Notes under the pieces: model-generated
The model's database searches: none
The model's input: only the letters and a program-made list of their open reading frames with translations
What the model was told of the DNA's origin: nothing
Translations under genes and position numbers: made by a program
Shown: piece by piece, positions 1 to 59,973 of the stretch
How the letters are laid out: each line of letters begins with the position of its first letter
Numbering within the stretch: position 1 is the first letter of the stretch
IMG/VR virus record: IMGVR_UViG_3300017743_000009
Location: 1 to 59,973 of that record
Strand: one strand, 5' to 3'
Length of the DNA stretch: 59,973 bases
DNA from: a virus

Positions 1-368
1 GTTACTGTTGCATCAGTCTTATATTCTGATGGGCTAGCTTCTCCAAACTCTCTCAAGTTACCAACATGGCTATTAATTGCGTGTGACCACTCTTCCATAG
101 CGTTTCTGATTAGAAAATCTTCATCGTTGATGACTGTAACAGGCCATGGAGCAAATACCCTATTACCAGCAACTTTAAATTTTCTACCAAAATATGGAAC
201 CTCTACAAGACCCAGAGATGAAGCTGGAAGTTGTGAAGCCTTTACCATGAAAGGAGTTTTAAGATCCCCAGCACCATTAACAGGATTATTAATCCTCACT
301 TGGAACAGGGAAGGACGTGCACCGCCTAATACTAGCTGCGATCTAATTTCATTTATATTAAATGCCAT
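1..368 (-). CDS. gp19: Tail tube protein gp19, partial (C-terminus beyond left edge)
   Basis: The frame starts with ATG at 366-368 and runs off the left edge, so about 122 N-terminal residues are visible (T4 gp19 has 163). The protein begins MAFNINEIRSQL and contains RPSLFQVRI and a TPFMVKASQLP segment, the usual start of T4-type inner tube subunits. An AGGAG ribosome site lies seven bases upstream. The gene follows the sheath gene on the same strand with a gap of about 13 bases, the standard 18-19 order. gp19 forms the hexameric rings of the inner tail tube through which DNA passes. The start resembles that of the gp54-like protein at 51995-52753 (MTFNINDIKSKV), as expected for tube and tube-initiator paralogues. 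Confidence 0.93.
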   Translation of the reverse strand, partial: MAFNINEIRSQLVLGGARPSLFQVRINNPVNGAGDLKTPFMVKASQLPASSLGLVEVPYFGRKFKVAGNRVFAPWPVTVINDEDFLIRNAMEEWSHAINSHVGNLREFGEASPSEYKTDATV

Positions 369-381
369 CTCTCTTTACTCC

Positions 382-2457
382 TTAAAATTTACCAACTACT
401 TCTGAGAACTCAACCCCTGACCTTACGGCTACAAAGTTAAGTTGTATAAAGTTAATTGATTTAGCAGGCTTGACATATATATCACCTACAAATTCGTTTC
501 TATCTATTACTTCTCCAGTATTGTTTGAATCGTCACAAACAACTTTAAAGTCGTATATACCTCTTCGTCCTTGTACATCTCTTAAGAATGGTTCAATTAG
601 GTTAACAAACTGAGCTCTTGTAAACTCATCATTAAATTCAAATAATGAGAATTGAGCTGCATTACTAATAGCTTTCTCTAGTACTATGAATAAACGTCTT
701 ACGTTAATTCTATCAAAAGCACTTGGTTTAGCTAGTAATGTTTTGTCACCGAATAGAACTGTTCCTTGTCCTGGGAATGAAACAACTGGGTTAACACCTG
801 ACTTATAGAGTTGATCTCTATATGCTAGTCTAGGATTGAATGCTAGTTTAACAACATTCTTAATTTGACCTCTATTGAATCCTCCTGGGGAGAACCATGC
901 ATCTCTTTCACCATCAGTTCTAGCACAAAGACCAGCAATGTCACCGTTCAATGGTACGTATCTATATACGTCACTGAACTTATCGTATTGATATTTGTAA
1001 CCGCTATCTAAGATACCATATGATGAAGATCTAACAGAGTTTTTAAATGTAACTACGTTATCTGTTTGTGATGATAAGCTTGTTACGTTTACTACATCAG
1101 CTCTATCTGGAGAACCGAATACAACGCAATCCTTTCTTACTTCACAAATATTATCTATGATATAGTTAAGTAGGCCTTCTCCATTAGTTCCACCAACTGC
1201 TTTACCAGTTAATAGTAATGAAATATCCACATCAGCTGAATCGGAGAACATATCATAACCTACGGCTAAATCTCCTAGACTAACTGCTGACTCAGCATTT
1301 CCGTCTGCACCACCAGAAAAGTCATACTTTCTTGGTAACGCTGTTGCTAGAGCAGCCATAGCTGAACCTAATCCTGAAGTTACAGGATTTTTAACTACAT
1401 AGACCCAATTAGATGAATCATTTAATTTATCTAACCAGTATAGTGATTCACCAGATTCGTTTTTAGCATCTGTTGCTCTTGAAAGGTTTGACCACTTCTC
1501 TATAATTGTACCTTTAGTACCTGTAATATCTCCATTACCGTCTATTACAACGACGTGAAGTTCATCACCTGTACCACCTTTACCTTCTACATAAGCTGAA
1601 GTACCTGGAGCTGCATCAAAGTTATCTAAGTAACCCCATTGTCTCTCTAGTACAGTTTCTGCTATAGTTGATGATAAAGTATATCTGTTTTCGAATGTTA
1701 TTATTCTTGTGGCGTCAAAAACCGCTCCACCTGTATCGGTGAATACGTCTGAACCACTTACTGCGATTGATTTAACTTGTAGTTTTTGCTCACCAATTGC
1801 GGTGTTGCCTACGTTAATTAAATCCCCTACCTGTATATCGTTTACTACTTCGTCTAAATAAGCTGTAAGTTGAGTATTAGTAATACTTGATCCAGAGGCA
1901 ATAACATTTAGGTTAGCTGTTAAGCTTCCTGTTCCTATAGTTAAAGATCCAGAAGTAATGTGAGCATTAGTTCCGCCTGAGGCAGCATCTATTGTCACTG
2001 TACTATTGAATGCAGCGCTTGAATCACATAGTTCAACTTTTAATCCATTACCTTTAAGGCCTGGATACTTAGCTGCTAAAATATGATCAGCGTGAGCTGA
2101 ATAGCTCGCTGCATCAAAATCAACTTTATTCTTAATTAGTACGCCTGAGGTGTCACCACCGCTTCCTGATACGATACCTGTAGAGTTTAGGGCAGCACTT
2201 GAAACTGTTCTGACAACATATAATTTATTGCCATAGTTTAAAAAGTTTGATGCGGTAAAGAATGTTTCGAAATTAGATGCTGTTGGTTCACCAAAACGTG
2301 ATACTAAAGAAGTTTCGCTATCAACGAGAACTCTTTGCTCAACAGGACCCCACTCAAATACACCAGCTATTGCACCTTCCGTTGTGGAAACTGCAGGCAC
2401 TACTGTAGTTAAGTCGACTTCGCTAACATTTACACCGGGACTGACTTGAAATGCCAT
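382..2457 (-). CDS. gp18: Tail sheath protein gp18
   Basis: A 691-residue protein (T4 gp18 has 659) with the sheath N-terminus (SPGVNVSEVDLTT, residues 6-18) and the conserved C-terminus with FIQLNFVAVRSGVEF near residues 669-683. The C-terminal part forms the inner sheath domain with the handshake arms; the middle is the variable outer domain. The sheath surrounds the gp19 tube and contracts on infection. It sits between terminase gp17 and tube gp19, in T4 order. A late-promoter-like AATAAATA lies about 40 bases upstream in the 65-base gap after gp17, which fits the need for many copies. Assignment is by recognised sequence plus order. Confidence 0.95.
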   Translation of the reverse strand: MAFQVSPGVNVSEVDLTTVVPAVSTTEGAIAGVFEWGPVEQRVLVDSETSLVSRFGEPTASNFETFFTASNFLNYGNKLYVVRTVSSAALNSTGIVSGSGGDTSGVLIKNKVDFDAASYSAHADHILAAKYPGLKGNGLKVELCDSSAAFNSTVTIDAASGGTNAHITSGSLTIGTGSLTANLNVIASGSSITNTQLTAYLDEVVNDIQVGDLINVGNTAIGEQKLQVKSIAVSGSDVFTDTGGAVFDATRIITFENRYTLSSTIAETVLERQWGYLDNFDAAPGTSAYVEGKGGTGDELHVVVIDGNGDITGTKGTIIEKWSNLSRATDAKNESGESLYWLDKLNDSSNWVYVVKNPVTSGLGSAMAALATALPRKYDFSGGADGNAESAVSLGDLAVGYDMFSDSADVDISLLLTGKAVGGTNGEGLLNYIIDNICEVRKDCVVFGSPDRADVVNVTSLSSQTDNVVTFKNSVRSSSYGILDSGYKYQYDKFSDVYRYVPLNGDIAGLCARTDGERDAWFSPGGFNRGQIKNVVKLAFNPRLAYRDQLYKSGVNPVVSFPGQGTVLFGDKTLLAKPSAFDRINVRRLFIVLEKAISNAAQFSLFEFNDEFTRAQFVNLIEPFLRDVQGRRGIYDFKVVCDDSNNTGEVIDRNEFVGDIYVKPAKSINFIQLNFVAVRSGVEFSEVVGKF

Positions 2458-2495
2458 CTTATGCTCCTATATTAAAAATTCAAATAGTTTGAATA

Positions 2496-2503
2496 TATTT
2501 ATT
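2496..2503 (-). promoter_or_regulatory. Late-type promoter (AATAAATA) for gp18
   Basis: The minus strand reads AATAAATA, matching the T4-like/cyanophage late motif NATAAATA (T4 TATAAATA). It lies in the intergenic gap between gp17 and gp18, 38 bases before the gp18 start. No sigma70 -35 box is needed or seen. Such 8-mers occur by chance in AT-rich DNA; the intergenic position before an abundant late protein is the main support. Confidence 0.55.
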
Positions 2504-2522
2504 AAAACCTAGGGTTAGAAAA

Positions 2523-4130
2523 CTACCAGCTCCCCTCTTGGAGATAACCATCAGCTACCTGATCAAAACCATCTTCAACAAACCCAAATGGAAGCATATC
2601 TTCTTCTATCATTTTTGCGTGTTGATCTTGTGTATGTTTTCTAACGTCTGTTTGTGTTAATTCTTTAAAATAATCTTGAATGCTCAACCAACCAAATAAT
2701 ACTAAACACATTACCAAGTCATCATGACAGCCACCTTCGGCTTCATATGATTCACCTTTTTGAGCAAAATGAGTAAGCTCTTCTAAAATTTTATAATCAG
2801 TTATAAAGAGACTATCATTTTCTATTAATGTCTTTAGATTTAGGCATCCTGTTCTTTTGACTTGCTTAGTTGTTCTAACGCCAAAATATTGTCCTCCTGC
2901 ACCAAAACCAGAAGATAAAACCTGACCAGCTCTCCCTCTTGCAGCTGACATTAATACATTTTCTAACTCTAAATCATTATGTATTGATTCAGCAACTGCC
3001 ATTCCTATATCATTTGACTCAACAAGCATATATGCATTGTTATATTTTCTCGATAGCCCTGCTATTACTTGAGGAAAGTTCATAGGTGATATTGTATTGT
3101 TCTGATAAACGGCAACTACCTTTGCTGGTATCTCTGTTACATCAATAACAACAACAGCTGAGTAGTCGTTATTTACCCCTCTTGATGTATCACAAATTGC
3201 TACATAAGTATGACCTTTTATCTGCTCTTCATATAATCTATAATCTTCAGTTTCAGTTATTGGTCTCTTATATACTAATCGTTTTAATACTGAAGGTGAG
3301 ATTAAAGTATTTGATGAACCTATAAACTCACATTCAAACTCTACTCTAAACTGATCAGCAGAGGTATTTCTAATAGTTTGTTCTTTCCATTCTTTATCTC
3401 TTCCTGGCACATCTGACCAATGAACATCTATTCGTTCATACTCATTAATACCCTCTTCACTATCATTCCATATTTTATAGAACAGATTTAAACCATTAGG
3501 TGTTGAGGTAATTAAAACTTTAGATGTCTTACCAGATGAAATCGTAGGATAAACAGAAGCAAAAAACTCTTCTTGAATATGCATAGGTACAAAAGCAAAC
3601 TCATCTAAATAAATTAAGTTAAAAGATCCCCCTCTTATTGCTGAAGCGGATGTAGAAGCAGCTAAAATTTTAGAGCCATTTTCTAACTCAACATTACCTT
3701 TATTCCACTCTACTACTCCTAACTGTAACCATCTTGGAAGATGTTCATATGCTAAGGATATTCGGGCTAAAATTTCTCTTGACTGTTGAGATTTATGAGC
3801 TAGAATAGCTATACTAAAAGACTCATTAAACATTAAATACCATAATAATGTAGCAGCAATAGTAGTTGTTTTACCAGACTGCCTAGGCATCTTACATATA
3901 ACAAATCTTTCATCTTGAACTAGTTTAACTATATCTTCTTGAAAGTCATACAGATTAAAAGGAACTAGACCTTCATCTATATTTACAATCTGTATATAGT
4001 TTTGAATAAAATAAACACAATCAGTAGAACATTTTACAAACTCTTCTACTTGCTCCGGAGTAAACTCTTGAGGAACATTAGCTCGTTTTAAGTTAGGATT
4101 ACCTAAGTAATTTTCTCTAGCTTGATTCAT
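2523..4130 (-). CDS. gp17: Terminase large subunit gp17 (ATPase and nuclease)
   Basis: A 535-residue DNA-packaging motor subunit (T4 has 610). The N-terminal ATPase has Walker A MPRQSGKTT (81-89), Walker B LIYLDEFAF (172-180) and the coupling motif TSTPNG (208-213). The C-terminal RNase H-like nuclease shows the first acidic motif AICDTSRG (Asp314, with Asp322 following), ESND (371-374) and CHDD (468-471), so all expected catalytic groups are present. It translocates genome DNA into the prohead and cuts the concatemer. It overlaps the small subunit gp16 by 14 bases, suggesting translational coupling. Confidence 0.97.
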   Translation of the reverse strand: MNQARENYLGNPNLKRANVPQEFTPEQVEEFVKCSTDCVYFIQNYIQIVNIDEGLVPFNLYDFQEDIVKLVQDERFVICKMPRQSGKTTTIAATLLWYLMFNESFSIAILAHKSQQSREILARISLAYEHLPRWLQLGVVEWNKGNVELENGSKILAASTSASAIRGGSFNLIYLDEFAFVPMHIQEEFFASVYPTISSGKTSKVLITSTPNGLNLFYKIWNDSEEGINEYERIDVHWSDVPGRDKEWKEQTIRNTSADQFRVEFECEFIGSSNTLISPSVLKRLVYKRPITETEDYRLYEEQIKGHTYVAICDTSRGVNNDYSAVVVIDVTEIPAKVVAVYQNNTISPMNFPQVIAGLSRKYNNAYMLVESNDIGMAVAESIHNDLELENVLMSAARGRAGQVLSSGFGAGGQYFGVRTTKQVKRTGCLNLKTLIENDSLFITDYKILEELTHFAQKGESYEAEGGCHDDLVMCLVLFGWLSIQDYFKELTQTDVRKHTQDQHAKMIEEDMLPFGFVEDGFDQVADGYLQEGSW

Positions 4131-4521
4131 TTATTTGTTTCTTAATTAGTTTCTGTAAGTCGCCTGTACTACCTACAAACAAAGTATTGTTTACTGTAGA
4201 TGGATTAGTACCACCGTTAGCAGCTGTTTCTATATTTTGTTTCTTTTTAGATAAGTCCATTAGAGCAATATTAGCATCAGATAAAGTACGTACTAGAGTA
4301 GCTACTACTTCAAATGCTCTGGGGTGCTGAGATTGCTGTGCAACTTCTAGAAGCTCTTGTAATGCATTTGAGCCATTTTCAATAACTTGATATAAGTTAC
4401 CTCTTGCATACTCAAAGTCATTATCTAACTTACTGTCATTTACAATTGCTTTTGCTTTTGTTATATCTTTCTTGAGAGGCTCTAGTTCTAAAAACTCACC
4501 AATAGTATCTTTATTATCCAT
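4117..4521 (-). CDS. gp16: Terminase small subunit gp16
   Basis: A 134-residue, mostly helical protein (T4 gp16 has 164). Two stretches recall T4 gp16: DFEYARGNLYQVIENG (residues 35-50, compare DDYGVVRRN in T4) and SQHPRAFEVVATLVR (64-78, compare ADSPRHMEVFATL), followed by NIALMDL and a late TLFVGST segment. gp16 forms rings that recognise DNA and stimulate the gp17 ATPase. It lies directly before gp17 with a 14-base overlap and overlaps the gp15 end by 8 bases. A consensus TATAAATA sits 54 bases upstream inside gp15. Confidence 0.88.
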   Translation of the reverse strand: MDNKDTIGEFLELEPLKKDITKAKAIVNDSKLDNDFEYARGNLYQVIENGSNALQELLEVAQQSQHPRAFEVVATLVRTLSDANIALMDLSKKKQNIETAANGGTNPSTVNNTLFVGSTGDLQKLIKKQINESS

Positions 4522-5347
4522 TAAAGTATTTATCTGTCACGAATCCATAGTTATCATTTGCACTAACACTATCTGTATTTATAGCAAGTGTGCTATTAGA
4601 TGTTGGGTTACCGTTAGCATCTAATCCAGGTGTTATAGTTATTCTAGAAGCAGGAGTAGAAATACTATTAATATTAAATACACCTGGTGCACCTGGGTCA
4701 ACATAAAATTGAGTATTTGCTTTTTTAATAAGACCTTTCTTATCTTCTACAGGACCAAATACATATCCTTTTATATCAAATCTTAAAGTATGAATAAGAG
4801 CTCTTCTTGATTCAAAATTACCTTCATAAGAATCTGAAGTATTTAAGCTTTGAAACACTACAGGTATATCAAAACCAAAATCTAATCCATCTATTAATTT
4901 AAGAGTAGCTGTAAACTCAGGAGTAAAATAAGGTAAAATTTGTTCTAATATTCTTACTCCATCTTCTGCATTTTTTACCATAATAGCTAATTCAAAACCT
5001 ATATTGAATGGAGTTGGTGTTCCAACACTAGACAAATTAAATGATTCATCTCTTTTAGCCTGTACTAAATCTCTCATAGGATTCATTCTACGCTCAGGAT
5101 CATACTGAAATGAAATCATCTCAAATGACATTCTCGGTAATTGAATCTGTATCTGTCTATCTAAATTAGGGTCTACATTTAATCTTTCAATAAATTTCTG
5201 TCTGGGACCATAAGAAACAGGCACACGCAAAGTCTGAATAGCATTACCTGATTCATCCTCTCTATCTATCTCTATGTTATTAAACAGAGTACCAAAGTAA
5301 ACTACATACTTTCTTATAACACCGTTGTAATATTTTTTACCAAACAT
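4514..5347 (-). CDS. gp15: Tail terminator/sheath completion protein gp15
   Basis: A 277-residue protein (T4 gp15 has 272) starting MFGKKYYNGVIRKY and continuing with FGTLFNNIEIDR and LRVPVSYGPRQKFIERL, matching the T4 gp15 pattern (short aromatic start, GDLF.NI, IRVPITY). gp15 forms the hexameric ring that caps the tail tube and sheath and connects to the neck stopper gp14. It lies between gp14 and gp16 with a one-base overlap to gp14, the usual T4-like order. Confidence 0.92.
   Translation of the reverse strand: MFGKKYYNGVIRKYVVYFGTLFNNIEIDREDESGNAIQTLRVPVSYGPRQKFIERLNVDPNLDRQIQIQLPRMSFEMISFQYDPERRMNPMRDLVQAKRDESFNLSSVGTPTPFNIGFELAIMVKNAEDGVRILEQILPYFTPEFTATLKLIDGLDFGFDIPVVFQSLNTSDSYEGNFESRRALIHTLRFDIKGYVFGPVEDKKGLIKKANTQFYVDPGAPGVFNINSISTPASRITITPGLDANGNPTSNSTLAINTDSVSANDNYGFVTDKYFNG
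4576..4583 (-). promoter_or_regulatory. Late-type promoter (TATAAATA) inside gp15, before gp16
   Basis: The minus strand carries an exact T4 late consensus TATAAATA within the 3' end of gp15, 54 bases upstream of the gp16 start. It would drive the gp16-gp17 terminase pair. A second partial match, GATAAATA at 4528-4535, lies only six bases from the gp16 ATG and is probably coincidental. Intragenic position lowers confidence. Confidence 0.45.
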
Positions 5348-6111
5348 TAAAAGTTATTCTCGCTAAATGGGTTGAACTCACTAAAGTCAATAAAGTCAGC
5401 CCCTTCATCTTGGAAGAAGGTTGAATCGTCATCTTTATCTTGAGTTCTTTTATCGTAGTTATCGTTTATAATTTCTTGACCAGATTCTGTAGTTAATGCT
5501 AATCCAGTTTCTAATGTTAGACCTTTTGCATCTAACAAGTATGATTGAGATCTATCTACCTCAATACTATCTACTTCCGGTATACCTGTACTAAATCTCT
5601 CATCTGAATATTCAAATGTTTCTAATGAAAGATCATAAGTTTGAAGATCACCTAATTGATAAAACATTTGATCATGCTTAACAAATTTTATTTCAAACAA
5701 TTTACCTATAGCGTTTTCAGTTGAACCTTTTATCCATGGTAAGAATATAAGATCTCCTTCTCTAGGTCTAGTTATATCAGGCTGAAACTCTTCTATCTCT
5801 TCGTTAAATCTTCTTCGTGCTATAGTAACATTCATCTGATCTTGAATAGTAAGACCAAATCTCTCCATAAAGGCGCCCTGTCCTTCATATCCCTCTACTG
5901 ACTTAATGTATAACTCTAAAGGGTAAGCTAATTCAAATTTAGATAATACAGCTTCTGAGTATAACTGATCTTGACTTACTTGATTTCTTGGTAGGTAAAA
6001 AGATGCTTGGCCATATATAGAAATAGCTTCTATAATAAGATCTTCTATTAAGCGAGATTCACCACTAGCTTCGTAGTTTTGAAAGTATGTTGATCTTCCT
6101 TGTATCGCCAT
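5347..6111 (-). CDS. gp14: Neck protein gp14 (head stopper)
   Basis: A 254-residue protein, close to T4 gp14 (256). The N-terminal half has ESRLIEDLIIEAISIYG, then FYLPRNQVSQDQLYSE and a LYIKSVEGYEGQGAFMERFG segment, all typical of gp14. The C-terminus is acidic and rich in Asp and Phe. gp14 sits with gp13 in the neck and seals DNA in the head after packaging, then docks the tail through gp15. Its start is six bases after the gp13 stop and its stop shares one base with the gp15 start. Confidence 0.93.
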   Translation of the reverse strand: MAIQGRSTYFQNYEASGESRLIEDLIIEAISIYGQASFYLPRNQVSQDQLYSEAVLSKFELAYPLELYIKSVEGYEGQGAFMERFGLTIQDQMNVTIARRRFNEEIEEFQPDITRPREGDLIFLPWIKGSTENAIGKLFEIKFVKHDQMFYQLGDLQTYDLSLETFEYSDERFSTGIPEVDSIEVDRSQSYLLDAKGLTLETGLALTTESGQEIINDNYDKRTQDKDDDSTFFQDEGADFIDFSEFNPFSENNF

Positions 6112-6117
6112 AGTTCA

Positions 6118-6864
6118 TTACCCTATCATATCAGTTACTGGTAAGCTGTAAGATGATGTCATTTCGGCCTCAAGCTTATTTATTTCTGCTTCTGCCTCAT
6201 TCATTATCTGGCTACCATTAAATGAAACGCCCCCGGGTAATTGTAAACCGCCAAACTTCGATAGGTTAGATCCCCATTGATATTTAATTTTTGCAGTTGC
6301 ATAATTTAAAAGCCATCTATCCTTATAAACGTCATTATAGATTTCCGGGTCAACTATTTTGTATACTTCAGCAATAACATATTCACCAGCTTGCATTTTT
6401 TCCCAATCCATATCTACATAAAGTCTATTAGTATGTCTATTAAATCTAATAGGCTGTCTACCTACTAAAAGTTCTTCTATAAATTGAATATGCTGCATAT
6501 TAGTAAAATATGTAACTAGTGATTGATTGAATGATGTAAGATCATAAAGATCATTTAAAGCAATTTGATATCTTATATTAAATAAATTATTTGTAGATAG
6601 AGCATCTCCAATATCAAATATTCTAACTGCTCCTATAATATTATCAGGAACGGTTAAATATCTATTTTCGATATCAGTTGATGTTAGTGACCATTTATAA
6701 AAATCTCTCTCGACACCGTCAAAATGATAATCCCAATAATATGAAAATGATTCATCTATACGATCTTGAACTTGCATATCCTCTACATTAATTTCTATAA
6801 CAGGAAAGCCAAGTTTACGTAAGCAATAATCTTTAAATTCTGTTCTACTAGTTGGCATTGCCAT
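6118..6864 (-). CDS. gp13: Neck protein gp13 (head completion/adaptor)
   Basis: A 248-residue protein (T4 gp13 has 309). Early residues FKDYCLRKLGFPVIEINVED and RIDESFSYYWDYHFDG are the hallmark of T4-type gp13. It forms the neck ring between portal and gp14. Two in-frame ATG codons lie at the start (MAM), three codons apart; the first is used here. It follows the giant fibre gene after only three bases. A weak AATAAATA at 6177-6184, inside this gene and 65 bases before gp14, could be a late promoter but may be chance. Confidence 0.92.
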   Translation of the reverse strand: MAMPTSRTEFKDYCLRKLGFPVIEINVEDMQVQDRIDESFSYYWDYHFDGVERDFYKWSLTSTDIENRYLTVPDNIIGAVRIFDIGDALSTNNLFNIRYQIALNDLYDLTSFNQSLVTYFTNMQHIQFIEELLVGRQPIRFNRHTNRLYVDMDWEKMQAGEYVIAEVYKIVDPEIYNDVYKDRWLLNYATAKIKYQWGSNLSKFGGLQLPGGVSFNGSQIMNEAEAEINKLEAEMTSSYSLPVTDMIG

Positions 6865-6867
6865 TTT

Positions 6868-9800
6868 TTATCCCCAGACTACCGAACCACCACTATCATA
6901 TACTTTTAATAATCTATTTGAACTATCATATAGATCTTCAATGACAGCATTAGCTGCTATAGTTATATCATTAAATTGTACGCTCGCTCCAGTCGCAACA
7001 TCTTGACCAATATGTACACCGGTTGAATTTGATGTTACCCCTGTACCACCTACTACTGCAAATGATCTTGATGCGGCAATATTACCACCACCTGTTAAAC
7101 CATTGCCAGCCGTTAATGTGACAGATGTATGATTAATGTGCTCATTAGCTACAAACCCTGATAATGAGTCATGATTAATTTGTGAATCATTAGTATATAA
7201 ACCTGATGAATTAGCTGTCAGACCAGTTTGTGCATTAATTGCTACTGCCGGTTCCCATCCTTCTCCTGCTGAACCTGTAACATTAATACCGTTACCACCA
7301 GTAACATTATCTACATAGTTACCTGAAGTATCAGTTCCTAATGCAATATCATTCGCTTTAGTATGGAAAGCATATTCAGTACCACCGGCAAGCTTATGAG
7401 TCCATTTATCTGTTGATTCATCCCAGTAGAATAATGCATTTGCTGAATCGCCTCTTTCTACTTCTAAACCTGCGTCTACAGAAGGTGTACCTGTTTGATC
7501 TTTTGCTACTGTTATGATTGCATCTGTTACTGATAAAGTAGCTGTTGAAACAGTTGTTTCTGTACCTGAAATAGTTAAATTACCAGATACATTTACATCA
7601 TTAAACGTTACATTATCTGTAGTTCCTACTGATTGTCCTATATGTACACCAGATGAATTAACTGAAACACCAGTACCTGGTTTAACATATGTACCAGTTG
7701 CATTAGATGTTATACCATTATTAGCAAGTACTCTTACTGTTGAACTATTTACTGCTACACCACTTCCAGCACCTACAGATACTGCAGTTGAGTTAGCAAC
7801 TATACCATTACCAGCACCAACGTTTAATGTTCTAGTAGAAGCAATTGTACCTCCACCAGTTAAACCTGTACCAGCTGTTACTGAAATAGTACTATGATTA
7901 AGGTTTTCATTAGCAACATACCCTGAAAGATTATGAATATCAATATTACCTTCAGCAATAAAGACACCTGTTGAATTAGATACTACTTGATTATTACCTG
8001 CAGCTACGGCTAAAGTTCTAGAAGCAGCTATTGTACCGCCTCCTGAAAGACCGTTACCAGCAGTAATAGTTACTCCTGAATGATCTATATTTTCGTTAGC
8101 GACATAACCTGATAAATTATGAATATCAATATTACCTTCAGTAATAAAGACACCTGAGGTGTTTGATACGACTTGATTATTACCTGCAGCAACTGCTAGA
8201 GTTCTATTAGCTGCTATTGTGCCACCACCAGATAAACCATTACCTGCTGATATCGATACACTTGAATGATCAATATTTTCGTTAGCAACATACCCTGATA
8301 AGTTATGTATATCAAGATTTCCTTCTGCTACAAATATACCTGATGTATTAGATACTATTTGACTATTTCCTGCTACTGCATGAACCCCGGTTGAGTTAGA
8401 TGCAATACCTAAGCCTGCTGTTACAGCAACTGCAGTTGAATTAACTCCAATACCGTTTCCAGCTCCTACTGCAAATGATCTATTAGTAGTGATATCACCA
8501 CCACCTGTTAAACCGCTTCCAGCTGATAAAGTTACTCCACTATGATCTATATGCTCATTAGCTACAAACCCAGATAAAGAATCATGGCTTATTGCTGACG
8601 CATCTGCATATACACCTGATGAGTTAGATATAATACCTGAACCAGCTACTACATGAACTCCTGTTGAGTTAGAAGCAATACCATTACCTGGATTAACTGC
8701 TATAGCAGTATTGTTAGCAGTAATACCGTTTCCTTGACCTGCAGTAATAGTAATAGTTCCTGTTGAACCACCACCTGTTAAACCTGTACCAGCTACTACA
8801 TCAGTAATACTTGAATTACCTACATCGAATCCAGCATCATTATTAAATGCTGATAGAGGTATTTCTGAAATAAGTTTTCTTCTATCTGCTCCGTTATCTA
8901 ATATAATAAGTTCATCTTCTGAATTATCAACTGCTTGAGTCATATCAGTTAATTCAGATAAATCAACGTTTAAAGTAACCGCGCCTGATGTACCACCACC
9001 GCTTAAACCAGTGCCAGCAACTACAGACTCAATGTCTCCCGCATCGTTTGTGAAAGTAAATTGTCCAGTTCCACTATCGTAACTTAAGTCACCTCCAGCA
9101 CTAAATAGACCTTTAATAGTACTTTCATTAATCATTAATTTTGTTGAGTTAGCAGTTAAACCTGTTCCGGCTTCTACGTGTACTCCAGATGCATTAGCTG
9201 ACAAACCAATACCAGCATCTACTGCAAATGATCTAGAAGCAGCTATTGTACCGCCTCCTGATAGTCCGTTACCGGCTGTAAGATTAACTCCACTATGATC
9301 TATATTCTCGTTGGCAACATATCCTGATAAATTATGAATATCAATATTACCTTCAACTACATAAACTCCTGATGAGTTAGATGATACTTTATTATGACCC
9401 GGTTCTACATGAACTCCGGTTGAGTTAGAAGTTAAACCATTTCCTCCAGTAACAGCTACAGATGTATTATTTACTGTAACACCATTACCAGCACCAACGT
9501 TTAATGTTCTAGTTGATGTTAAATCTCCACCGCCAGTTAAACCAGTACCTGGAGAAATCTCAACTGCACTATGATCTATGTTTTCATTAGCAACGTAACC
9601 TGATAAATTGTGAATATCTAAATTACCTTCTGCTACAAATACACCAGATGAATTAGATACTATTTGATTATTACCAGCAGCAACTGCTAAAGTTCTAGTT
9701 GAGGTAATATCACCACCACCAGATAGTCCGCTTCCTGCAGTTATATTAACTCCAGAATGATCTATATTTTCATTAGCTACATACCCTGATAAGTTATGTA

Positions 9801-11187
9801 TATCTAAATTGCCTTCATTAACAAACACTCCAGTAGAATTTGATACTACCTGTGAGTTACCTGCTGCGACTGCAAGAGTAGGTGTGCCACCCTCTGTGGC
9901 TGATGAACCGGTTATTCCGTTTCCTGCTGTAATAGTAGCAACATAATTACCAGATGTATCCGTTCCTAAAGCAACATCATCTGCTTTTGTATGGAAGGCA
10001 TACTCTGTACCACCTGCTACTTTATGTGTCCATCTATCAGTAGATTCATCCCAGTATAATAATGCATTGGCTGAATCACCCCTTTCAACTTCTATACCAG
10101 CATCAACAGATGGTACGCCTGTTTGACCAGAAGCAATAGTTATAATTGCATCATTAACAACTAAGTTATTTGTATCAACAGATGTCTCTGTTCCTTGAAC
10201 TGTTAGGTTACCAGATATAATTACATCACTAAATGTTACGTCTGCTGATGTACCTACATCCTGCCCTATATGAATACCTGATGCATTAACTGTAACACCT
10301 GTTCCACCAACAGCAGTTAAAGTTCTTGTTGATGAAATATCACCACCACCTGTTAATCCATCTCCAGCTGTTATATCAACACCTGTATGATCTATATTTT
10401 CGTTAGCGACATATCCGCTTAAGCTGTGTATATCTAGATTACTTTCTACAACAAATACACCAGATGAGTTAGATACTATCTGATTGTTTCCTGCTGCAAC
10501 TGCTAAAGTCCTATTTGATTCTATAGTACCGCCGCCTGATAATCCGTTACCTGCCGAGATTGATACACCTGAATGATCTATATTTTCATTAGCTTCATAA
10601 CCATTTAGGTTATGTATATCGATGTTTGATTCTGCTATAAAAATACCAGTAGAGTTTGATACTACTTGGTTATTACCTGCTACTACAGCAAATGATCTAG
10701 AAGCAGCTATTGTGCCTCCCCCTGATAAACCATTGCCTGCTGTTAATGTAACTCCAGTATGATCTATATTCTCATTAGCTTCATAGCCACTAAGGTTATG
10801 AATATCTATACTTGATTCAGTTACGTTAATAAAGCCTGTTGAGTTTACTGATACTAAGTCACCTATTTTAACTAGGCCTGAGACTGTAGAATTTGCAGAT
10901 GGAAGTGTTTGCGCAAATGCAGATCCATCTCCTGTACTTAAAACAAAAGTAGAATTAGCAGCGGTATAAGTATAATTACTTACTCCACTTACACTTGCAC
11001 TTTGAATGTTAGTTACAAGCCCTTTTGCATTAACTGTAACGACTGGAATAGTAGTTGTATTACCAACAGTACTTGCACTTACTCCTGATGCGGGCATAGC
11101 AGATGTATTAACGACACCTGAATTATTTGCTATCTCAACGCCGCCTACTTCTAAGCCATTTTTTATTCTAAAATTTTGATTTGCCAT
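6868..11187 (-). CDS. Giant repetitive tail fibre protein
   Basis: A 1439-residue structural protein built from repeats of about 62 residues. Each unit has SGYVANENIDHS, a TAGNGLSGGG core and a NSSGVFVAEGNLDIHNL end. Shorter repeats (GNGI.ANSTAV.V) lie between. A unique module of about 115 residues with GNLTVQGTETSV, VERGDSANAL.YWDEST and GGTEYAFHTK occurs twice, near residues 308-420 and 1185-1300. The C-terminus ends YDSGGSVVWG, recalling the end of the fibre at 28670-31633. The composition (Gly, Ser, Thr, Asn, Val) and repeats point to a beta-rich trimeric fibre. It is the last fibre gene before the neck genes. Its exact role (long or short fibre) cannot be told. Confidence 0.85.
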   Translation of the reverse strand: MANQNFRIKNGLEVGGVEIANNSGVVNTSAMPASGVSASTVGNTTTIPVVTVNAKGLVTNIQSASVSGVSNYTYTAANSTFVLSTGDGSAFAQTLPSANSTVSGLVKIGDLVSVNSTGFINVTESSIDIHNLSGYEANENIDHTGVTLTAGNGLSGGGTIAASRSFAVVAGNNQVVSNSTGIFIAESNIDIHNLNGYEANENIDHSGVSISAGNGLSGGGTIESNRTLAVAAGNNQIVSNSSGVFVVESNLDIHSLSGYVANENIDHTGVDITAGDGLTGGGDISSTRTLTAVGGTGVTVNASGIHIGQDVGTSADVTFSDVIISGNLTVQGTETSVDTNNLVVNDAIITIASGQTGVPSVDAGIEVERGDSANALLYWDESTDRWTHKVAGGTEYAFHTKADDVALGTDTSGNYVATITAGNGITGSSATEGGTPTLAVAAGNSQVVSNSTGVFVNEGNLDIHNLSGYVANENIDHSGVNITAGSGLSGGGDITSTRTLAVAAGNNQIVSNSSGVFVAEGNLDIHNLSGYVANENIDHSAVEISPGTGLTGGGDLTSTRTLNVGAGNGVTVNNTSVAVTGGNGLTSNSTGVHVEPGHNKVSSNSSGVYVVEGNIDIHNLSGYVANENIDHSGVNLTAGNGLSGGGTIAASRSFAVDAGIGLSANASGVHVEAGTGLTANSTKLMINESTIKGLFSAGGDLSYDSGTGQFTFTNDAGDIESVVAGTGLSGGGTSGAVTLNVDLSELTDMTQAVDNSEDELIILDNGADRRKLISEIPLSAFNNDAGFDVGNSSITDVVAGTGLTGGGSTGTITITAGQGNGITANNTAIAVNPGNGIASNSTGVHVVAGSGIISNSSGVYADASAISHDSLSGFVANEHIDHSGVTLSAGSGLTGGGDITTNRSFAVGAGNGIGVNSTAVAVTAGLGIASNSTGVHAVAGNSQIVSNTSGIFVAEGNLDIHNLSGYVANENIDHSSVSISAGNGLSGGGTIAANRTLAVAAGNNQVVSNTSGVFITEGNIDIHNLSGYVANENIDHSGVTITAGNGLSGGGTIAASRTLAVAAGNNQVVSNSTGVFIAEGNIDIHNLSGYVANENLNHSTISVTAGTGLTGGGTIASTRTLNVGAGNGIVANSTAVSVGAGSGVAVNSSTVRVLANNGITSNATGTYVKPGTGVSVNSSGVHIGQSVGTTDNVTFNDVNVSGNLTISGTETTVSTATLSVTDAIITVAKDQTGTPSVDAGLEVERGDSANALFYWDESTDKWTHKLAGGTEYAFHTKANDIALGTDTSGNYVDNVTGGNGINVTGSAGEGWEPAVAINAQTGLTANSSGLYTNDSQINHDSLSGFVANEHINHTSVTLTAGNGLTGGGNIAASRSFAVVGGTGVTSNSTGVHIGQDVATGASVQFNDITIAANAVIEDLYDSSNRLLKVYDSGGSVVWG
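7005..10830 (-). repeat. Internal 62-residue (about 186-base) coding repeats of the giant fibre
   Basis: Within the fibre gene the DNA repeats with a period near 186 bases, with diverged third codon positions, so the copies are old rather than recent duplications. The DNA of the two 115-residue modules at about 7285-7632 and 9927-10263 is also related. These direct repeats could support recombination that changes fibre length. Confidence 0.75.
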
Positions 11188-11217
11188 TCGGTTCCCTATC
11201 CCCTATATAACTATGAC

Positions 11218-11225
11218 TATTTATG
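11218..11225 (-). promoter_or_regulatory. Late-type promoter (CATAAATA) overlapping a stop codon
   Basis: The minus strand reads GCATAAATA, where TAA is the stop of the 136-aa gene at 11221-11631. The site is about 30 bases before the ATG of the giant fibre gene and lies at the edge of a 33-base gap. It matches the NATAAATA late motif. The same stop-embedded arrangement occurs at the ends of the two tetrad-repeat fibre genes. Confidence 0.6.
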
Positions 11226-11631
11226 CTTCTACGTATTCTACAGAGTACTTATATGTAGTATTAGCATTTGCAGCCGTGGTTCTTATTCTTACATTATTTC
11301 CGCTAACATCAGATGTTACAGAAAATAAGCTGCTGCCTGATCTTACTGTAGCAAATTCCGTATCGTAAGTTGTAGAGCCGTCATGTATAATGACGAAGGT
11401 TGTTGTATGGTAATTAGAGCCTTGCGTTGCCTGTATTTTAAATATAGCTGATCTATAAGTCGCTTTAGCAAACGTGACTAAATTTTCAGCATTAGTGCCT
11501 CCAGCAGATTTTGTATTACTTCTTGATGCGCCACTCGTTGTCATCTTTTTAGAAGTCTCTACTTTATCAGTAGTTGCATTATAAGAAATATGTCTTATTA
11601 GCTCGGCAATTCCGAATGCTTTTGTAGTCAT
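11221..11631 (-). CDS. Small virion structural protein with IHDG-type C-terminal domain
   Basis: A 136-residue protein without a recognised family. Its C-terminal half (about residues 50-136: TYRSAIFKIQATQ, VIIHDGSTTYDTEF, LFSVTSDVSGNNVRIR) matches the C-terminal domain of the neighbouring 385-aa fibre (VYRTAKYIIQAN, ILIHDGTTAYVTEY, LYTVTGDISGTEVRLR). The two genes overlap by one base. The shared domain is beta-rich and probably serves oligomerisation or receptor contact in fibres; that is inference from position and composition. Confidence 0.75.
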   Translation of the reverse strand: MTTKAFGIAELIRHISYNATTDKVETSKKMTTSGASRSNTKSAGGTNAENLVTFAKATYRSAIFKIQATQGSNYHTTTFVIIHDGSTTYDTEFATVRSGSSLFSVTSDVSGNNVRIRTTAANANTTYKYSVEYVEA

Positions 11632-12788
11632 TATACGTTAATTCCTATACGTTTTACCTTAAAGGTTGTTCCTGAACCTGTCGGTGTTACTCTCAACCTA
11701 ACTTCAGTACCACTGATATCCCCTGTAACTGTATAGAGATTAGTATTAGAATATACTTCTCCGTACTCAGTTACATATGCAGTTGTACCATCATGTATAA
11801 GAATCGCTTCACTAGCTGCGTATGAATCAGACGTGTTAGCTTGTATGATATATTTAGCAGTTCTATACACTGAACTGTTAAAAGTGTTTATGGTTAATGT
11901 GCTGGTACTTGAAGATGAATAACCTACAGCTTCTGTAAGATCCTCTCCAGCTCCTGCAAATACTACTGTCTCTAAAACGTCAGTAGCTACTGCATTAGCA
12001 GATAAAACTATATGAGATGAATTTGGTCTAGCATAGTCATCAACTGCTATTAATTTAATACCATTTAAAAATACTTGTTCTCTTCCAGGAGTATAATTTA
12101 ATACTGCTGAGTTATCGTCAGTGCCTGTAAAAGATGTTTGGTTTGCTGTAACTGTATATTGATATTCTAGAACAGTAGATGATCCAGATATTTTTACTAT
12201 TTGAACAGTATCCCCATTTACTGCGTTAGCACCTAAAGTAATTGCAGATGTATTTGTAGCTGTATAGTCATCAACAGATATTAATTTAACACCATTAAGA
12301 TATACATCTTCTTCACCAGAAGAATAATCTAATACTAATCCGTTCTCATCTGTACCTGAAAATACTGTTGTATCTGAAGTTGGTTTAAATAGATATTCAG
12401 TAATAGTGACTGAACCACCACCTGATGAAGCAGTCCATTCATAGTCAGAACCGTTCCAGCTTAATACATTATCTTCAGCAGCTGAACTAGTATTAAGATG
12501 TGTATCAACATCACCAGTCGTAAACCCTTCAACAGGAGTAGAAAAAACAAGAGACCCATTACCGTCTGTTTTTAATACCTGGCCATTTGAACCGTCTGAT
12601 GCGGGAAAAGAATAATCGTTTACTGTAAGAGAAGAAACATTAGCACCAATTTCGAATACTACGGTGCCATTAGAACCATACATGATTCCATCAGTCAAGT
12701 TAAGAGCTAACTCTCCGGTTGATATCTGGGATGTATTAGGCGCTTGTCCACTAACGGACGATCGCTTAACTAAAAACTTTGCTGCCAT
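11631..12788 (-). CDS. Tail fibre/structural protein with two DYxxxNSSxI repeats
   Basis: A 385-residue protein. Residues 1-50 form the GELA module (FLVKRSSVSG, STGELALNLTDGIMY) also found in the fibres at 13063 and 15522. Residues about 130-280 hold two copies of a 65-residue unit: each has FSGTDENG or FTGTDDNS, then VYLNGVKLISVDDY or VFLNGIKLIAVDDY. The C-terminal 90 residues are the IHDG domain shared with the next gene. The modular order suggests a tail or baseplate fibre: attachment module, repeat shaft, tip domain. A hairpin covers its ribosome-binding site (see 12800-12815). Confidence 0.82.
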   Translation of the reverse strand: MAAKFLVKRSSVSGQAPNTSQISTGELALNLTDGIMYGSNGTVVFEIGANVSSLTVNDYSFPASDGSNGQVLKTDGNGSLVFSTPVEGFTTGDVDTHLNTSSAAEDNVLSWNGSDYEWTASSGGGSVTITEYLFKPTSDTTVFSGTDENGLVLDYSSGEEDVYLNGVKLISVDDYTATNTSAITLGANAVNGDTVQIVKISGSSTVLEYQYTVTANQTSFTGTDDNSAVLNYTPGREQVFLNGIKLIAVDDYARPNSSHIVLSANAVATDVLETVVFAGAGEDLTEAVGYSSSSTSTLTINTFNSSVYRTAKYIIQANTSDSYAASEAILIHDGTTAYVTEYGEVYSNTNLYTVTGDISGTEVRLRVTPTGSGTTFKVKRIGINV

Positions 12789-12799
12789 ATGGGCTTCTT

Positions 12800-12815
12800 C
12801 CTCTTATATAAGAGG
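12800..12815 (-). promoter_or_regulatory. Perfect 16-base palindrome covering the Shine-Dalgarno sequence
   Basis: CCTCTTATATAAGAGG is a perfect inverted repeat. In minus-strand RNA it would fold to a six-pair stem with an AUAU loop, and its 3' arm AAGAGG is the ribosome-binding site for the 385-aa fibre gene (11 bases before its ATG). A second weak hairpin lies just upstream (AGGTGA near 12843 with TCACCT near 12815, plus GGG/CCC). It lacks a following U-run, so it is not a typical terminator. A role in translational control is inference. Confidence 0.45.
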
Positions 12816-12841
12816 TGAGGGTTTCACTGTCCCCCGATCAC

Positions 12842-13045
12842 CTACTTCTTCTTCTCTGTATTTACAGATGTTTCTTTTTCTACTTTAATTTTATTTTCTA
12901 ATTTTTTTAACTCTACAATTTGTTCATTTGCTAATTGTAATTGAGCTTTAAGACTTATCAATTCTAAAGTCTTATGTTGCAATTCAGTATTAATGTTTGC
13001 AATATATAATCTAACGTACCCGTCTTGTGGGTTTTCAATACTCAT
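12842..13045 (-). CDS. Small coiled-coil protein
   Basis: A 67-residue protein. Residues about 15-50 show leucine/isoleucine spacing typical of a coiled coil (LQHKTLELISLKAQLQLANE, IVELKKLENK), followed by a Lys/Glu-rich tail. An AGAGGT ribosome site lies five bases before the ATG, so it is probably translated. It lies between two fibre genes, as do the similarly small coiled-coil proteins at 14522-14773 and 31626-31877. It might be a fibre trimerisation or assembly helper; no family is recognised. Confidence 0.7.
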   Translation of the reverse strand: MSIENPQDGYVRLYIANINTELQHKTLELISLKAQLQLANEQIVELKKLENKIKVEKETSVNTEKKK

Positions 13046-13062
13046 AATATACCTCTAATTAT

Positions 13063-14505
13063 TTAATAAGTTCCACCATCAATGATAGCTTCAATGTAAG
13101 CAAGATTACTTGCTGTGTAAGAAACTTCATTTCCTGGTTCACCTGTTATACCTTCTACAAATACGAAAGCCTTATTTGAATTACTTTTATCTCTAAACAA
13201 ACCTGAGTACTTCTGAGTATCAGAATCATCAAATGTCATATAAAGACCAGTATCAACTAAGTCATCATCTGTACCTGTTTGGTTAGCAGCTAACTTAATT
13301 AAGTTATCATTTATTTCAACTGTAGTAGAAGAAACAGTTGTAGTTGTTCCTGAAACTATTAAGTTACCAGAAACTGTTAACACTCCACCAACGGTAGCTC
13401 CGCCTGTAATAGCTGCTGAAGCTGCATTAACTTCTCCAGTTATATCTGCATCTCCACCTATTGTTATATCGCCACCAGATTGAATAGTAGTAGTAGCATT
13501 TACAAAGCCTGTTGCTGTAACATTACCAGATGCTAATGTAGTACCTATAACCGCAGCGCCTGTAATAGCTGCTGAAGCTGCATTAACTTCACCTGTAATA
13601 TCTACATCACCACTTGCTATAACATGAGAAGCTGATACGTTTCCTGAGAAAGTACCAACGCCAGTTACGCTTAATGGTTGTGTTGCTACAACGTGAGTAG
13701 CGTTACTATATAAGTTATCTGGTTGTATGAATACATCTGCACCCATACCACTATGATTTTCACAGAAGTAATATAAGCTATTAGGTGCGTCTTGTTGTAA
13801 TTGTACTCTTGTATAAGCACCTGCACTACCAGCTGTACCTACTTGTTCATAAATTTTAAATCCACTTGAAGTGCCTTGGGATACTTCTGAACCGTTTGCT
13901 GCTGTACCAAATGCTAACGGATGTGAGCTGTTTGTATTATCTGATTGATCGAACCAATAGATAACACCTGGTACAAGTCTTAAATCTTGTTGTGATGTTC
14001 CATCTATTACAAACTTACCGCCTGCAACTGTTACTGTATGTTCTGAACCTTTGTTTTCTACTAGTAAAGCACTTGTTGATGTATTAGATACAACAAGACC
14101 ATTATTACCTGTAATAGTAATAGTATCAGCATCTGCGTCTCCACCTAATACTAGAGTACCGGTTGAAGCAGAACCACCTGCTGTAATATCATAGTCAGTT
14201 TCTGTTTGTTGAATATCAATTACAGATGAGTTACCTGAAACTGTAATACCGCCTGATCCTACAAATTGAACTTGGTCATTACTTAGAGATGCATTATCAA
14301 CGTTTAAGTTGACAATACCATGTGTGGCATTACTTGTTGAGGTTAGATTATACTGATCCCCTGATAAAGTAAATGAGTTGCCAGTCGCGTTAGCACTATA
14401 CAGCTTCTTTGCTGAAATATCTATCGCTAATTCGCCTTCTGTTAAAGTACCATCAGCTGGAGCTCCGGAACCTCTTCTTAATTTTATTAATGCTTGTCTA
14501 GCCAT
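13063..14505 (-). CDS. Tail fibre protein with cupredoxin-like domain
   Basis: A 480-residue protein. Residues 1-45 are the GELA module (ALIKLRRGSG, LTEGELAIDISAKKLY). Residues about 156-262 form a compact domain with HTVTVAGGKFVIDG, SSHPLAFG and YYFCENHSGMG. His195, Cys248, His251 and Met254 have the order and spacing expected of a type 1 copper site (distal His, then Cys-x2-His-x2-Met). Residues 290-390 carry two copies of ADITGEVNAASAAITG and a GNLIVSGTTTTV shaft repeat. The C-terminus is IIDGGTY, shared with the gene at 14773. It is probably a virion fibre; copper binding is a prediction from spacing only. Confidence 0.83.
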   Translation of the reverse strand: MARQALIKLRRGSGAPADGTLTEGELAIDISAKKLYSANATGNSFTLSGDQYNLTSTSNATHGIVNLNVDNASLSNDQVQFVGSGGITVSGNSSVIDIQQTETDYDITAGGSASTGTLVLGGDADADTITITGNNGLVVSNTSTSALLVENKGSEHTVTVAGGKFVIDGTSQQDLRLVPGVIYWFDQSDNTNSSHPLAFGTAANGSEVSQGTSSGFKIYEQVGTAGSAGAYTRVQLQQDAPNSLYYFCENHSGMGADVFIQPDNLYSNATHVVATQPLSVTGVGTFSGNVSASHVIASGDVDITGEVNAASAAITGAAVIGTTLASGNVTATGFVNATTTIQSGGDITIGGDADITGEVNAASAAITGGATVGGVLTVSGNLIVSGTTTTVSSTTVEINDNLIKLAANQTGTDDDLVDTGLYMTFDDSDTQKYSGLFRDKSNSNKAFVFVEGITGEPGNEVSYTASNLAYIEAIIDGGTY

Positions 14506-14521
14506 TTTTACCTCTTAATCT

Positions 14522-14773
14522 TTATCTAAAAGGAGATGTTTTTCTCTTTACGTCCTTTAGTTTTAAAGCTTTTTTTACGTTTATGTTATTTATACTATTT
14601 AAGTCGTCTACTATCTCTCTTAAAACTTGTACCTCAGCGGTAAGTTTTTGATTCTTTTCTGACAAATCTTCAATTATTGTCTTTTGATTTAATACAAATC
14701 GACTCAATACTTTAAGTTGGACCTCTCCAAACTCATCCGTAAGTATTTTATGTTCCCAAAATTTCCATTTCAT
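14522..14773 (-). CDS. Small coiled-coil protein
   Basis: An 83-residue protein starting MKWKFWEHKILTDEFGE. Residues about 25-60 are a predicted coiled coil (LNQKTIIEDLSEKNQKL, AEVQVLREIVDDL), with a basic C-terminus (KLKDVKRKTSPFR). It begins on the last base of the preceding 249-aa gene's stop (TAATG), which implies coupled translation. It sits immediately upstream of the cupredoxin-type fibre in the transcript. No family recognised; a fibre chaperone or trimerisation role is a guess. Confidence 0.72.
   Translation of the reverse strand: MKWKFWEHKILTDEFGEVQLKVLSRFVLNQKTIIEDLSEKNQKLTAEVQVLREIVDDLNSINNINVKKALKLKDVKRKTSPFR
14587..14594 (-). promoter_or_regulatory. Possible late-type promoter (TATAAATA) before the 480-aa fibre
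   Basis: An exact TATAAATA lies on the minus strand inside the 83-aa gene, about 82 bases before the ATG of the fibre at 13063-14505. Position is plausible but intragenic matches are expected by chance in this AT-rich DNA. Confidence 0.3.
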
Positions 14774-15522
14774 TAATAAGTTCCACCATCCAAATCACTA
14801 AAGTCAACATCATTATTTGTCACTATCATAACTTGACCATTTGATCCAGTTTTAAAATCCATTGTAGTTGAGTTAGCTGAAGCTAATACTGCATTAGCAG
14901 TAAAGCTAGTAACTCCTGTACCACCATCTTTCACTTCCAGAGGCGCTGATAAACTAGTTATAGTTGCATTAACTAAATTAGCATTGCTTAAGGAAGCTCC
15001 GCTAAAACCAGTGTTACCATTATATTTAGCTCCTGTAATAAAGATACCTTTACCAGCAGTCACACCTGAAGGTAAATTAGATCCTATAAAATGAAGTACT
15101 CCAGATTGATAATCAAAGTACCATTCATCACTATTTCCTGAACCTGTTTCGAATAATTGAGTTCCGTTAGAAGCAGGGTTACCAGATCCTGCCGTATCTA
15201 CGTACACCTTTAATTGATAAGTAGCACCAAAAGAAGAAGGTACCCAATTAGAAATATTTGACTTCCATGTACGTCTAGCTGTAGAAGTTACATCTTCAGT
15301 TGTTGATTGTTCTGTATATATTATTAACGGACCTGTATTTGCTGCTGGTTTAGTACTTGGAATGCTTGCAGCATCAGTCCATATTGTTGACGGTTTAATT
15401 ATTAACTCAGAAACAATAGCCTCATTAGGTGCTTTCTTATTTGTATTAGTATCTGTTTTAACTTTACTGAAGCCTATCTTCTTCCAGAGTAAATCAACTT
15501 TTTGTGTATCAGATATTGCCAT
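14773..15522 (-). CDS. Virion structural protein, fibre-associated
   Basis: A 249-residue protein starting MAISDTQKVDLLWKKIGFSKVKTD. The N-terminal 110 residues contain LIIYTEQSTTEDVTST and a WVPSSFGATYQLKVYVD segment, then DEWYFDYQSGVLHFIG near residue 130, a motif common in marine T4-like structural proteins. The C-terminal part is a GGTGVTSFTAN fibre-type repeat ending DLDGGTY. It shares one base with its neighbours on both sides. It is probably part of the tail fibre or baseplate periphery; the precise role is unknown. Confidence 0.75.
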   Translation of the reverse strand: MAISDTQKVDLLWKKIGFSKVKTDTNTNKKAPNEAIVSELIIKPSTIWTDAASIPSTKPAANTGPLIIYTEQSTTEDVTSTARRTWKSNISNWVPSSFGATYQLKVYVDTAGSGNPASNGTQLFETGSGNSDEWYFDYQSGVLHFIGSNLPSGVTAGKGIFITGAKYNGNTGFSGASLSNANLVNATITSLSAPLEVKDGGTGVTSFTANAVLASANSTTMDFKTGSNGQVMIVTNNDVDFSDLDGGTY

Positions 15523-18500
15523 TATGAGATCTCTAATTTAGTTAAACTTTGACCACTGCTTAATCCTACAGATACTAATATTTGATTATTAGTAGATGTA
15601 GATGCATTTTGATCACCTAATGTCATTGTAAAAGAATTATTGTTATAGTTTGTACTTGATTGTATCCTATCTCCAGAAGTAAACGCACATCCATCTGAAC
15701 CATTACCACCAGCTGCAGTATTAGCTCCAGGTGTCCCAGCTCCTGCATATGTATTAGAGGCATCTACCCATCCATTACTATCTGAAGTATCATCAATATT
15801 AGTACCTGGAGCTGCTATATGAAATGAAGCTACAGTTCCAGTTAAAGTAACATTAAAGTTAGCTACGTTAGTTCTTTTAAATGCAAATCTAAAGTATTGA
15901 ACTCCAGACCTACTTGTATTTAGGTTAGGTCCTGCCGGTAAATATCCGGAAGAATAATCAACAACATTATGTGCTAGTGTCCCGTACCTCTGAATCGCTT
16001 CGTCAGTTCCAGCGACAGTAACTGCGCCAGTCCAAGCGTTGTTAACATAATAGTCCACATTATTAGCAAAGGTAGGAGTAGCATTAGTTGAACTAAAATT
16101 AGATAATCTTTTACCGTCTGTGTCATACGTTGCCCCTAAGCTATCTGATACTGGAATGGCATCCTCTCTAACGCCTGATGAGTTGCCATTATATACAGCT
16201 ACTTTTGTATTTGCGTATTGTAAGGTAGAACTTGATCCATTTACATTCTCCATCATCATAGAGAATCCTTCTACTCTTCTCCCGCCACCGTTAACTGCTA
16301 CTTGAAATGTTTCAATACTTACATTAGCTCCAACTCCCGTATTAGCTTTAGGATATCCTGATACTAGAGTTGATGAAGGCAGGATAGAATAATTTTTAGT
16401 TTGCGTGCTAAAGGATGATCCACTATCTCCTTCTATATTAGTACCACTATATATGTTAAATGGTGTAGAATCGTTTTTATAGAATTGACCAGCTACATTA
16501 CTTACTAAAGCTCCAATTACATTTAAGGATGCGTCATTAGTATAGTAAGGTACTCCAGATACATAAGCTAAAGTTCCTGCTGAATTTTGAGTAACGGTAG
16601 TACCGCTAAAATTTAAAACAGGAGTTCCAGTTAAATTATCCTTAGCAAATTCTAATACAGAAGTATTTCCAGTAGTTGAATGACTCAATTTATAAGTATG
16701 AGATCCTGTTGCTAGAGATGATTTATTAATTCTAGCTCTGAAACCAGAATATAATCCAGGTGCATATCTTCTACTTCCTGCAGAAACACTGCCTCCTGTA
16801 TTATTAAAATTATAGAAATCTAATTCGTCAACAACTACTAATGATTGATCAGTACCTGTATTATCACTACTATTAAATGTAATAGTACCTTCTGCTGAAC
16901 CATCAACAATTGCAGATAAGGTTCCAGTACTAGCATCATAAACTACTTGCGAATTTGCTTCACCAGAAGTCTGAATGTTGCCTGATGTTGTGTATCTTGT
17001 TACACTATCTCCAGCTGCAAAAGAACCTTCTGATGTATTATTAATAAATCCTGAAGCTAATCTTGGAGATGATCCAACCGAGCTTGATGTTAAAGATATA
17101 GATTTACCTGATAACCCTTCTGGTGCTGCTATACCAGTATCAAATATTTTTATAGTCTTAGTTGATGAATCAGGTACAGCTGTTGGGTTAGCTGTAGAAT
17201 GGCTATTAATTGAAAGTGTTATTGTGTCTGTTCCAGTACTTGTACCAGCAGTATATGTATGCGTTAATCTCGCACCTTGAGTTCCACCTGCTACTGAAGT
17301 GTTTGATATTGCAGAAGTATCTCCATCGCCCCAGTTAACAAAGAAGGTCGCTACTACATCATTAGCGTTTGTTGTTTCGTTATCTAAATATATTACTTGA
17401 TTGATATTAGCTTCAGTAATTTCTGAGCCACCAGATGCAGCATTAAATATATCAAAGTCAGCACTAGGATCAGATGTATATAATGTTATTAAATCAGTAG
17501 CGGTAAAAGTGGCTGTATTACCTTCACCTAATGCGTTTGTATTTCTAGCTGCTACAACTATATCAAAAGGTGAATTAGTATTGTCTGTATATGTATGTGA
17601 AGGGGTAGCATCTGTAGTATTATTTGTATAGCTACCATCACCCCAAGTTATATCATATCTATTTGCATTACCTACTACATCGATTGTTAAAGTGCTTGTT
17701 AGAGGAGCTCCTCCTACATTACCAGAATTACATGTTACAGAAACATCTCTTACATATGTATTTTGATATACATTAAACATTACTTCATTCATTGAATCTA
17801 TAGCATCAGCTACACTTGTTGTATTAGCTATAGAAGTAACTGCTCCTTCTATATTTCCTGACCCAGATCCATTAGCAAATACTCCATCTGTTGGTGCACC
17901 TATCTGTGTTGTATTTCCTACAGTGCTAATACCACCTACCTGAGTATCTACATAACCTTTAGAAGCTACTTGTGAGTCAGCTACTGGATTAGATGCAATT
18001 GTAATTTGATTTGCATATACATGTTTATAATTATTAGTTGATGAACCTAAATCGTAAGTTACATTATCAGAAGGTATAATACTTGTATTAACAGTAGCAC
18101 CTAAAGATATAACATCTCCTCCATCACCAAGCTGTATACTTGAACCTCTTAATATAAAGTCACCGTTAACTGTTAAGTTGTTTGATATAGAAACATCATT
18201 AGCATGAAGCATTCCAGTCAAAGTGGTTACTGTTGAGTTGGCTGCTATTATCTGTGGTTCATGGACTCTTATTGTTGATCCCATACCAGAGTGATTACCA
18301 CAATAATAAAATAGTCTAGTAGGAGCATCCGCTTCTAATGATACTATAGAATATGAGCCTGCCGAACCAGGAGTACCTACATGAGTAATACCAGTTGTAA
18401 ACTCTGAACCACTGCCGTGTGTACCGTCTGCTGTTTCACTAAACTTTAGAGGATGGCTGCTATTAGATGAGTCTGATGTATCGAAATAATATTTTAAACC

Positions 18501-18902
18501 AGGTAGTAATCTAAATACTTGCTGTTCTGTACCGTCAATAGCAAATTTACCATTCGCTACAGTTATTGTATGTTTAAAGCCTTGAAATGCAGCTTCAGTA
18601 ATAGATAAATTAGGTACTGTAAGATCTGTACTAATAACTATATTATTTACTGTAGCTGTACCATCTACTGTAAGAGCAACGGTTTTAAGATCATCTACAA
18701 AAGATGAAGCATTTACTACTATTGCTTGATTAGCTGTTAATGTCCCTGGGGTCCTTTGACCTCCGATAGGAATATTTGTATTACCTGTTGCACTACCTAC
18801 ATATAAAATACCACCATTAGAAGTAAATGCAAGTTCACCAAATGATATATTTGCAAACGAATCAAGAGTTTGCGATCGTTTTATCTGAATTAAATCGGAC
18901 AT
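15522..18902 (-). CDS. Large tail fibre/adhesin with cupredoxin-like and PKD-like domains
   Basis: A 1126-residue protein. Residues 1-50 are the GELA module (LIQIKRSQTL, FGELAFTSNGGILYVG). Residues 111-213 form the same cupredoxin-like domain as in the fibre at 13063: HTITVANGKFAIDG, SSHPLKFSE and FYYCGNHSGMG, with His150, Cys201, His204 and Met207. Residues about 395-600 contain two PKD-like beta-sandwich units marked by ITWGDGS...SHTYTD and VNWGDGD...LTHTYTA. The C-terminal half is a Ser/Asn/Thr-rich, probably receptor-binding region with no recognised family. The domain set resembles a surface adhesin and suggests the protein reaches toward the host surface. Confidence 0.82.
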   Translation of the reverse strand: MSDLIQIKRSQTLDSFANISFGELAFTSNGGILYVGSATGNTNIPIGGQRTPGTLTANQAIVVNASSFVDDLKTVALTVDGTATVNNIVISTDLTVPNLSITEAAFQGFKHTITVANGKFAIDGTEQQVFRLLPGLKYYFDTSDSSNSSHPLKFSETADGTHGSGSEFTTGITHVGTPGSAGSYSIVSLEADAPTRLFYYCGNHSGMGSTIRVHEPQIIAANSTVTTLTGMLHANDVSISNNLTVNGDFILRGSSIQLGDGGDVISLGATVNTSIIPSDNVTYDLGSSTNNYKHVYANQITIASNPVADSQVASKGYVDTQVGGISTVGNTTQIGAPTDGVFANGSGSGNIEGAVTSIANTTSVADAIDSMNEVMFNVYQNTYVRDVSVTCNSGNVGGAPLTSTLTIDVVGNANRYDITWGDGSYTNNTTDATPSHTYTDNTNSPFDIVVAARNTNALGEGNTATFTATDLITLYTSDPSADFDIFNAASGGSEITEANINQVIYLDNETTNANDVVATFFVNWGDGDTSAISNTSVAGGTQGARLTHTYTAGTSTGTDTITLSINSHSTANPTAVPDSSTKTIKIFDTGIAAPEGLSGKSISLTSSSVGSSPRLASGFINNTSEGSFAAGDSVTRYTTSGNIQTSGEANSQVVYDASTGTLSAIVDGSAEGTITFNSSDNTGTDQSLVVVDELDFYNFNNTGGSVSAGSRRYAPGLYSGFRARINKSSLATGSHTYKLSHSTTGNTSVLEFAKDNLTGTPVLNFSGTTVTQNSAGTLAYVSGVPYYTNDASLNVIGALVSNVAGQFYKNDSTPFNIYSGTNIEGDSGSSFSTQTKNYSILPSSTLVSGYPKANTGVGANVSIETFQVAVNGGGRRVEGFSMMMENVNGSSSTLQYANTKVAVYNGNSSGVREDAIPVSDSLGATYDTDGKRLSNFSSTNATPTFANNVDYYVNNAWTGAVTVAGTDEAIQRYGTLAHNVVDYSSGYLPAGPNLNTSRSGVQYFRFAFKRTNVANFNVTLTGTVASFHIAAPGTNIDDTSDSNGWVDASNTYAGAGTPGANTAAGGNGSDGCAFTSGDRIQSSTNYNNNSFTMTLGDQNASTSTNNQILVSVGLSSGQSLTKLEIS

Positions 18903-19120
18903 TAACTTACCTCGCCACCATCAATACCACCTCTAGCAGATGCTACAGAAACAGGTGTAAAAGTATTTGAAGATGAATTATAGGCTAGTATTTCACCATT
19001 AGCAATAGTTTGATAATTAATATTTAACCCTGAAATATCATTTGTTGACGTTTGGTTTTTAATTATCTTAGTTACTATAGGTGTAGAAGTAGTCTGAATT
19101 GTTGCAACTGTATTAGCCAT
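18902..19120 (-). CDS. Small structural protein, fibre cluster
   Basis: A 72-residue protein (MANTVATIQTTSTPIVTKI start) with NGEILAYNSSSNTFTPVS in the middle, a motif like the 'NGQVL...NG.L.F' linker of fibre proteins, and the C-terminus GGIDGGEVS, which resembles the DGGTY ends of two neighbouring genes. It shares one base with each neighbour (TAATG on both sides). It may be a fibre adaptor. No family recognised. Confidence 0.65.
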   Translation of the reverse strand: MANTVATIQTTSTPIVTKIIKNQTSTNDISGLNINYQTIANGEILAYNSSSNTFTPVSVASARGGIDGGEVS

Positions 19121-19455
19121 TAGTATGAAATCTCCGGTGTTACGGTTACTTGGCCTTGCAATACTCTATTAATAGTTGAACCACCACCTAAAGAAACTTC
19201 AACATCATACATATAACGACCAGGCGGTATTGCACCTGTAACTGTGTTATTAGCTGATAGAGTTAAAATTCCATTTACTGGATCTGATGCAGATGCACTG
19301 ATTGAATATGATGTATTTGAAGACCAATGTTTACGTAACTTACAGTTTGCAGCATAGCCTGTTAAGTTAAATACTTCTCCATTAGCCTGTGTGACTGTTA
19401 CAGCCAGAGAAAAATCAGTACCTTTATCTATTATAATATTTGCGCGCGTAGCCAT
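19120..19455 (-). CDS. Small beta-rich structural protein, BppU-like
   Basis: A 111-residue protein: ATRANIIIDKGTDFSLAVTV, FNLTGYAANCKLRKHW, GILTLSANNTVTGAIPPGRYMYDVEV and a final RVLQGQVTVTPEISY. This order (DKG.DF, GY.A....R, L.....T..I..G.Y.YDV, G...V.PE) is the pattern of small immunoglobulin-like baseplate/fibre proteins similar to the N-terminal domain of BppU-type proteins. It probably belongs to the fibre attachment apparatus. An AGAGG site precedes the ATG. It follows the oxygenase gene after a 47-base gap with no clear promoter. Confidence 0.68.
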   Translation of the reverse strand: MATRANIIIDKGTDFSLAVTVTQANGEVFNLTGYAANCKLRKHWSSNTSYSISASASDPVNGILTLSANNTVTGAIPPGRYMYDVEVSLGGGSTINRVLQGQVTVTPEISY

Positions 19456-19502
19456 TTACACCTCTATTTTAAGTATATTTAGGCTATTTTAAAACGAGGG
19501 TA

Positions 19503-20342
19503 CTACGCTTCTTCTATTTCTTCACAAAGGTCTTCCCATATACTTCTATCTGGGACAACTGTTGATAGTGTAAATCTTCTAGTTACGGCATGAGCACAAT
19601 GCCAGCTAGCTGTTTCTTGATCTGCAAGTATAGGGGTTGTATATGTTTGTTCACGTTTGCCAAACTTACCTGCAATCTTCTCATCATACTTATTTGGATC
19701 TGAAATTGTATCATAAAAAATACCAGCTCTAGCTACCCAACCTGGCTTATCTTTATATTCAATTATCTCTCCATCATCGTAAGTATAGAAAGAACCACTA
19801 CCTTCTTTATTATAATGTAATAAAATATTATTACCAGGAGCATTACCATTATGATGCCAAGGTATATGTCCCCCAGGCTCATAGAACGCGCATAATGCCA
19901 TAGCTGAACCACCTAACCATTTATGTGATATGTCATACACCATGTCTCTAAACCAATCGTAATCTTTAGTTCGCTCCCAAACTTTTTTACCTGTTACAAA
20001 TGGTTCCAAATTAGGGAAGCCTTTTGTTTCATGATGTAACGGGCCTTTTTCTTTCATAAGATCTTTTTGATAATTTAAATATTCAATTCCAATTGGACTC
20101 ATTTGGCCTGACTTTAATTCATCGTTCATGTTCCAGGGTAGAATATCCCAATGAGGAGCTGCTACATAAGCTTCTTCTTTATTATCTTTTTCTCTTTCCT
20201 TTGGACTTTTAGATTTATATTCTAGATCAATTAATGAGCTCATTAATTCTCGATCATCAAATAATTCATCAACCTTTAACGCTAGATTATCTAATTTTTT
20301 TATAAGTTCTGGATTTCGTATTGTTAGGTCTTGCATCTTCAT
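19503..20342 (-). CDS. Putative 2OG-Fe(II) oxygenase/aspartyl hydroxylase-like protein
   Basis: A 279-residue soluble protein. The central region has CAFYEPGGHIPWHHNGN (151-167) and the C-terminal region WHCAHAVTRRFTLSTVV (247-263). An early His-x-acid pair, a late His and an Arg after it are the fingerprint of double-stranded beta-helix oxygenases; His163/His164, His251 and Arg255 would fill these places, but the usual Asp is Asn165, which is atypical. N-terminal residues 1-60 are charged and probably helical. It overlaps the glycosyltransferase by four bases and follows the tetrad-repeat fibre genes, suggesting it modifies fibre protein or glycan. Activity is inferred from motifs only. Confidence 0.55.
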   Translation of the reverse strand: MKMQDLTIRNPELIKKLDNLALKVDELFDDRELMSSLIDLEYKSKSPKEREKDNKEEAYVAAPHWDILPWNMNDELKSGQMSPIGIEYLNYQKDLMKEKGPLHHETKGFPNLEPFVTGKKVWERTKDYDWFRDMVYDISHKWLGGSAMALCAFYEPGGHIPWHHNGNAPGNNILLHYNKEGSGSFYTYDDGEIIEYKDKPGWVARAGIFYDTISDPNKYDEKIAGKFGKREQTYTTPILADQETASWHCAHAVTRRFTLSTVVPDRSIWEDLCEEIEEA

Positions 20343-21181
20343 ACTGGATTACCTCCTGGACCTGTACCAGGCTGATATTCATCTTCTAAATATAATCCAG
20401 GTGTTTGATTTAATAATCCTCTATTAATAGGATGATGTTTAATAATAGGAGTTAATCCTCCATGAGATCTATTACCCATATAATGATTCCAATTCCATCT
20501 TAACATCTCATGCTTATTATTATTTTCTACTTCTTGTATTTTAAGATCTGGAATTAATTTTTGATGTATCCACCACCAGGTAAATTGATCCCATGCTCGA
20601 TTCTTAAAATAAATTTCAGGATGGTTTTTCCAAAAATCAGGATTAGCATTTATATTTAAATATTCTGTCCACCATAGGTTCATAGCTTTTTGAGCGTTAG
20701 GACGCTTATCATTATTCCACCATAAAAAGAACCCGCCATGATATCTTAAATGTTTATCTACAGCATTATCTCTTATATCTGCTTCACCTTCTTTAGTATA
20801 AATTGCTGTACTTGCTCCAGTATTAGGATCGATAACAGTAAAGGCGCAATCATGATTATCATCTAATAAATCAAAAACTCTTTCTATTTCCTCATCTACT
20901 ATTTCCATATCAGCATCTAAATAGCAAGTCTTTTCAAATGGTGTATGCTGAAGAGCCCATAATTTAGATCTTACACTTATTGGAAAATCTTCACTAACCA
21001 CTTTAACAACTGAATCTAATCTTTCAAAATCTTCTACCCATTCTGGATGGCATGCAACCATAACTTTAGGATCATTATAATAATCTTCTAAACTTTCTAT
21101 ACATTGAATAGCACTATTTTTATAGTGGTTATGCATAGAAGCAACTAATAAAAAACCTTCTTTATGTTTCTGTTCTGTCAT
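20339..21181 (-). CDS. Glycosyltransferase, GT-A type
   Basis: A 280-residue protein from the ATG at 21181 (an in-frame GTG lies two codons earlier). Features: LLVASMHNHYKNSAIQCIESL at the N-terminus, RSKLWALQHTPFEKTCYLDADMEIV with the metal/nucleotide-sugar DxD motif at Asp89-Ala-Asp91, GGFFLWW and a Trp-rich WDQFTWWWIHQ segment in the acceptor half. These are typical of GT-A nucleotide-diphospho-sugar transferases. It overlaps its neighbours on both sides, so it is part of one translational unit with the 138-aa protein and the oxygenase. Its place among fibre genes suggests protein or receptor-mimicking glycan transfer onto virion fibres. Confidence 0.8.
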   Translation of the reverse strand: MTEQKHKEGFLLVASMHNHYKNSAIQCIESLEDYYNDPKVMVACHPEWVEDFERLDSVVKVVSEDFPISVRSKLWALQHTPFEKTCYLDADMEIVDEEIERVFDLLDDNHDCAFTVIDPNTGASTAIYTKEGEADIRDNAVDKHLRYHGGFFLWWNNDKRPNAQKAMNLWWTEYLNINANPDFWKNHPEIYFKNRAWDQFTWWWIHQKLIPDLKIQEVENNNKHEMLRWNWNHYMGNRSHGGLTPIIKHHPINRGLLNQTPGLYLEDEYQPGTGPGGNPV

Positions 21182-21578
21182 AATCACTCACTACTGCTGC
21201 ACCATAGACGTATAATTCTGCAAATGTTTTAGCTTTACGAATACGTCTTTTTAACTTTTTATTAGTTGTCTTTTTAATTTCATCGATTTCCATAACTGAT
21301 AATTTTTCAATAAATAGAGCTTCCTGCATTTGTCGTTCTTCATTCTCTTTATGGAATTGTTCTTCAGCTAATTTCTGTTCTCTAAATTGCTTTACGTCCT
21401 CTTCAGACCTTGCAGTAATTTCTTCAATAGAAAATTCTGCTAAAACAGCATCGTAGTTTTCTTTATCTTTGGGATCTATGATAAGCTCTCTACTACCTGT
21501 TTCAGTAATTTCAAGAGCCCTAATTCGTTTTTTTTCTTCTGGGATTTCCCAGAGAGCATTTTTAAATCGGTTTGCCAT
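21162..21578 (-). CDS. Charged helical protein, unknown function
   Basis: A 138-residue protein rich in Glu, Lys and Arg. It starts MANRFKNALWEIPEEKKRIRALEITETGSRE; residues about 60-125 look helical (EDVKQFREQKLAEEQFHKEN, IKKTTNKKLKRRIRKAKTF). No family recognised. It lies between the tetrad-repeat fibre and the glycosyltransferase, overlapping the latter, and is preceded by a CATAAATA late-type site. It could be a fibre chaperone or a partner of the modifying enzymes; both are guesses. Confidence 0.7.
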   Translation of the reverse strand: MANRFKNALWEIPEEKKRIRALEITETGSRELIIDPKDKENYDAVLAEFSIEEITARSEEDVKQFREQKLAEEQFHKENEERQMQEALFIEKLSVMEIDEIKKTTNKKLKRRIRKAKTFAELYVYGAAVVSDYDRTET

Positions 21579-21624
21579 TATATAACCTCACGTTTACATT
21601 ATTATTATTATATGTTCTTTTATC

Positions 21625-21632
21625 TATTTATG
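21625..21632 (-). promoter_or_regulatory. Late-type promoter (CATAAATA) overlapping fibre stop codon
   Basis: The minus strand reads GTTGCATAAATAG: the TAA stop of the 1505-aa fibre lies inside the NATAAATA motif. It is 46 bases before the ATG at 21578 and so would drive the 138-aa protein, glycosyltransferase and oxygenase. The intervening gap contains an ATTATTATTATT run and no strong hairpin. Confidence 0.6.
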
Positions 21633-24600
21633 CAACTCTTAGCCATAATTTTATAGTAGAGTTATTTGAGGCTGTACCTTGAATAGTATCACCTGCAAAT
21701 TGACCCGTAAACTGAGATGAATAAGTAGATGTAAATTGCGGACCTGTTATTAATCTCGCGAATTGGTCTCCATTATATGATGGCCCTGGAGTCGTTCTAG
21801 CATACCCTACACTATAATTATCTCCTACTACTAACCTTGCAAATTGTCCTCTTGTATATTGAGGGCCAGGTGTAGTTCTAGAATACTGAGAGGTGTATTG
21901 AGGTCCTACTACAAGTCTAGCAAACTGGCCTCTAGTGTATTGTGGTCCAGGTGTAGTTCTAGCATAATTAACAGTGTAGTTTGGTCCAGTCACCAGTCTT
22001 GCATATTGACCGTCTGAGTAATTAGGGCCAGGTGTTGTTCTAGAGTAGCCAACACTATAATTAGGACCCGGTGTTATTCTAGCATATGCTCCATCTGAAT
22101 AATTAGGTCCAGGTGTTGTTCTGGCATAGTTAACTGTATATTGTGGTCCTGGTCTAGCTCTTGTATACTGACCGTCACTGTATGCTGGCCCTGGCGTCGA
22201 CCTAGCATAGTTAACTGTATATTGAGGACCTACTACAAGTCTTGCATATTGTGCAGAATAAATTCTTGTAAACTGTCCTGTATACTGCGCAGTAAACTGT
22301 CTTGTAAAAGATCTACCATAATTTACTGAATATATTCTAGCATATTGTCCTGTATATTGAGCTGTATATTGTCTATTAAATGCCCTTCCATAATTGGCGG
22401 AATATATTCTTGTATATTGTCCTGTATATTGGGCAGTAAATTGTCTGTTAAAGGATCTAGAATATGAAGCTGAAAAAATCCTAGTAAATTGCCTACTATA
22501 TTGTCCGGAATATATTCTAGCAAATGATCTTCCGTATCCTGCTGAGAATATTCTAGTAAATTGTCTGGCATATTGGCCAGCATAACTTCTTGCAAATGCT
22601 CTTCCATAATTAGCGGAATATATTCTGGCATATTGACCTGTGTATTGAGCTGTATATTGTCTATTGAATGATCTACCATAACCAGCTGAAAAAATCCTTG
22701 TAAATTGTCTAGCGTATTGGCCGTTATAAACTCTACCGAACGCTCTTCCGTACCCTGCTGAGTATATTCTTGTAAATTGTCTAGCGTACTGGCCGTTATA
22801 AACTCTACCAAAAGCCCTTCCGTATCCTGCTGAGTATATTCTTGTAAATTGTCTTGCATATTGACCATAATAGACCCTACCAAAAGACCTACCATACCCG
22901 GCTGAAAAGATTCTAGTAAACTGTCTTGCATATTGACCATAGTATACTCTACCAAAAGCTCTTCCGTATCCAGCTGAAAAGATTCTAGTAAATTGTCTTG
23001 CGTATTGACCATAGTATACTCTACCATAGTTAACTGCATAGTTAGGTCCTGGTCTTGATCTACCATAGTTACCATAATAGATTCTACCATAGTTAACAGT
23101 ATAGCCTACAGCATAGTTAGGACCTGGTCTAGATCTTCCATAGTTACCATAATAGATTCTACCAAACGATCTATTGTATTGGACACCATATGCTGGGCCC
23201 GGTCTTGCTCTATTATATGAACCATAGTACACTCTTCCAAACGATCTATTGTATTGGACACCATATGCTGGTCCAGGTCTAGCTCTATTATATGAACCAT
23301 AGTATACTCTTCCATAGTTTACAGTATAACTTGAAGAATAGTTTGGTCCTGGGCGTGATCTAGTAAAATTTCCTGAGTAAATATTAGCACCACCGGCCTG
23401 TCTATAGTAAGATGGTAATCTAGTAAACCCTTTATACTGACCACCTATAGGAGGGAAGCCACCAGCAGATGCGTAAATATTAGCAGAACGCGTGTAGATA
23501 GTGCCTCTATAATATTGACTGCCGCCGTCTTGGTCCGGGGGTGGAAAGAATGTTGGAGGTCCAAAATAAGGTTCTACTGGAGCACCATAACCGGTTCCAT
23601 ATCCACCTTCAAGCCTATCAGAATTATAATTAAAGTCAAATGCTAATCGTGAAAAATTAGCTCCAGCATAACTACCATAGTAAACTCTTCCAAAAGATCT
23701 CGAATAACTTACACCGTAAGCTGGACCTGGTCTTGATCTACCATAGTTACCATAATATACTCTACCATAGTTAACAGTGTATCCTACGGCATAGTTAGGG
23801 CCTGGTCTAGATCTTCCATAGTTACCATAATAGATTCTACCATAGTTAACAGTATACCCTACAGCATAGTTAGGGCCTGGTCTTGCTCTATTATATGAAC
23901 CGTAGTATATTCTTCCAAACGATCTGCTATACTGTACACCGTAAGCAGGTCCTGGTCTAGCTCTATTATATGAGCCAGTGTATACTCTACCATAATTGAC
24001 TGCGTACGCAGGTCCTGGTCTTGATCTTGTATATTGTCCATCACTATAATTAGGACCTGGTGTTATTCTGGCATAGTTAACTGTGTAATTAGGACCCGGT
24101 CTTGATCTTGTATACGACCCGTCCGAATAATTAGGCCCCGGAGTTGTTCTAGCGTAGTTAACTGTGTAGTTGGGACCAGGTCTTGATCTTGTATATTGTC
24201 CATCACTATAATTAGGTCCCGGAGTTGTTCTAGCATAGTTAACAGTATAATTAGGTCCTGGTCTTGATCTTGTGTATTGCCCATCACTGTAATTAGGACC
24301 AGGTGTAGTTCTAGCGTAGTTTACAGTATAATTAGGACCCGGTCTTGATCTTGTGTATGACCCATCTGAGTAATTAGGTCCAGGTGTAGTTCTTGCATAG
24401 TTAACTGTGTAGTTAGGCCCTGTAATTAATCTTGCAAATTGACCTCTAGTATACTGAGGACCTGGTGTTATTCTGGCATAGTTAACTGTATAGTTAGGAC
24501 CAGGTCTAGCTCTTGTATATGACCCGTCTGAATAATTAGGACCTGGAGTTGATCTTGCATAGTTAACAGTGTAATTAGGTCCAGGTGTTATTCTAGCATA

Positions 24601-26145
24601 GTTACCATCTGAGTAAGCTGGTCCTGGAGTTGCTCTTGAATATCCTGCAGAGTAATTAGGACCGACTACTAATCTGGCAAATTGACCTCTTGTGTATTGA
24701 GGTCCTGGAGTTGTTCTTGCATAGTTAACTGTATAGTTAGGTCCTGTAATTAATCTAGCAAATTGTCCTCTTGTGTATTGAGGTCCTGGAGTTATTCTTG
24801 CATAGTTGGCAGTATATTGGCTACCTACTACTAGTCTTGCAAATTGACCTCTTGTGTATTGAGGTCCTGGAGTAGTTCTAGAATAGCCTGATGTATATTG
24901 TCTAGTAAATTGTCTACCATATCCTGCAGAGAAAATTCTTGTAAATTGTCTAGCGTATTGGCCAGCATAACTTCTTGCAAACTGTCTTCCATATCCTGCT
25001 GAGAATATTCTAGTAAACTGTCTAGAATAATCGCCAGTAAATATTCTTGCAAATGCTCTTGTATATTGTGCAGAGAATATTCTAGTAAACTGTCTTGCGT
25101 AGTCACCGGTAAATTGTCTATTAAAAGCTCTTCCATAAGCTGCAGAGTATATTCTAGTAAACTGGCCTGTGTATTGAGAAGTATATTGCCTTGTAAACTG
25201 TCTACCGTATTGAGCAGAATATATCCTGGTGAACTGTCCAGTATATTGAGATGTAAATTGTCTATTAAAAGACCTAGTATATTGAGCTGTAAATGACCTA
25301 GCAAACTGTCTTGTATATTGAGCTGAGAATTGTCTAGTAAACTGTCTACTAAAGTTTCCAGTAAACTGATTAGAGTATTGTTGAGAAGTATTATCAGCTA
25401 CCTGATCGATTAGACTATCACTAACTTGTAACCATGTACCAGTTCCTGGAGCACTTACTTGTAGTTTATAAGTACCAACACCAGTAGCTACAATTCTATT
25501 TCTTAATCTTTGAGTTAATGATTTAATTTCAGCAGTAGACATCTGCTTAATAAGAGATCCATCTAACTTAACAGTAGGTATATTAGTATAACTTATTCCA
25601 TCATCTGTTTTACGATATAAATTATATGTTTGATTTGTTCCTGCATTATGAGTAATTGTATCAGTAACGGTCGCTTTGGTAGCCCAAGTCCCTCCAGAAG
25701 GTGCTGCGGTACCAAAATAATACTGCCCCGTAGCATAATTGGAAGTATTAGCTATTTTATCTAAGGCATATTTAATAATTGAATTATTTAAATCTGTATC
25801 TGTTTGTTCTTTTACTGAAGAACTAGAATAGCCTAACGGTCTTACTAAACCTGATTCAGATATAGCAGTAACATTTTGATAGAAGGTAGTTGTTACAGTA
25901 TTAGTAGATCCGGTTGCAGGATGAGTACCAATAGATTCTGTTCTTCTTGTATCAACGAAAGATCCTATAGAAGTTCCTGTAGTAATATTAAGATCACCTG
26001 TTACTACATTACTAGAGGCAAAATCTTCAAGTACAATATTAGTGACATAATCCATTTCTGCATTAGTCATTTCCTGCAGACCTGAGAAGTTAGTTGAGTT
26101 TACACTCGAACCACTACTAACTTTTATTTTTAATGGATTACTCAA
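21628..26145 (-). CDS. Giant tetrad-repeat fibre protein (Tyr/Phe-Arg rich)
   Basis: A 1505-residue protein. Residues 1-250 are a non-repetitive N-terminal domain (MSNPLKIKVSSGSSVN, then YYFGTAAPSGGTW and LTQRLRNRIVATGVGTYKLQ). The rest is an extreme repeat. Aromatic residues recur every four positions in units such as YARQFTRIFSAGYGRSF (small residue next, often Arg third), alternating with longer units YTVNYARTTPGPNYSDGQ and YTRSRPGPN; about 35 PGP motifs are present. A unique island of about 90 residues (residues ~830-920) carries EPYFGPPTFFPPPDQDGG and KGFTRLPSYYR. The C-terminus is TIKLWLRVA. The downstream paralogue at 26185-28653 has the same N-domain, island and end. It is surely virion surface material, probably a fibre. 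Confidence 0.85.
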   Translation of the reverse strand: MSNPLKIKVSSGSSVNSTNFSGLQEMTNAEMDYVTNIVLEDFASSNVVTGDLNITTGTSIGSFVDTRRTESIGTHPATGSTNTVTTTFYQNVTAISESGLVRPLGYSSSSVKEQTDTDLNNSIIKYALDKIANTSNYATGQYYFGTAAPSGGTWATKATVTDTITHNAGTNQTYNLYRKTDDGISYTNIPTVKLDGSLIKQMSTAEIKSLTQRLRNRIVATGVGTYKLQVSAPGTGTWLQVSDSLIDQVADNTSQQYSNQFTGNFSRQFTRQFSAQYTRQFARSFTAQYTRSFNRQFTSQYTGQFTRIYSAQYGRQFTRQYTSQYTGQFTRIYSAAYGRAFNRQFTGDYARQFTRIFSAQYTRAFARIFTGDYSRQFTRIFSAGYGRQFARSYAGQYARQFTRIFSAGYGRQFTRQYTSGYSRTTPGPQYTRGQFARLVVGSQYTANYARITPGPQYTRGQFARLITGPNYTVNYARTTPGPQYTRGQFARLVVGPNYSAGYSRATPGPAYSDGNYARITPGPNYTVNYARSTPGPNYSDGSYTRARPGPNYTVNYARITPGPQYTRGQFARLITGPNYTVNYARTTPGPNYSDGSYTRSRPGPNYTVNYARTTPGPNYSDGQYTRSRPGPNYTVNYARTTPGPNYSDGQYTRSRPGPNYTVNYARTTPGPNYSDGSYTRSRPGPNYTVNYARITPGPNYSDGQYTRSRPGPAYAVNYGRVYTGSYNRARPGPAYGVQYSRSFGRIYYGSYNRARPGPNYAVGYTVNYGRIYYGNYGRSRPGPNYAVGYTVNYGRVYYGNYGRSRPGPAYGVSYSRSFGRVYYGSYAGANFSRLAFDFNYNSDRLEGGYGTGYGAPVEPYFGPPTFFPPPDQDGGSQYYRGTIYTRSANIYASAGGFPPIGGQYKGFTRLPSYYRQAGGANIYSGNFTRSRPGPNYSSSYTVNYGRVYYGSYNRARPGPAYGVQYNRSFGRVYYGSYNRARPGPAYGVQYNRSFGRIYYGNYGRSRPGPNYAVGYTVNYGRIYYGNYGRSRPGPNYAVNYGRVYYGQYARQFTRIFSAGYGRAFGRVYYGQYARQFTRIFSAGYGRSFGRVYYGQYARQFTRIYSAGYGRAFGRVYNGQYARQFTRIYSAGYGRAFGRVYNGQYARQFTRIFSAGYGRSFNRQYTAQYTGQYARIYSANYGRAFARSYAGQYARQFTRIFSAGYGRSFARIYSGQYSRQFTRIFSASYSRSFNRQFTAQYTGQYTRIYSANYGRAFNRQYTAQYTGQYARIYSVNYGRSFTRQFTAQYTGQFTRIYSAQYARLVVGPQYTVNYARSTPGPAYSDGQYTRARPGPQYTVNYARTTPGPNYSDGAYARITPGPNYSVGYSRTTPGPNYSDGQYARLVTGPNYTVNYARTTPGPQYTRGQFARLVVGPQYTSQYSRTTPGPQYTRGQFARLVVGDNYSVGYARTTPGPSYNGDQFARLITGPQFTSTYSSQFTGQFAGDTIQGTASNNSTIKLWLRVA
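21690..25390 (-). repeat. 12-base-period tetrapeptide repeats and 81-base PGP repeats in fibre gene
   Basis: The coding DNA repeats in units of four codons (12 bases) over most of this span. A higher-order unit of 27 codons (81 bases; YTVN, YARTTPGPN, YSDGQ, YTRSRPGPN) fills about 24000-24600. Neighbouring copies are often almost identical at the DNA level, unlike the diverged repeats of the fibre at 6868-11187, which suggests active homogenisation or recent expansion. Because the period is a multiple of three, other frames stay open as well and give long spurious reading frames. Confidence 0.85.
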
Positions 26146-26173
26146 AGTTCACTTTTCCTTAATCTTGTAATGT

Positions 26174-26189
26174 TATTTATTTATTTATG
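26174..26189 (-). promoter_or_regulatory. Triple overlapping late-type promoter motifs
   Basis: The minus strand reads CATAAATAAATAAATAAC: one CATAAATA (26182-26189) and two AATAAATA motifs (26178-26185, 26174-26181) overlap at four-base steps. The first TAA is the stop of the 822-aa fibre. The cluster ends 28 bases before the ATG of the 1505-aa fibre gene. Its intergenic place and multiplicity make it one of the best late promoter candidates here. Confidence 0.65.
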
Positions 26190-28653
26190 CAACTCTTAAC
26201 CATAAGGTCTTAGTAGTAGTTGTAAAACTTCCTGTTACTGTGGCACCAGCATATTGTCTTTCTCTTGACCCTGCGTAATTACTAGTATACTGACCATCAG
26301 TATAGTTGGGCCCTACAATCTCACTAGTATATTGCCCTGTGAACTGTCCACGAGTAAACTGACCTGTATATTGTGGACCGGTTACAATTCTTGTGAATTG
26401 TATAGCGTATTGAGTGCCTCTTGAAAATGCTACTGAGTAATCAGCAGAAAAATTAGCAGTAAATTGTCCCGTGTATTGGGGTCCTGGTGTTGATCTAGTA
26501 TATTGACCATCACTGTAATTTGGACCAGGTGTAGTTCTAGCATATTGCGGACCATTATATTGAGGTCCAGGAGTAGATCTTGAATACTGTGCTCTTATAA
26601 AGTTACCTTGATATTGTGGTCCATCAAACTGTCTTACATAAGTACCATAGCTTCTTGATCCATCATATGTAGATGTATATTGCGGACCATTATATTGAGG
26701 TCCAGGTGTTGATCTATCATAATTAGTTGTATACGAAGCACGAGTATATTGCGGTCCTGGAGTTGCTCTTGCATAAGATGGCCCAGGTGTGGTTCTTGCA
26801 TATTGACCGTCTGAGTAATTAGGTCCAGGTGTTGTTCTATCATAATTAGCAGTATATTGACCATAAAATGTAACTGAATAACCAGGTCCAAATGAATAAC
26901 CTGTGTATGCTGCTCTAATATACTGACGAGAATAAACAACTTGATATGGTGGACTGCCTACATCATTTGATCTAAAATATTGTTGAAGCCTTGAAAAACC
27001 TTTGTATATACCTGATACAGGAGGTAACCCTCCAAGATCACCTGAATATACATTAGAGCTACGGGTGTAAACAAACCCTCTATAATATTGTGTACCATCT
27101 CTATCGGCTGGTGGAAATTGTGTAGGAGGTCCAAAATAGGGCTCTTCTCGCGCATAAGGTTGACCATACCCATTAGTCTCTCCATGGTCAGCATTGTAAC
27201 CAAAAGCTAAACCTGATCTAGCAAATTGAGCTTCATAACCACGATTAAAACTTCCTGTAAATGATCTATCATAAGTTACAGTTATACCTACCCTTGTAAA
27301 TTGCCTACCATACTGAGCAGAATAAATTCTGGTAAACTGTCTTGCATAATCAGCTGAGTAAATTCTTGCATAGTTAGCTGAGTAAATTCTAGTATATTGA
27401 GATCTTATAAATGATCTTCCATATGTTCCAGCATATACTCTTTGGAATTGTCTGGTAAATTGATTGCCTCTGCTATATGTTCCAGCATATGTTTTCGTAT
27501 AAGCTGAGCCATCAAACTGTCTAGTAAATTGGCTATTGTATGGTCTACCGTATTGTGCTGAAAATGTTCTTGCAAACTGCCTTTGATATTGCGCAGTAAA
27601 AACTCTATTAAACTGTCTTGCGTATTGTGCTGAATATATTCTAGTATATTGACCACGAGAAAATTGTGATCCTATAACAGCCCTTGAAAATGATCTTAAA
27701 AATTCTCTAGTAAAATTTCTTGCATACTGTCCAGTATATATTCTAGTAAATTGATTAGCAAATTGTCTGTTAAATTGACCTCTAGTGTATTGAGCTGAAA
27801 ACTGTCTACCAAATTGTCTTGAAAATTGTCTAGAGTAGTTAGCTGAATAAGTACCTGTATATTGTATACTTGAAATTACAGGATTTCTATCAGTAGCAGT
27901 TCCTCTAGCTACCCATGTACCTGTTCCTGGAGCAGATGTTTGAAATTTATAGGTACCAATACCAGTTGCAATAATTCTATTTCTTAGTCTTGAGGTTAAA
28001 TTTTCTAATTCATTATCAGTTTGAACTTTAAGAGTACCATTTACTTGCTTAAGTAACTTTATATCTGATGGTGAGTTATCATAAGAAGTCTTTCTCCATA
28101 GCTTGTAAGTGGTCTTAGAGCTATCATCATTAGCATTATTAGTTATCTCATCATAGAAATTATCTTGTGCTACCCATGTACCAGCAATAGAAGGAGCTGA
28201 TTCACTTATGTAATAAGTCCCTGTACCTGCTGCAGTAGAATTTGCTTTTGCTATATCTGCTAAAGCAAGATCCATTACTACATTTAATTCAGCATCTGAT
28301 ACTACTCTAATATGCCCAGGGTTACCCGTACCGTCATGAGTAATTAAAGGGTGTATTGAACTCTCTGAAGCCGTTGAATTGTTTTGTTTAAATGTATAAG
28401 TGGTTGTTGAAGTAGATCCAGTATAAGGATGTGTTCCAGTTTCGGAAGTAGCAAAATTATCCTCAAATACTCCTACAGAAGTACCTAGTGAATCTATATT
28501 TAGATCACCAGTATTGTCTCCAGCTCCAGACTCAGAAGCGTATAAAGTTAATAATTTTTTTGATAGAAAATCAAGCTCTGCATTAGTAGTTACTTGAACG
28601 CCATTATTGTAAATACCGTTAGCGTGGGTTCGCATTTTGAGAGGATTTGGCAT
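26185..28653 (-). CDS. Second tetrad-repeat fibre protein, paralogue of the 1505-aa fibre
   Basis: An 822-residue protein. N-terminal residues 1-250 (MPNPLKMRTHANGIYNN, YYISESAPSIAGTW, LTSRLRNRIIATGIGTYKFQ) match the first 250 of the neighbouring gene. Residues about 265-460 are aromatic/Arg tetrads (FSRQFGRQFSAQYTRG). Residues about 475-565 repeat the unique island (EPYFGPPTQFPPADRDG, IYKGFSRLQQYFR). The rest mixes TPGP units and tetrads, ending KTLWLRVA. Both proteins probably arose by tandem duplication followed by different repeat expansion. It is likely a fibre or adhesin; three-dimensional fold unknown. Confidence 0.84.
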   Translation of the reverse strand: MPNPLKMRTHANGIYNNGVQVTTNAELDFLSKKLLTLYASESGAGDNTGDLNIDSLGTSVGVFEDNFATSETGTHPYTGSTSTTTYTFKQNNSTASESSIHPLITHDGTGNPGHIRVVSDAELNVVMDLALADIAKANSTAAGTGTYYISESAPSIAGTWVAQDNFYDEITNNANDDSSKTTYKLWRKTSYDNSPSDIKLLKQVNGTLKVQTDNELENLTSRLRNRIIATGIGTYKFQTSAPGTGTWVARGTATDRNPVISSIQYTGTYSANYSRQFSRQFGRQFSAQYTRGQFNRQFANQFTRIYTGQYARNFTREFLRSFSRAVIGSQFSRGQYTRIYSAQYARQFNRVFTAQYQRQFARTFSAQYGRPYNSQFTRQFDGSAYTKTYAGTYSRGNQFTRQFQRVYAGTYGRSFIRSQYTRIYSANYARIYSADYARQFTRIYSAQYGRQFTRVGITVTYDRSFTGSFNRGYEAQFARSGLAFGYNADHGETNGYGQPYAREEPYFGPPTQFPPADRDGTQYYRGFVYTRSSNVYSGDLGGLPPVSGIYKGFSRLQQYFRSNDVGSPPYQVVYSRQYIRAAYTGYSFGPGYSVTFYGQYTANYDRTTPGPNYSDGQYARTTPGPSYARATPGPQYTRASYTTNYDRSTPGPQYNGPQYTSTYDGSRSYGTYVRQFDGPQYQGNFIRAQYSRSTPGPQYNGPQYARTTPGPNYSDGQYTRSTPGPQYTGQFTANFSADYSVAFSRGTQYAIQFTRIVTGPQYTGQFTRGQFTGQYTSEIVGPNYTDGQYTSNYAGSRERQYAGATVTGSFTTTTKTLWLRVA
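26230..27860 (-). repeat. Tetrapeptide-coding repeats in the 822-aa fibre gene
   Basis: Direct repeats with a 12-base step, interrupted by the unique island at about 26945-27220. Copies are shorter and more irregular than in the adjacent 1505-aa gene. Sequence shared between the two genes offers large targets for homologous recombination. Confidence 0.75.
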
Positions 28654-28669
28654 AATCTAACCCTCCCCT

Positions 28670-31633
28670 CTACGCCGGCCAAGCAACCGATCCGTTAGCG
28701 TAATAAACCCTAAATGCATTGCCTCCTTCATCTTTAAGATCGCTATGAACACTTAAATCGCCTACTACGTTAGCTGATGAACTCATTGTTGCAGCTCCAG
28801 TAACACCTAAAGTACTTGATAGAGTTGCTGCGCCTCCTACTGCTAATGTTCCGTCTGCATCGATGCCAGAAGAAGTAATTGCTGTATTTACCGAACTAGT
28901 TCCTACAGTAATTTTTGTTGTTGATAAGTTGACGTTAGCGCCAATGTTTAATGTACTTGATATGTTTGCAATACCTGTAACAGAAGCACCACTTGTTGCA
29001 GTTAATAGTCCTGAGAAGTTACCTGTATTAGCTGTAATTACAAATCGTTTAGACGTTGTACCAAGTGTTTGGCCTACAGTATTAGATTTAGGAATAATTT
29101 GTGAACCAACTGCTATTGAAACTATATTAGCTGTATTAGCAAATAATTCGTATCGTTTTAAATTTGTTCCTAAAGGTACTCCATTAGCGCCTGGTATTAA
29201 TCCAACGGTTGTATTACCAACCGGTGCATATACAAATAAATTTTCAGTGCCTGAACCATTACCAATAGTAGTAGTACCATCTAAGGTTGACTCAGCTGAT
29301 ACTGATAAAGTTGTCATTGATGCTACATTCAATGATAAAGCTTGATTAGAAGATAAAGATGTTGAACCTTGAACTTCTAAATCACCAACAATAGTTACAT
29401 CATCATTAAATGTAGTATTTGGTGTAGCTGTTATTCCAGTATCTGTAATATATAATTCGCCTGATACTAAATTAGCTGTAGCACCAGTATGAACTATTGC
29501 TGACTTTAAAGTACCAAAAGTCATTGAACCTGTAATATCTGCATTACCACCTACGGTAATTTTACCACCTGATTCCATTGTGGTTGTAGCATTTACAAAA
29601 CCTGTTACTGTTGTGTTTCCTGCTGCTAAAGTTTTACTGAATATAGAATTGTCTGCTACTGTTATTGAATCTTGGAACGTAGCATTACTTTGAACTTCTA
29701 ATCTATTATTAAGATCTAGAATACCAGTTACATTTAATCCACCGCTTACATTTAATGTACTTGATACGTTAGCTATACCAGTAACTGTTAAACCTTTCTT
29801 AAGAGTTGATAATCCATTTGCAGTAAATGTATTACTTGTAGCTAAAGCACCTGTAAATGTTCCAGTATTAGATCCTGCTACTGCTCCAGTTACTCCTAAC
29901 TGACCAGAAAGAGATCCTCCTACTGCTTGTATATTTCCATCGGCATTTATATTACCGCTATCATCTATAACTACATTAGTAGATGCGTCACCAACAGTTA
30001 TTTGCCCGGCGTTTAATTCTACATTACCTACAACTACATTTGAGGATACTATAGTATGTCCTGCTATATCTGTATTACTTCCACTTAAAGTAGAGACTCC
30101 ACCAACAGTTAAAGTACCACCTGTTGATATAGTTGTTGATGTTAATTTTGAATTTGATGCATTGTTACCTACTGCTATGCTATTATTAGATAACTTAACT
30201 TTAGTATTTGCTGAACCAACATGAATAGCAACTGAAGCATTTGCTGTACCTGTTACTATTAAATTACTTTTAGCTCTTAATAATCCACCTACATTTGCTG
30301 CTGTAGTAAATACTGCATTTCCTGCGACAGTTAAAGTGTTACTAAATGATACAGAATTAGTAACTGCTAAGGTATTACTTAGAGTAGTTGCCCCAGTAAC
30401 ACCTACTGTATTACTGAAAGTGGCTGTATTTGTTACCGCTAAAGTATTACTTAAAGTAGCTGCACCTGTAACTGTGATAGTATTACTAAATGTAGCTGTA
30501 TTAGTTACAGCAATAGTATTACTAAATGTTCCTGCTCCTACTACATCAAGTGTATTACTAAAATCGCCTGTACCTGTAACTAGTAATGTTTTGCTTACGT
30601 TTATATCTTCTGCATTAACATCCCATCTTGCATTTGTAGCACCAAGAACTTTAGAGTTGGATGTAGGTATTATATTAGTATCAACTTTACCATTAATAGA
30701 AATAGTATCTGCAGATGCATTACCTAAGTCTACATCAGAAGCAAACGTTGCATTCCCTGTTACTGATAGTGTGTTTGATACACTTACTGTATTACTATTA
30801 AGGTTCCATCTAGCGTCTGTTAGACCAAGGGACAATGCATTAGATACAGGATTTAAACCAGTATCTGCTTCAGAGTTAAACGAAACAGTATCAGAGTTTG
30901 CACTACCTAATATTACATTAGCATTAAATAAAGATTCATCTGAATTAACTGTTAATAAGTTTCCAGATAAAGTAAGATTTGCTTCTGTGCCGTCTCCATT
31001 TAAATCTAAGACAGTTGTAGATCCATCAGCTTTAACTGTTATGTCATTAGCGGTTAAAGTAATATCGTTATAATCAGCTGTTAGAGCAGTACCGTCCATA
31101 TCAACGGTTGCTGAATTAATATCAAAAGTTGTTCCAGTTACATGAGTAGCAGTAGAGTTAAGAGAAGTATTAGAAGACGTACTGTTAATATGTACATCAC
31201 CTTTAATTTGAAGTAAGCTGTTATTTACAAATACGTTTGTTGTTTGTATATCAGTATAAGCACCTTTTATTCTTACCGTATTAGTAGTAGACTGAGAAGC
31301 AACATTAATTGTATCGCCTAGTATATTAGTATTAGATGTTATAGAAAGAGTATTAGATGCTTGAACATTACCACCTCTAAGACCATCTAAAGCAGCTACA
31401 GTATTAGCTTGAATAATACCACCAGTTGAACTAACCCAGGCAGATGTATCTTGATTATAAACGTTAGAAGTAATAACAACGTTACCAGAAGTAGAACCAC
31501 CAACTGTATTCTGTTGGGCAGTAACCACAACTTCTGACATATCAAATACTATTTGGTTGGTTCTATCTACCCATGCTCCAAAAGTATCTGTCTGAGTTGC
31601 TACATTAGCGGATTTGTATTTACGTTCAGCCAT
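28670..31633 (-). CDS. Tail fibre protein with 12-residue beta repeats
   Basis: A 987-residue protein. The N-terminus has TDTFGAWVDRTNQIVFDMS (residues about 15-33), a start shared by many marine T4-like fibres. Most of the protein is Asn/Thr/Ser/Val-rich beta repeats. Around residues 370-450 they form a regular 12-residue series (VTNTATFSNTIA, VTGAATLSNTLA), as in beta-solenoid shafts. The C-terminus FRVYYANGSVAWPA recalls the last residues of the giant fibre at 6868 (KVYDSGGSVVWG) and may be a shared trimer tip. It overlaps the upstream small coiled-coil gene by eight bases. Confidence 0.82.
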   Translation of the reverse strand: MAERKYKSANVATQTDTFGAWVDRTNQIVFDMSEVVVTAQQNTVGGSTSGNVVITSNVYNQDTSAWVSSTGGIIQANTVAALDGLRGGNVQASNTLSITSNTNILGDTINVASQSTTNTVRIKGAYTDIQTTNVFVNNSLLQIKGDVHINSTSSNTSLNSTATHVTGTTFDINSATVDMDGTALTADYNDITLTANDITVKADGSTTVLDLNGDGTEANLTLSGNLLTVNSDESLFNANVILGSANSDTVSFNSEADTGLNPVSNALSLGLTDARWNLNSNTVSVSNTLSVTGNATFASDVDLGNASADTISINGKVDTNIIPTSNSKVLGATNARWDVNAEDINVSKTLLVTGTGDFSNTLDVVGAGTFSNTIAVTNTATFSNTITVTGAATLSNTLAVTNTATFSNTVGVTGATTLSNTLAVTNSVSFSNTLTVAGNAVFTTAANVGGLLRAKSNLIVTGTANASVAIHVGSANTKVKLSNNSIAVGNNASNSKLTSTTISTGGTLTVGGVSTLSGSNTDIAGHTIVSSNVVVGNVELNAGQITVGDASTNVVIDDSGNINADGNIQAVGGSLSGQLGVTGAVAGSNTGTFTGALATSNTFTANGLSTLKKGLTVTGIANVSSTLNVSGGLNVTGILDLNNRLEVQSNATFQDSITVADNSIFSKTLAAGNTTVTGFVNATTTMESGGKITVGGNADITGSMTFGTLKSAIVHTGATANLVSGELYITDTGITATPNTTFNDDVTIVGDLEVQGSTSLSSNQALSLNVASMTTLSVSAESTLDGTTTIGNGSGTENLFVYAPVGNTTVGLIPGANGVPLGTNLKRYELFANTANIVSIAVGSQIIPKSNTVGQTLGTTSKRFVITANTGNFSGLLTATSGASVTGIANISSTLNIGANVNLSTTKITVGTSSVNTAITSSGIDADGTLAVGGAATLSSTLGVTGAATMSSSANVVGDLSVHSDLKDEGGNAFRVYYANGSVAWPA

Positions 31634-31877
31634 CTATTTTTCCTAATAACTGTACTAGCATTGATTTAATTTCATGACAGTCTTTGCTTTGAGATTTAAT
31701 CTCAGTTTTCATTTGCAAGACATCAATTTCCAATTTATCAATTCTAGAAAGCTTTTCATTTAATTTTTTCTTTTTAGCCTTATAAGCCTGTAATGCTTCT
31801 ACATTAGTATTTAGCACCGCTCCACTATAATTATCTTTAACTAAGAAAGGAACATCTGTTTTATTTATTCTTTCCAT
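31626..31877 (-). CDS. Small coiled-coil protein
   Basis: An 83-residue protein. N-terminus MERINKTDVPFLVKDNYSGAV, then a long charged helix with heptad-like spacing (LQAYKAKKKKLNEKLSRIDK, IDVLQMKTEIKSQ, IKSMLVQLLGKIDG). It shares one base with the 682-aa gene upstream and overlaps the 987-aa fibre gene downstream. It is the third small coiled-coil protein interspersed with fibres in this region. Function unknown. Confidence 0.72.
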   Translation of the reverse strand: MERINKTDVPFLVKDNYSGAVLNTNVEALQAYKAKKKKLNEKLSRIDKLEIDVLQMKTEIKSQSKDCHEIKSMLVQLLGKIDG

Positions 31878-33925
31878 TATAAGCTTAACGCAATAGCTCT
31901 CATATCTGCTATTCTAGGTACTTTATTTGTAGTTTCTGATAGTAGTATTAATTTTATTTGGAAGAAAGCAAATGTTTCATGCTCTGCTCCTGCGCTATCA
32001 AAATATCTTAACTTAACTGTTCCATCACCTTGAGGATAAGCTACAGCAGATTGTTTTTCATCTGCATTAACTTTATAATGAAGCCCGGCTGAGAATGTTT
32101 TATCCGCTACTGTATCTAAAACAACAGCTGTTGTATTAGCAGATGCTATTCTACCTAATACATAATTATTTTTTATACCATCAGTAACAATTATTAGATC
32201 ACCAGCATTATAATATGTACTTGCAGAAGCAATAGCTACTGTTGTACTACCACTTGTGGTGTTTGCAGTACCAGTTTGTTTGTTGGTACCGTCTATTGTA
32301 GGAATAGATGGAATAGTAAATTTAAATTCTCTAAAGTCATTAGCTGAATCATTAGAACTAAATAAGTTAACTTGCTCTGGAGAAATAGCCATTTCAGTCC
32401 ATTGCTTATCAATTAATTTATCAGAATCATCTAAAGCCGTAACCATACAGTATGCTTTAATATCTGTATTAGCCGGTCTATATCCTGTAACATATACAGC
32501 AAGATCATCAGCATCTAACCCAGATGCTAACTGAACAGTTTTAGAAAGATATCTAGAAGTAGAAGCCCCTAGGCCGAATAATTTTTCATTTGTATAATCG
32601 TTATTAATTAAATTTTGATATGATTGTACTAAACTTACTTCTGGATCTGATATAGGTGAAACATTTTCATTAGTAGTTTTTAGCGTTTGTGTAATAACTA
32701 GTGACTTCTTACCACCACCAACTATCTCATTTGATTTACTAAATACTGCGCCTTCATAACTAAAAACTTTATTTGATACACCACTTATAAGCTGACTAGA
32801 AGATTGATTATCTAAGTTCGCTGATTCAGAAATTTTAAAATTTGCAGTTATGGTTGATCCTGTTGGCTCAGTTTTATATACAAATGGTTGAAAGTTATTT
32901 ACTACTCGATTATCTACAGAAGTAATTGCAGCATTAGCTGCTGAAATTGTACCTTTAATAACATCATTATTAGCAAAATAAGACCCGCTTATAGCTGTTG
33001 AATCTTTTAAAGTAATTTGTGTTATAGTAGCGTTTGAAAAAACTTTTTGTACTCTACCTGTCGGTACTTTAGCTGCTTTACCAATAGTTATTCCTACTCT
33101 TGGAGCTCCTAAAACTGTTAAAGATGTATCACTTTCTACAGATTTGACTTCTAGTACATCAGCAATATCAAAATTTGAAGTCTGTCGTACTGCTATTGAA
33201 TCTCCAGCAGCATAATCAGATGTAAAGGTTGTACCTGTTCCTACTACGGTTGAACTAGTTTTAGTTAGAGCTACATTTCCTGCTGCAAAAGATGAAGGTA
33301 CTTTATATACCTCTTCATCATTCCTAAAAGTTCCTGATAAATTATTAATAGTAAAAAATTCTAAATCTCTATTTGTTAAAGTAACAGTACCTGTCTTTTT
33401 AGCATTAAATACACTTTTGTACATTCTAAACTTAAGATCAGCATCTAAACGAGGCTCCCAAGTATCAGAAGCAGAAACAAATAATACACCATCACCCCAT
33501 GTTGAGTTAATTGGTGATCCAGATACTACGTCATTTTCACCTTTCTGAGCAAACCAAATTCTATAATCTGGAGAACCTGCGTCAGGTCTAATACATACTG
33601 CATACTGCATACCTGATTTTAAAAAAACAGGTCCAGGAAAAACTACTCTTGTAGGAGTAGCACCAGTTGAAGATACAGCTACTTCTTTTGATAGAAGATG
33701 CTTTTTACTAAATTGTAAAACCTTTTTAGAAGGGTATCCATTTTTTACTTCTCTTATATCAACATTAATACCATACTTAGCATCTTTCTTTTGAAAAAAC
33801 AAATCTACAGATGACATATATAAGCCGTCTGAATCGGGACAGTGTTCGGGTAAAATCCTAAAAGTTTGCGCAATAGGATCGTCGTTTAGACTACTCTTAT
33901 TATACCATTTATTAGTTGCGCCCAT
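31877..33925 (-). CDS. Virion structural protein, DPxAQTF type
   Basis: A 682-residue protein that starts MGATNKWYNKSSLNDDPIAQTFRIL and continues SSVDLFFQKKDAKYG, REVKNGYPSKKVLQFSK and MQYAVCIRP. In many marine T4-like phages this segment is the C-terminal half of DUF4815 structural proteins; here it is a separate gene beginning eight bases after the stop of the DUF4815 gene, with its own AGGAG site. The middle has repeated GTVTLTN/SSTVVGTGTTFTSDYAAGDSI units. It is probably a baseplate-peripheral or fibre-attachment protein. The split is inferred from recollection of the family, not alignment. Confidence 0.75.
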   Translation of the reverse strand: MGATNKWYNKSSLNDDPIAQTFRILPEHCPDSDGLYMSSVDLFFQKKDAKYGINVDIREVKNGYPSKKVLQFSKKHLLSKEVAVSSTGATPTRVVFPGPVFLKSGMQYAVCIRPDAGSPDYRIWFAQKGENDVVSGSPINSTWGDGVLFVSASDTWEPRLDADLKFRMYKSVFNAKKTGTVTLTNRDLEFFTINNLSGTFRNDEEVYKVPSSFAAGNVALTKTSSTVVGTGTTFTSDYAAGDSIAVRQTSNFDIADVLEVKSVESDTSLTVLGAPRVGITIGKAAKVPTGRVQKVFSNATITQITLKDSTAISGSYFANNDVIKGTISAANAAITSVDNRVVNNFQPFVYKTEPTGSTITANFKISESANLDNQSSSQLISGVSNKVFSYEGAVFSKSNEIVGGGKKSLVITQTLKTTNENVSPISDPEVSLVQSYQNLINNDYTNEKLFGLGASTSRYLSKTVQLASGLDADDLAVYVTGYRPANTDIKAYCMVTALDDSDKLIDKQWTEMAISPEQVNLFSSNDSANDFREFKFTIPSIPTIDGTNKQTGTANTTSGSTTVAIASASTYYNAGDLIIVTDGIKNNYVLGRIASANTTAVVLDTVADKTFSAGLHYKVNADEKQSAVAYPQGDGTVKLRYFDSAGAEHETFAFFQIKLILLSETTNKVPRIADMRAIALSL

Positions 33926-33933
33926 TTATTCTC

Positions 33934-36900
33934 CTATTTCAAGTGCTCTCTACTAGCACTTGTATGACGTGTCTTACCACCGCCGCCACCGGTTATAGCA
34001 TCTGCTGCCTTAGATCCGGTACCAGTAGTTGATTCACCACCTTCTGTTAAAATTATAATATCGTTATTTGTGTATGGATAGTAAGCTGTATTACTTGTAT
34101 CCTGACCACCAGTATCTGGTAATAGAAGGTTTTCATGATAGTATTCATCCCACCACCAGTTATAAGCATAGCTGTTAGTAATTGTGATATCAATATCTAC
34201 ATCAATAGTTTGTTCTTCAAAAGTAGACTCAGATGAACTAATATCAAAAGTAGGTTGCCTTGTAGTTACAGTTATACTCTCTTTTTCCACGCTATAGTTA
34301 TATGCATTATAAGTATCAGAAGCTGTTGAGGTAGCTGAACTTAAATTAGTTAATGAATTAACATCTGCTATAACTAATTGCCTATCCCCTACTAAGAATG
34401 TTTCTTTAGGTAAATCAAAGAGTGCTTTTAATACTCCATACTCATCAGTCGTGACTGCATCTCCGTAATCACCAAATCGATATACGTATTTAGGTTTATC
34501 TAATAACGTATATGTAGGTAGAGAAATAGCAGCAATACTTCCAGGTGCTACGTTAGCATTAATATCAGTATTATCAAAATAGAAATAATGCTGTGTATCT
34601 GGTCTTAAACCAGTAGCTATTACTCTTATTCTTTTAGGTCTCATAAATGGTGAGAATGAAACATCAGTAACAAAATCGCCAACTGGTGAGGTTGAATTTT
34701 CATACCCCATAGAAAGTTGCTGAGTAGTTTTTAAATATGTGTCTGTAGTTGCCGTTGTTGTGGTTGTTACAGCTGTCTCTGTAGTTATACTGTAAGGATT
34801 ATAATACTTACCACCCCACCAGTCTCCATGATAGCCTCCATAGTAACCACCATAACTTCCATAGTAATTATTCCAGGCATTGTAACCACCGTAACCCCAG
34901 TAACCATAATGCTTGAAGGTAGTATCTGTAGTTACTTCAGTCTCTGATTGAACATCTGTTGAAGTACCAATCTTTTCTATATTAGTTCTGGTTAATGGGT
35001 AAAACTCATTAAGGTTATCTAAAAGGTCATTCATACCTGCTGAACTATCAACAAATATATCTTTAGTTCCTACGACAGTTTCATCATAACCAGAATCATA
35101 AGTTGGGTTCATTTTAATTTTACCCTTAAACTTAAAGAAACTTTCTGTACATGGTCTGTGATTTGTAGCTACTCTTTGCTCCATTATAATTGATTCTGTA
35201 GCGCTCATAACATATGCACCGTCTAACTCAATTACATTATTAGTGTTAGCTACAATTAAATCAATATCTTCTTTTCTAAATCTAGGAACAAATTCAGTAG
35301 CAGTAGGATCTATACCTATACTAAACTCTCTGTTGTCTACATCAGAAGTATTAAAGTCAGTAGCTGGATCTACTAAAATACCATTTTTAAATCTGTCATT
35401 ACCATTTGAATCAGTAATAGCCATATTTTGAGTTTTTTGCTCAAGCATTGAAAGCGTAGTATAATATTCTAAATTTTTAAGACGTTTTTCAAATTTACCA
35501 ATCTCTTTCATTGTATAACGTCTAATATTTTCTGGAGTAATAGATATTGATTCGTTTCGTCTTGAAGTACCTCTTGCTTCTTTAGATGTTAGAGAAGGAA
35601 AAGGAGGAACAACTATTGTACCAAGATTTAATGCACCTGGCATATCTTGAGGAGGAACAGGTCTTGAAGAAGGTGTACCTCTTTTAGTTGTTAAATACCC
35701 TTGCTCATTAAGAGCTATTTTATCTATTCTACCTAAGTAGTAGTTAAAATCAGTCTCAAATATTTGATTAGGAGCTGCAGTGAAGTGCTCTATGCTTCCA
35801 AAAGATTCTGTTTCAGCCGGGTTTGTAGATGCACCGCTTGCTGTAGAAGCAACATTTGCTGTATTAGCAACTTGTGGTCTAACATCAATTAAATTTCTTA
35901 GATCCCCTCTTAATCCATTAGGGCTCTCGTATACTGGAATCTCTGTAATAGGTAAATCATCAGTTCCATTAGTATCTTTAAAACTTGAAATAGAATAAAA
36001 TCCTTTACCATCTGCTGGTGAGTCAGCCTGCATAACTGTTGCTTTAACTAATATTCTATTTGAGGTGGTAAGATTAGTTCCTGATTTAACACTTAACTTA
36101 GATAGCCCGTAATGAGTTTCAAATACGTTCTTTTCTAACTCATACCCTGATTTATTATCTGGATTGCTTTCACTAAAATTAGTACCTACATAAACATTAT
36201 CAATAGATACAACATCTGGTAAACCTAAACTATATGGACCATTATTTGTAGTACCATGGGTGTTACAATTTATTTTTATGAATACTTGTTTCTTAGTCTT
36301 TTTAATAGGTGCAACATTTGTTTTCTTTTCATTATGTACTACAACAAAGGATGTACTTGTTATAGGGCTTCCTACTGCACCTGATAAGTTAATTGTAGCT
36401 GAGCTACCAGAAACTGTTATAGCAACATCATCAAGATTAATAGGTACATTATTAGCAAGTCCACCATGTGAGCCACCACCCAGAGTTGGATAAATTACCC
36501 AGTCTTTCTTTTGACTATTAGATAAAGTTCCTGAATAAGGAAATACACCTGTTACTGCACTTACAGTAAATGTATTAGAAGTAGCAGTAGTTTGTTGCTG
36601 AGTTCTAAAAATAAAATTAGAACCTGAAGTTGATTTAACTGAGGGACTAGGTATTGCAAAAACACCAGGTAGTAAATTTTTCTCTTTAATGACTGCTCTA
36701 GAATTTTCTAATACAACATCACCAGTACCTTTGTTATTTAAATGTACTGATCTAGTATTCCTAAATGCTTTACCAGCACTCATTTTAATATTAAATATGT
36801 ATAGTTTATATTGAGCTTTAGCTGTACCCTGTACTCCATCGTTATACTCAAATGCTCTTACACTTGCTGTACCTATTTGATTACCAGGAGCAACACCTAA

Positions 36901-38136
36901 GTTATCTCCATCACTAACAGAAGTACCAGCAGTGTCTCTTAATGATACTGTAGCTACTGTATTAGCAGCAAATGATCCTACTACTTGATCAAGCACCAAA
37001 TAGTTACCCATATTAAAGGTAATATATTCTCCTGTTGCGCTTGCAGATGCTGATGCTTTTTGAATAGCTATTCTAGTAGTATTAAATTGTTCTTGTCTTC
37101 TTCCATTTACATAATGAAGACCAGGTCCGATTAATAAATTAAAGTGAGAACTATTAGCAGTTTCAGCTTGCATTTCATTTACTTTAACTGTATAGTTGCC
37201 TGATTCTTCAAATGTTCTTGAAGCCATTTCATCATTAATAACATTATATTGTGTAGTTAATTTTTTAGATATGGGTAATCCATTCTGAAAATCCATAACT
37301 GCAAGGAAGTTAGCATTTGATCTTGCGTCTTGAGTAGGTATTGCTGTAAGGAATGGATTTAATTTTAATCTATCTGCGCCAGGAGCGTTCTCATTATTAT
37401 ATCCTGAAGCGTTATCTAATAATGTTGTATCACTATCTGAAGTAACTATTGATTCAGCTACATCAAAACCAATTGATACATTATCTGGTTTATTAGAATA
37501 TTTAGAAGCTACTACAGTATTAGATGATACTCTTAAAAAATGTCCTTTTGAATAAACAATACCTTCTGAAACTTTAACTGCATAACCTTGGCCAACAGCT
37601 GTAGCAGAATCAGTAACTTCTGAACCTGCAATAGTTAATGTAGTATTATTATATAATGACCCGCTATCGAAAGATGTGTTACTATGTACTTCTACTGTTT
37701 CTGTTGTAGTAAATGTCTTAGCACTACTTACCCCTGTGGTTAGGTAATCAATATATAGAGTAGTTAAGTTAGGGTCCTGAGATACAAGACCGTCTGCGTA
37801 TGCTACAATTTGAGCTGTTACATTTGAAACTGTACCTTTGGCATATAAGGTTAGATATGTAGATGGTGCAACTGGTTGTCCATCAACCTGCAGATCAGAA
37901 ACTTTAACATAATCAAAAGCTGGGTCAAGAGTAATAGAACAACCTTCAATAATTGTTCCTTCTTTATAGATATTATTACCAAACCTCTCTACTTGGTTTT
38001 GTAATATAGTTTGAAGCTGAGTAAGTTCCCTTGCTTGTAATGCTACGGCTGGTTTAAAAAGTACTCTCTGGAACTTTTTATCTTCATCGTAATCATCGTA
38101 ATATGGACTTACGTTGAAATTTGTATCTAAACTCAT
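33934..38136 (-). CDS. DUF4815 virion structural protein
   Basis: A 1400-residue protein. Its N-terminus, NVSPYYDDYDEDKKFQRVLFKP and ARELTQLQTILQNQVERFG (residues about 8-52), is the signature of DUF4815 proteins found in baseplate/tail clusters of marine T4-like phages. Further on are VAPSTYLTLYAKGTV, VYSKGHFLRV and LRNLIDVRP. Near residues 1075-1112 lies a stretch made almost only of Tyr, Gly and Trp (GYWGYGGYNAWNNYYGSYGG). The C-terminus is Gly/Lys-rich. It follows gp8 and precedes its likely C-terminal partner. It probably links fibres to the baseplate. Confidence 0.85.
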   Translation of the reverse strand: MSLDTNFNVSPYYDDYDEDKKFQRVLFKPAVALQARELTQLQTILQNQVERFGNNIYKEGTIIEGCSITLDPAFDYVKVSDLQVDGQPVAPSTYLTLYAKGTVSNVTAQIVAYADGLVSQDPNLTTLYIDYLTTGVSSAKTFTTTETVEVHSNTSFDSGSLYNNTTLTIAGSEVTDSATAVGQGYAVKVSEGIVYSKGHFLRVSSNTVVASKYSNKPDNVSIGFDVAESIVTSDSDTTLLDNASGYNNENAPGADRLKLNPFLTAIPTQDARSNANFLAVMDFQNGLPISKKLTTQYNVINDEMASRTFEESGNYTVKVNEMQAETANSSHFNLLIGPGLHYVNGRRQEQFNTTRIAIQKASASASATGEYITFNMGNYLVLDQVVGSFAANTVATVSLRDTAGTSVSDGDNLGVAPGNQIGTASVRAFEYNDGVQGTAKAQYKLYIFNIKMSAGKAFRNTRSVHLNNKGTGDVVLENSRAVIKEKNLLPGVFAIPSPSVKSTSGSNFIFRTQQQTTATSNTFTVSAVTGVFPYSGTLSNSQKKDWVIYPTLGGGSHGGLANNVPINLDDVAITVSGSSATINLSGAVGSPITSTSFVVVHNEKKTNVAPIKKTKKQVFIKINCNTHGTTNNGPYSLGLPDVVSIDNVYVGTNFSESNPDNKSGYELEKNVFETHYGLSKLSVKSGTNLTTSNRILVKATVMQADSPADGKGFYSISSFKDTNGTDDLPITEIPVYESPNGLRGDLRNLIDVRPQVANTANVASTASGASTNPAETESFGSIEHFTAAPNQIFETDFNYYLGRIDKIALNEQGYLTTKRGTPSSRPVPPQDMPGALNLGTIVVPPFPSLTSKEARGTSRRNESISITPENIRRYTMKEIGKFEKRLKNLEYYTTLSMLEQKTQNMAITDSNGNDRFKNGILVDPATDFNTSDVDNREFSIGIDPTATEFVPRFRKEDIDLIVANTNNVIELDGAYVMSATESIIMEQRVATNHRPCTESFFKFKGKIKMNPTYDSGYDETVVGTKDIFVDSSAGMNDLLDNLNEFYPLTRTNIEKIGTSTDVQSETEVTTDTTFKHYGYWGYGGYNAWNNYYGSYGGYYGGYHGDWWGGKYYNPYSITTETAVTTTTTATTDTYLKTTQQLSMGYENSTSPVGDFVTDVSFSPFMRPKRIRVIATGLRPDTQHYFYFDNTDINANVAPGSIAAISLPTYTLLDKPKYVYRFGDYGDAVTTDEYGVLKALFDLPKETFLVGDRQLVIADVNSLTNLSSATSTASDTYNAYNYSVEKESITVTTRQPTFDISSSESTFEEQTIDVDIDITITNSYAYNWWWDEYYHENLLLPDTGGQDTSNTAYYPYTNNDIIILTEGGESTTGTGSKAADAITGGGGGKTRHTSASREHLK

Positions 38137-38144
38137 CTACTTCC

Positions 38145-40397
38145 CTAAAATTTTAATATTAATTTAAATGTTTCTGTTTGGTTATTATCTCTTGAAACCG
38201 CTGAAATATTTTCTTTATAGATTATTTCTCCTGATCCACTCTTTAATTGTGGTAGGGAAACATCAGTTATTTTAAACTCTGCAGCACTATTAGCTCCTGA
38301 TAAATATTTATCACCCCCAGAGACATCAGACAGTAAGAAGTTATTTCTAACATCAGTTAATTCAATAGATCCATCAGCTGCTCCAGGGTGTGAAAGAACA
38401 AAACCCGAAGCTAAAGATTCACCCTGTGAAACTTTCTCGTCTTCAGATAAACCAGTTCCTTGAGTACCTGAATAAGATACCTCTGATATAAATTTATGTG
38501 TCTGTCTAAATGTAGTAGTGGGCTGTGATACAGCGCTAAGAGTAGCATTACCACCTGTAAAGGTAATTGTCTCGCTTGAGTTAAAATAGCCTCTTATATC
38601 TTTTACAGCAATATCAGATGCCGCTACTGAAATAACAGTAGCAGTCGCGTTACTAGTACTACCTGTTACAACTAGCCCAGAACTTATCGCTGCTGAATTA
38701 GCTGAAAATGTTAGGGTACCGTTTGCAAATAACGGATCTTTTATAAGACCTATTTCCCTAAAATCATTATTAGCAATTAAGGTCCCTGATTCAGTATTAG
38801 ATAATGAAACACTAATACCTATTTTATTACCAAAAAGTTCAGAGAGATTATTTGATCCGTGCCCATTAGGTGGTGATATTACTGCTCGTGCGGCAGCTGT
38901 TGTGGTCAAATAACTGTTTGAAACTGCATTGGTTACAAAACCAGTATTTCCTTGTATTGCTATATTTGCATATGTATAATCAGATCCAACATTTATTACT
39001 TCTACATTAGCTACAACATTAGCATTTAATAAACTATTAACTCGTGCTCTTGCTACAGCTCCTGATCCATCTCCAGTAATTATAACTTGTGGACTGATAG
39101 AAAATTTACTATCTGAAGCTAAGGAATTATCTAATTCAGAAGCAAGTAAGACTCTTTTTTCATTTGCTGTAACTATATATTCATCGATTATACCTATTTG
39201 ACCTGCTCCAGTACCAGATTCAATATAAAAAGATGATCCTTTATAGAAGTCTGTATTAGAAGAAAGTTTATCACCTATCTGAGTTACAGCTGTTATATTA
39301 GATTTAGTAGATGATGTTGTGCCTGTTATTTCATCCGCTGTGTCTATTACCCCACTTATAGATGAGACAGTTAAATGAGTAGAATTAGAATCTATAACAA
39401 CACCATTAGCTGTACCTAAACTGGCTAAAATAGAAGCAGCTGCTGTATTAGAAGCCCCAGTAACTGTAACAGTTGGAGTACCTGAATGACTTTTACCTCT
39501 TGAAGTTAAGTTAACTCCAGTAATAGCTCCATTACTATCAACACTAGAAATACTAGCTGTAGCCACAGCAGTAGCTGACCCGGTTATAGCAATAGTATCT
39601 GATGTAGTAAAACCAGCACCCCCGTCTAATATTCTTAAACCATTTACAAATGAAGTAGTAACTTCCTCTTTAACAAACCCTGAGGTACTACCTACATTAA
39701 GAACGGTACTTGTTGTTCCAGATAAAGAGATTAATTTATTGTCTCCAGCTACACCAAATTGAGTAACAAACCCTTCTGCATAACTTGAGTAATTATTACC
39801 TCCATCAGTAAGCTTAATTACCTGAATAGATCCATCTATAGCATTTGTTATAACATCTGTGTTAGCAATAACTGGTATATAATCATCTGTTGTAAATTTA
39901 TCATATACTGATTCTGGAATTGTATACATATATTTCCATTGATAACCATCAGAAGCAGTTATATAAATTGTATCATTAGCATTTGTTTCTGTTAATGAGG
40001 GCGCTTGAATTGAATTAGCACCATAATTATTATCTATGCATTTGAAGACATTATAATTAGATGTTTCTTGTCTTATTACAAAAAAATCAGTTTCATCTAA
40101 ATGTGCAGTAGTATCATCATACATTGAATAGGCTGTTCCACTTGACCAATCTTTTCTGTTAACCATATGCATAACATCTACATTATCAATCTTTTTACCA
40201 CCAATCATATTTCTATATGATTCATAATGGATAGCATTAACAGACTCCTCAAATGCTGGAGTTACATCCCCGTTAGGAAAAGGTGTGTGCTTACCATAAT
40301 AAAGATACAGTATTGTATTAGCCGGTTCAGTTAATGACTCTTTAAACTGCTCAGCGCTCGAAACTTTAAAATTATTTGTAATAAAACTATGTGCCAT
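38145..40397 (-). CDS. gp8: Baseplate wedge subunit gp8, extended
   Basis: A 750-residue protein, more than twice T4 gp8 (334). The N-terminal 190 residues follow gp8: FITNNFKVSSAEQF, ILYLYYGKHTPFPNGD, VMHMVNRKDWSSGTAYSMYD, FKCIDNNYG, and SDGYQWKYMYTIPESVYDKFTTDDYIPV. The remainder has several Gly/Thr/Ser modules such as GGAGFTTSDTIAITGSA and SRGKSHSGTPTVTVTGAS, also found in the adjacent gp7-like protein. gp8 is the wedge component of the T4 baseplate to which outer proteins bind. Its stop and the gp7-like start are separated by one base. Confidence 0.87.
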   Translation of the reverse strand: MAHSFITNNFKVSSAEQFKESLTEPANTILYLYYGKHTPFPNGDVTPAFEESVNAIHYESYRNMIGGKKIDNVDVMHMVNRKDWSSGTAYSMYDDTTAHLDETDFFVIRQETSNYNVFKCIDNNYGANSIQAPSLTETNANDTIYITASDGYQWKYMYTIPESVYDKFTTDDYIPVIANTDVITNAIDGSIQVIKLTDGGNNYSSYAEGFVTQFGVAGDNKLISLSGTTSTVLNVGSTSGFVKEEVTTSFVNGLRILDGGAGFTTSDTIAITGSATAVATASISSVDSNGAITGVNLTSRGKSHSGTPTVTVTGASNTAAASILASLGTANGVVIDSNSTHLTVSSISGVIDTADEITGTTSSTKSNITAVTQIGDKLSSNTDFYKGSSFYIESGTGAGQIGIIDEYIVTANEKRVLLASELDNSLASDSKFSISPQVIITGDGSGAVARARVNSLLNANVVANVEVINVGSDYTYANIAIQGNTGFVTNAVSNSYLTTTAAARAVISPPNGHGSNNLSELFGNKIGISVSLSNTESGTLIANNDFREIGLIKDPLFANGTLTFSANSAAISSGLVVTGSTSNATATVISVAASDIAVKDIRGYFNSSETITFTGGNATLSAVSQPTTTFRQTHKFISEVSYSGTQGTGLSEDEKVSQGESLASGFVLSHPGAADGSIELTDVRNNFLLSDVSGGDKYLSGANSAAEFKITDVSLPQLKSGSGEIIYKENISAVSRDNNQTETFKLILKF

Positions 40398-40398
40398 A

Positions 40399-43300
40399 TT
40401 AACTCGTTGTTATAGTTGCATTTGCAGATGCTAATGTCAACGTATCTGATTCTCTTACTTTAACTACCTCACCAAATAACTTAGTACCTGATACATGTAA
40501 TATTTCTTTAAGTTGCTCTTCATATTTAGCTAACGCGATACCAGTTCTTACAACATAAGAATATTCTTGATAGTAATTACTATCTTGGACTTTTGAAACA
40601 TCACTAATAAAACTTATTCTATCTCTCCATTCACCAGCACCTACTCCCTGTTTACCTGTAAATGCTTTTCCCGTTACGATAAATGGTGTATCATTGCTCT
40701 GCAATTGTACTATAGTATTAGCCTCATAACCATACCCAGAATCAATTATTTCTAAATTAGATGCAACTCCGTTTGCGGTGATAACAGTTGCGTTAATTAC
40801 AGCGTTTAATCCAATTGGTAAAGTTGTGTCGTCTTGGTAAGCAAATAAAACATCAGCAGTTGCTCCAGATGTTGAGCCTGTGAGCGATGCTCCAGCAACA
40901 AAAGCCTGGCCAAATTTTAATCTTCTTATTTTTACCTGCTCAACTTCATTAACAATAGATGTTGATTTATATCTTCCTGTAGCAATTGAAGTTATAGTAT
41001 TAGCAGTAACACCTGAAGAATCGGGATTAACAGCAGCATTAGATGAAAGAGTTATAATATCTGTAGCATCATTAAAGGTACCTATTGGATTTGATATTTT
41101 AATATGAGTAGCATTAGATGATTCAATAACACCAGTAGCTCCTGTAGCTACTTGAGAGACACCTTCTCCTATAGTAATAGCAGCTCCTCCATCTAGAGTT
41201 ACATTACCACTATGTAAAACTAAGAACCCAGCTAAAGATAAAGTCTGGCCTAAATTTTCACCAGGAATAAATAACCCGTTTCTATTACCTATAACACATA
41301 CTATATCTCTTCTATTAAACCCAGCTACATAAGGATTATGAGCAAGAGGAACAGGATCTAAATTATAACTGCTTCCTGGATTAATAAAGTTAAGTGATTC
41401 TATAGTACCAATAGTAAATGTACTAAACGTAAGGGCATTATATAATATAGTAGTTAAATCTGCCTGACCTGATTTTGGTAAGCCGTAGCCAAAATCCATA
41501 TTTACGGATAATGAAGCACCGGTGCCTGTTGATGTTGATATACTCATTGTGGCATTAGAGTCGTATTCTGAGCCAGGTTCATTTAAAGTTATACTATTTA
41601 CAGAACCAGAATTAGCTGCATTAGCTGAGAATATTCCTGTTGCTGTTACGTTAGGTGATCCACCAGAAAATGTAACTGTATCTGATGGAGCATATCCTGT
41701 ACCACCCATTAAAGATGAAGAAGTAACATTAGCAAATGCATTAACACCTTCATTAGTTATAGTTCTACTATTAGTAAAAGTCCCGTTTGATAAATTTCTA
41801 GCTACTATATGAGTAGCATTAATTGATTTAATAGTTCCTACAGCTCCAATTGAATTACCGGATGCTCTCATTCTTGCCTTAAGTACAGCTCCAGCTCCAG
41901 AAGAAGTAATAGTAACTGCAGGCACACTCTCATATTGAATACCGTTATTAGATATTTCTATTCCTTGAACTGTTCCACTACCATCTGTTACAATATTAGC
42001 TGTAGCGACAGTCCCTGGACTGCCTCCTGTAAATACAACTGTATCTGAATTACTATACCCTGAACCTATTGTTGTAACTGCAATACTATTCACTACTACA
42101 TTAGCTTCAAATATATAATCACCAGCTGAAAAGGTACCGTTAGCTGCAAAAGGCATTCCGGAATTAGCTATATTATTAATACCTATTTTAGTATCTATAG
42201 TTACTGAATCAACAAATCCTACTCCTGAGTTTGATCCGTTAACATGCACATTAGATGTTGGTACTGGATTTAATGCTGTATTATTAGCTCCAATAATATC
42301 AGTAAATAGGGATAGTGTTTCTTGTGTGCCAAGAGAACCAACTTCGTAATCACCACCAATTCCTGTACCTGTATTTGCTACGTTAGCATAAGTATTACTA
42401 GATGACCCAACAACATATGTATAAGGTCCTTTAAAAAACGGTTTATTGTTTGCATTTAAACCTATAACATTAGCAGTTTCTCTTACCTCTCTTCCAATAA
42501 ATTCACCTGTAGCTGTAGCATTAACAACTGTATCAATTGCAACATTACTTACAACATTACTGATTGCACCAACTCGAATAAAATCAGCATGAGCAAAATT
42601 ACCGTTAGCTACCATAATAGTAACTAAATTACCAGTACCGGTCTGTACCCAATGCCCGTTAGCAACAGCTGTATTTGACGCAATGTTAACACCAACTAAT
42701 AAACTGCCACTATTAGCTGCATTTATAAAATTAGTTGCTGTCATTCCAGATGTCCAGGTAACATTAGCAAGCGGTTGACTTACTGTTTCAAATAAGAAAA
42801 AGTCATCTATTTCTGTATTAGAGTTACTAGTATTATTAACTACTAAAGTAGCGTTAGAAGATAGCGTACGTGTATAAGTATTAGATACTGTATATCCATA
42901 CCCTCCATTAGCTAATGTATAATCTACTTTACCTGTAGCATCTTGTACCCCGGTAATTTTTGCTCTACCGTCTTTACCAGAAGTAGATATAACATTAAAA
43001 GTATCTCCTACTTGAAATAATCTTCCACCATTTGTGATACTTATATTAGTAAGTGAACCTACCATTTTTGGAGCATCTTCAATAAGTCCATCATCACTTA
43101 TAAATTCACCAGTTTGAAAATTACCTACTACATTAGATAAGAATGCTAAAGTAACTCTTTTACCAGTTATTACTTTAGTTATAACTGATTCTACAAACGC
43201 TGTGGCAAGTGAGCTAGATCCAATTACTTCTTTACCAATATAGTTACGAGTTCTTTCTGATGGTGAAAGCTCTAAGTATACTGGTTTTGTAAATGAACTC

Positions 43301-43686
43301 TGTGAAGGAATTAAAACTCTTGAACTAGGTAAGAAAACTTCTATTTCTTGACCAAATAACATTCTAATTAAAAGTTCGATAGAACGTATACTGCCCTTAG
43401 ATTGATAAAGGTCACTAATGTGTTTGATCATGAATCGTTCATCTGATTCAGATTCTAATTGTGTGCCTTGTAGAAATGTTTTCTTAAAATGAATTATAAA
43501 ATCTGAGATGGTGTCATCTATATCTCTGTTTTTACTTAAGTTACGAAGAACATTAGTTGTTTGATTAGATGTTTCAAGCCATTCATAATAAGCAAGTACA
43601 AATTGCACAATTTCTGAGTTAGATTCTCTGAATATTTCTGGGAATTGATCTTCAATAAAGTTTGAAATAAACTCAGGACTATACAT
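40399..43686 (-). CDS. gp7: Baseplate wedge protein, gp7-like
   Basis: A 1095-residue protein (T4 gp7 has 1032). The N-terminal 150 residues resemble the C-terminal part of T4 gp7: SPEFISNFIEDQFPEIF, IVQFVLAYYEWLE, then DLYQSKGSIRSIELLIRMLFGQEIEVFLP (compare YSTKGIEASYKFLFKVLYNEEVEIE). Several Gly-rich modules follow (GSGYSNSDTVVFTGGSPG, GTGYAPSDTVTFSGGSPN), and the C-terminus has YQEYSYVVRTGIALAKYEEQLKEILH. It lies between gp6 and gp8 as in T4. The architecture differs from T4 gp7, so the name is by homologous core and order. Confidence 0.78.
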   Translation of the reverse strand: MYSPEFISNFIEDQFPEIFRESNSEIVQFVLAYYEWLETSNQTTNVLRNLSKNRDIDDTISDFIIHFKKTFLQGTQLESESDERFMIKHISDLYQSKGSIRSIELLIRMLFGQEIEVFLPSSRVLIPSQSSFTKPVYLELSPSERTRNYIGKEVIGSSSLATAFVESVITKVITGKRVTLAFLSNVVGNFQTGEFISDDGLIEDAPKMVGSLTNISITNGGRLFQVGDTFNVISTSGKDGRAKITGVQDATGKVDYTLANGGYGYTVSNTYTRTLSSNATLVVNNTSNSNTEIDDFFLFETVSQPLANVTWTSGMTATNFINAANSGSLLVGVNIASNTAVANGHWVQTGTGNLVTIMVANGNFAHADFIRVGAISNVVSNVAIDTVVNATATGEFIGREVRETANVIGLNANNKPFFKGPYTYVVGSSSNTYANVANTGTGIGGDYEVGSLGTQETLSLFTDIIGANNTALNPVPTSNVHVNGSNSGVGFVDSVTIDTKIGINNIANSGMPFAANGTFSAGDYIFEANVVVNSIAVTTIGSGYSNSDTVVFTGGSPGTVATANIVTDGSGTVQGIEISNNGIQYESVPAVTITSSGAGAVLKARMRASGNSIGAVGTIKSINATHIVARNLSNGTFTNSRTITNEGVNAFANVTSSSLMGGTGYAPSDTVTFSGGSPNVTATGIFSANAANSGSVNSITLNEPGSEYDSNATMSISTSTGTGASLSVNMDFGYGLPKSGQADLTTILYNALTFSTFTIGTIESLNFINPGSSYNLDPVPLAHNPYVAGFNRRDIVCVIGNRNGLFIPGENLGQTLSLAGFLVLHSGNVTLDGGAAITIGEGVSQVATGATGVIESSNATHIKISNPIGTFNDATDIITLSSNAAVNPDSSGVTANTITSIATGRYKSTSIVNEVEQVKIRRLKFGQAFVAGASLTGSTSGATADVLFAYQDDTTLPIGLNAVINATVITANGVASNLEIIDSGYGYEANTIVQLQSNDTPFIVTGKAFTGKQGVGAGEWRDRISFISDVSKVQDSNYYQEYSYVVRTGIALAKYEEQLKEILHVSGTKLFGEVVKVRESDTLTLASANATITTS

Positions 43687-43687
43687 A

Positions 43688-45502
43688 TTATAATCTCTCT
43701 TGTATTACATTTAAAGAAATATCTTCAGAATTTAATTGCAAAATATTTGATTGCTTACTTAATAAGTCTTTATTTTTAGCCCTTGCAAATATTTTTAAGA
43801 TACCGCCACTGAAAGAGGGAATTAGTATAGAGTTAATATCTACTTTTCCAGTAGTATAATTTACAGTACCAGCATCAGATAATAGTTCAACAAACTTATT
43901 AGCTGTATCTAATTTTACTATTTTTAAGCCACCTGTTCCATTATCAATAAAGAAAGCATTTGTATCTGTTTTATAGGTAAATAAAGATGATTCTATAGCA
44001 GGTAAGTATAAAGCTTTAGATGTAGTAGAATTAAAAATATCATCTGCTTGTAGCTCATTATCAAAAAGCAATTCATAAGAAGCTGCCAATAATGAATTTG
44101 GGGTTATTTTCTTAAATAGCCTTAATTTTAATTCTGAAGACAGTATACTATTATCACTGTTATCCATTGAATTTAATGCTTTAGAGTTTCTATACTTAGA
44201 ATTAAAGGCGTTAATATTTGATTCTGCAAAGTTAAGAAGTGCATTTTGAGCTTTAGTTTTAATAGTATCAGAGTTCTGTGCAGTAACAGATATATTATAT
44301 TTAATATCACTCACTACTTCTAAAAATGTAAATTCTGGTTGAACAACTTCTACATCTATACCCACTGGTGTTTTTTTAGTAAAGAAGTCTGATATAGATT
44401 TTTTAGTAGACGCTGGAACGCCGTCTGCATTTTTCATGTCAACAGCTAAAATAACTTTTCCATATCTAGGTGGGTTTAATTGCTCGCCACCGAAGGCTAA
44501 AATATTTTGTATTTCAGGAAATTCTCTCTTACCTAGTATTTCATAATCATTGCTTGTAACTGCTCTTTCTTGAACTTGAAAAGCTCTTGGAGCATTTTTT
44601 CTTATACTTTCAATAGATTCTGCTTCTGCACCTCCAGAAGAATTGGTAACAGTTGTTACTGTAACGTTACCATATTGTCCTGAAACTAAATCTAAATTAG
44701 AAAATACTTTACCATTATTACCTTCTTTCTCTGATGTAATTCTATATTTAACTCTTACTAAATTACCTGGAGTCAATTTCTTACCGAAAGTACCGTCACC
44801 GAAAGAAACTCTAAATTTATCAGCTTTAGCTGGTTCAATGAAATAGGCGTTTGAACTAGCACTAAGTCCAAATAAAGTATCTGCTTTAGACCAAACCGCA
44901 TTAGTGCTTGATGTATTAGATAATTTAATATTAACTTCTAAATGATCTGTATCTATATCTTTATTAGATATTTCAGCTATAAAGTTATTTGCTGTGCTTA
45001 CAACAAATGTTTCTTCAATAATAGTACCTTCATATACTTCTATATTATTACCAATCCATTCGGCGCCGCCTGTGGTATTGGCTGACTTAGTAATAATCAA
45101 GTCACTCTGGGTTGAAAATGTTTTTACTTTACCGTTTATAGTTGATTGAAATTTATGCCACTTTGGAATTGAGACTGAGCCTGGGTCATTATTAGGAAAG
45201 ACCTTAACATTAATAACAGCTTTAGCTGAACTAGAAGATTTAGGTACGTAATTTAATTCCTTAGCATGTGAAATTATACTGTCTTTTATTTGAGCTGTAT
45301 CTAAGAACATTTCATTAGCTATCATATTAGTATAATGATTATTTAAATAGGTGTTATATGATAGTACATCTAGTAAAGTACTAATATTTGACCCTTCAAA
45401 GTCATAATCTTTAATATTAGCCTGTGTTCTTAAAAAAGTTTTTAGTTCATTTTTTATAGTATCAAAATCTAAATTTACTACTGATGTTACCGTATTTGCC
45501 AT
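43688..45502 (-). CDS. gp6: Baseplate wedge subunit gp6
   Basis: A 604-residue protein (T4 gp6 has 660) with a gp6/gpJ-type start: DFDTIKNELKTFLRTQ, DYDFEGSNISTLLDVLSYNTYLNNHYTNM and ANEMFLDTAQIKDSIISHAKELNYVP. The middle has VSFGDGTFGKKLTPGNLVRVKYRIT and FQVQERAVTSNDYE, also characteristic. gp6 forms the iris-like ring of the baseplate that triggers sheath contraction. It overlaps gp25 by one base and precedes the gp7-like gene by one base. Confidence 0.95.
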   Translation of the reverse strand: MANTVTSVVNLDFDTIKNELKTFLRTQANIKDYDFEGSNISTLLDVLSYNTYLNNHYTNMIANEMFLDTAQIKDSIISHAKELNYVPKSSSSAKAVINVKVFPNNDPGSVSIPKWHKFQSTINGKVKTFSTQSDLIITKSANTTGGAEWIGNNIEVYEGTIIEETFVVSTANNFIAEISNKDIDTDHLEVNIKLSNTSSTNAVWSKADTLFGLSASSNAYFIEPAKADKFRVSFGDGTFGKKLTPGNLVRVKYRITSEKEGNNGKVFSNLDLVSGQYGNVTVTTVTNSSGGAEAESIESIRKNAPRAFQVQERAVTSNDYEILGKREFPEIQNILAFGGEQLNPPRYGKVILAVDMKNADGVPASTKKSISDFFTKKTPVGIDVEVVQPEFTFLEVVSDIKYNISVTAQNSDTIKTKAQNALLNFAESNINAFNSKYRNSKALNSMDNSDNSILSSELKLRLFKKITPNSLLAASYELLFDNELQADDIFNSTTSKALYLPAIESSLFTYKTDTNAFFIDNGTGGLKIVKLDTANKFVELLSDAGTVNYTTGKVDINSILIPSFSGGILKIFARAKNKDLLSKQSNILQLNSEDISLNVIQERL

Positions 45503-45903
45503 TATCGTACCCTATTTAAAACCAAATCGAATGTGACTGGTCTTTCTGCGTTTATTGCTTGAAATGTAATATAAACTTTTAAACTATGCTCATCTTCATT
45601 ACTCTCAACTAAAACATCCAATATCTGACATCTAGGTTCAAAGTTCTCAATAGTCTCTAAAACTGCCTCTTTTAAATTATACTGCATTTGAGGAGTAGCA
45701 AGTTCAAACAATAAAGATCTAATATTAGAGCCTATTTCTGGTTGAAAAGGTCTTTCATAGAAATTTGTTTGTAATAAATTTATTATAGAAGTCTCTATAG
45801 CTTTTTCATTTACACTTAAAATTACATCATCATTAGCTGGATTAACAGCTAAGTCAGACCTAAGATCTGAAAAAAAGATATTGTTTGTAATAGTCGTAGC
45901 CAT
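45502..45903 (-). CDS. gp25: Baseplate wedge/sheath initiator gp25
   Basis: A 133-residue protein, the size of T4 gp25 (132). It contains NLLQTNFYERPFQPEIGSNI and the family EPR-type motif in ENFEPRCQI, followed by VYITFQAINAERPVTFDLVL. gp25 starts polymerisation of the sheath on the baseplate. It is coupled to gp6 by a one-base overlap. No clear Shine-Dalgarno precedes the ATG; instead GATAAATA ends five bases before it (45909-45916). Confidence 0.95.
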   Translation of the reverse strand: MATTITNNIFFSDLRSDLAVNPANDDVILSVNEKAIETSIINLLQTNFYERPFQPEIGSNIRSLLFELATPQMQYNLKEAVLETIENFEPRCQILDVLVESNEDEHSLKVYITFQAINAERPVTFDLVLNRVR

Positions 45904-45908
45904 ATTTT

Positions 45909-45916
45909 TATTTATC
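45909..45916 (-). promoter_or_regulatory. Possible late-type motif (GATAAATA) directly before gp25
   Basis: The minus strand reads GATAAATA five bases before the gp25 ATG in the 20-base gap after the 231-aa gene. If used, transcription would start at or very near the ATG. No purine-rich ribosome site is evident. It may equally be a chance match. Confidence 0.3.
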
Positions 45917-45923
45917 TTACGTT

Positions 45924-46619
45924 CTACATGCGTATAAATGTAGATATGCTTTTAATCTGTTCTTTTTCTTGCTCTACTTTTTCTATATCTATAGAAGCTG
46001 TAATATTTGCTAAAGCAGATGTTAATTTATCTTGATCAACTGACTCAACCAACTCACTGGCAGCCTTTTCAAGTCCTGCTGTATCAACCGATATTGCAAA
46101 TGCAGCTATTGATTCTGCGTCTATTTCCGGTGCTGTTGCAGGAATGCCTTTTATTTGAAATACTCCATCTATCTTCTCTACATTAGGTACCATTTTGCAA
46201 AGATTATCTATATCAATTTTACCTGCTTTAATATCAGCTGTTAAACTAGTTAAATCCATATCAGGAAACTTATCTTGTAAGCTATCTAAATTTTTTAACG
46301 CTTGGGCTTTATCAAGTGGATTATTACTTTTTATTTTATTAATAATACTGCCTACTTCTAATTGTAAAGATAATTCTGGTAACTTTAACTCTGGTATTTT
46401 AAATTCTGGAATAGTAGGCAATTCTGGTAGCTCTATAGTAGGGAGCATCTCTTTTAGACCACCAGCTATACTACTTACCTGCGCATCTAAAGTTGCTCCT
46501 AAACTATCGAGACTTCCCATTATACCTTCTGCACCTGAGGTGAGCCCGTCAACTGCTCCCATAGCTGCATCCTTTAGTCCATTTAATTTAGTTAATCCTT
46601 TACCTGGTCCACATGCCAT
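45924..46619 (-). CDS. Unrecognised baseplate-cluster protein
   Basis: A 231-residue protein between gp5 and gp25. It starts MACGPGKGLTKLNGLKDAAMG and has a Pro/Glu/Leu segment of repeated PEL/PEF elements (LPELPTIPEFKIPELKLPEL, about residues 65-85), followed by helical, acidic sequence to ESVDQDKLTSALANITASID. No family recognised. There is no PAAR-like His-rich core, so it is not an obvious spike-tip protein. Position among hub genes makes a baseplate hub or assembly role likely. Confidence 0.72.
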   Translation of the reverse strand: MACGPGKGLTKLNGLKDAAMGAVDGLTSGAEGIMGSLDSLGATLDAQVSSIAGGLKEMLPTIELPELPTIPEFKIPELKLPELSLQLEVGSIINKIKSNNPLDKAQALKNLDSLQDKFPDMDLTSLTADIKAGKIDIDNLCKMVPNVEKIDGVFQIKGIPATAPEIDAESIAAFAISVDTAGLEKAASELVESVDQDKLTSALANITASIDIEKVEQEKEQIKSISTFIRM

Positions 46620-46621
46620 TT

Positions 46622-48100
46622 TTAAGTCCCGTCAGTTGGTGCTACAGTTTGTTTATTATCTGGTCCGTCTCCATCAGGAGCAGTACCACCTGTCTGTAAG
46701 TGAGTATGAGTATGTAATGTTACATTAGTATCAGTAATATTACCTGTTACTACATCAATAGAACCTGTATTATAGTCTAGTGTACCAGTCTCTGCATTAA
46801 TATCTTGTGTAGTAGACGTTAAAGTCTGAGTTGTTCCAGCATTCATAAGCTGAGTTGTTCCTGCTAATAGCTGTGTTGCTTCTACTGATTTAATATTTAA
46901 ATTTTTACCAGAACCCATATTTAAATTATTAGCATAACCATAATCACCTGTTTTTGCTCCAGCTGTAGCATCTGTGCCGCCTACTATAGTTTTTCTATCA
47001 GAAAGAATAGTTACGGATTGATTACCAACAATCTGCTCATCATGGGTGCCGCCAACTTGTAAAGATTCATTTTTTTCTATTGATCTTATATCATTACCTG
47101 TTACTCGCATAGCATTATTACCGTTTATTTGAGTTGATCTGTCTGTAAGTATTTCAGTAAGATGGTTACCACCAATTTTTTCTATCTTATCTTTACCTAT
47201 AGTTACAAAATGATTACCCTCGATCTCTTCATACTTATCACCTTTAACAGATAGTTTAACGTTACCTGTTACTGTTATATTAACATCTCCAGTCACCTGA
47301 ACATTTTTACCGTTTAAATATATCTCGTAGTCTTTCCCCTTTACTTTAGTAACTCTAGAGCCATCAGCTTGAATTTCTTGAAATGTACCAGACTTATGAT
47401 AACTATGTATTCGCTCATTGTCTAGAGAATCATCTAGCTCTAAAATACTACCCTTTTCAGATTCAAAAACATAATTAAATGGGTATTTTGATCCGTAATC
47501 TTTTTCCGGTGCTTTACCATCATACCCTCTTGGATGAGGTTCATCCCAGGTTTTATTTTCATAGTCAGCAGTAGGCTTGTCATCTTGTAGTTTTAAAGAA
47601 GGTGCCTTAGCAGTAGGTACCTTAGTTACTCTTGATGCTCTTTTCTTTTTAAGATTAACATGATCTTCAGCTTTTTTTCCACGAGATAAATAACTAGCGT
47701 CTGGTTCTCCTATTTCATGTAGCCCTTTTGTGTTTCTTGGATAGTTTAAATTAGGATCATTAAATGCAGTATTTTCTTGAGGTTCTTCTCCAGGTACACC
47801 TGGTACGGCTCCAAGTATCATAGGCTTTTGATAAAACCCTTCGTCAATAAAGAAACCAATAACCCAAGTGCCTTCTACTAAACCTATTAAAGGCCCACCT
47901 ACTCCTGAAGTACCAGGTGACATAGGTGATTGTATAACAGTAGCCCATGGTAAATCAGCTGTGCTTACGTTATCTAGTTTATCAGAATGAACTCCATAGA
48001 ATCTAACTTTTACTCTACCAATATTAAATGGGTCATTTCTATCTTCTACTACCCCAAAATGCCATTGAAACTTACTGTAATTTAAATCTTGTTTAGGCAT
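46622..48100 (-). CDS. gp5: Baseplate hub spike gp5, without lysozyme domain
   Basis: A 492-residue protein (T4 gp5 has 575). Residues about 10-110 are the OB-fold of gp5/VgrG proteins (FQWHFGVVEDRNDPFNIGRV, DLPWATVIQSPMSPGTSG, GTWVIGFFIDEG, KPMILGAVPG). Residues 110-215 are a linker where T4 has its lysozyme domain; no lysozyme motif is present. Residues 215-450 form the spike beta-helix with short repeats (VTGDVNITVTGNVKLSVKGD). Near the end LHTHTHLQTGG has His463, His465 and His467, the metal-binding pattern known from spike tips such as P2 gpV. It forms the membrane-piercing trimer. Confidence 0.93.
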   Translation of the reverse strand: MPKQDLNYSKFQWHFGVVEDRNDPFNIGRVKVRFYGVHSDKLDNVSTADLPWATVIQSPMSPGTSGVGGPLIGLVEGTWVIGFFIDEGFYQKPMILGAVPGVPGEEPQENTAFNDPNLNYPRNTKGLHEIGEPDASYLSRGKKAEDHVNLKKKRASRVTKVPTAKAPSLKLQDDKPTADYENKTWDEPHPRGYDGKAPEKDYGSKYPFNYVFESEKGSILELDDSLDNERIHSYHKSGTFQEIQADGSRVTKVKGKDYEIYLNGKNVQVTGDVNITVTGNVKLSVKGDKYEEIEGNHFVTIGKDKIEKIGGNHLTEILTDRSTQINGNNAMRVTGNDIRSIEKNESLQVGGTHDEQIVGNQSVTILSDRKTIVGGTDATAGAKTGDYGYANNLNMGSGKNLNIKSVEATQLLAGTTQLMNAGTTQTLTSTTQDINAETGTLDYNTGSIDVVTGNITDTNVTLHTHTHLQTGGTAPDGDGPDNKQTVAPTDGT

Positions 48101-49392
48101 TAATAATCTCCAATTCTACATAAATTAATTATTTGATAATAAGTAGTAGCAGTAAAGGAATGTGTTAAATCTTTTATTAAAAACTTACCACTAAGCATAG
48201 AATCAGCTTCTTTTTTATTTGAAGCAGTATTCATTTCATTAATATTTAAATATACACCTTCACCAATATCTAAATCAGAATTGCCAGGTATTCTAATCTG
48301 AATTAAGTTATTAAAAAAGACATTACCATATATTTTTTTAGCGATATGTGAGTCACTAGTATCAATATAATTTGGCAAGCCCTTATTAATATGAAGCCAA
48401 TCTGTTGAATTTGATTCTTTACCAAACGTATCTAGGAAATCATCTGTTACTGGTAAAGTACTTAATAAAGGATCAACATCTTCTTGAACATACTTTAAGC
48501 TTTTACGCTCAACGCTTTTTGTAAAATAATCAACAGTAGCTATAGTATTATGTATAGCTCCAGATTCAGCAAAAGCAAATGAACTGCTTCTATTAATTTG
48601 ATTAAAACTTATTATCTGTTTACAGGCTATATCTGGTCTTGTAATCGTTGAGCGGGCATTATCTGCACCACTAAAATTAAAACTTCTTTCTTGTAAACTA
48701 ATATCATGCACATCATGAAAAAGATTATCTAATAATTTAAAATTATACCCCTCAAGATCTTGATAGAAGAAAAATAAATTAGAATAAGATGGAGAAGTTT
48801 TAGCCCAGCTTGCTAAGTAGTCCATAGTATCAAATGGAGTATCACTTGGAATTATAAAATCATTAGTGCCTTCTGTCTCATCAATAGTTAAATTATTCTT
48901 AGAATCAAAATAAAACTTTTTATCTAATTCTATAGCCTTTTCTTTTGCTTTATCGAATACTTTTTGAGCAGCAGTAGAAATATTATCTGAAAAATAATTA
49001 TCTACGGAAGTAAATGATTGCACGTAACCTAATTCAGATACTCCAGCTATAGCTAAAACACTTTCATCCGATGTTTCGTTATACCCTAGACCACCTATAT
49101 TAGTAATTCTAAAAGCTATTTCTCTTTGTTTAGTAGTAGATATATACTCAGGTGTTTTCCAGGTAGCTACTATTAGTTCATCTCCTTTTAAACCATACCT
49201 CTTAAATATTCCAGCTGAATCAAAGATAACCATACTAATTGTCATGGCTTTCTGATTAATAGAACTACTTATAGTTACATTACGTAAAAGAGGCATTAAA
49301 TCAAGATATAGCTCTTCACCACCGCTTATTGCACTTATAAACAATTCAGTAAAAGAATAAGCACCTGGTTGTACTGCTGGAATTTCACTCAT
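48100..49392 (-). CDS. gp27: Baseplate hub protein, gp27-like
   Basis: A 430-residue protein (T4 gp27 has 391) directly upstream of gp5, one base shared. It has an early beta domain (LRNVTISSSINQKAMTISMVIFD, GDELIVATWKTPEY, FRITNIGGLGYN), then IPSDTPFDTMDYLASWAKTSP with NLFFFYQDLEGYNFKLLD, a pattern of tube-like hub proteins of the gp27/gpD type, and a C-terminal GEGVYLNINEMN...FLIKDLTHSFTATTYYQ. gp27 trimer joins the sixfold tube to the threefold spike. Identity rests on pattern and neighbourhood; sequence similarity to T4 gp27 is weak. Confidence 0.78.
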   Translation of the reverse strand: MSEIPAVQPGAYSFTELFISAISGGEELYLDLMPLLRNVTISSSINQKAMTISMVIFDSAGIFKRYGLKGDELIVATWKTPEYISTTKQREIAFRITNIGGLGYNETSDESVLAIAGVSELGYVQSFTSVDNYFSDNISTAAQKVFDKAKEKAIELDKKFYFDSKNNLTIDETEGTNDFIIPSDTPFDTMDYLASWAKTSPSYSNLFFFYQDLEGYNFKLLDNLFHDVHDISLQERSFNFSGADNARSTITRPDIACKQIISFNQINRSSSFAFAESGAIHNTIATVDYFTKSVERKSLKYVQEDVDPLLSTLPVTDDFLDTFGKESNSTDWLHINKGLPNYIDTSDSHIAKKIYGNVFFNNLIQIRIPGNSDLDIGEGVYLNINEMNTASNKKEADSMLSGKFLIKDLTHSFTATTYYQIINLCRIGDY

Positions 49393-49902
49393 TTATTTCA
49401 AAAGCCTTTTTAAATTTTCTTCTGCAGCACCAGCTAAATCGTATCTTAAGAGTCTTATGACTCTTTTAGCTTCATTATCATCATCTTCTCTATTGTATGA
49501 GTATACTGGTGTAAGAGTATTCCTTACAGATACGTCAGCGTACGTATATGTGTCTTTAGAATATTTAATCCCATCTGTATTAGTATAATACTCAATATTT
49601 GTAGTTGCAGCTTCTAATGAACCGTATTTTTTTATTATATACTTTTCAAAATTAAATTGATCTAAATGCCATTCATAATATGGATCAACTATATTATTGC
49701 TTAAAAATACAAGCCATGTTCTATCAACATCTTCATAGTAATCATGAGCTATTGTCCATGGTTTATCATTAGGTGACATAGTATAATTAGCATATGAAAA
49801 AAGATCTTCTGATAGAATATCTGATAGCTTTACTTTAGATATAATATTTTTTGTTGTGTAATTATTATATACTACTTCTGGAAATGAATCAAAGTATTTC
49901 AT
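49393..49902 (-). CDS. gp53: Baseplate wedge subunit gp53
   Basis: A 169-residue protein (T4 gp53 has 196). The LysM-like core is clear: NYTMSPNDKPWTIAHDYY, DRTWLVFLSNNIVDPYYEW (compare LYWVLLMCNDNYDPYYGW in T4) and FNFEKYIIKKYGS. The C-terminus is helical (RVIRLLRYDLAGAAEENLKR). gp53 clamps adjacent baseplate wedges. It shares one base with gp48 upstream. Confidence 0.93.
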   Translation of the reverse strand: MKYFDSFPEVVYNNYTTKNIISKVKLSDILSEDLFSYANYTMSPNDKPWTIAHDYYEDVDRTWLVFLSNNIVDPYYEWHLDQFNFEKYIIKKYGSLEAATTNIEYYTNTDGIKYSKDTYTYADVSVRNTLTPVYSYNREDDDNEAKRVIRLLRYDLAGAAEENLKRLLK

Positions 49903-50882
49903 TAACTAAAACTCCTTCCACCCGCATAACCTCTATTCTTATTAGTGTTATCATTTGTTTCCTCAACATCTTCAAAGTCAGATCTAGTAATAAAGTCTAT
50001 TTCATTAATTTCTAAACTTAAAGTATACTCTACTGGACTACCAGTACCCTGGAAAAAGTTAAGACCACCTTGACCGGTATGGTCAACTCCAAAAGCAGAT
50101 ACTAAAGCTGGTTTATAAAAAATACTATTATTAATATCAGGTGTAATTAAAGCACATTGTATAATATCTGGATATCTTTGAAAGAAAGCTCCGCTAGTTG
50201 CAGAAGAACCATCTCCGAACCCATCGAGCTGTGAATGCATACTTCTTCTAATTAATTTAACTATATTACTTAAAGTTTCAGATTCAGATTTGCTCCTTGG
50301 TACTAATTTCCAATTTAATTTATGTTTTCTTATTGGTGTACCTTTAAATGCAGTAATATTAGCAGGGTTAAATATATTTCCTGCCCCCGCTTCAACAGCT
50401 GAAACTATAAAATCTGGAGATATACTTTTACCTGCTGCTTTTGCAGCTGCTTGAAGACCTCTTAAACCAGCAAAACCTTCTTGGGCTCCACCAGTTGACA
50501 TATCCCCTAGCATTTCTAGAGCACTTTTTTTAGAGTTGTTAATTGCCGCATCAATAGTACCTGTGAATCCTTCACCGGCACCTTCATTTACTTGTGCATT
50601 AGTGGCTAAAGAGATAGCTTGTCCTATTGGATTTAATTCTTCATCTTTTAAGGAAGCATTATATTCTTGACCTAATTTCTCAGGTAAAGGTAAAATGATA
50701 GAATTTTTAGTATCTATTTTTAGAGGATTATCTGTATTAACTCTATAAGTATACTCTTGAAAGTTCATTATAAACCCATATTGAGCTAAATCATCTGGGT
50801 ATGCGAGTTGACTCATACCGCCTAACCTATTTCCTTTCATTTTTACTTCTGGTGGTTTAATTAAACCGGCTCTTACTGACAT
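49902..50882 (-). CDS. gp48: Baseplate tail-tube cap gp48
   Basis: A 326-residue protein (T4 gp48 has 364). It has LAQYGFIMNFQEYTYRV early, a variable Gly/Ala-rich middle, HKLNWKLVPRSKSESETLSNIVKLIRRSMHSQ, and the end EYTLSLEINEIDFITRSDF matching the gp48 C-terminal pattern (TFTLEITMREIITLNRASL in T4). gp48 caps the hub and begins tube assembly with gp54. An AGGAC site lies five bases before the ATG. It heads the minus-strand baseplate group, divergent from gp4. Confidence 0.85.
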   Translation of the reverse strand: MSVRAGLIKPPEVKMKGNRLGGMSQLAYPDDLAQYGFIMNFQEYTYRVNTDNPLKIDTKNSIILPLPEKLGQEYNASLKDEELNPIGQAISLATNAQVNEGAGEGFTGTIDAAINNSKKSALEMLGDMSTGGAQEGFAGLRGLQAAAKAAGKSISPDFIVSAVEAGAGNIFNPANITAFKGTPIRKHKLNWKLVPRSKSESETLSNIVKLIRRSMHSQLDGFGDGSSATSGAFFQRYPDIIQCALITPDINNSIFYKPALVSAFGVDHTGQGGLNFFQGTGSPVEYTLSLEINEIDFITRSDFEDVEETNDNTNKNRGYAGGRSFS

Positions 50883-50891
50883 GTTTAGTCC

Positions 50892-50899
50892 TATAAATA
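50892..50899 (+). promoter_or_regulatory. Late-type promoter (TATAAATA) directly before gp4
   Basis: An exact T4 late consensus on the plus strand in the 22-base divergent gap, ending five bases before the gp4 ATG at 50905. Between it and the ATG there is no Shine-Dalgarno sequence. If this is the promoter, the mRNA would begin at about the start codon (leaderless or nearly so). Confidence 0.5.
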
Positions 50900-50904
50900 T
50901 CTAA

Positions 50905-51345
50905 ATGGCGTATAAAGGTAAATTTAAACCTATTAACTATTACAAGTATTTAGGTAACCCTACAAATATTATTTATCGAAGTCTATGGGAATGTAAGCTA
51001 ATGTCCTATTTAGACAGGCATAATGATGTAATAGGATGGGCAAGTGAGGAGATAGCAATCCCATATCGTAGCCCTTTAGATGGAAGAAAGCATAGATACT
51101 TTCCTGATTTTTATGTAAAAAGAAAAATAGGGAGCAGTATTAAAGAATCTTTAATTGAAGTAAAACCATATAAACAGACAATGCCGCCTAAAATAACTAA
51201 AAGTAAATCCCCTACTAAAAAGTATTTAAATGAGGTTAGAGCTTGGGGTGTTAATGAGGCTAAATGGAACGCAGCTACTGAATATTGTAAAGATAGAGGC
51301 TGGGATTTTAAAATAATGACCGAGAATGAACTAGGGATCAAATAA
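50905..51345 (+). CDS. gp4: Head completion protein gp4, PD-(D/E)XK nuclease fold
   Basis: A 146-residue protein close to T4 gp4 (150). It has IIYRSLWECKLMSYLD, EEIAIPYRSPLDGRKHRYFPDFYV and SLIEVKPYKQTMPPK, with C-terminal NAATEYCKDRGWDF. Glu29, Asp68, Glu85 and Lys87 form the E...PD...ExK set of TnsA-like nucleases, all intact. gp4 acts after packaging to finish heads before tail joining. It is divergent from gp48 and shares one base with the next gene (TAATG). Confidence 0.93.
   Translation: MAYKGKFKPINYYKYLGNPTNIIYRSLWECKLMSYLDRHNDVIGWASEEIAIPYRSPLDGRKHRYFPDFYVKRKIGSSIKESLIEVKPYKQTMPPKITKSKSPTKKYLNEVRAWGVNEAKWNAATEYCKDRGWDFKIMTENELGIK
50970..50977 (-). promoter_or_regulatory. Possible late-type promoter (GATAAATA) for the gp48 operon
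   Basis: The minus strand has GATAAATA inside the gp4 gene, about 88 bases before the gp48 ATG at 50882. The 22-base divergent gap leaves little room for a minus promoter, so an intragenic site is expected. The match is to the NATAAATA motif only. Confidence 0.35.
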
Positions 51346-51995
51346 TGGCTTTACAATATCTTTTTCAAAAAATTATTAAAGATGCAGCTCTTTTAAATAT
51401 TTCAGCTGATATGAATAAGAGATCTAGGGAATACTTTAAACAAAAAGCTGGTGAATTACAAAATCAAAGACCGGCTAATATTCTTAAAAGAAAATCAGTT
51501 CAAGAAAATGCAACTGCTCAAATACCTTTTAAACCAGGTGATATATTTCTTTTTAATTATATGCCTAAAAATGCAAACAACGAGAGACTGTTACCATACT
51601 ATGATAGATACCCATTAATAGTACTAGTAGATGTAACACCTGAATATGTTTGTGGGTTAAACTTCCACTATTTACCATATGAAGAAAGAGCAGTTTTATT
51701 AACTCAACTATATAATTTTTTAGTAGAAGATACTAGTGGTACAGAAGGTCTAGATACTATGTTGGGAGATAAAGCATTCTTAGATGTTACATATGATAAG
51801 ATAAAGTTACTAGATGTTCCTAAGAGTTATTGGAAACCCTGTTTTAAAAAGTACCTAAATACTAATATAAGGGGCAAATTATTAAAGATACATCCACAAG
51901 AATGGGATATTATTTTACAGCTACCGCTAGAGAGATTTGTTAGAGCTAATAGACAAAGAGTATTTAATGATTCTCGTAATAAATGGAATAAGTAA
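51345..51995 (+). CDS. Conserved T4-like protein of unknown function
   Basis: A 216-residue protein between gp4 and gp54. It has a helical N-terminus (ALQYLFQKIIKDAALL), then FKPGDIFLFNYMPKNANNERLLPYYDRYPLIVLVD and VCGLNFHYLPYEERAVLLTQLYNF, and a C-terminal YWKPCFKKYLNTNIRGKLLKI. The PYYDR.PL / GLNFHYLP pattern recurs in hypothetical proteins of marine T4-like phages. T4 has the DNA end protector gp2 next to gp4, but I cannot claim homology. It overlaps both neighbours by one base, so head or tail completion is likely. Confidence 0.8.
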   Translation: MALQYLFQKIIKDAALLNISADMNKRSREYFKQKAGELQNQRPANILKRKSVQENATAQIPFKPGDIFLFNYMPKNANNERLLPYYDRYPLIVLVDVTPEYVCGLNFHYLPYEERAVLLTQLYNFLVEDTSGTEGLDTMLGDKAFLDVTYDKIKLLDVPKSYWKPCFKKYLNTNIRGKLLKIHPQEWDIILQLPLERFVRANRQRVFNDSRNKWNK

Positions 51996-52753
51996 TGACA
52001 TTTAATATAAATGACATAAAATCTAAGGTTAATGGAATGCAGGGATTACAAGTCCCTAACTTATGTCAAGTAAAATTTAACCCTAGAGGTAAGCAGCCAG
52101 GATGGGCTAAAAATAGAGAATCATTGAGCCTTCTAGGTTATGCCTTTGCCATACCAGCTTTAAATTTAGTTACTACTCAAGTAAGAAGACAAGGGTTTGG
52201 TGTTTCAGAGCAAAGAGCAGTAAATTATGCTCCTAGTACAATTAGTCTTGAATTCTTTTTAGATAACAATAACACAGTTTTAGATTTTTTTAACCAATGG
52301 GCCTTAAGACATGTTAATTATCAAGTAGGCTCTGAGAATTCTGTAACTGAAATCGACGGTCAAGAGGCTTTATTTGGCCAAGTTGGATACCAAGAAGACT
52401 ATGCCATGGATTTAGATATAGAAATATATTCACCTATGTCAGAATCAGAAACTATTACAACATATAAAATTAGAGATGCTGCAATAATTAACTTAGGCAA
52501 TATTGAGCTAGGTTGGCAGCAAAATAATGAGATTACAACTCTAACAGTACAGCTAAGTTACAGAAGTTTTATACCAGAATCTAACCCAGTACCTCAAGGA
52601 ACTGCGGGTGGTAAAGGATTAAATTTATTTCAATTTATAAGTAAAATGAAAGGTGCTGTAGAGGTAGTTAAAAGCTTTGAAAAACCATCGAATGTTCAAG
52701 ATGCTTTAAACTTAATTAATAATGCAAAAACCCTAGGATCGGGATTCGATTAA
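51995..52753 (+). CDS. gp54: Baseplate tail-tube initiator gp54
   Basis: A 252-residue protein (T4 gp54 has 320). Its start MTFNINDIKSKV parallels the gp19 tube protein at the left edge (MAFNINEIRSQL), followed by NLCQVKFNPRG, ALNLVTTQVRRQGFG and STISLEFFLDNN, as in tube-fold proteins. It should sit on gp48 and template the first gp19 ring. T4 places 54 near 48 and 29; here it is in the plus-strand group with gp26 and the tape measure. It could be another tube-fold protein, but no other gp54 is in the window. Confidence 0.82.
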   Translation: MTFNINDIKSKVNGMQGLQVPNLCQVKFNPRGKQPGWAKNRESLSLLGYAFAIPALNLVTTQVRRQGFGVSEQRAVNYAPSTISLEFFLDNNNTVLDFFNQWALRHVNYQVGSENSVTEIDGQEALFGQVGYQEDYAMDLDIEIYSPMSESETITTYKIRDAAIINLGNIELGWQQNNEITTLTVQLSYRSFIPESNPVPQGTAGGKGLNLFQFISKMKGAVEVVKSFEKPSNVQDALNLINNAKTLGSGFD

Positions 52754-52769
52754 ATAATGGAGAAAAATA

Positions 52770-53513
52770 ATGTTACCAAAAATTGATACACCAATTTTTG
52801 ATATTGAGCTACCAATATCTAAAAAAGTGATTAAAGTGAAACCTTTTACAGTAAAAGAAGAAAAATTACTTCTTTTTGCTCAACAATCAAACTCAGATAA
52901 GTCAATTATTGAATCAGTTATGCAGGTTTGTAATAACTGTTTAGTAGAAGATATTGATGTAAGAAAATTAGCTTCATTCGAATTAGAATATCTGTTTATT
53001 AAATTGAGAGCAGTCTCTATTAATAATATAATTAAATTAAATATTTTAGATGAAAAGAATTCAACTGAAGATACACCAGTTTATATTCAAACAGATTTAA
53101 ATTTAGATGACGCAGAAATAAAAGTAAACTCTGAAAAAGAAATAGCTGACAGAATAAAATTGGATGATACCTATTCTATTAAATTAAGATACCCAGCATA
53201 CTCTCAATTAGATGCTATAGATATGAAACCTAATGAAGATAAAGCAGCAGGAGATATTGCTGTATCATTAATATCAAGTGTAATCGAATCAGTTTACAAT
53301 CAAGATGGTAGTGAAGTTTATGTTTTAGATGACTATAACCAAGAAGAGAAAGATGAATTTCTTTCAAGTTTAACATCAAAGAACTTTGCACAAATACAAG
53401 AATTTTTATCATTAGCTCCAGTTTTATATTCAAAAATAAAATATGAAAATGAAGAAGGTGATAAATTTGAAAGGGAGTTGAGAGGGTTAGCTGATTTTTT
53501 TATGTTAGCCTAA
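52770..53513 (+). CDS. gp26: Baseplate hub assembly protein gp26 (T4_baseplate family)
   Basis: A 247-residue protein of the gp26/T4_baseplate family (T4 gp26 has 208). Markers: LPKIDTPIFDIELPISKKVIKVKPFTVKEEKLLLFAQ, LASFELEYLFIKLRA, and YSIKLRYPAYSQLDAID. An AGAAAAA-type weak site lies upstream. Near the stop the sequence GAT TTT TTT ATG contains a T7 slippery site (53495-53501); a -1 shift there would add 62 residues, giving a 306-aa product (see 53501-53689). This mirrors the gpG/gpGT tail-chaperone arrangement of other phages just before a tape measure gene. Confidence 0.88.
   Translation: MLPKIDTPIFDIELPISKKVIKVKPFTVKEEKLLLFAQQSNSDKSIIESVMQVCNNCLVEDIDVRKLASFELEYLFIKLRAVSINNIIKLNILDEKNSTEDTPVYIQTDLNLDDAEIKVNSEKEIADRIKLDDTYSIKLRYPAYSQLDAIDMKPNEDKAAGDIAVSLISSVIESVYNQDGSEVYVLDDYNQEEKDEFLSSLTSKNFAQIQEFLSLAPVLYSKIKYENEEGDKFERELRGLADFFMLA
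53495..53501 (+). promoter_or_regulatory. Slippery heptamer T_TTT_TTT for -1 frameshift
   Basis: Seven T residues lie in the phase X_XXY_YYZ relative to the gp26 frame (GA-T TTT TTT ATG), four codons before the gp26 TAA. Both tRNAs can re-pair after slipping back by one base. The -1 frame then stays open for 62 codons. No clear downstream pseudoknot was identified by eye. Confidence 0.7.
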
Positions 53514-53689
53514 GCCATACGGACTTAGGAAATCATTATCAATTACAGTTTAACCTGGCTCAGCATCATAAATACTCGTTAACGGAGCTAGAAAATATGT
53601 ATCCGTTTGAGCGTGAGTTATATACTGAAATGTTAGTGGATTATTTAAAGGCTCAGGAAGAAGCTAGAAAGAGGAATAATAATGGCTAA
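53501..53689 (+). CDS. gp51: gp51-position extension read in -1 frame after gp26
   Basis: The -1 frame is open from the slippery site to TAA at 53687-53689 and encodes 62 residues including LGNHYQLQFNLAQHHKYSLT, ELENMYPFERELYTEMLVDYLK and AQEEARKRNNNG. The H.YSL.ELE.M.P.ERE.Y..ML..YL pattern is typical of the C-terminal part of phage tail-assembly chaperone frameshift products. The only in-frame ATG (about 53617) would start in the middle of this motif, so independent initiation is unlikely. In T4, gene 51 (hub assembly) follows gene 26. The end overlaps the next gene by eight bases. The gene name rests on position. Confidence 0.72.
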   Translation, partial: YVSLSHTDLGNHYQLQFNLAQHHKYSLTELENMYPFERELYTEMLVDYLKAQEEARKRNNNG

Positions 53690-54050
53690 AGATAATGACA
53701 GGAATGAAGTAGAAATAGATCTGGATAAGTATATGGCTTTAATCGAAAAGATTGATGGTCAAGAAGATACTATAAAGGAATTAAAGGAAGAAGCAGAAGC
53801 AGCACGTAAGCAGCTAGCTCCTCCTAAAAGAAAATTTATGGACTTATTTCTGGATGATAATGACGTAAATGAAAAGGCAATAATTGGATTTATTTCATTT
53901 AGTTTAATGACTATATTTGGTGTTTGTGATCTAATCACTGCATTTATGGGTCAAGATCTAGTTATATCTGATACAATTTATACATCATTTGTTGTAGTAA
54001 CACTTGGTGCATTTGGTATTAGTGAAGCTGGAAAAGCGTTCGGTAAATAG
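53682..54050 (+). CDS. Small membrane protein with coiled coil and two helices, holin-like
   Basis: A 122-residue protein. Residues about 12-46 form a charged coiled coil (LDKYMALIEKIDGQEDTIKE); residues 65-88 (KAIIGFISFSLMTIFGVCDLITAF) and 95-114 (VISDTIYTSFVVVTLGAFGI) are hydrophobic helices. The C-terminus is SEAGKAFGK. An AAAGAGG site precedes the ATG. It lies between the gp26/51 unit and the tape measure, where T4 has 27-28. Two-helix phage proteins of this size are often holins, but it may instead act with the tail in the membrane. Not further identified. Confidence 0.75.
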   Translation: MAKDNDRNEVEIDLDKYMALIEKIDGQEDTIKELKEEAEAARKQLAPPKRKFMDLFLDDNDVNEKAIIGFISFSLMTIFGVCDLITAFMGQDLVISDTIYTSFVVVTLGAFGISEAGKAFGK

Positions 54051-54058
54051 GAAAATAA

Positions 54059-56431
54059 ATGGCAAAAGATGGTAGCGGGACTTTCGACCAACCTAAAATA
54101 GGAAAGAAATTACCTAAAGGTCAAGGCGATCTTAAAACTAACGCACAAGTATTTGGGCTTATTGGTCAGCAGGTTATGCGTATTAATAAGTTAACTGCTG
54201 CAATAGATTCAGGAAACGCTACCCTTGTCAATACATTAGATACACAATTAAATCAAGCTAATAATCTAGCTGGTTCACAGCTAACAGTTTTAACAAATAT
54301 TCAATCTATACTAGGTAATATTGGCTCAAGCCTAGCCCCGCTTGCCGCATTTGCTACTGAGCAAAATGAAGGTAAAGTAGGTAAAGGGGGAATGATGTCC
54401 GGTATAGCTGGCTTCTTTTCACCAAATAAGCAGACTACAGCAGAGATAGATAAAAATACACAGGCAGTAAATAGGCTTGCTTCATCTTATAAAAATTTAG
54501 ATAAACAAGCTGGTAGAATGACAGGGGCAGGTTTAGGGGGAGGAATAGTTGGAGCTACAATAGGTGGTGCAATTGGTGGCCTTGGCAGGGCTGGAATGAT
54601 GGGTGGTGCAGTTGTTGGAGGCACTTTAGGATTACTAGGTGGTGGACTTTTAATGGTAACTGGTGCTTTGTATGTTGGCGCAAAAGCAGTAGAAACATTT
54701 GGTGAAGGTCTTATAAAAGTCGATGAAGGAATGAGAAGATTAAACGGCCTTGATCTTACAATAGACAAATTTAAACAATTAAACCTTGCAATAAACGCTA
54801 TTAATAAAGATATTCAGGCCGGGGAAGCATTAGGCTTTAATATATTCTCTAGATCTAACTTTGAAAATTTAGCAGCTGGTGTTACCACATTAAACAACAC
54901 GGAGCTTGATACCAAAGTTTTTGATGATCTAGGAGCTGCAATAACTAGCTTACAGACTCCAATTTTAGGAGCTGTTGGACTACAAATCTTTAATGCTACT
55001 AATTACCAAAAATTAAAAGATGGAGTAGAAACTTTAGCAGATATAGAAGTTGATCCTATGTTCGCATCAAGAATAGCAGAAGTAGGAAAAGGTATAGGTG
55101 ACTTTACAAGTAATTCTTATACATTCTGGAGCGGAAAAGGCGGGGTGTCTGTAATAGAAAAACTATCAGAAGTAAACCTTAAAAGTTTTGCTGATGGTAT
55201 CAACCATTTAAACTCTATTAAATATGATGATAAGCTACAAAGCAACCTAGCTGGTGCTGGAACAGCAATTGAAAAATTCTTAGATCCTTTAACTGACTAT
55301 TTTGGTAATGATAAAAAAGGTGCTAATATTATTACTACATTAGCTGAGAAAAATACCTTAAAGTCCTTAGCTTTTGGTCTAACAACATTGAACAATATGC
55401 CTAATAAAGAAAGGTTAAAAGAGAGTTTAACATTAATAGGTGAGAGTGTTAAAGCAATGTTAGACGGTTTTAAAAATGCTAAAGCTGCAGGGGTAATGAC
55501 ATCATTAACAGCAGAAGACTTTACTACTCTAGTAAAAGGTATGGAAGACCTTCAATCACTGGTATCTAAACCAGTAGATATACTTAATGACATGGGCGAA
55601 AAGGTAGGGTCAGTTAGAAATTCAGAAGTATTAAAATCAGATTTTGAAGCTTTAGGTCAATCTTTAACTGCATTAATGAGTGGATTAGAAAGATCAAAAG
55701 TAAACAGTTTAAGAAAGTTAACAGGGGCAGGATCTTTATTTGATAAGAATGCTTTAGTAGAATTAGAAGAGGGTATTGCAAGTTTGAATGCACTACCTGC
55801 TATAGATACAGAAAACTTTGAAAAGATAGGCCAAGCACTTTATAGTGTAGTCACAGGATCAAGAGGTAAAACAACTGCAGAAGAATTTACACAAATGCAA
55901 GATTCAGGATTTTGGGATAGATCGCTATTAGTTTTTGATAATGGTATGAATTATTTTGCTAGTATATTTAAAGAATCACCTCTTGAAGATGCCGCAAAAG
56001 GTATGCAATTAATGAGTGCTACTATTAAAAGTTATGAAGAAGTAGATGAGGAACAATTAACAAATTTTGTAACTGGTGCTAATGCAATACGTAATGTTAT
56101 GAGCACATTATCAGATGAAAATATTGCAGGAACTTCTAACTACGAGAAATTAAACAAGTTTATAAAAACAATATCTAAATTAGATGCAGATAACTTAAGT
56201 AATATATCAGAAATAGCTGATACTTTAGGTGTCGCTGTTCAAGGTCAAGCTATTACTGAAAGACAGGTCAATGCTTTAAGAACGGCTGTAGTACAGCAAG
56301 TGTTAAATACTTCAGTAATAGATAACTCATCACAAACAAACGTCACAGCACCCTCATCAAGTAAAACAATAACTTATGGTTCAGGTGGTTCGGCATCATA
56401 CGTTCCAGTATCAGTATTAGTTTCTAAATAA
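54059..56431 (+). CDS. gp29: Tail tape measure protein, gp29-like
   Basis: A 790-residue protein (T4 gp29 has 590). Residues 1-150 are Asn/Gln-rich helices; residues about 150-215 are a long Gly/Ala/Leu hydrophobic stretch (LGGGIVGATIGGAIGGLG, MMGGAVVGGTLGLLGGGLLM), typical of tape measures that insert in the host membrane. The rest has imperfect repeats of about 60-70 residues, each with a 'GI..LN.L......L...G.ai...l' pattern (FADGINHLNSIKYDD, LAFGLTTLNNMPNKE, LEEGIASLNALPAID). Position after the gp26/51 frameshift unit supports it. It sets tail length. Its stop abuts the opposite-strand tRNA. Confidence 0.88.
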   Translation: MAKDGSGTFDQPKIGKKLPKGQGDLKTNAQVFGLIGQQVMRINKLTAAIDSGNATLVNTLDTQLNQANNLAGSQLTVLTNIQSILGNIGSSLAPLAAFATEQNEGKVGKGGMMSGIAGFFSPNKQTTAEIDKNTQAVNRLASSYKNLDKQAGRMTGAGLGGGIVGATIGGAIGGLGRAGMMGGAVVGGTLGLLGGGLLMVTGALYVGAKAVETFGEGLIKVDEGMRRLNGLDLTIDKFKQLNLAINAINKDIQAGEALGFNIFSRSNFENLAAGVTTLNNTELDTKVFDDLGAAITSLQTPILGAVGLQIFNATNYQKLKDGVETLADIEVDPMFASRIAEVGKGIGDFTSNSYTFWSGKGGVSVIEKLSEVNLKSFADGINHLNSIKYDDKLQSNLAGAGTAIEKFLDPLTDYFGNDKKGANIITTLAEKNTLKSLAFGLTTLNNMPNKERLKESLTLIGESVKAMLDGFKNAKAAGVMTSLTAEDFTTLVKGMEDLQSLVSKPVDILNDMGEKVGSVRNSEVLKSDFEALGQSLTALMSGLERSKVNSLRKLTGAGSLFDKNALVELEEGIASLNALPAIDTENFEKIGQALYSVVTGSRGKTTAEEFTQMQDSGFWDRSLLVFDNGMNYFASIFKESPLEDAAKGMQLMSATIKSYEEVDEEQLTNFVTGANAIRNVMSTLSDENIAGTSNYEKLNKFIKTISKLDADNLSNISEIADTLGVAVQGQAITERQVNALRTAVVQQVLNTSVIDNSSQTNVTAPSSSKTITYGSGGSASYVPVSVLVSK

Positions 56432-56432
56432 T

Positions 56433-56509
56433 TGGCGCACCCACCAGGAGTCGAACCTGGAACCTACAGCTTAGAAGGCTGTTGCTCTATCCAATTGAGC
56501 TATGGGCGC
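56433..56509 (-). tRNA. tRNA-Arg (anticodon UCU), CCA encoded
   Basis: The minus strand folds as a complete 77-base tRNA: acceptor GCGCCCA/TGGGTGC with one G-T pair, D stem GCTC/GAGC, anticodon stem ACAGC/GCTGT with loop CTTCTAA (anticodon TCT), five-base variable loop AGGTT, T arm CCAGG-TTCGACT-CCTGG, discriminator G and encoded CCA. It reads AGA, the main Arg codon of the tetrad-repeat fibres. It lies one base from the end of the tape measure gene on the other strand and 50 bases after gp32, behind a terminator-like hairpin. Confidence 0.96.
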
Positions 56510-56515
56510 TCAAAC

Positions 56516-56544
56516 AAAAAAATGGGGCAGCATGATACCGCCCC
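56516..56544 (-). terminator. Rho-independent terminator after gp32
   Basis: In minus-strand RNA, GGGGCGG-TATCATG-CTGCCCC forms a seven-pair GC-rich stem with one G-U pair and a seven-base loop, followed by ATTTTTTTG. It lies 14 bases after the gp32 stop and just before the tRNA, so it should end most gp32 transcripts before the tRNA gene. Confidence 0.85.
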
Positions 56545-56558
56545 CAGAAGAGAATTAG

Positions 56559-57464
56559 CTATTCAGCTAATTTCTGAAAAAACGACATTGTGTCGTCATC
56601 ACCAGAGTCAGAAGAAAGAGGAACATCTTCATCGGCTGATGTAGTAGGAATAGATGGTGCAGCTATCTCAGGTTGAGGTTGAGGTGCTGAAGCAACTGGT
56701 TGACTACTTGTTTCACCTAAGGCTAAAACTCTATAGAGCTTAGTCTTTAATTCATCATATGTCTTGAAGTTTTCAGAAACAGTAAACTCATTAAGAGGAT
56801 ACTCTGTTTTCCAAACTGTTTCAAGCAAGCTGTCATCGCTACTTAGCGGTGCTGGACTATCAAATTCCGACTTATCATAATTCCTGTAACCTTCTACATT
56901 ACGTATTTTAAGCTTGAAGTCAGCTCCAGCCCAAAGGTCAAACGGGTTAACAGGATTTTCATCTTCAAATTGTGGGTTCATAAGATCATTTAATTTCTCA
57001 AAGATCTTTTTACCATATTTGTAGAGGAATACTTTACCTTCATTTTCAGGTCTAGTAGGGTCTTTAACAATATAAATGTTAGAATAAAAAGAAAGCCTTC
57101 TTTTATATTTTCTAACTAAGTCTTTATTAGCTTCAATACCTGAATTCCAGAGCATAGTATTATACTCAGATACAGGATCTTTCTGACCAACAGTAGTTAA
57201 AGATTTTTCGATATACCATTGCCCAGTAGGTCCTTGGAAGCCATGATCCCATACTCTTACGAATGGTACATCTTCATTTTCTGGTGCTGGTAAAAATCTG
57301 ATAACTGCATAACCGTTCCCTGCTTTATCAACATCAGGTTTCCAGATTCTATCATCTGGTCCATTTTGCTTTTTAGGACTGCTATCCAGTTTAGTTAGTG
57401 CCTCGGTAAGTTTATTAAGCTCAGAAGCCGAGTTCTTCTTAAGTGCTTCAAATGATTGCGACAT
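56559..57464 (-). CDS. gp32: Single-stranded DNA-binding protein gp32
   Basis: A 301-residue protein from the ATG at 57464 (MSQSFEALKKN), chosen because AAGGAGA lies seven bases upstream; an in-frame ATG further upstream would overlap gp59. T4 gp32 is also 301 residues. The basic LAST-like N-terminus, core KYKRRLSFYSNIYIVKDPTRPENEGKVFLYKYGKKIFEKL and acidic tail (DEDVPLSSDSGDDDTMSFFQKL) fit gp32. The protein contains no Cys at all, so the T4 zinc site (three Cys, one His) is absent. It coats ssDNA in replication and repair. Confidence 0.96.
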   Translation of the reverse strand: MSQSFEALKKNSASELNKLTEALTKLDSSPKKQNGPDDRIWKPDVDKAGNGYAVIRFLPAPENEDVPFVRVWDHGFQGPTGQWYIEKSLTTVGQKDPVSEYNTMLWNSGIEANKDLVRKYKRRLSFYSNIYIVKDPTRPENEGKVFLYKYGKKIFEKLNDLMNPQFEDENPVNPFDLWAGADFKLKIRNVEGYRNYDKSEFDSPAPLSSDDSLLETVWKTEYPLNEFTVSENFKTYDELKTKLYRVLALGETSSQPVASAPQPQPEIAAPSIPTTSADEDVPLSSDSGDDDTMSFFQKLAE

Positions 57465-57510
57465 ATTATCTCCTTGCGTATTGCGGTATATATTGCGGTT
57501 TATTTGCGGT

Positions 57511-58104
57511 TTATCTATCATTAAAATAATCCAAAGTAATGGTCTTAAACTTATCTAAATCTATAGATAGAAAAGGCCTATACTTGGTTATTATAGTATA
57601 TTTATCTTCCCAGATCAAGTCTTTTTGTAAATATTTGTTCCAAGTTTTACTATAATTCACTAGCATATCAAGTATGCACATTGTTTCAATACAAACTTCA
57701 TTTCTTAAATATAACCTAAGCAAGTGCGGATGGCCATACTTTTCGACAGCAAAGTTTTTATCAAAATTATCATCAAGATTACTTAACTCGTTTTTAAAAG
57801 TATAAGTTAAAGCTTCTTGTCTTTTTTTCCAGTTACGATATACATCTTCCGGTGCAGATTCTCTTAATTCACCAATCCAGAAATCTTTATCACCGTCAAC
57901 TATATTAGCTAAAAGGAAATTTTCTACATCTTTATGCTTAGATAACTTCATAAAAAAGTATTTGTCTTTTCTAATATTAAATGCGTGTTCAGATGCTCTT
58001 ACTTTACCGTTATAAGTAAAATAATTATAATGTTCTGTTGTAAAATGTTGCTTAAGAGCAAGATACTTTATATAAACCTCATAAGGGGATATCGTACTTT
58101 TCAT
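57511..58104 (-). CDS. gp59: Helicase loader gp59
   Basis: 197 residues from ATG at 58104 (MKSTISPYEVYIKYLALKQHF), preferred over an upstream start at 58167 because AGAGGT lies four bases before it; T4 gp59 has 217. It has RKDKYFFMKLSKH (compare RRDKYFFQKLSEK), DFWIGELRES (compare AWIGDIS) and a C-terminal KYRPFLSID. gp59 loads the gp41 helicase onto gp32-coated DNA. It lies directly before gp32 as in T4 and overlaps the oxygenase gene by 26 bases. Confidence 0.92.
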   Translation of the reverse strand: MKSTISPYEVYIKYLALKQHFTTEHYNYFTYNGKVRASEHAFNIRKDKYFFMKLSKHKDVENFLLANIVDGDKDFWIGELRESAPEDVYRNWKKRQEALTYTFKNELSNLDDNFDKNFAVEKYGHPHLLRLYLRNEVCIETMCILDMLVNYSKTWNKYLQKDLIWEDKYTIITKYRPFLSIDLDKFKTITLDYFNDR

Positions 58105-58786
58105 AGTACCTCTTAAATCTATCGAACCCTTCGGAAGGGATTTGATCGTTTGTGCTCCACCAATCATAAAATTCCTCTAAATGATATAACCATATTATAG
58201 CTGAATATCTAATACCTTCTGTAACAGGAGTAACTCCATGATACATCCTTGAATCAAATAAAACAGCGTCACCTAAATTCAAATCAATATTTTTAGCATT
58301 GTATTCAAACGAATTCTGCTCACCATCGGGTTGAATTTTAAAGTCACCTCCATTATAGTCGCATTTATTATTAAGTGCAACTGTTATTGAAATCTTTCTT
58401 CTAGGACGTGAATTAATAATAAAATATTCTTCAGGGTCTGTTATTCTATTACCGTTACCGTCAATATAAACTTTATAGTTAATATCATCAGTATGATAGT
58501 CAAATTTAGCCCCTAGCCTTGAATCATATTTAAGAATACTAATAGACTCATTAGTATAAAATTTATTATTGAAAATACTATTAGCTTTTTTTATGATTTT
58601 TGATGGAATGCTACCTAATTCATGAAAATTTAGACCAACCATTTCAGTAATTCTAGATGAATCATATGAAAGCTCAGTACCTTTAGCATCTATAGAAGAA
58701 GCTCTTTCCCAGTCTCTATTACAGAGTGACATAAGATCAGTTACTTCTTCTCGCGATAGAAGATTTCTAACAACAAAACCTTCCAT
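58079..58786 (-). CDS. 2OG-Fe(II) oxygenase (prolyl 4-hydroxylase-like)
   Basis: A 235-residue protein with the full catalytic set: FDYHTDD (His98, Asp100), GGDFKI (147-152), LGDAVLFDSRMYHGVTPVTEGIRYSAIIWL (His183, Arg193). The DSBH core is PiuC/P4H-like. The N-terminus (GFVVRNLLSREEVTDLM) fits this class. Such oxygenases are common in marine T4-like phages, but the substrate is unknown. It is inserted between gp59 and gp33 (adjacent in T4) and overlaps both neighbours, so it is co-expressed with replication/late-transcription proteins. Confidence 0.9.
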   Translation of the reverse strand: MEGFVVRNLLSREEVTDLMSLCNRDWERASSIDAKGTELSYDSSRITEMVGLNFHELGSIPSKIIKKANSIFNNKFYTNESISILKYDSRLGAKFDYHTDDINYKVYIDGNGNRITDPEEYFIINSRPRRKISITVALNNKCDYNGGDFKIQPDGEQNSFEYNAKNIDLNLGDAVLFDSRMYHGVTPVTEGIRYSAIIWLYHLEEFYDWWSTNDQIPSEGFDRFKRYYEKYDIPL

Positions 58787-59049
58787 TAGATAGGGAGTTT
58801 ATTGCCAGATGCTTTTAATAATTTTTTACCTTCAGATTCAGCAGCAAGTTTAGCCTTTAATACATGACTATTCTTTACTAGAGAAGCTATTGTTTCTATT
58901 TCTACACTATTTTGATCTGCATAATGCGTAAGAGCATCTAAATAGCCTATTTTTTTATCATTAACAAAAGTTTCTATAGATAGAGCAAAGTCTTTTACTG
59001 TAATTATTTTTTCGTCTATTTGTTGTTGGATTGTTTTTTTATCCTGCAT
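58786..59049 (-). CDS. gp33: Late transcription coactivator, gp33-like
   Basis: An 87-residue protein (T4 gp33 has 112). Residues about 33-70 (KKIGYLDALTHYADQNSVEIE, TIASLVKNS) resemble T4 gp33 (MSYLEATTAFLEENSIPETQ). Its place two genes before gp59-gp32 also matches T4 (33-59-32). gp33 bridges RNA polymerase and the sliding clamp to activate late promoters. The C-terminus is NKLPI rather than the hydrophobic-acidic clamp-binding end of T4, so clamp contact may differ. It overlaps the lysozyme gene by 11 bases. Confidence 0.75.
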   Translation of the reverse strand: MQDKKTIQQQIDEKIITVKDFALSIETFVNDKKIGYLDALTHYADQNSVEIETIASLVKNSHVLKAKLAAESEGKKLLKASGNKLPI

Positions 59050-59485
59050 TTCTCATTCTTTCAACTAATCTTTCTGATCTTTTACCAACTTGGTTATACC
59101 ACTTTGAGTCCATCATTTGATTAGCTGCCTCATCATAATTTTTTTCATCAAGAGCTCCAATAAATTTTTTAAATTTACTTAAACGAGTTCTTCCCATATT
59201 AAACATCATATTAATAAGTATTTCCTGCACCTCATCTAACTTTTCATCAAAGTCAGAAAATAATACTTTACACTCATTAACAGTAACTTCAAGATCATGG
59301 TCAAATACTTCTAAGCATCTTTCCTCTGAAACAGGAACACCAACATCTTGACCAAACTCAGGGTCGGATTCTAGAACTAAGTGTCCTATTCCGAATGTAG
59401 GATAACCTAAGTGATCTTTATAGATCTCATAAACTATACCTTCGTCAATTTTTAATTGATCAATTACTTTTTGTTTATCGTACAT
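59039..59485 (-). CDS. e: T4-type lysozyme (endolysin, GH24)
   Basis: A 148-residue protein (T4 e has 164). The catalytic triad keeps T4 spacing: Glu15 in KIDEGIVYEIYKDHLGYPT, Asp24 and Thr30, followed by FGIGHLV. Later INMMFNMGRTRLSKFKKF and DSKWYNQVGKRSERLVERMR match the T4 helices. It cleaves peptidoglycan. No signal peptide is seen, so export would need a holin. gp5 lacks a lysozyme domain, so this is the only peptidoglycan hydrolase in the window. A GGAGT site and a sigma70-like promoter precede it. Confidence 0.93.
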   Translation of the reverse strand: MYDKQKVIDQLKIDEGIVYEIYKDHLGYPTFGIGHLVLESDPEFGQDVGVPVSEERCLEVFDHDLEVTVNECKVLFSDFDEKLDEVQEILINMMFNMGRTRLSKFKKFIGALDEKNYDEAANQMMDSKWYNQVGKRSERLVERMRNAG

Positions 59486-59498
59486 ATTTACTCCGTAT

Positions 59499-59527
59499 AT
59501 TATATAATAGATTATGTATTAGTTCAA
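59499..59527 (-). promoter_or_regulatory. Sigma70-like promoter before lysozyme
   Basis: On the minus strand TTGAAC (59522-59527) and TATAAT (59499-59504) are separated by exactly 17 bases, a near-consensus host sigma70 promoter. Transcription would begin close to the GGAG ribosome site of the lysozyme gene. This would allow early or middle expression of lysozyme, gp33, oxygenase, gp59 and gp32. Confidence 0.7.
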
Positions 59528-59528
59528 C

Positions 59529-59536
59529 TATTTATT
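59529..59536 (-). promoter_or_regulatory. Late-type promoter (AATAAATA) before lysozyme
   Basis: AATAAATA on the minus strand lies just upstream of the -35 box of the sigma70-like promoter, 43 bases before the lysozyme ATG. The pair would give the operon both early and late expression, as is known for T4 lysozyme e. Confidence 0.5.
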
Positions 59537-59541
59537 ATACC

Positions 59542-59973
59542 TTAATTACAGTTTACATTATAACCATCAACGTGATAGTTAGCAGGTCCAGCACATCTTG
59601 ATGTCGTATTATACAGGTAATGGTTTCTTAAGACAACTATTGTTAGAACTACATTATAAAATACCATATCTTCGTAACTAGAGTTTGCAGCTAGAAGAGG
59701 AGCTGTAAGTCCCTTTTGTAATATGAATTGCCCTGCATTAGGTTTTTCAGGTAATAGAGGATTACCTTCTTTTATATTAGGATGATCATGTACATAATGA
59801 TATGACATACTCATATCTAAAAAATTCATAAGCCAAAAGTAGTTTAATTGAAAGTCAGTGGGCTCATTAACTACATGTATAAACCGTAACTTTTTCAGTC
59901 TTGCCCTTGACTTGGATTCTATCAACTTCTCTGAATTTTCCTTCTGTACTTGCTTCACGACTGAACTGTGATA
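59542..59973 (-). CDS. Membrane protein of DUF5658-like pattern, partial
   Basis: The frame is open to the right edge; a GTG at 59956-59958 could start it (138 residues), but upstream sequence is also open, so the true start may lie outside the window. It has a basic N-terminus (KSRARLKKLRFIHV), then NYFWLMNFLDMSMSYHYVHDHPNIKEGNPLLP, a hydrophobic turn (LTAPLLAANSS) and a second helix (MVFYNVVLTIVVLRNHYLY). The NFLD...EGNPLLP pattern is found in small two-helix membrane proteins (DUF5658-like). Function unknown. Confidence 0.68.
   Translation of the reverse strand, partial: YHSSVVKQVQKENSEKLIESKSRARLKKLRFIHVVNEPTDFQLNYFWLMNFLDMSMSYHYVHDHPNIKEGNPLLPEKPNAGQFILQKGLTAPLLAANSSYEDMVFYNVVLTIVVLRNHYLYNTTSRCAGPANYHVDGYNVNCN

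Follow-up and report, generated by a model that had tools for sequence, protein, structure and literature searches.

The analyzed stretch, hereafter the window, comprises the 59,973 bases of the virus record IMGVR_UViG_3300017743_000009 and carries T4-like tail genes, encoding baseplate wedge, hub, tail tube, and sheath proteins, as well as head closure and terminase genes. A single open frame on the minus strand (21628–26145) encodes a protein of 1,505 residues with a TTG start (denoted as P1). Its paralog P2 (26185–28653, minus strand, 822 residues) adjoins P1 upstream in the same direction. The two genes are flanked by a gene with a weak tail-fiber match (28670–31633) and by genes for a glycosyltransferase (GT)-like and an oxygenase-like protein. 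The original prediction had read P1 as a fiber, and a phage tail fiber is indeed the most likely assignment, given the T4-like baseplate and tail cluster around the gene. The TTG start (26143–26145) is common to P1 and three orthologs (L004:3446, L005:8665, and L006:8513) and is mostly preceded by a purine-rich stretch, while P2 starts with ATG; the TTG start perhaps lowers the synthesis of the giant P1 protein. The sole tRNA gene in the window, tRNA-Arg(TCT) (56433–56509, minus strand), reads AGA, a codon used for 138 of 156 Arg residues in P1 and 52 of 65 in P2 and dominant in other genes as well.

The repeat array of P1 is built on regularly spaced aromatic residues. Tyr or Phe recurs at an exact spacing of four over 42 consecutive positions (residues 258–422) and again over 67 (residues 1037–1301), and the lag-4 Tyr/Phe autocorrelation exceeds that of shuffled sequences with z = 12.5 for residues 250–430 and 14.6 for residues 1060–1340. 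The four-residue aromatic period proposed earlier is therefore real, but its extent of about 1,200 residues was overstated, as the strict tetrads cover approximately 440 residues. The quoted stretch YARQFTRIFSAGYGRSF is found in P1, and the count of about 35 PGP motifs proved to be exactly 35. The 27-residue PGP units described earlier are present, together with a 25-residue unit type beyond that description. Three block types can thus be distinguished, in which the strict tetrads form a 24-residue super-repeat, the PGP blocks have Tyr/Phe spacings of 4, 5, and 9 and consist of 27-residue units (13+14) with two PGP each, and the third type is a 25-residue repeat with one PGP per unit. When one aromatic residue or one PGP is counted as a rung, all three units equal six rungs. 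Approximately 94 central residues (~833–926) are free of repetition.

In a comparison of P1 with its relative L002, dN/dS was 0.036–0.08 in the tetrad and PGP blocks (pS 0.5–0.7), 0.15–0.20 in the mixed blocks and the central region, and 0.06 in the N-terminal head, figures that alignment within repeats could flatter. Identical P1 tetrads are encoded by several different DNA versions. Because of the low dN/dS and these different encodings, a DNA repeat artefact is excluded and the P1 array is a selected protein, with arms under purifying selection.

The head of P1 (residues 1–256; 25378–26145, minus strand) consists of three related modules, each containing two paired strands that follow the pattern GTYxLxxSAP.GTW ... 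TxLWRKT. The array sits between the two strands of the third module, and the end of the protein serves as the second strand, as seen in alignment A3 and from the motifs. This last strand (residues 1485–1505, ...TIKLWLRVA; 21631–21693, minus strand) repeats the second strand of every head module and completes the third. AF2 models of two relatives agree with the motif in placing the C-terminal strand against the N-terminal head. In L127, high confidence is assigned to the head and to the final 25 residues (pLDDT ~95 at the closing strand); the array, longer than that of L258, scores below 50 and is left without structure. In L258, whose closest relatives have arms equal in length to its own, two continuous strands (residues 257–297 and 308–357) surround a short turn, the arms having pLDDT values of ~58–71 and the base exceeding 95. 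This model suggests, with moderate confidence, a long two-stranded hairpin, whose antiparallel pairing is read from the strand limits and the closure of the head. Since the array lies inside a head strand pair and the last strand closes the head, the chain has to extend outward and then return.

The blocks of P1, delimited by Tyr/Phe spacing, repeat units, and rung counts and all encoded on the minus strand, are arranged accordingly. From the base outward, the N-arm comprises a strict tetrad block of 42 rungs (residues 257–425; 24871–25377), a PGP block of 66 rungs, corresponding to 11 six-rung units (residues ~426–722; 23980–24870), and mixed 25-residue units (residues ~723–832; 23650–23979). 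The array's dominant break follows, a non-repetitive putative tip (residues ~833–926; 23368–23649). The C-arm, likewise read from the base, comprises a PGP block of 41 rungs (residues ~1305–1484; 21694–22233), opposite the N-arm tetrad block under mirror facing, a strict tetrad block of 67 rungs (residues 1037–1304; 22234–23037), opposite the N-arm PGP block, and mixed 25-residue units (residues ~927–1036; 23038–23367). P2 follows the same design, with a head (residues 1–262), a tetrad N-arm (~263–493), a tip (~494–592), a C-arm of tetrads and PGP units (~593–800), and a closing strand (801–822); its head type and closing strand are those of P1, and its tip is similar.

The facing blocks thus number 42/41 and 66/67 rungs in P1. 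The corresponding values are 42/41 and 78/79 in L002, so that each arm has gained or lost 12 rungs between the two proteins, in one event or a series of events and as one of few comparable cases, and 39/35 and 45/48 in L004. When the arms are folded onto each other as mirror images, the PGP sum per facing six-rung stretch is approximately 2, whichever arm carries the PGP. The mean squared deviation in P1, L002, and L004, which are related and hence non-independent, is 0.19–0.21 under mirror facing versus 0.64–1.24 under parallel facing, and none of 500 block shuffles was as low. Tetrads lie opposite PGP under mirror facing with r values of 0.71 and 0.76. In P2 and its orthologs, the arms match less exactly. 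The mirror PGP balance and the matched length changes constitute the strongest evidence for arm pairing and resemble compensatory change in RNA stems. A tandem duplication with a linker domain, in which unpaired halves form a single linear solenoid or string, could account for the unit types shared by the two halves and for the tetrad-then-PGP order of both in the sequence. However, the block sizes match under mirror facing only (42/41 and 66/67), the parallel fit being three times worse; in addition, the C-terminal strand goes back to the head in the AF2 models of L127 and L258, and the 12-rung change between P1 and L002 affects both arms. We consider such a duplication improbable.

Close relatives were detected in viral contigs by similarity search, in which the low-complexity filter likely masks the arrays, so that the results rest mostly on the heads. 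A large family of 97 complete proteins (82 non-redundant) emerged from a search for the tetrad DNA pattern and from queries with short members; this sample, picked by pattern or similarity, is not random among viruses. The family proteins range from 304 to 1,558 residues and mostly end in L[YW]xR[TV]A, and the last array aromatic is located 23 residues before the C-terminus in 66 of 80. When bacterial and archaeal genomes were scanned with the tetrad DNA pattern, the matches listed resembled either unrelated low-complexity proteins or microsatellites of 12 bases, many of which can be read in several frames, and were rejected. Among 50,697 records searched, one annotated phage, C48C1, carries a relative. 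This protein (L001 11989–22032) has 3,347 residues, several folded inserts, and stretches with Arg at every third aromatic position, and could represent a form that is branched or has several tips.

The central position of the tip recurs across the family, whose members are homologous, and hence non-independent, and vary widely in array length: the longest out-of-register break lies within 0.06 of the middle in 46 of 80 broken arrays (9.6 expected), and 37 of 50 proteins with a dominant break have it in a central position (6 expected), over array lengths from 44 to 1,260 residues. The dominant break is off-centre in about a quarter of such proteins and in many of the longest, and some proteins have several inserts. 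Arm lengths range from ~20 to 600 residues, with 5 residues as the commonest N-minus-C difference. The tips of the paralogs P1 (~23368–23649) and P2 (~26878–27174) are alike and differ from those of more distant orthologs, which points to intragenomic exchange or to specificities that are matched. In L004 and L005, the tips barely align with that of P1, and the heads are ~58–60% identical to the P1 head; such divergence is as expected for a candidate host-contact region.

The rung consensus of the family is Y/F – T/S/A – G – N/D/T/S. Over 4,298 family tetrads, the third residue is Gly in 65% and Arg in 16%, and Gly dominates this place in 75 of 80 proteins, Arg in the other five. Arg in the third place is a habit of the P1 subfamily. 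The cation–pi ladder put forward in the original prediction is consequently unsupported as a general principle, Arg being a local feature. Charge in the family arrays is near neutral, averaging 0.003 and −0.008 per residue. Charge complementarity between the arms was considered and found unsupported, the N-arm being the more positive one in 24 of 43 cases (p = 0.08). A disordered or loosely structured array, serving as a sticky, flexible coat or as a tether, would be in keeping with the low complexity, the low AF2 confidence in the L127 array, and the strongly basic repeats of P1 and P2. Nevertheless, the register is held over 67 tetrads, the distances to the head are fixed, and the arrays of the family are near-neutral and dominated by Gly rather than Arg. 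The flexible coat suggested earlier also leaves the equal arms, the central tip, and the matched length changes unexplained, and we regard disorder as very improbable.

The geometry of the paired arms is approached through the recurrence of tetrad types, which over 18 long runs has periods of 3 rungs (mean z 2.6) and 6 rungs (mean z 3.0). In L264, L273, and L042, tetrad types recur at 3, 7, and 10 rungs, compared with 3 and 6 elsewhere, which may reflect a different twist. These recurrences, together with the PGP at every third rung of the P1 PGP blocks, would suit a beta-helix with the same out-and-back topology and approximately three rungs per turn, formed by each arm or by both arms wound together. 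The AF2 strands of L258, however, are continuous and straight, without turns every four residues, and a recurrence every 12–13 residues would also be possible in a two-stranded ribbon with a strong twist; the 3-rung recurrence fits such a ribbon or a helical turn alike. We therefore view the beta-helix as unlikely, and the beta hairpin as the geometry supported by prediction. Single aromatic–glycine cross-strand pairs occur in the antiparallel sheets of globular proteins ('aromatic rescue of glycine'). In a hairpin, a Y-x-G-x rung would similarly allow the aromatic residue to lie opposite the glycine of the other strand; with a register uncertain by one or two residues, it may instead face another aromatic residue.

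Three conserved genes lie downstream of P1 on the minus strand. The first, directly downstream (21162–21578), encodes 138 residues and has homologs in 59 loci (alignment A6); it gave no consistent Pfam match, and its product is a possible fiber assembly factor. The second (20339–21187) encodes a GT-A-like glycosyltransferase of 282 residues, in which a DxD motif is invariant across 18 homologs. Its Pfam hits are weak and confined to single members (Nucleotid_trans at 3.3e-7, GT8, and GT2), and the PDB gave no match. The third (19503–20342) encodes an oxygenase-like protein of 279 residues, in which WHxN ... D ... H ... R is invariant in 25 homologs. It matched no family profile, and HxN replaces HxD in all 25; by residue pattern, with plausibly placed H and R, it resembles Fe(II)/2-oxoglutarate enzymes. 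Of 40 distinct loci that extend at least 3 kb beyond the head gene on its downstream side, the GT-like gene lies downstream on the same strand in 39, and the order array, GT, oxygenase-like is found in 37. The two enzyme-like proteins would probably modify the fiber.

Profile searches returned a single match for P1, to PHROG 20647 (function unknown), covering the N-arm tetrads at 1.7e-10. P2 and 16 short relatives had no PHROG match, and neither P1 nor P2 had a Pfam match. Foldseek comparison of monomer models with the PDB and BFVD gave best E values of 0.11–0.51 with probabilities below 0.1, and no match to a solved fiber fold. No description of such a protein was found in the literature covered by the search, outside of which lie most subscription journals and preprints. 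As P1 matched neither a functionally characterized family nor a known fold, the earlier suspicion that its fiber architecture is undescribed looks right; the out-and-back topology, the tip, the paralog P2, and the conserved downstream genes had no part in it.

Taken together, we favor, with somewhat better than even confidence, a model in which P1 and the shorter P2 are giant antiparallel hairpin tail fibers whose arms are zipped, most likely as a beta-ribbon. The three-module N-terminal head would anchor the fiber. The chain would run outward from the paired strands of the third module for ~575 residues, cross the ~94-residue tip, and return antiparallel for ~555 residues, with the last strand closing the head. 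The arms would zip rung by rung, each rung being an aromatic tetrad (Y/F – T/S/A – G – polar, in P1 often with R for G) or a kink formed by PGP. Geometrically, the arms would most likely make up a long, twisted beta-ribbon of two strands. Such ribbons would probably pack into a homo-oligomer, which we assume because an isolated ribbon of this length is not expected to be stable alone. At ~0.33 nm per residue, simple arithmetic gives a full extension of up to ~180 nm. The number of six-rung units would set the length of the fiber, and the tip at its far end would touch the host, presumably binding a receptor.

In T4-type long tail fibers and other trimeric phage fibers, the chains run in one direction and the tip is at the C-terminus. 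P1 resembles them in being encoded among clustered tail genes as a putative long and thin appendage, with a probable host-contact end and a candidate assembly factor, a kind of gene often nearby. In contrast, its tip lies in mid-sequence and its C-terminus returns to the base, and no sequence or fold match links it to these fibers. The SMC family (SMC, Rad50, and MukB), which has alpha-helical coiled-coil arms and ATPase heads, offers the closest topological analogy. Its head built from both termini, equal antiparallel arms, mid-sequence domain at the far end, and paired length changes have counterparts in P1. The likeness is one of analogy and not homology, as the arms of P1 are predicted to be beta and its head is modular and non-enzymatic. 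The hypothetical protein WJE88074.1 of phage C48C1 (Kyanoviridae) shares the head type, the tetrads, the closing strand, and the downstream GT-like and oxygenase-like genes; it differs in its several folded inserts and in having Arg instead of the aromatic residue at many rungs. We judge the chances evenly balanced that P1 typifies a categorically new fiber that occurs widely among uncultured marine phages and is modified by the enzymes of its own cassette. Such a fiber would be a single-chain antiparallel double strand with aromatic/glycine rungs, a head from both termini, a mid-sequence tip, and a length rule that holds rung for rung.

If the proposed architecture is correct, an out-and-back beta design would join the phage fibers, with equal rungs per arm as a simple length rule kept throughout a large family of marine viruses that appears to be undescribed. 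Its short natural members, with arms of ~20–40 residues, are suited to structure determination. Matched changes in arm length may generally reveal such topologies from sequence alone. For abundant uncultured phages, the model would provide a clear candidate for the host-contact tip and a possible fiber modification system.

Follow-up and report, generated by a model that had tools for sequence, protein, structure and literature searches.

The gp26 gene of an uncultured T4-like phage is followed, in the −1 frame, by a second protein-coding stretch that has no usable start codon, and the question raised by this locus is how that second frame comes to be translated. The DNA analysed here (the window) comprises positions 1 to 59,973 of IMG/VR record IMGVR_UViG_3300017743_000009, a length of 59,973 nucleotides, and all features described below lie on its plus strand unless stated otherwise. 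The locus is in all probability a tail-assembly-chaperone gene that uses programmed −1 ribosomal frameshifting, with the slippage, its rate and the chaperone role being what we infer from sequence. The homology of both parts, a signal conserved beyond coding needs, covariation in the RNA and the fused gp51 of phage T4 make the frameshift reading very likely. The joining of gp26 to a gp51 frame, as proposed in an earlier note on this DNA, also draws support from the conservation of the site and frame and from loci in which the second part lacks a start.

The gp26 gene (52770–53513; 247 aa), predicted to encode the short chaperone form (TAC-N), ends in GCT GAT TTT TTT ATG TTA GCC TAA. The slippery site claimed in the earlier note is present base for base and in the correct phase: a run of seven Ts at 53495–53501 constitutes the heptamer T_TTT_TTT in phase with gp26, and is followed by three sense codons and then the gp26 stop. 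A TGA (53492–53494) directly before the T run closes the −1 frame on its upstream side, and the frame is open through 53495–53689. After the slip it encodes 62 residues and a stop (53501–53689), the putative gp51 domain (TAC-C); the peptide over the slip reads FF|YVSLSHTDLGNHYQLQFNLAQHHKYSLTELENMYPFERELYTEMLVDYLKAQEEARKRNNNG, and the predicted junction peptide of the gp26/gp51 fusion in this phage is GLADFFYVSLSHTDLGNHYQLQFNLAQHHK. This frame was said to lack a suitable start, and indeed no ATG, GTG or TTG occurs within 53495–53689 upstream of the ATG at 53597, a start at which would cost the gp51 domain its conserved first half. In-phase T_TTT_TTN sites number eight in the 19,521 codons of the 45 listed genes of the window, and the site at 53495–53501 is the only in-phase A6/T6 heptamer in these genes that lies close to a gene end or leads into more than 40 open −1 codons.

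Both parts have recognizable relatives. The gp26 product matches PF12322 (E 1.3e-47; 162.8 bits, compared with a Pfam cut-off of 24.5) and PHROG 150 (E 8.9e-52), and the −1 peptide matches positions 59–117 of the 121-position profile of PHROG 634, ‘baseplate hub assembly catalyst’, which corresponds to gp51 (E 4.4e-21, 76.3 bits). The designation of the second frame as gp51 by position was thus right as to the relationship and too cautious as to its basis, as the frame is the gp51 C-terminal domain by its profile match. When the PHROG 634 profile is read through on the window it matches 53390–53683 (profile positions 21–117), which suggests that some members of the family have been annotated from starts upstream of the junction. 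In tblastn searches with an E limit of 1 the −1 peptide has matches in 536 phage records, most of them cyanophages.

Phage T4 provides an informative comparison. Its gp26 consists of the PF12322 domain and is the counterpart of the short product, whereas T4 gp51 has a PF12322 domain (residues 1–201, E 3.9e-52) followed by a PHROG 634 extension (residues 147–246, E 1.2e-23) and therefore corresponds to the long, frameshifted product. T4 thus appears from its sequence to have a gene for each form—26 for the short form and 51, an in-frame fusion, for the long—and these are on opposite strands, unlike the single joined locus seen here. The equivalent T4 codons, GAG TTC TTT GAG, are not slippery, in contrast to T_TTT_TTT in the window.

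Conservation of the heptamer and of the open −1 frame was assessed at 94 homologous loci, consisting of the window itself, the phages P-SSM2, S-PM2, phiM12, Cr30, DLP_6 and Mosig, seven further IMG/VR loci (L004–L010), and 80 from a profile scan; the near-identical contigs L001–L003, a duplicate of the window (L011) and T4 were left out of the count. In all 94, T_TTT_TTN is in phase and the −1 frame is open, so that the slippery site, whose conservation had been suggested as a check, is found in every close and medium-distance relative examined. The codon at the second Phe position is TTC in 56 loci, TTT in 36 and TTA in two; in the last two (L027 and L077) Phe-Phe has become Phe-Leu and the heptamer is retained as T_TTT_TTA. 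Among more distant phages, Rhizobium phage RHph_N34 has T_TTT_TTG at the site, and the site is also present in BUCT608, ValKK3, PG216, Asswx_1, DSL-LC03 and S-MS29, of which ValKK3, PG216 and Asswx_1 belong to the Straboviridae. The canonical heptamer is absent from Vibrio phage SUMAE (A_CTT_TTC; L102:2441-3372) and from the ackermannvirus Salmonella phage aagejoakim (G_ATT_TTC; L105:2441-3408), although in both the −1 frame is open after gp26; a weaker site or a different mechanism may operate in them. We considered whether Phe-Phe could be kept for protein reasons alone, and rejected this; the dipeptide is conserved, in T4 as well, but T4 encodes it as TTC TTT, and the two Phe-Leu loci keep the heptamer.

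Codon choice was examined in 85 non-redundant loci, all of them with the site, which only SUMAE, aagejoakim and T4 lack. The codon before the Phe pair, which specifies Ser, Asp, Asn, Ala, Thr or Gly, has T as its last base in 85 of 85 (expectation 50.9; P about 1e-20), and TTT is used for the first Phe in 85 of 85 (expectation 57.5; P about 4e-15), with both probabilities treating related sequences as independent and therefore indicative only. The slippery bases in these loci are fixed far past what codon usage predicts. Further upstream, codons −5 and −4 are enriched for GAG and GGA/GGG, which creates Shine-Dalgarno (SD)-like cores ending mostly 8–11 nt before the heptamer; the mean energy of the anti-SD duplex is −5.79 kcal/mol, compared with −4.05 kcal/mol in synonymous recodings, and the enrichment is seen in loci with and without a near start codon. 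The element in the window is GAGAGGG (53480–53486), 8 nt before the heptamer, and taken alone it is borderline, as 5% of recodings are as strong.

These observations bear on the alternative that survives best, although we consider it very improbable: that gp26 is followed by an independent second gene, whose translation begins by termination-reinitiation or at a start of its own, and that the slippery site is incidental. GenBank annotators often call gp51 as its own gene, and in 71 of the 94 loci there is an ATG, GTG or TTG in the −1 frame at the gp26 stop or no more than 24 nt past it, and in those relatives a free gp51 domain could therefore arise by translational coupling. The other 23 loci, this phage among them, have no near start for a second gene—the earlier note had named separate genes with their own starts as what would count against it—and in the window the first start, ATG 53597, is inside the conserved domain. 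Moreover, the heptamer is fixed in all loci, start or no start; where there is a near start the SD-like element is roughly 25 nt from it, which is too far for initiation, whereas its distance from the heptamer suits stimulation of frameshifting; and T4 gp51 is a fused protein. The separate-gene model is rejected for this phage because no start exists, and no route to the complete gp51 domain other than frameshifting is apparent here.

The 66 nt after the slip fold better than synonymous recodings, with z-scores of −3.86 in the 32 loci with a T7 site and −2.39 in 52 others; the values for a control stretch in gp26 are −0.08 and −0.72, respectively. In the T7 group an 8-bp stem is predicted in which positions 9–16 after the heptamer pair with positions 55–62. 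It retains 7.09 of the 8 pairs, as against 4.91 ± 0.19 in recodings, and 88.7% of its cells are paired in the 32 relatives, as against at most 34% for slid versions; as it was the folds of these sequences that first revealed the stem, more weight falls on the controls by recoding and sliding than on the percentage paired. Its covariation score is 0.333, compared with 0.195 ± 0.021 for shuffles, none of 500 of which reach it, and five pairs have changed on both sides, a number reached by 31 of 500 shuffles. RNAalifold on a mixed alignment gave a consensus energy near zero and no stable consensus, so the claim for the stem rests on the pair counts and recoding controls. On these comparative grounds the putative downstream stem is supported by covariation.

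In the window the arms of the long-range stem are at 53510–53517 and 53556–53563, and form seven of the eight pairs; the one mismatch, 53512/53561, arises because the stop is TAA here and most relatives have G at that position. At −3.75 kcal/mol, the long-range stem of this phage is much less stable than a local hairpin at −11.8 kcal/mol. The latter, CCUAAGCC-AUAC-GGaCUUAGG (53509–53529), begins 7 nt after the heptamer and is the predicted minimum-energy fold and a candidate stimulator. Its z-score is −3.6 against synonymous recoding over 45 nt, and a 106-nt stretch gives the same hairpin with a z of only −1.6 against dinucleotide shuffles. Many cyanophages also fold a local hairpin.

Slippage could also occur at transcription, with RNA polymerase gaining or losing a base at the T run, so that the altered mRNA would give the fusion by ordinary translation; we regard this as slightly less probable still than a separate second gene. 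A run of seven Ts is present, and bacterial polymerase is known to slip on long homopolymers, runs of nine As or Ts (PMC5009743), but many relatives (56 of 94) have six Ts followed by a C, which disfavours this explanation, and slippage by the ribosome fits the conserved phase of the codons as well as the conserved SD-like element and RNA stem. That the short, startless gp51 frame is a decaying remnant, or results from a sequencing error splitting an in-frame fusion, can be dismissed, as the same bases are found in two independent IMG/VR contigs and a partial third and the frame relation is the same in 94 loci, conservation that rules out a pseudogene or an error.

Under programmed ribosomal frameshifting, most ribosomes would read gp26 through to its stop and make the 247-aa short form, TAC-N. 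A minority would pause at T_TTT_TTT, aided by the upstream SD-like element and the downstream RNA stem, and slip back one base, yielding a 306-aa fusion of gp26 residues 1–244 with the 62-residue gp51 domain (TAC-NC). By analogy with gpG and gpGT of phage lambda, the short form would coat the tape measure protein, to which the long form, the rarer of the two, would recruit tube subunits. The lambda heptamer is G_GGA_AAG, in place of the T_TTT_TTT found here, and the T4-like tail here is contractile.

The predicted fold of gp26 agrees with a chaperone role, with the structural Z-scores being modest. An AlphaFold2 model, made from an alignment of viral loci only, has a pLDDT of 87.5 and resembles other phage ‘baseplate hub’ models. 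A sequence profile search with gp26 found no PDB relative, and Foldseek with the model gave no significant PDB match; chaperones came first in the VIA-align comparison alone. The three best VIA-align matches among 998 chains of solved structures are 3fgx, 2ob9 and 3klu, with modest Z-scores of 6.4, 5.5 and 5.3; they cover residues 1–94, with an rmsd of 3.5–3.8 over 82–85 residues. Structure 2ob9 is the HK97 tail assembly chaperone (gp13), and 3klu is YqbN.

We tentatively suggest, with a confidence a little short of even, that the T4-like frameshift signal is a cassette of an internal SD-like element, U_UUU_UUN and a covarying downstream stem, with at least two stem layouts that have a common 5′ arm—long-range in most relatives with a T7 site, and a local hairpin in this phage and numerous cyanophages—and that this architecture is possibly undescribed. 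The −1 signal of Escherichia coli dnaX has an internal SD-like element about 10 nt upstream, a heptamer and a downstream stem-loop, a layout shared with the present cassette. The heptamer and the purpose differ, as that of dnaX is A_AAA_AAG and frameshifting there leads to early termination. The spacing of the elements is of the dnaX type, with an SD-like element within about 8–14 nt upstream and, in the relatives, RNA structure about 5–9 nt past the heptamer; in the window the SD-like element is borderline (5%), the hairpin spacer is 7 nt and the 106-nt shuffle z is only −1.6. The T4 chaperone genes are reportedly 26 and 51, and frameshifting is said to occur in several groups of T4-like phages. 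The SD element of the dnaX frameshift is mentioned in PMC5600365.

Two reviews give the earlier view of these genes: that of 2010 lists T4 gp26 and gp51 as hub assembly chaperones (PMC3004832), and that of 2016 describes the G-T frameshift as widely conserved except in T4 (PMC5009743). The tail assembly chaperone genes of T4-like phages were subsequently identified by Vladimirov, Gautam & Davidson (2022; Virology 566:9-15, as cited in PMC10885494 and PMC12846349). The novelty that the earlier note implied for a 26/51 frameshift in T4-like phages is thus not borne out, going by these citations, and the locus is a correct new instance of a known arrangement. Of the citing papers, PMC12846349 describes poly-T −1 signals as known from the TAC-N genes of T4-like phages, and PMC10885494 states that some T4-like phages have one short gene and one fused longer gene in place of frameshifting, so that the signals and the two-gene alternative are, as reported there, the same as those described here. 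The present phage differs in being uncultured and known from metagenome contigs alone, and in that a conserved SD-like element and a covarying downstream stem are documented; both of these elements may be new. A literature search for frameshifting together with ‘gp51’ in cyanophages found nothing.

Across a large and mostly uncultured sample, T4-like phages would thus appear to set the ratio of their two tail chaperones by recoding, with the model phage T4, which has them as two genes, being the exception. The conserved RNA elements offer concrete sites for reporter tests. The gp51 part is left unannotated in Aeromonas phage Asswx_1 (L104:3166-3354) and Synechococcus phage DSL-LC03 (L106:3214-3408); the start annotated for it in Mosig (L016) and S-MS29 (L107) lies within the conserved domain. 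Since the second part is mis-started or missing in such public genomes, a single joined CDS is the annotation that gp26 and gp51 should receive in these phages.

Just upstream of gp26 is the tail tube gene (51995–52753; PHROG 45, E 2.8e-24). Downstream, the earlier note placed the locus just before the tape measure gene, which is likely; an ORF of 122 aa (53682–54050) intervenes, and the next ORF has no recognizable homologue. The 122-aa ORF shares 8 bases with the end of the −1 frame and has no assigned function, with a partial match to Flavobacterium phages vB_FspM_immuto only; by eye it has probable membrane segments, and other phages carry different small ORFs at this position. The 790-aa ORF that follows (54059–56431) is presumed by position only to encode the tape measure protein; Pfam gave no match, PHROG none with an E below 0.28 and tblastn none among phages, and a BLASTP comparison with the proteins that occupy the tape measure position in phiM12 and Cr30 yielded no match. 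Directly after it, on the minus strand, is a tRNA-Arg gene (anticodon TCT; 56433–56509), and a 70-aa ‘ORF’ (56432–56644) on the strand opposite to the tRNA gene overlaps it and is probably spurious. These genes belong to a short plus-strand cluster (50905–56431) containing gp4 (head closure), gp2 (DNA end protector), the tail tube, gp26/51 and the presumed tape measure gene, and the rest of the window is mainly minus-strand.
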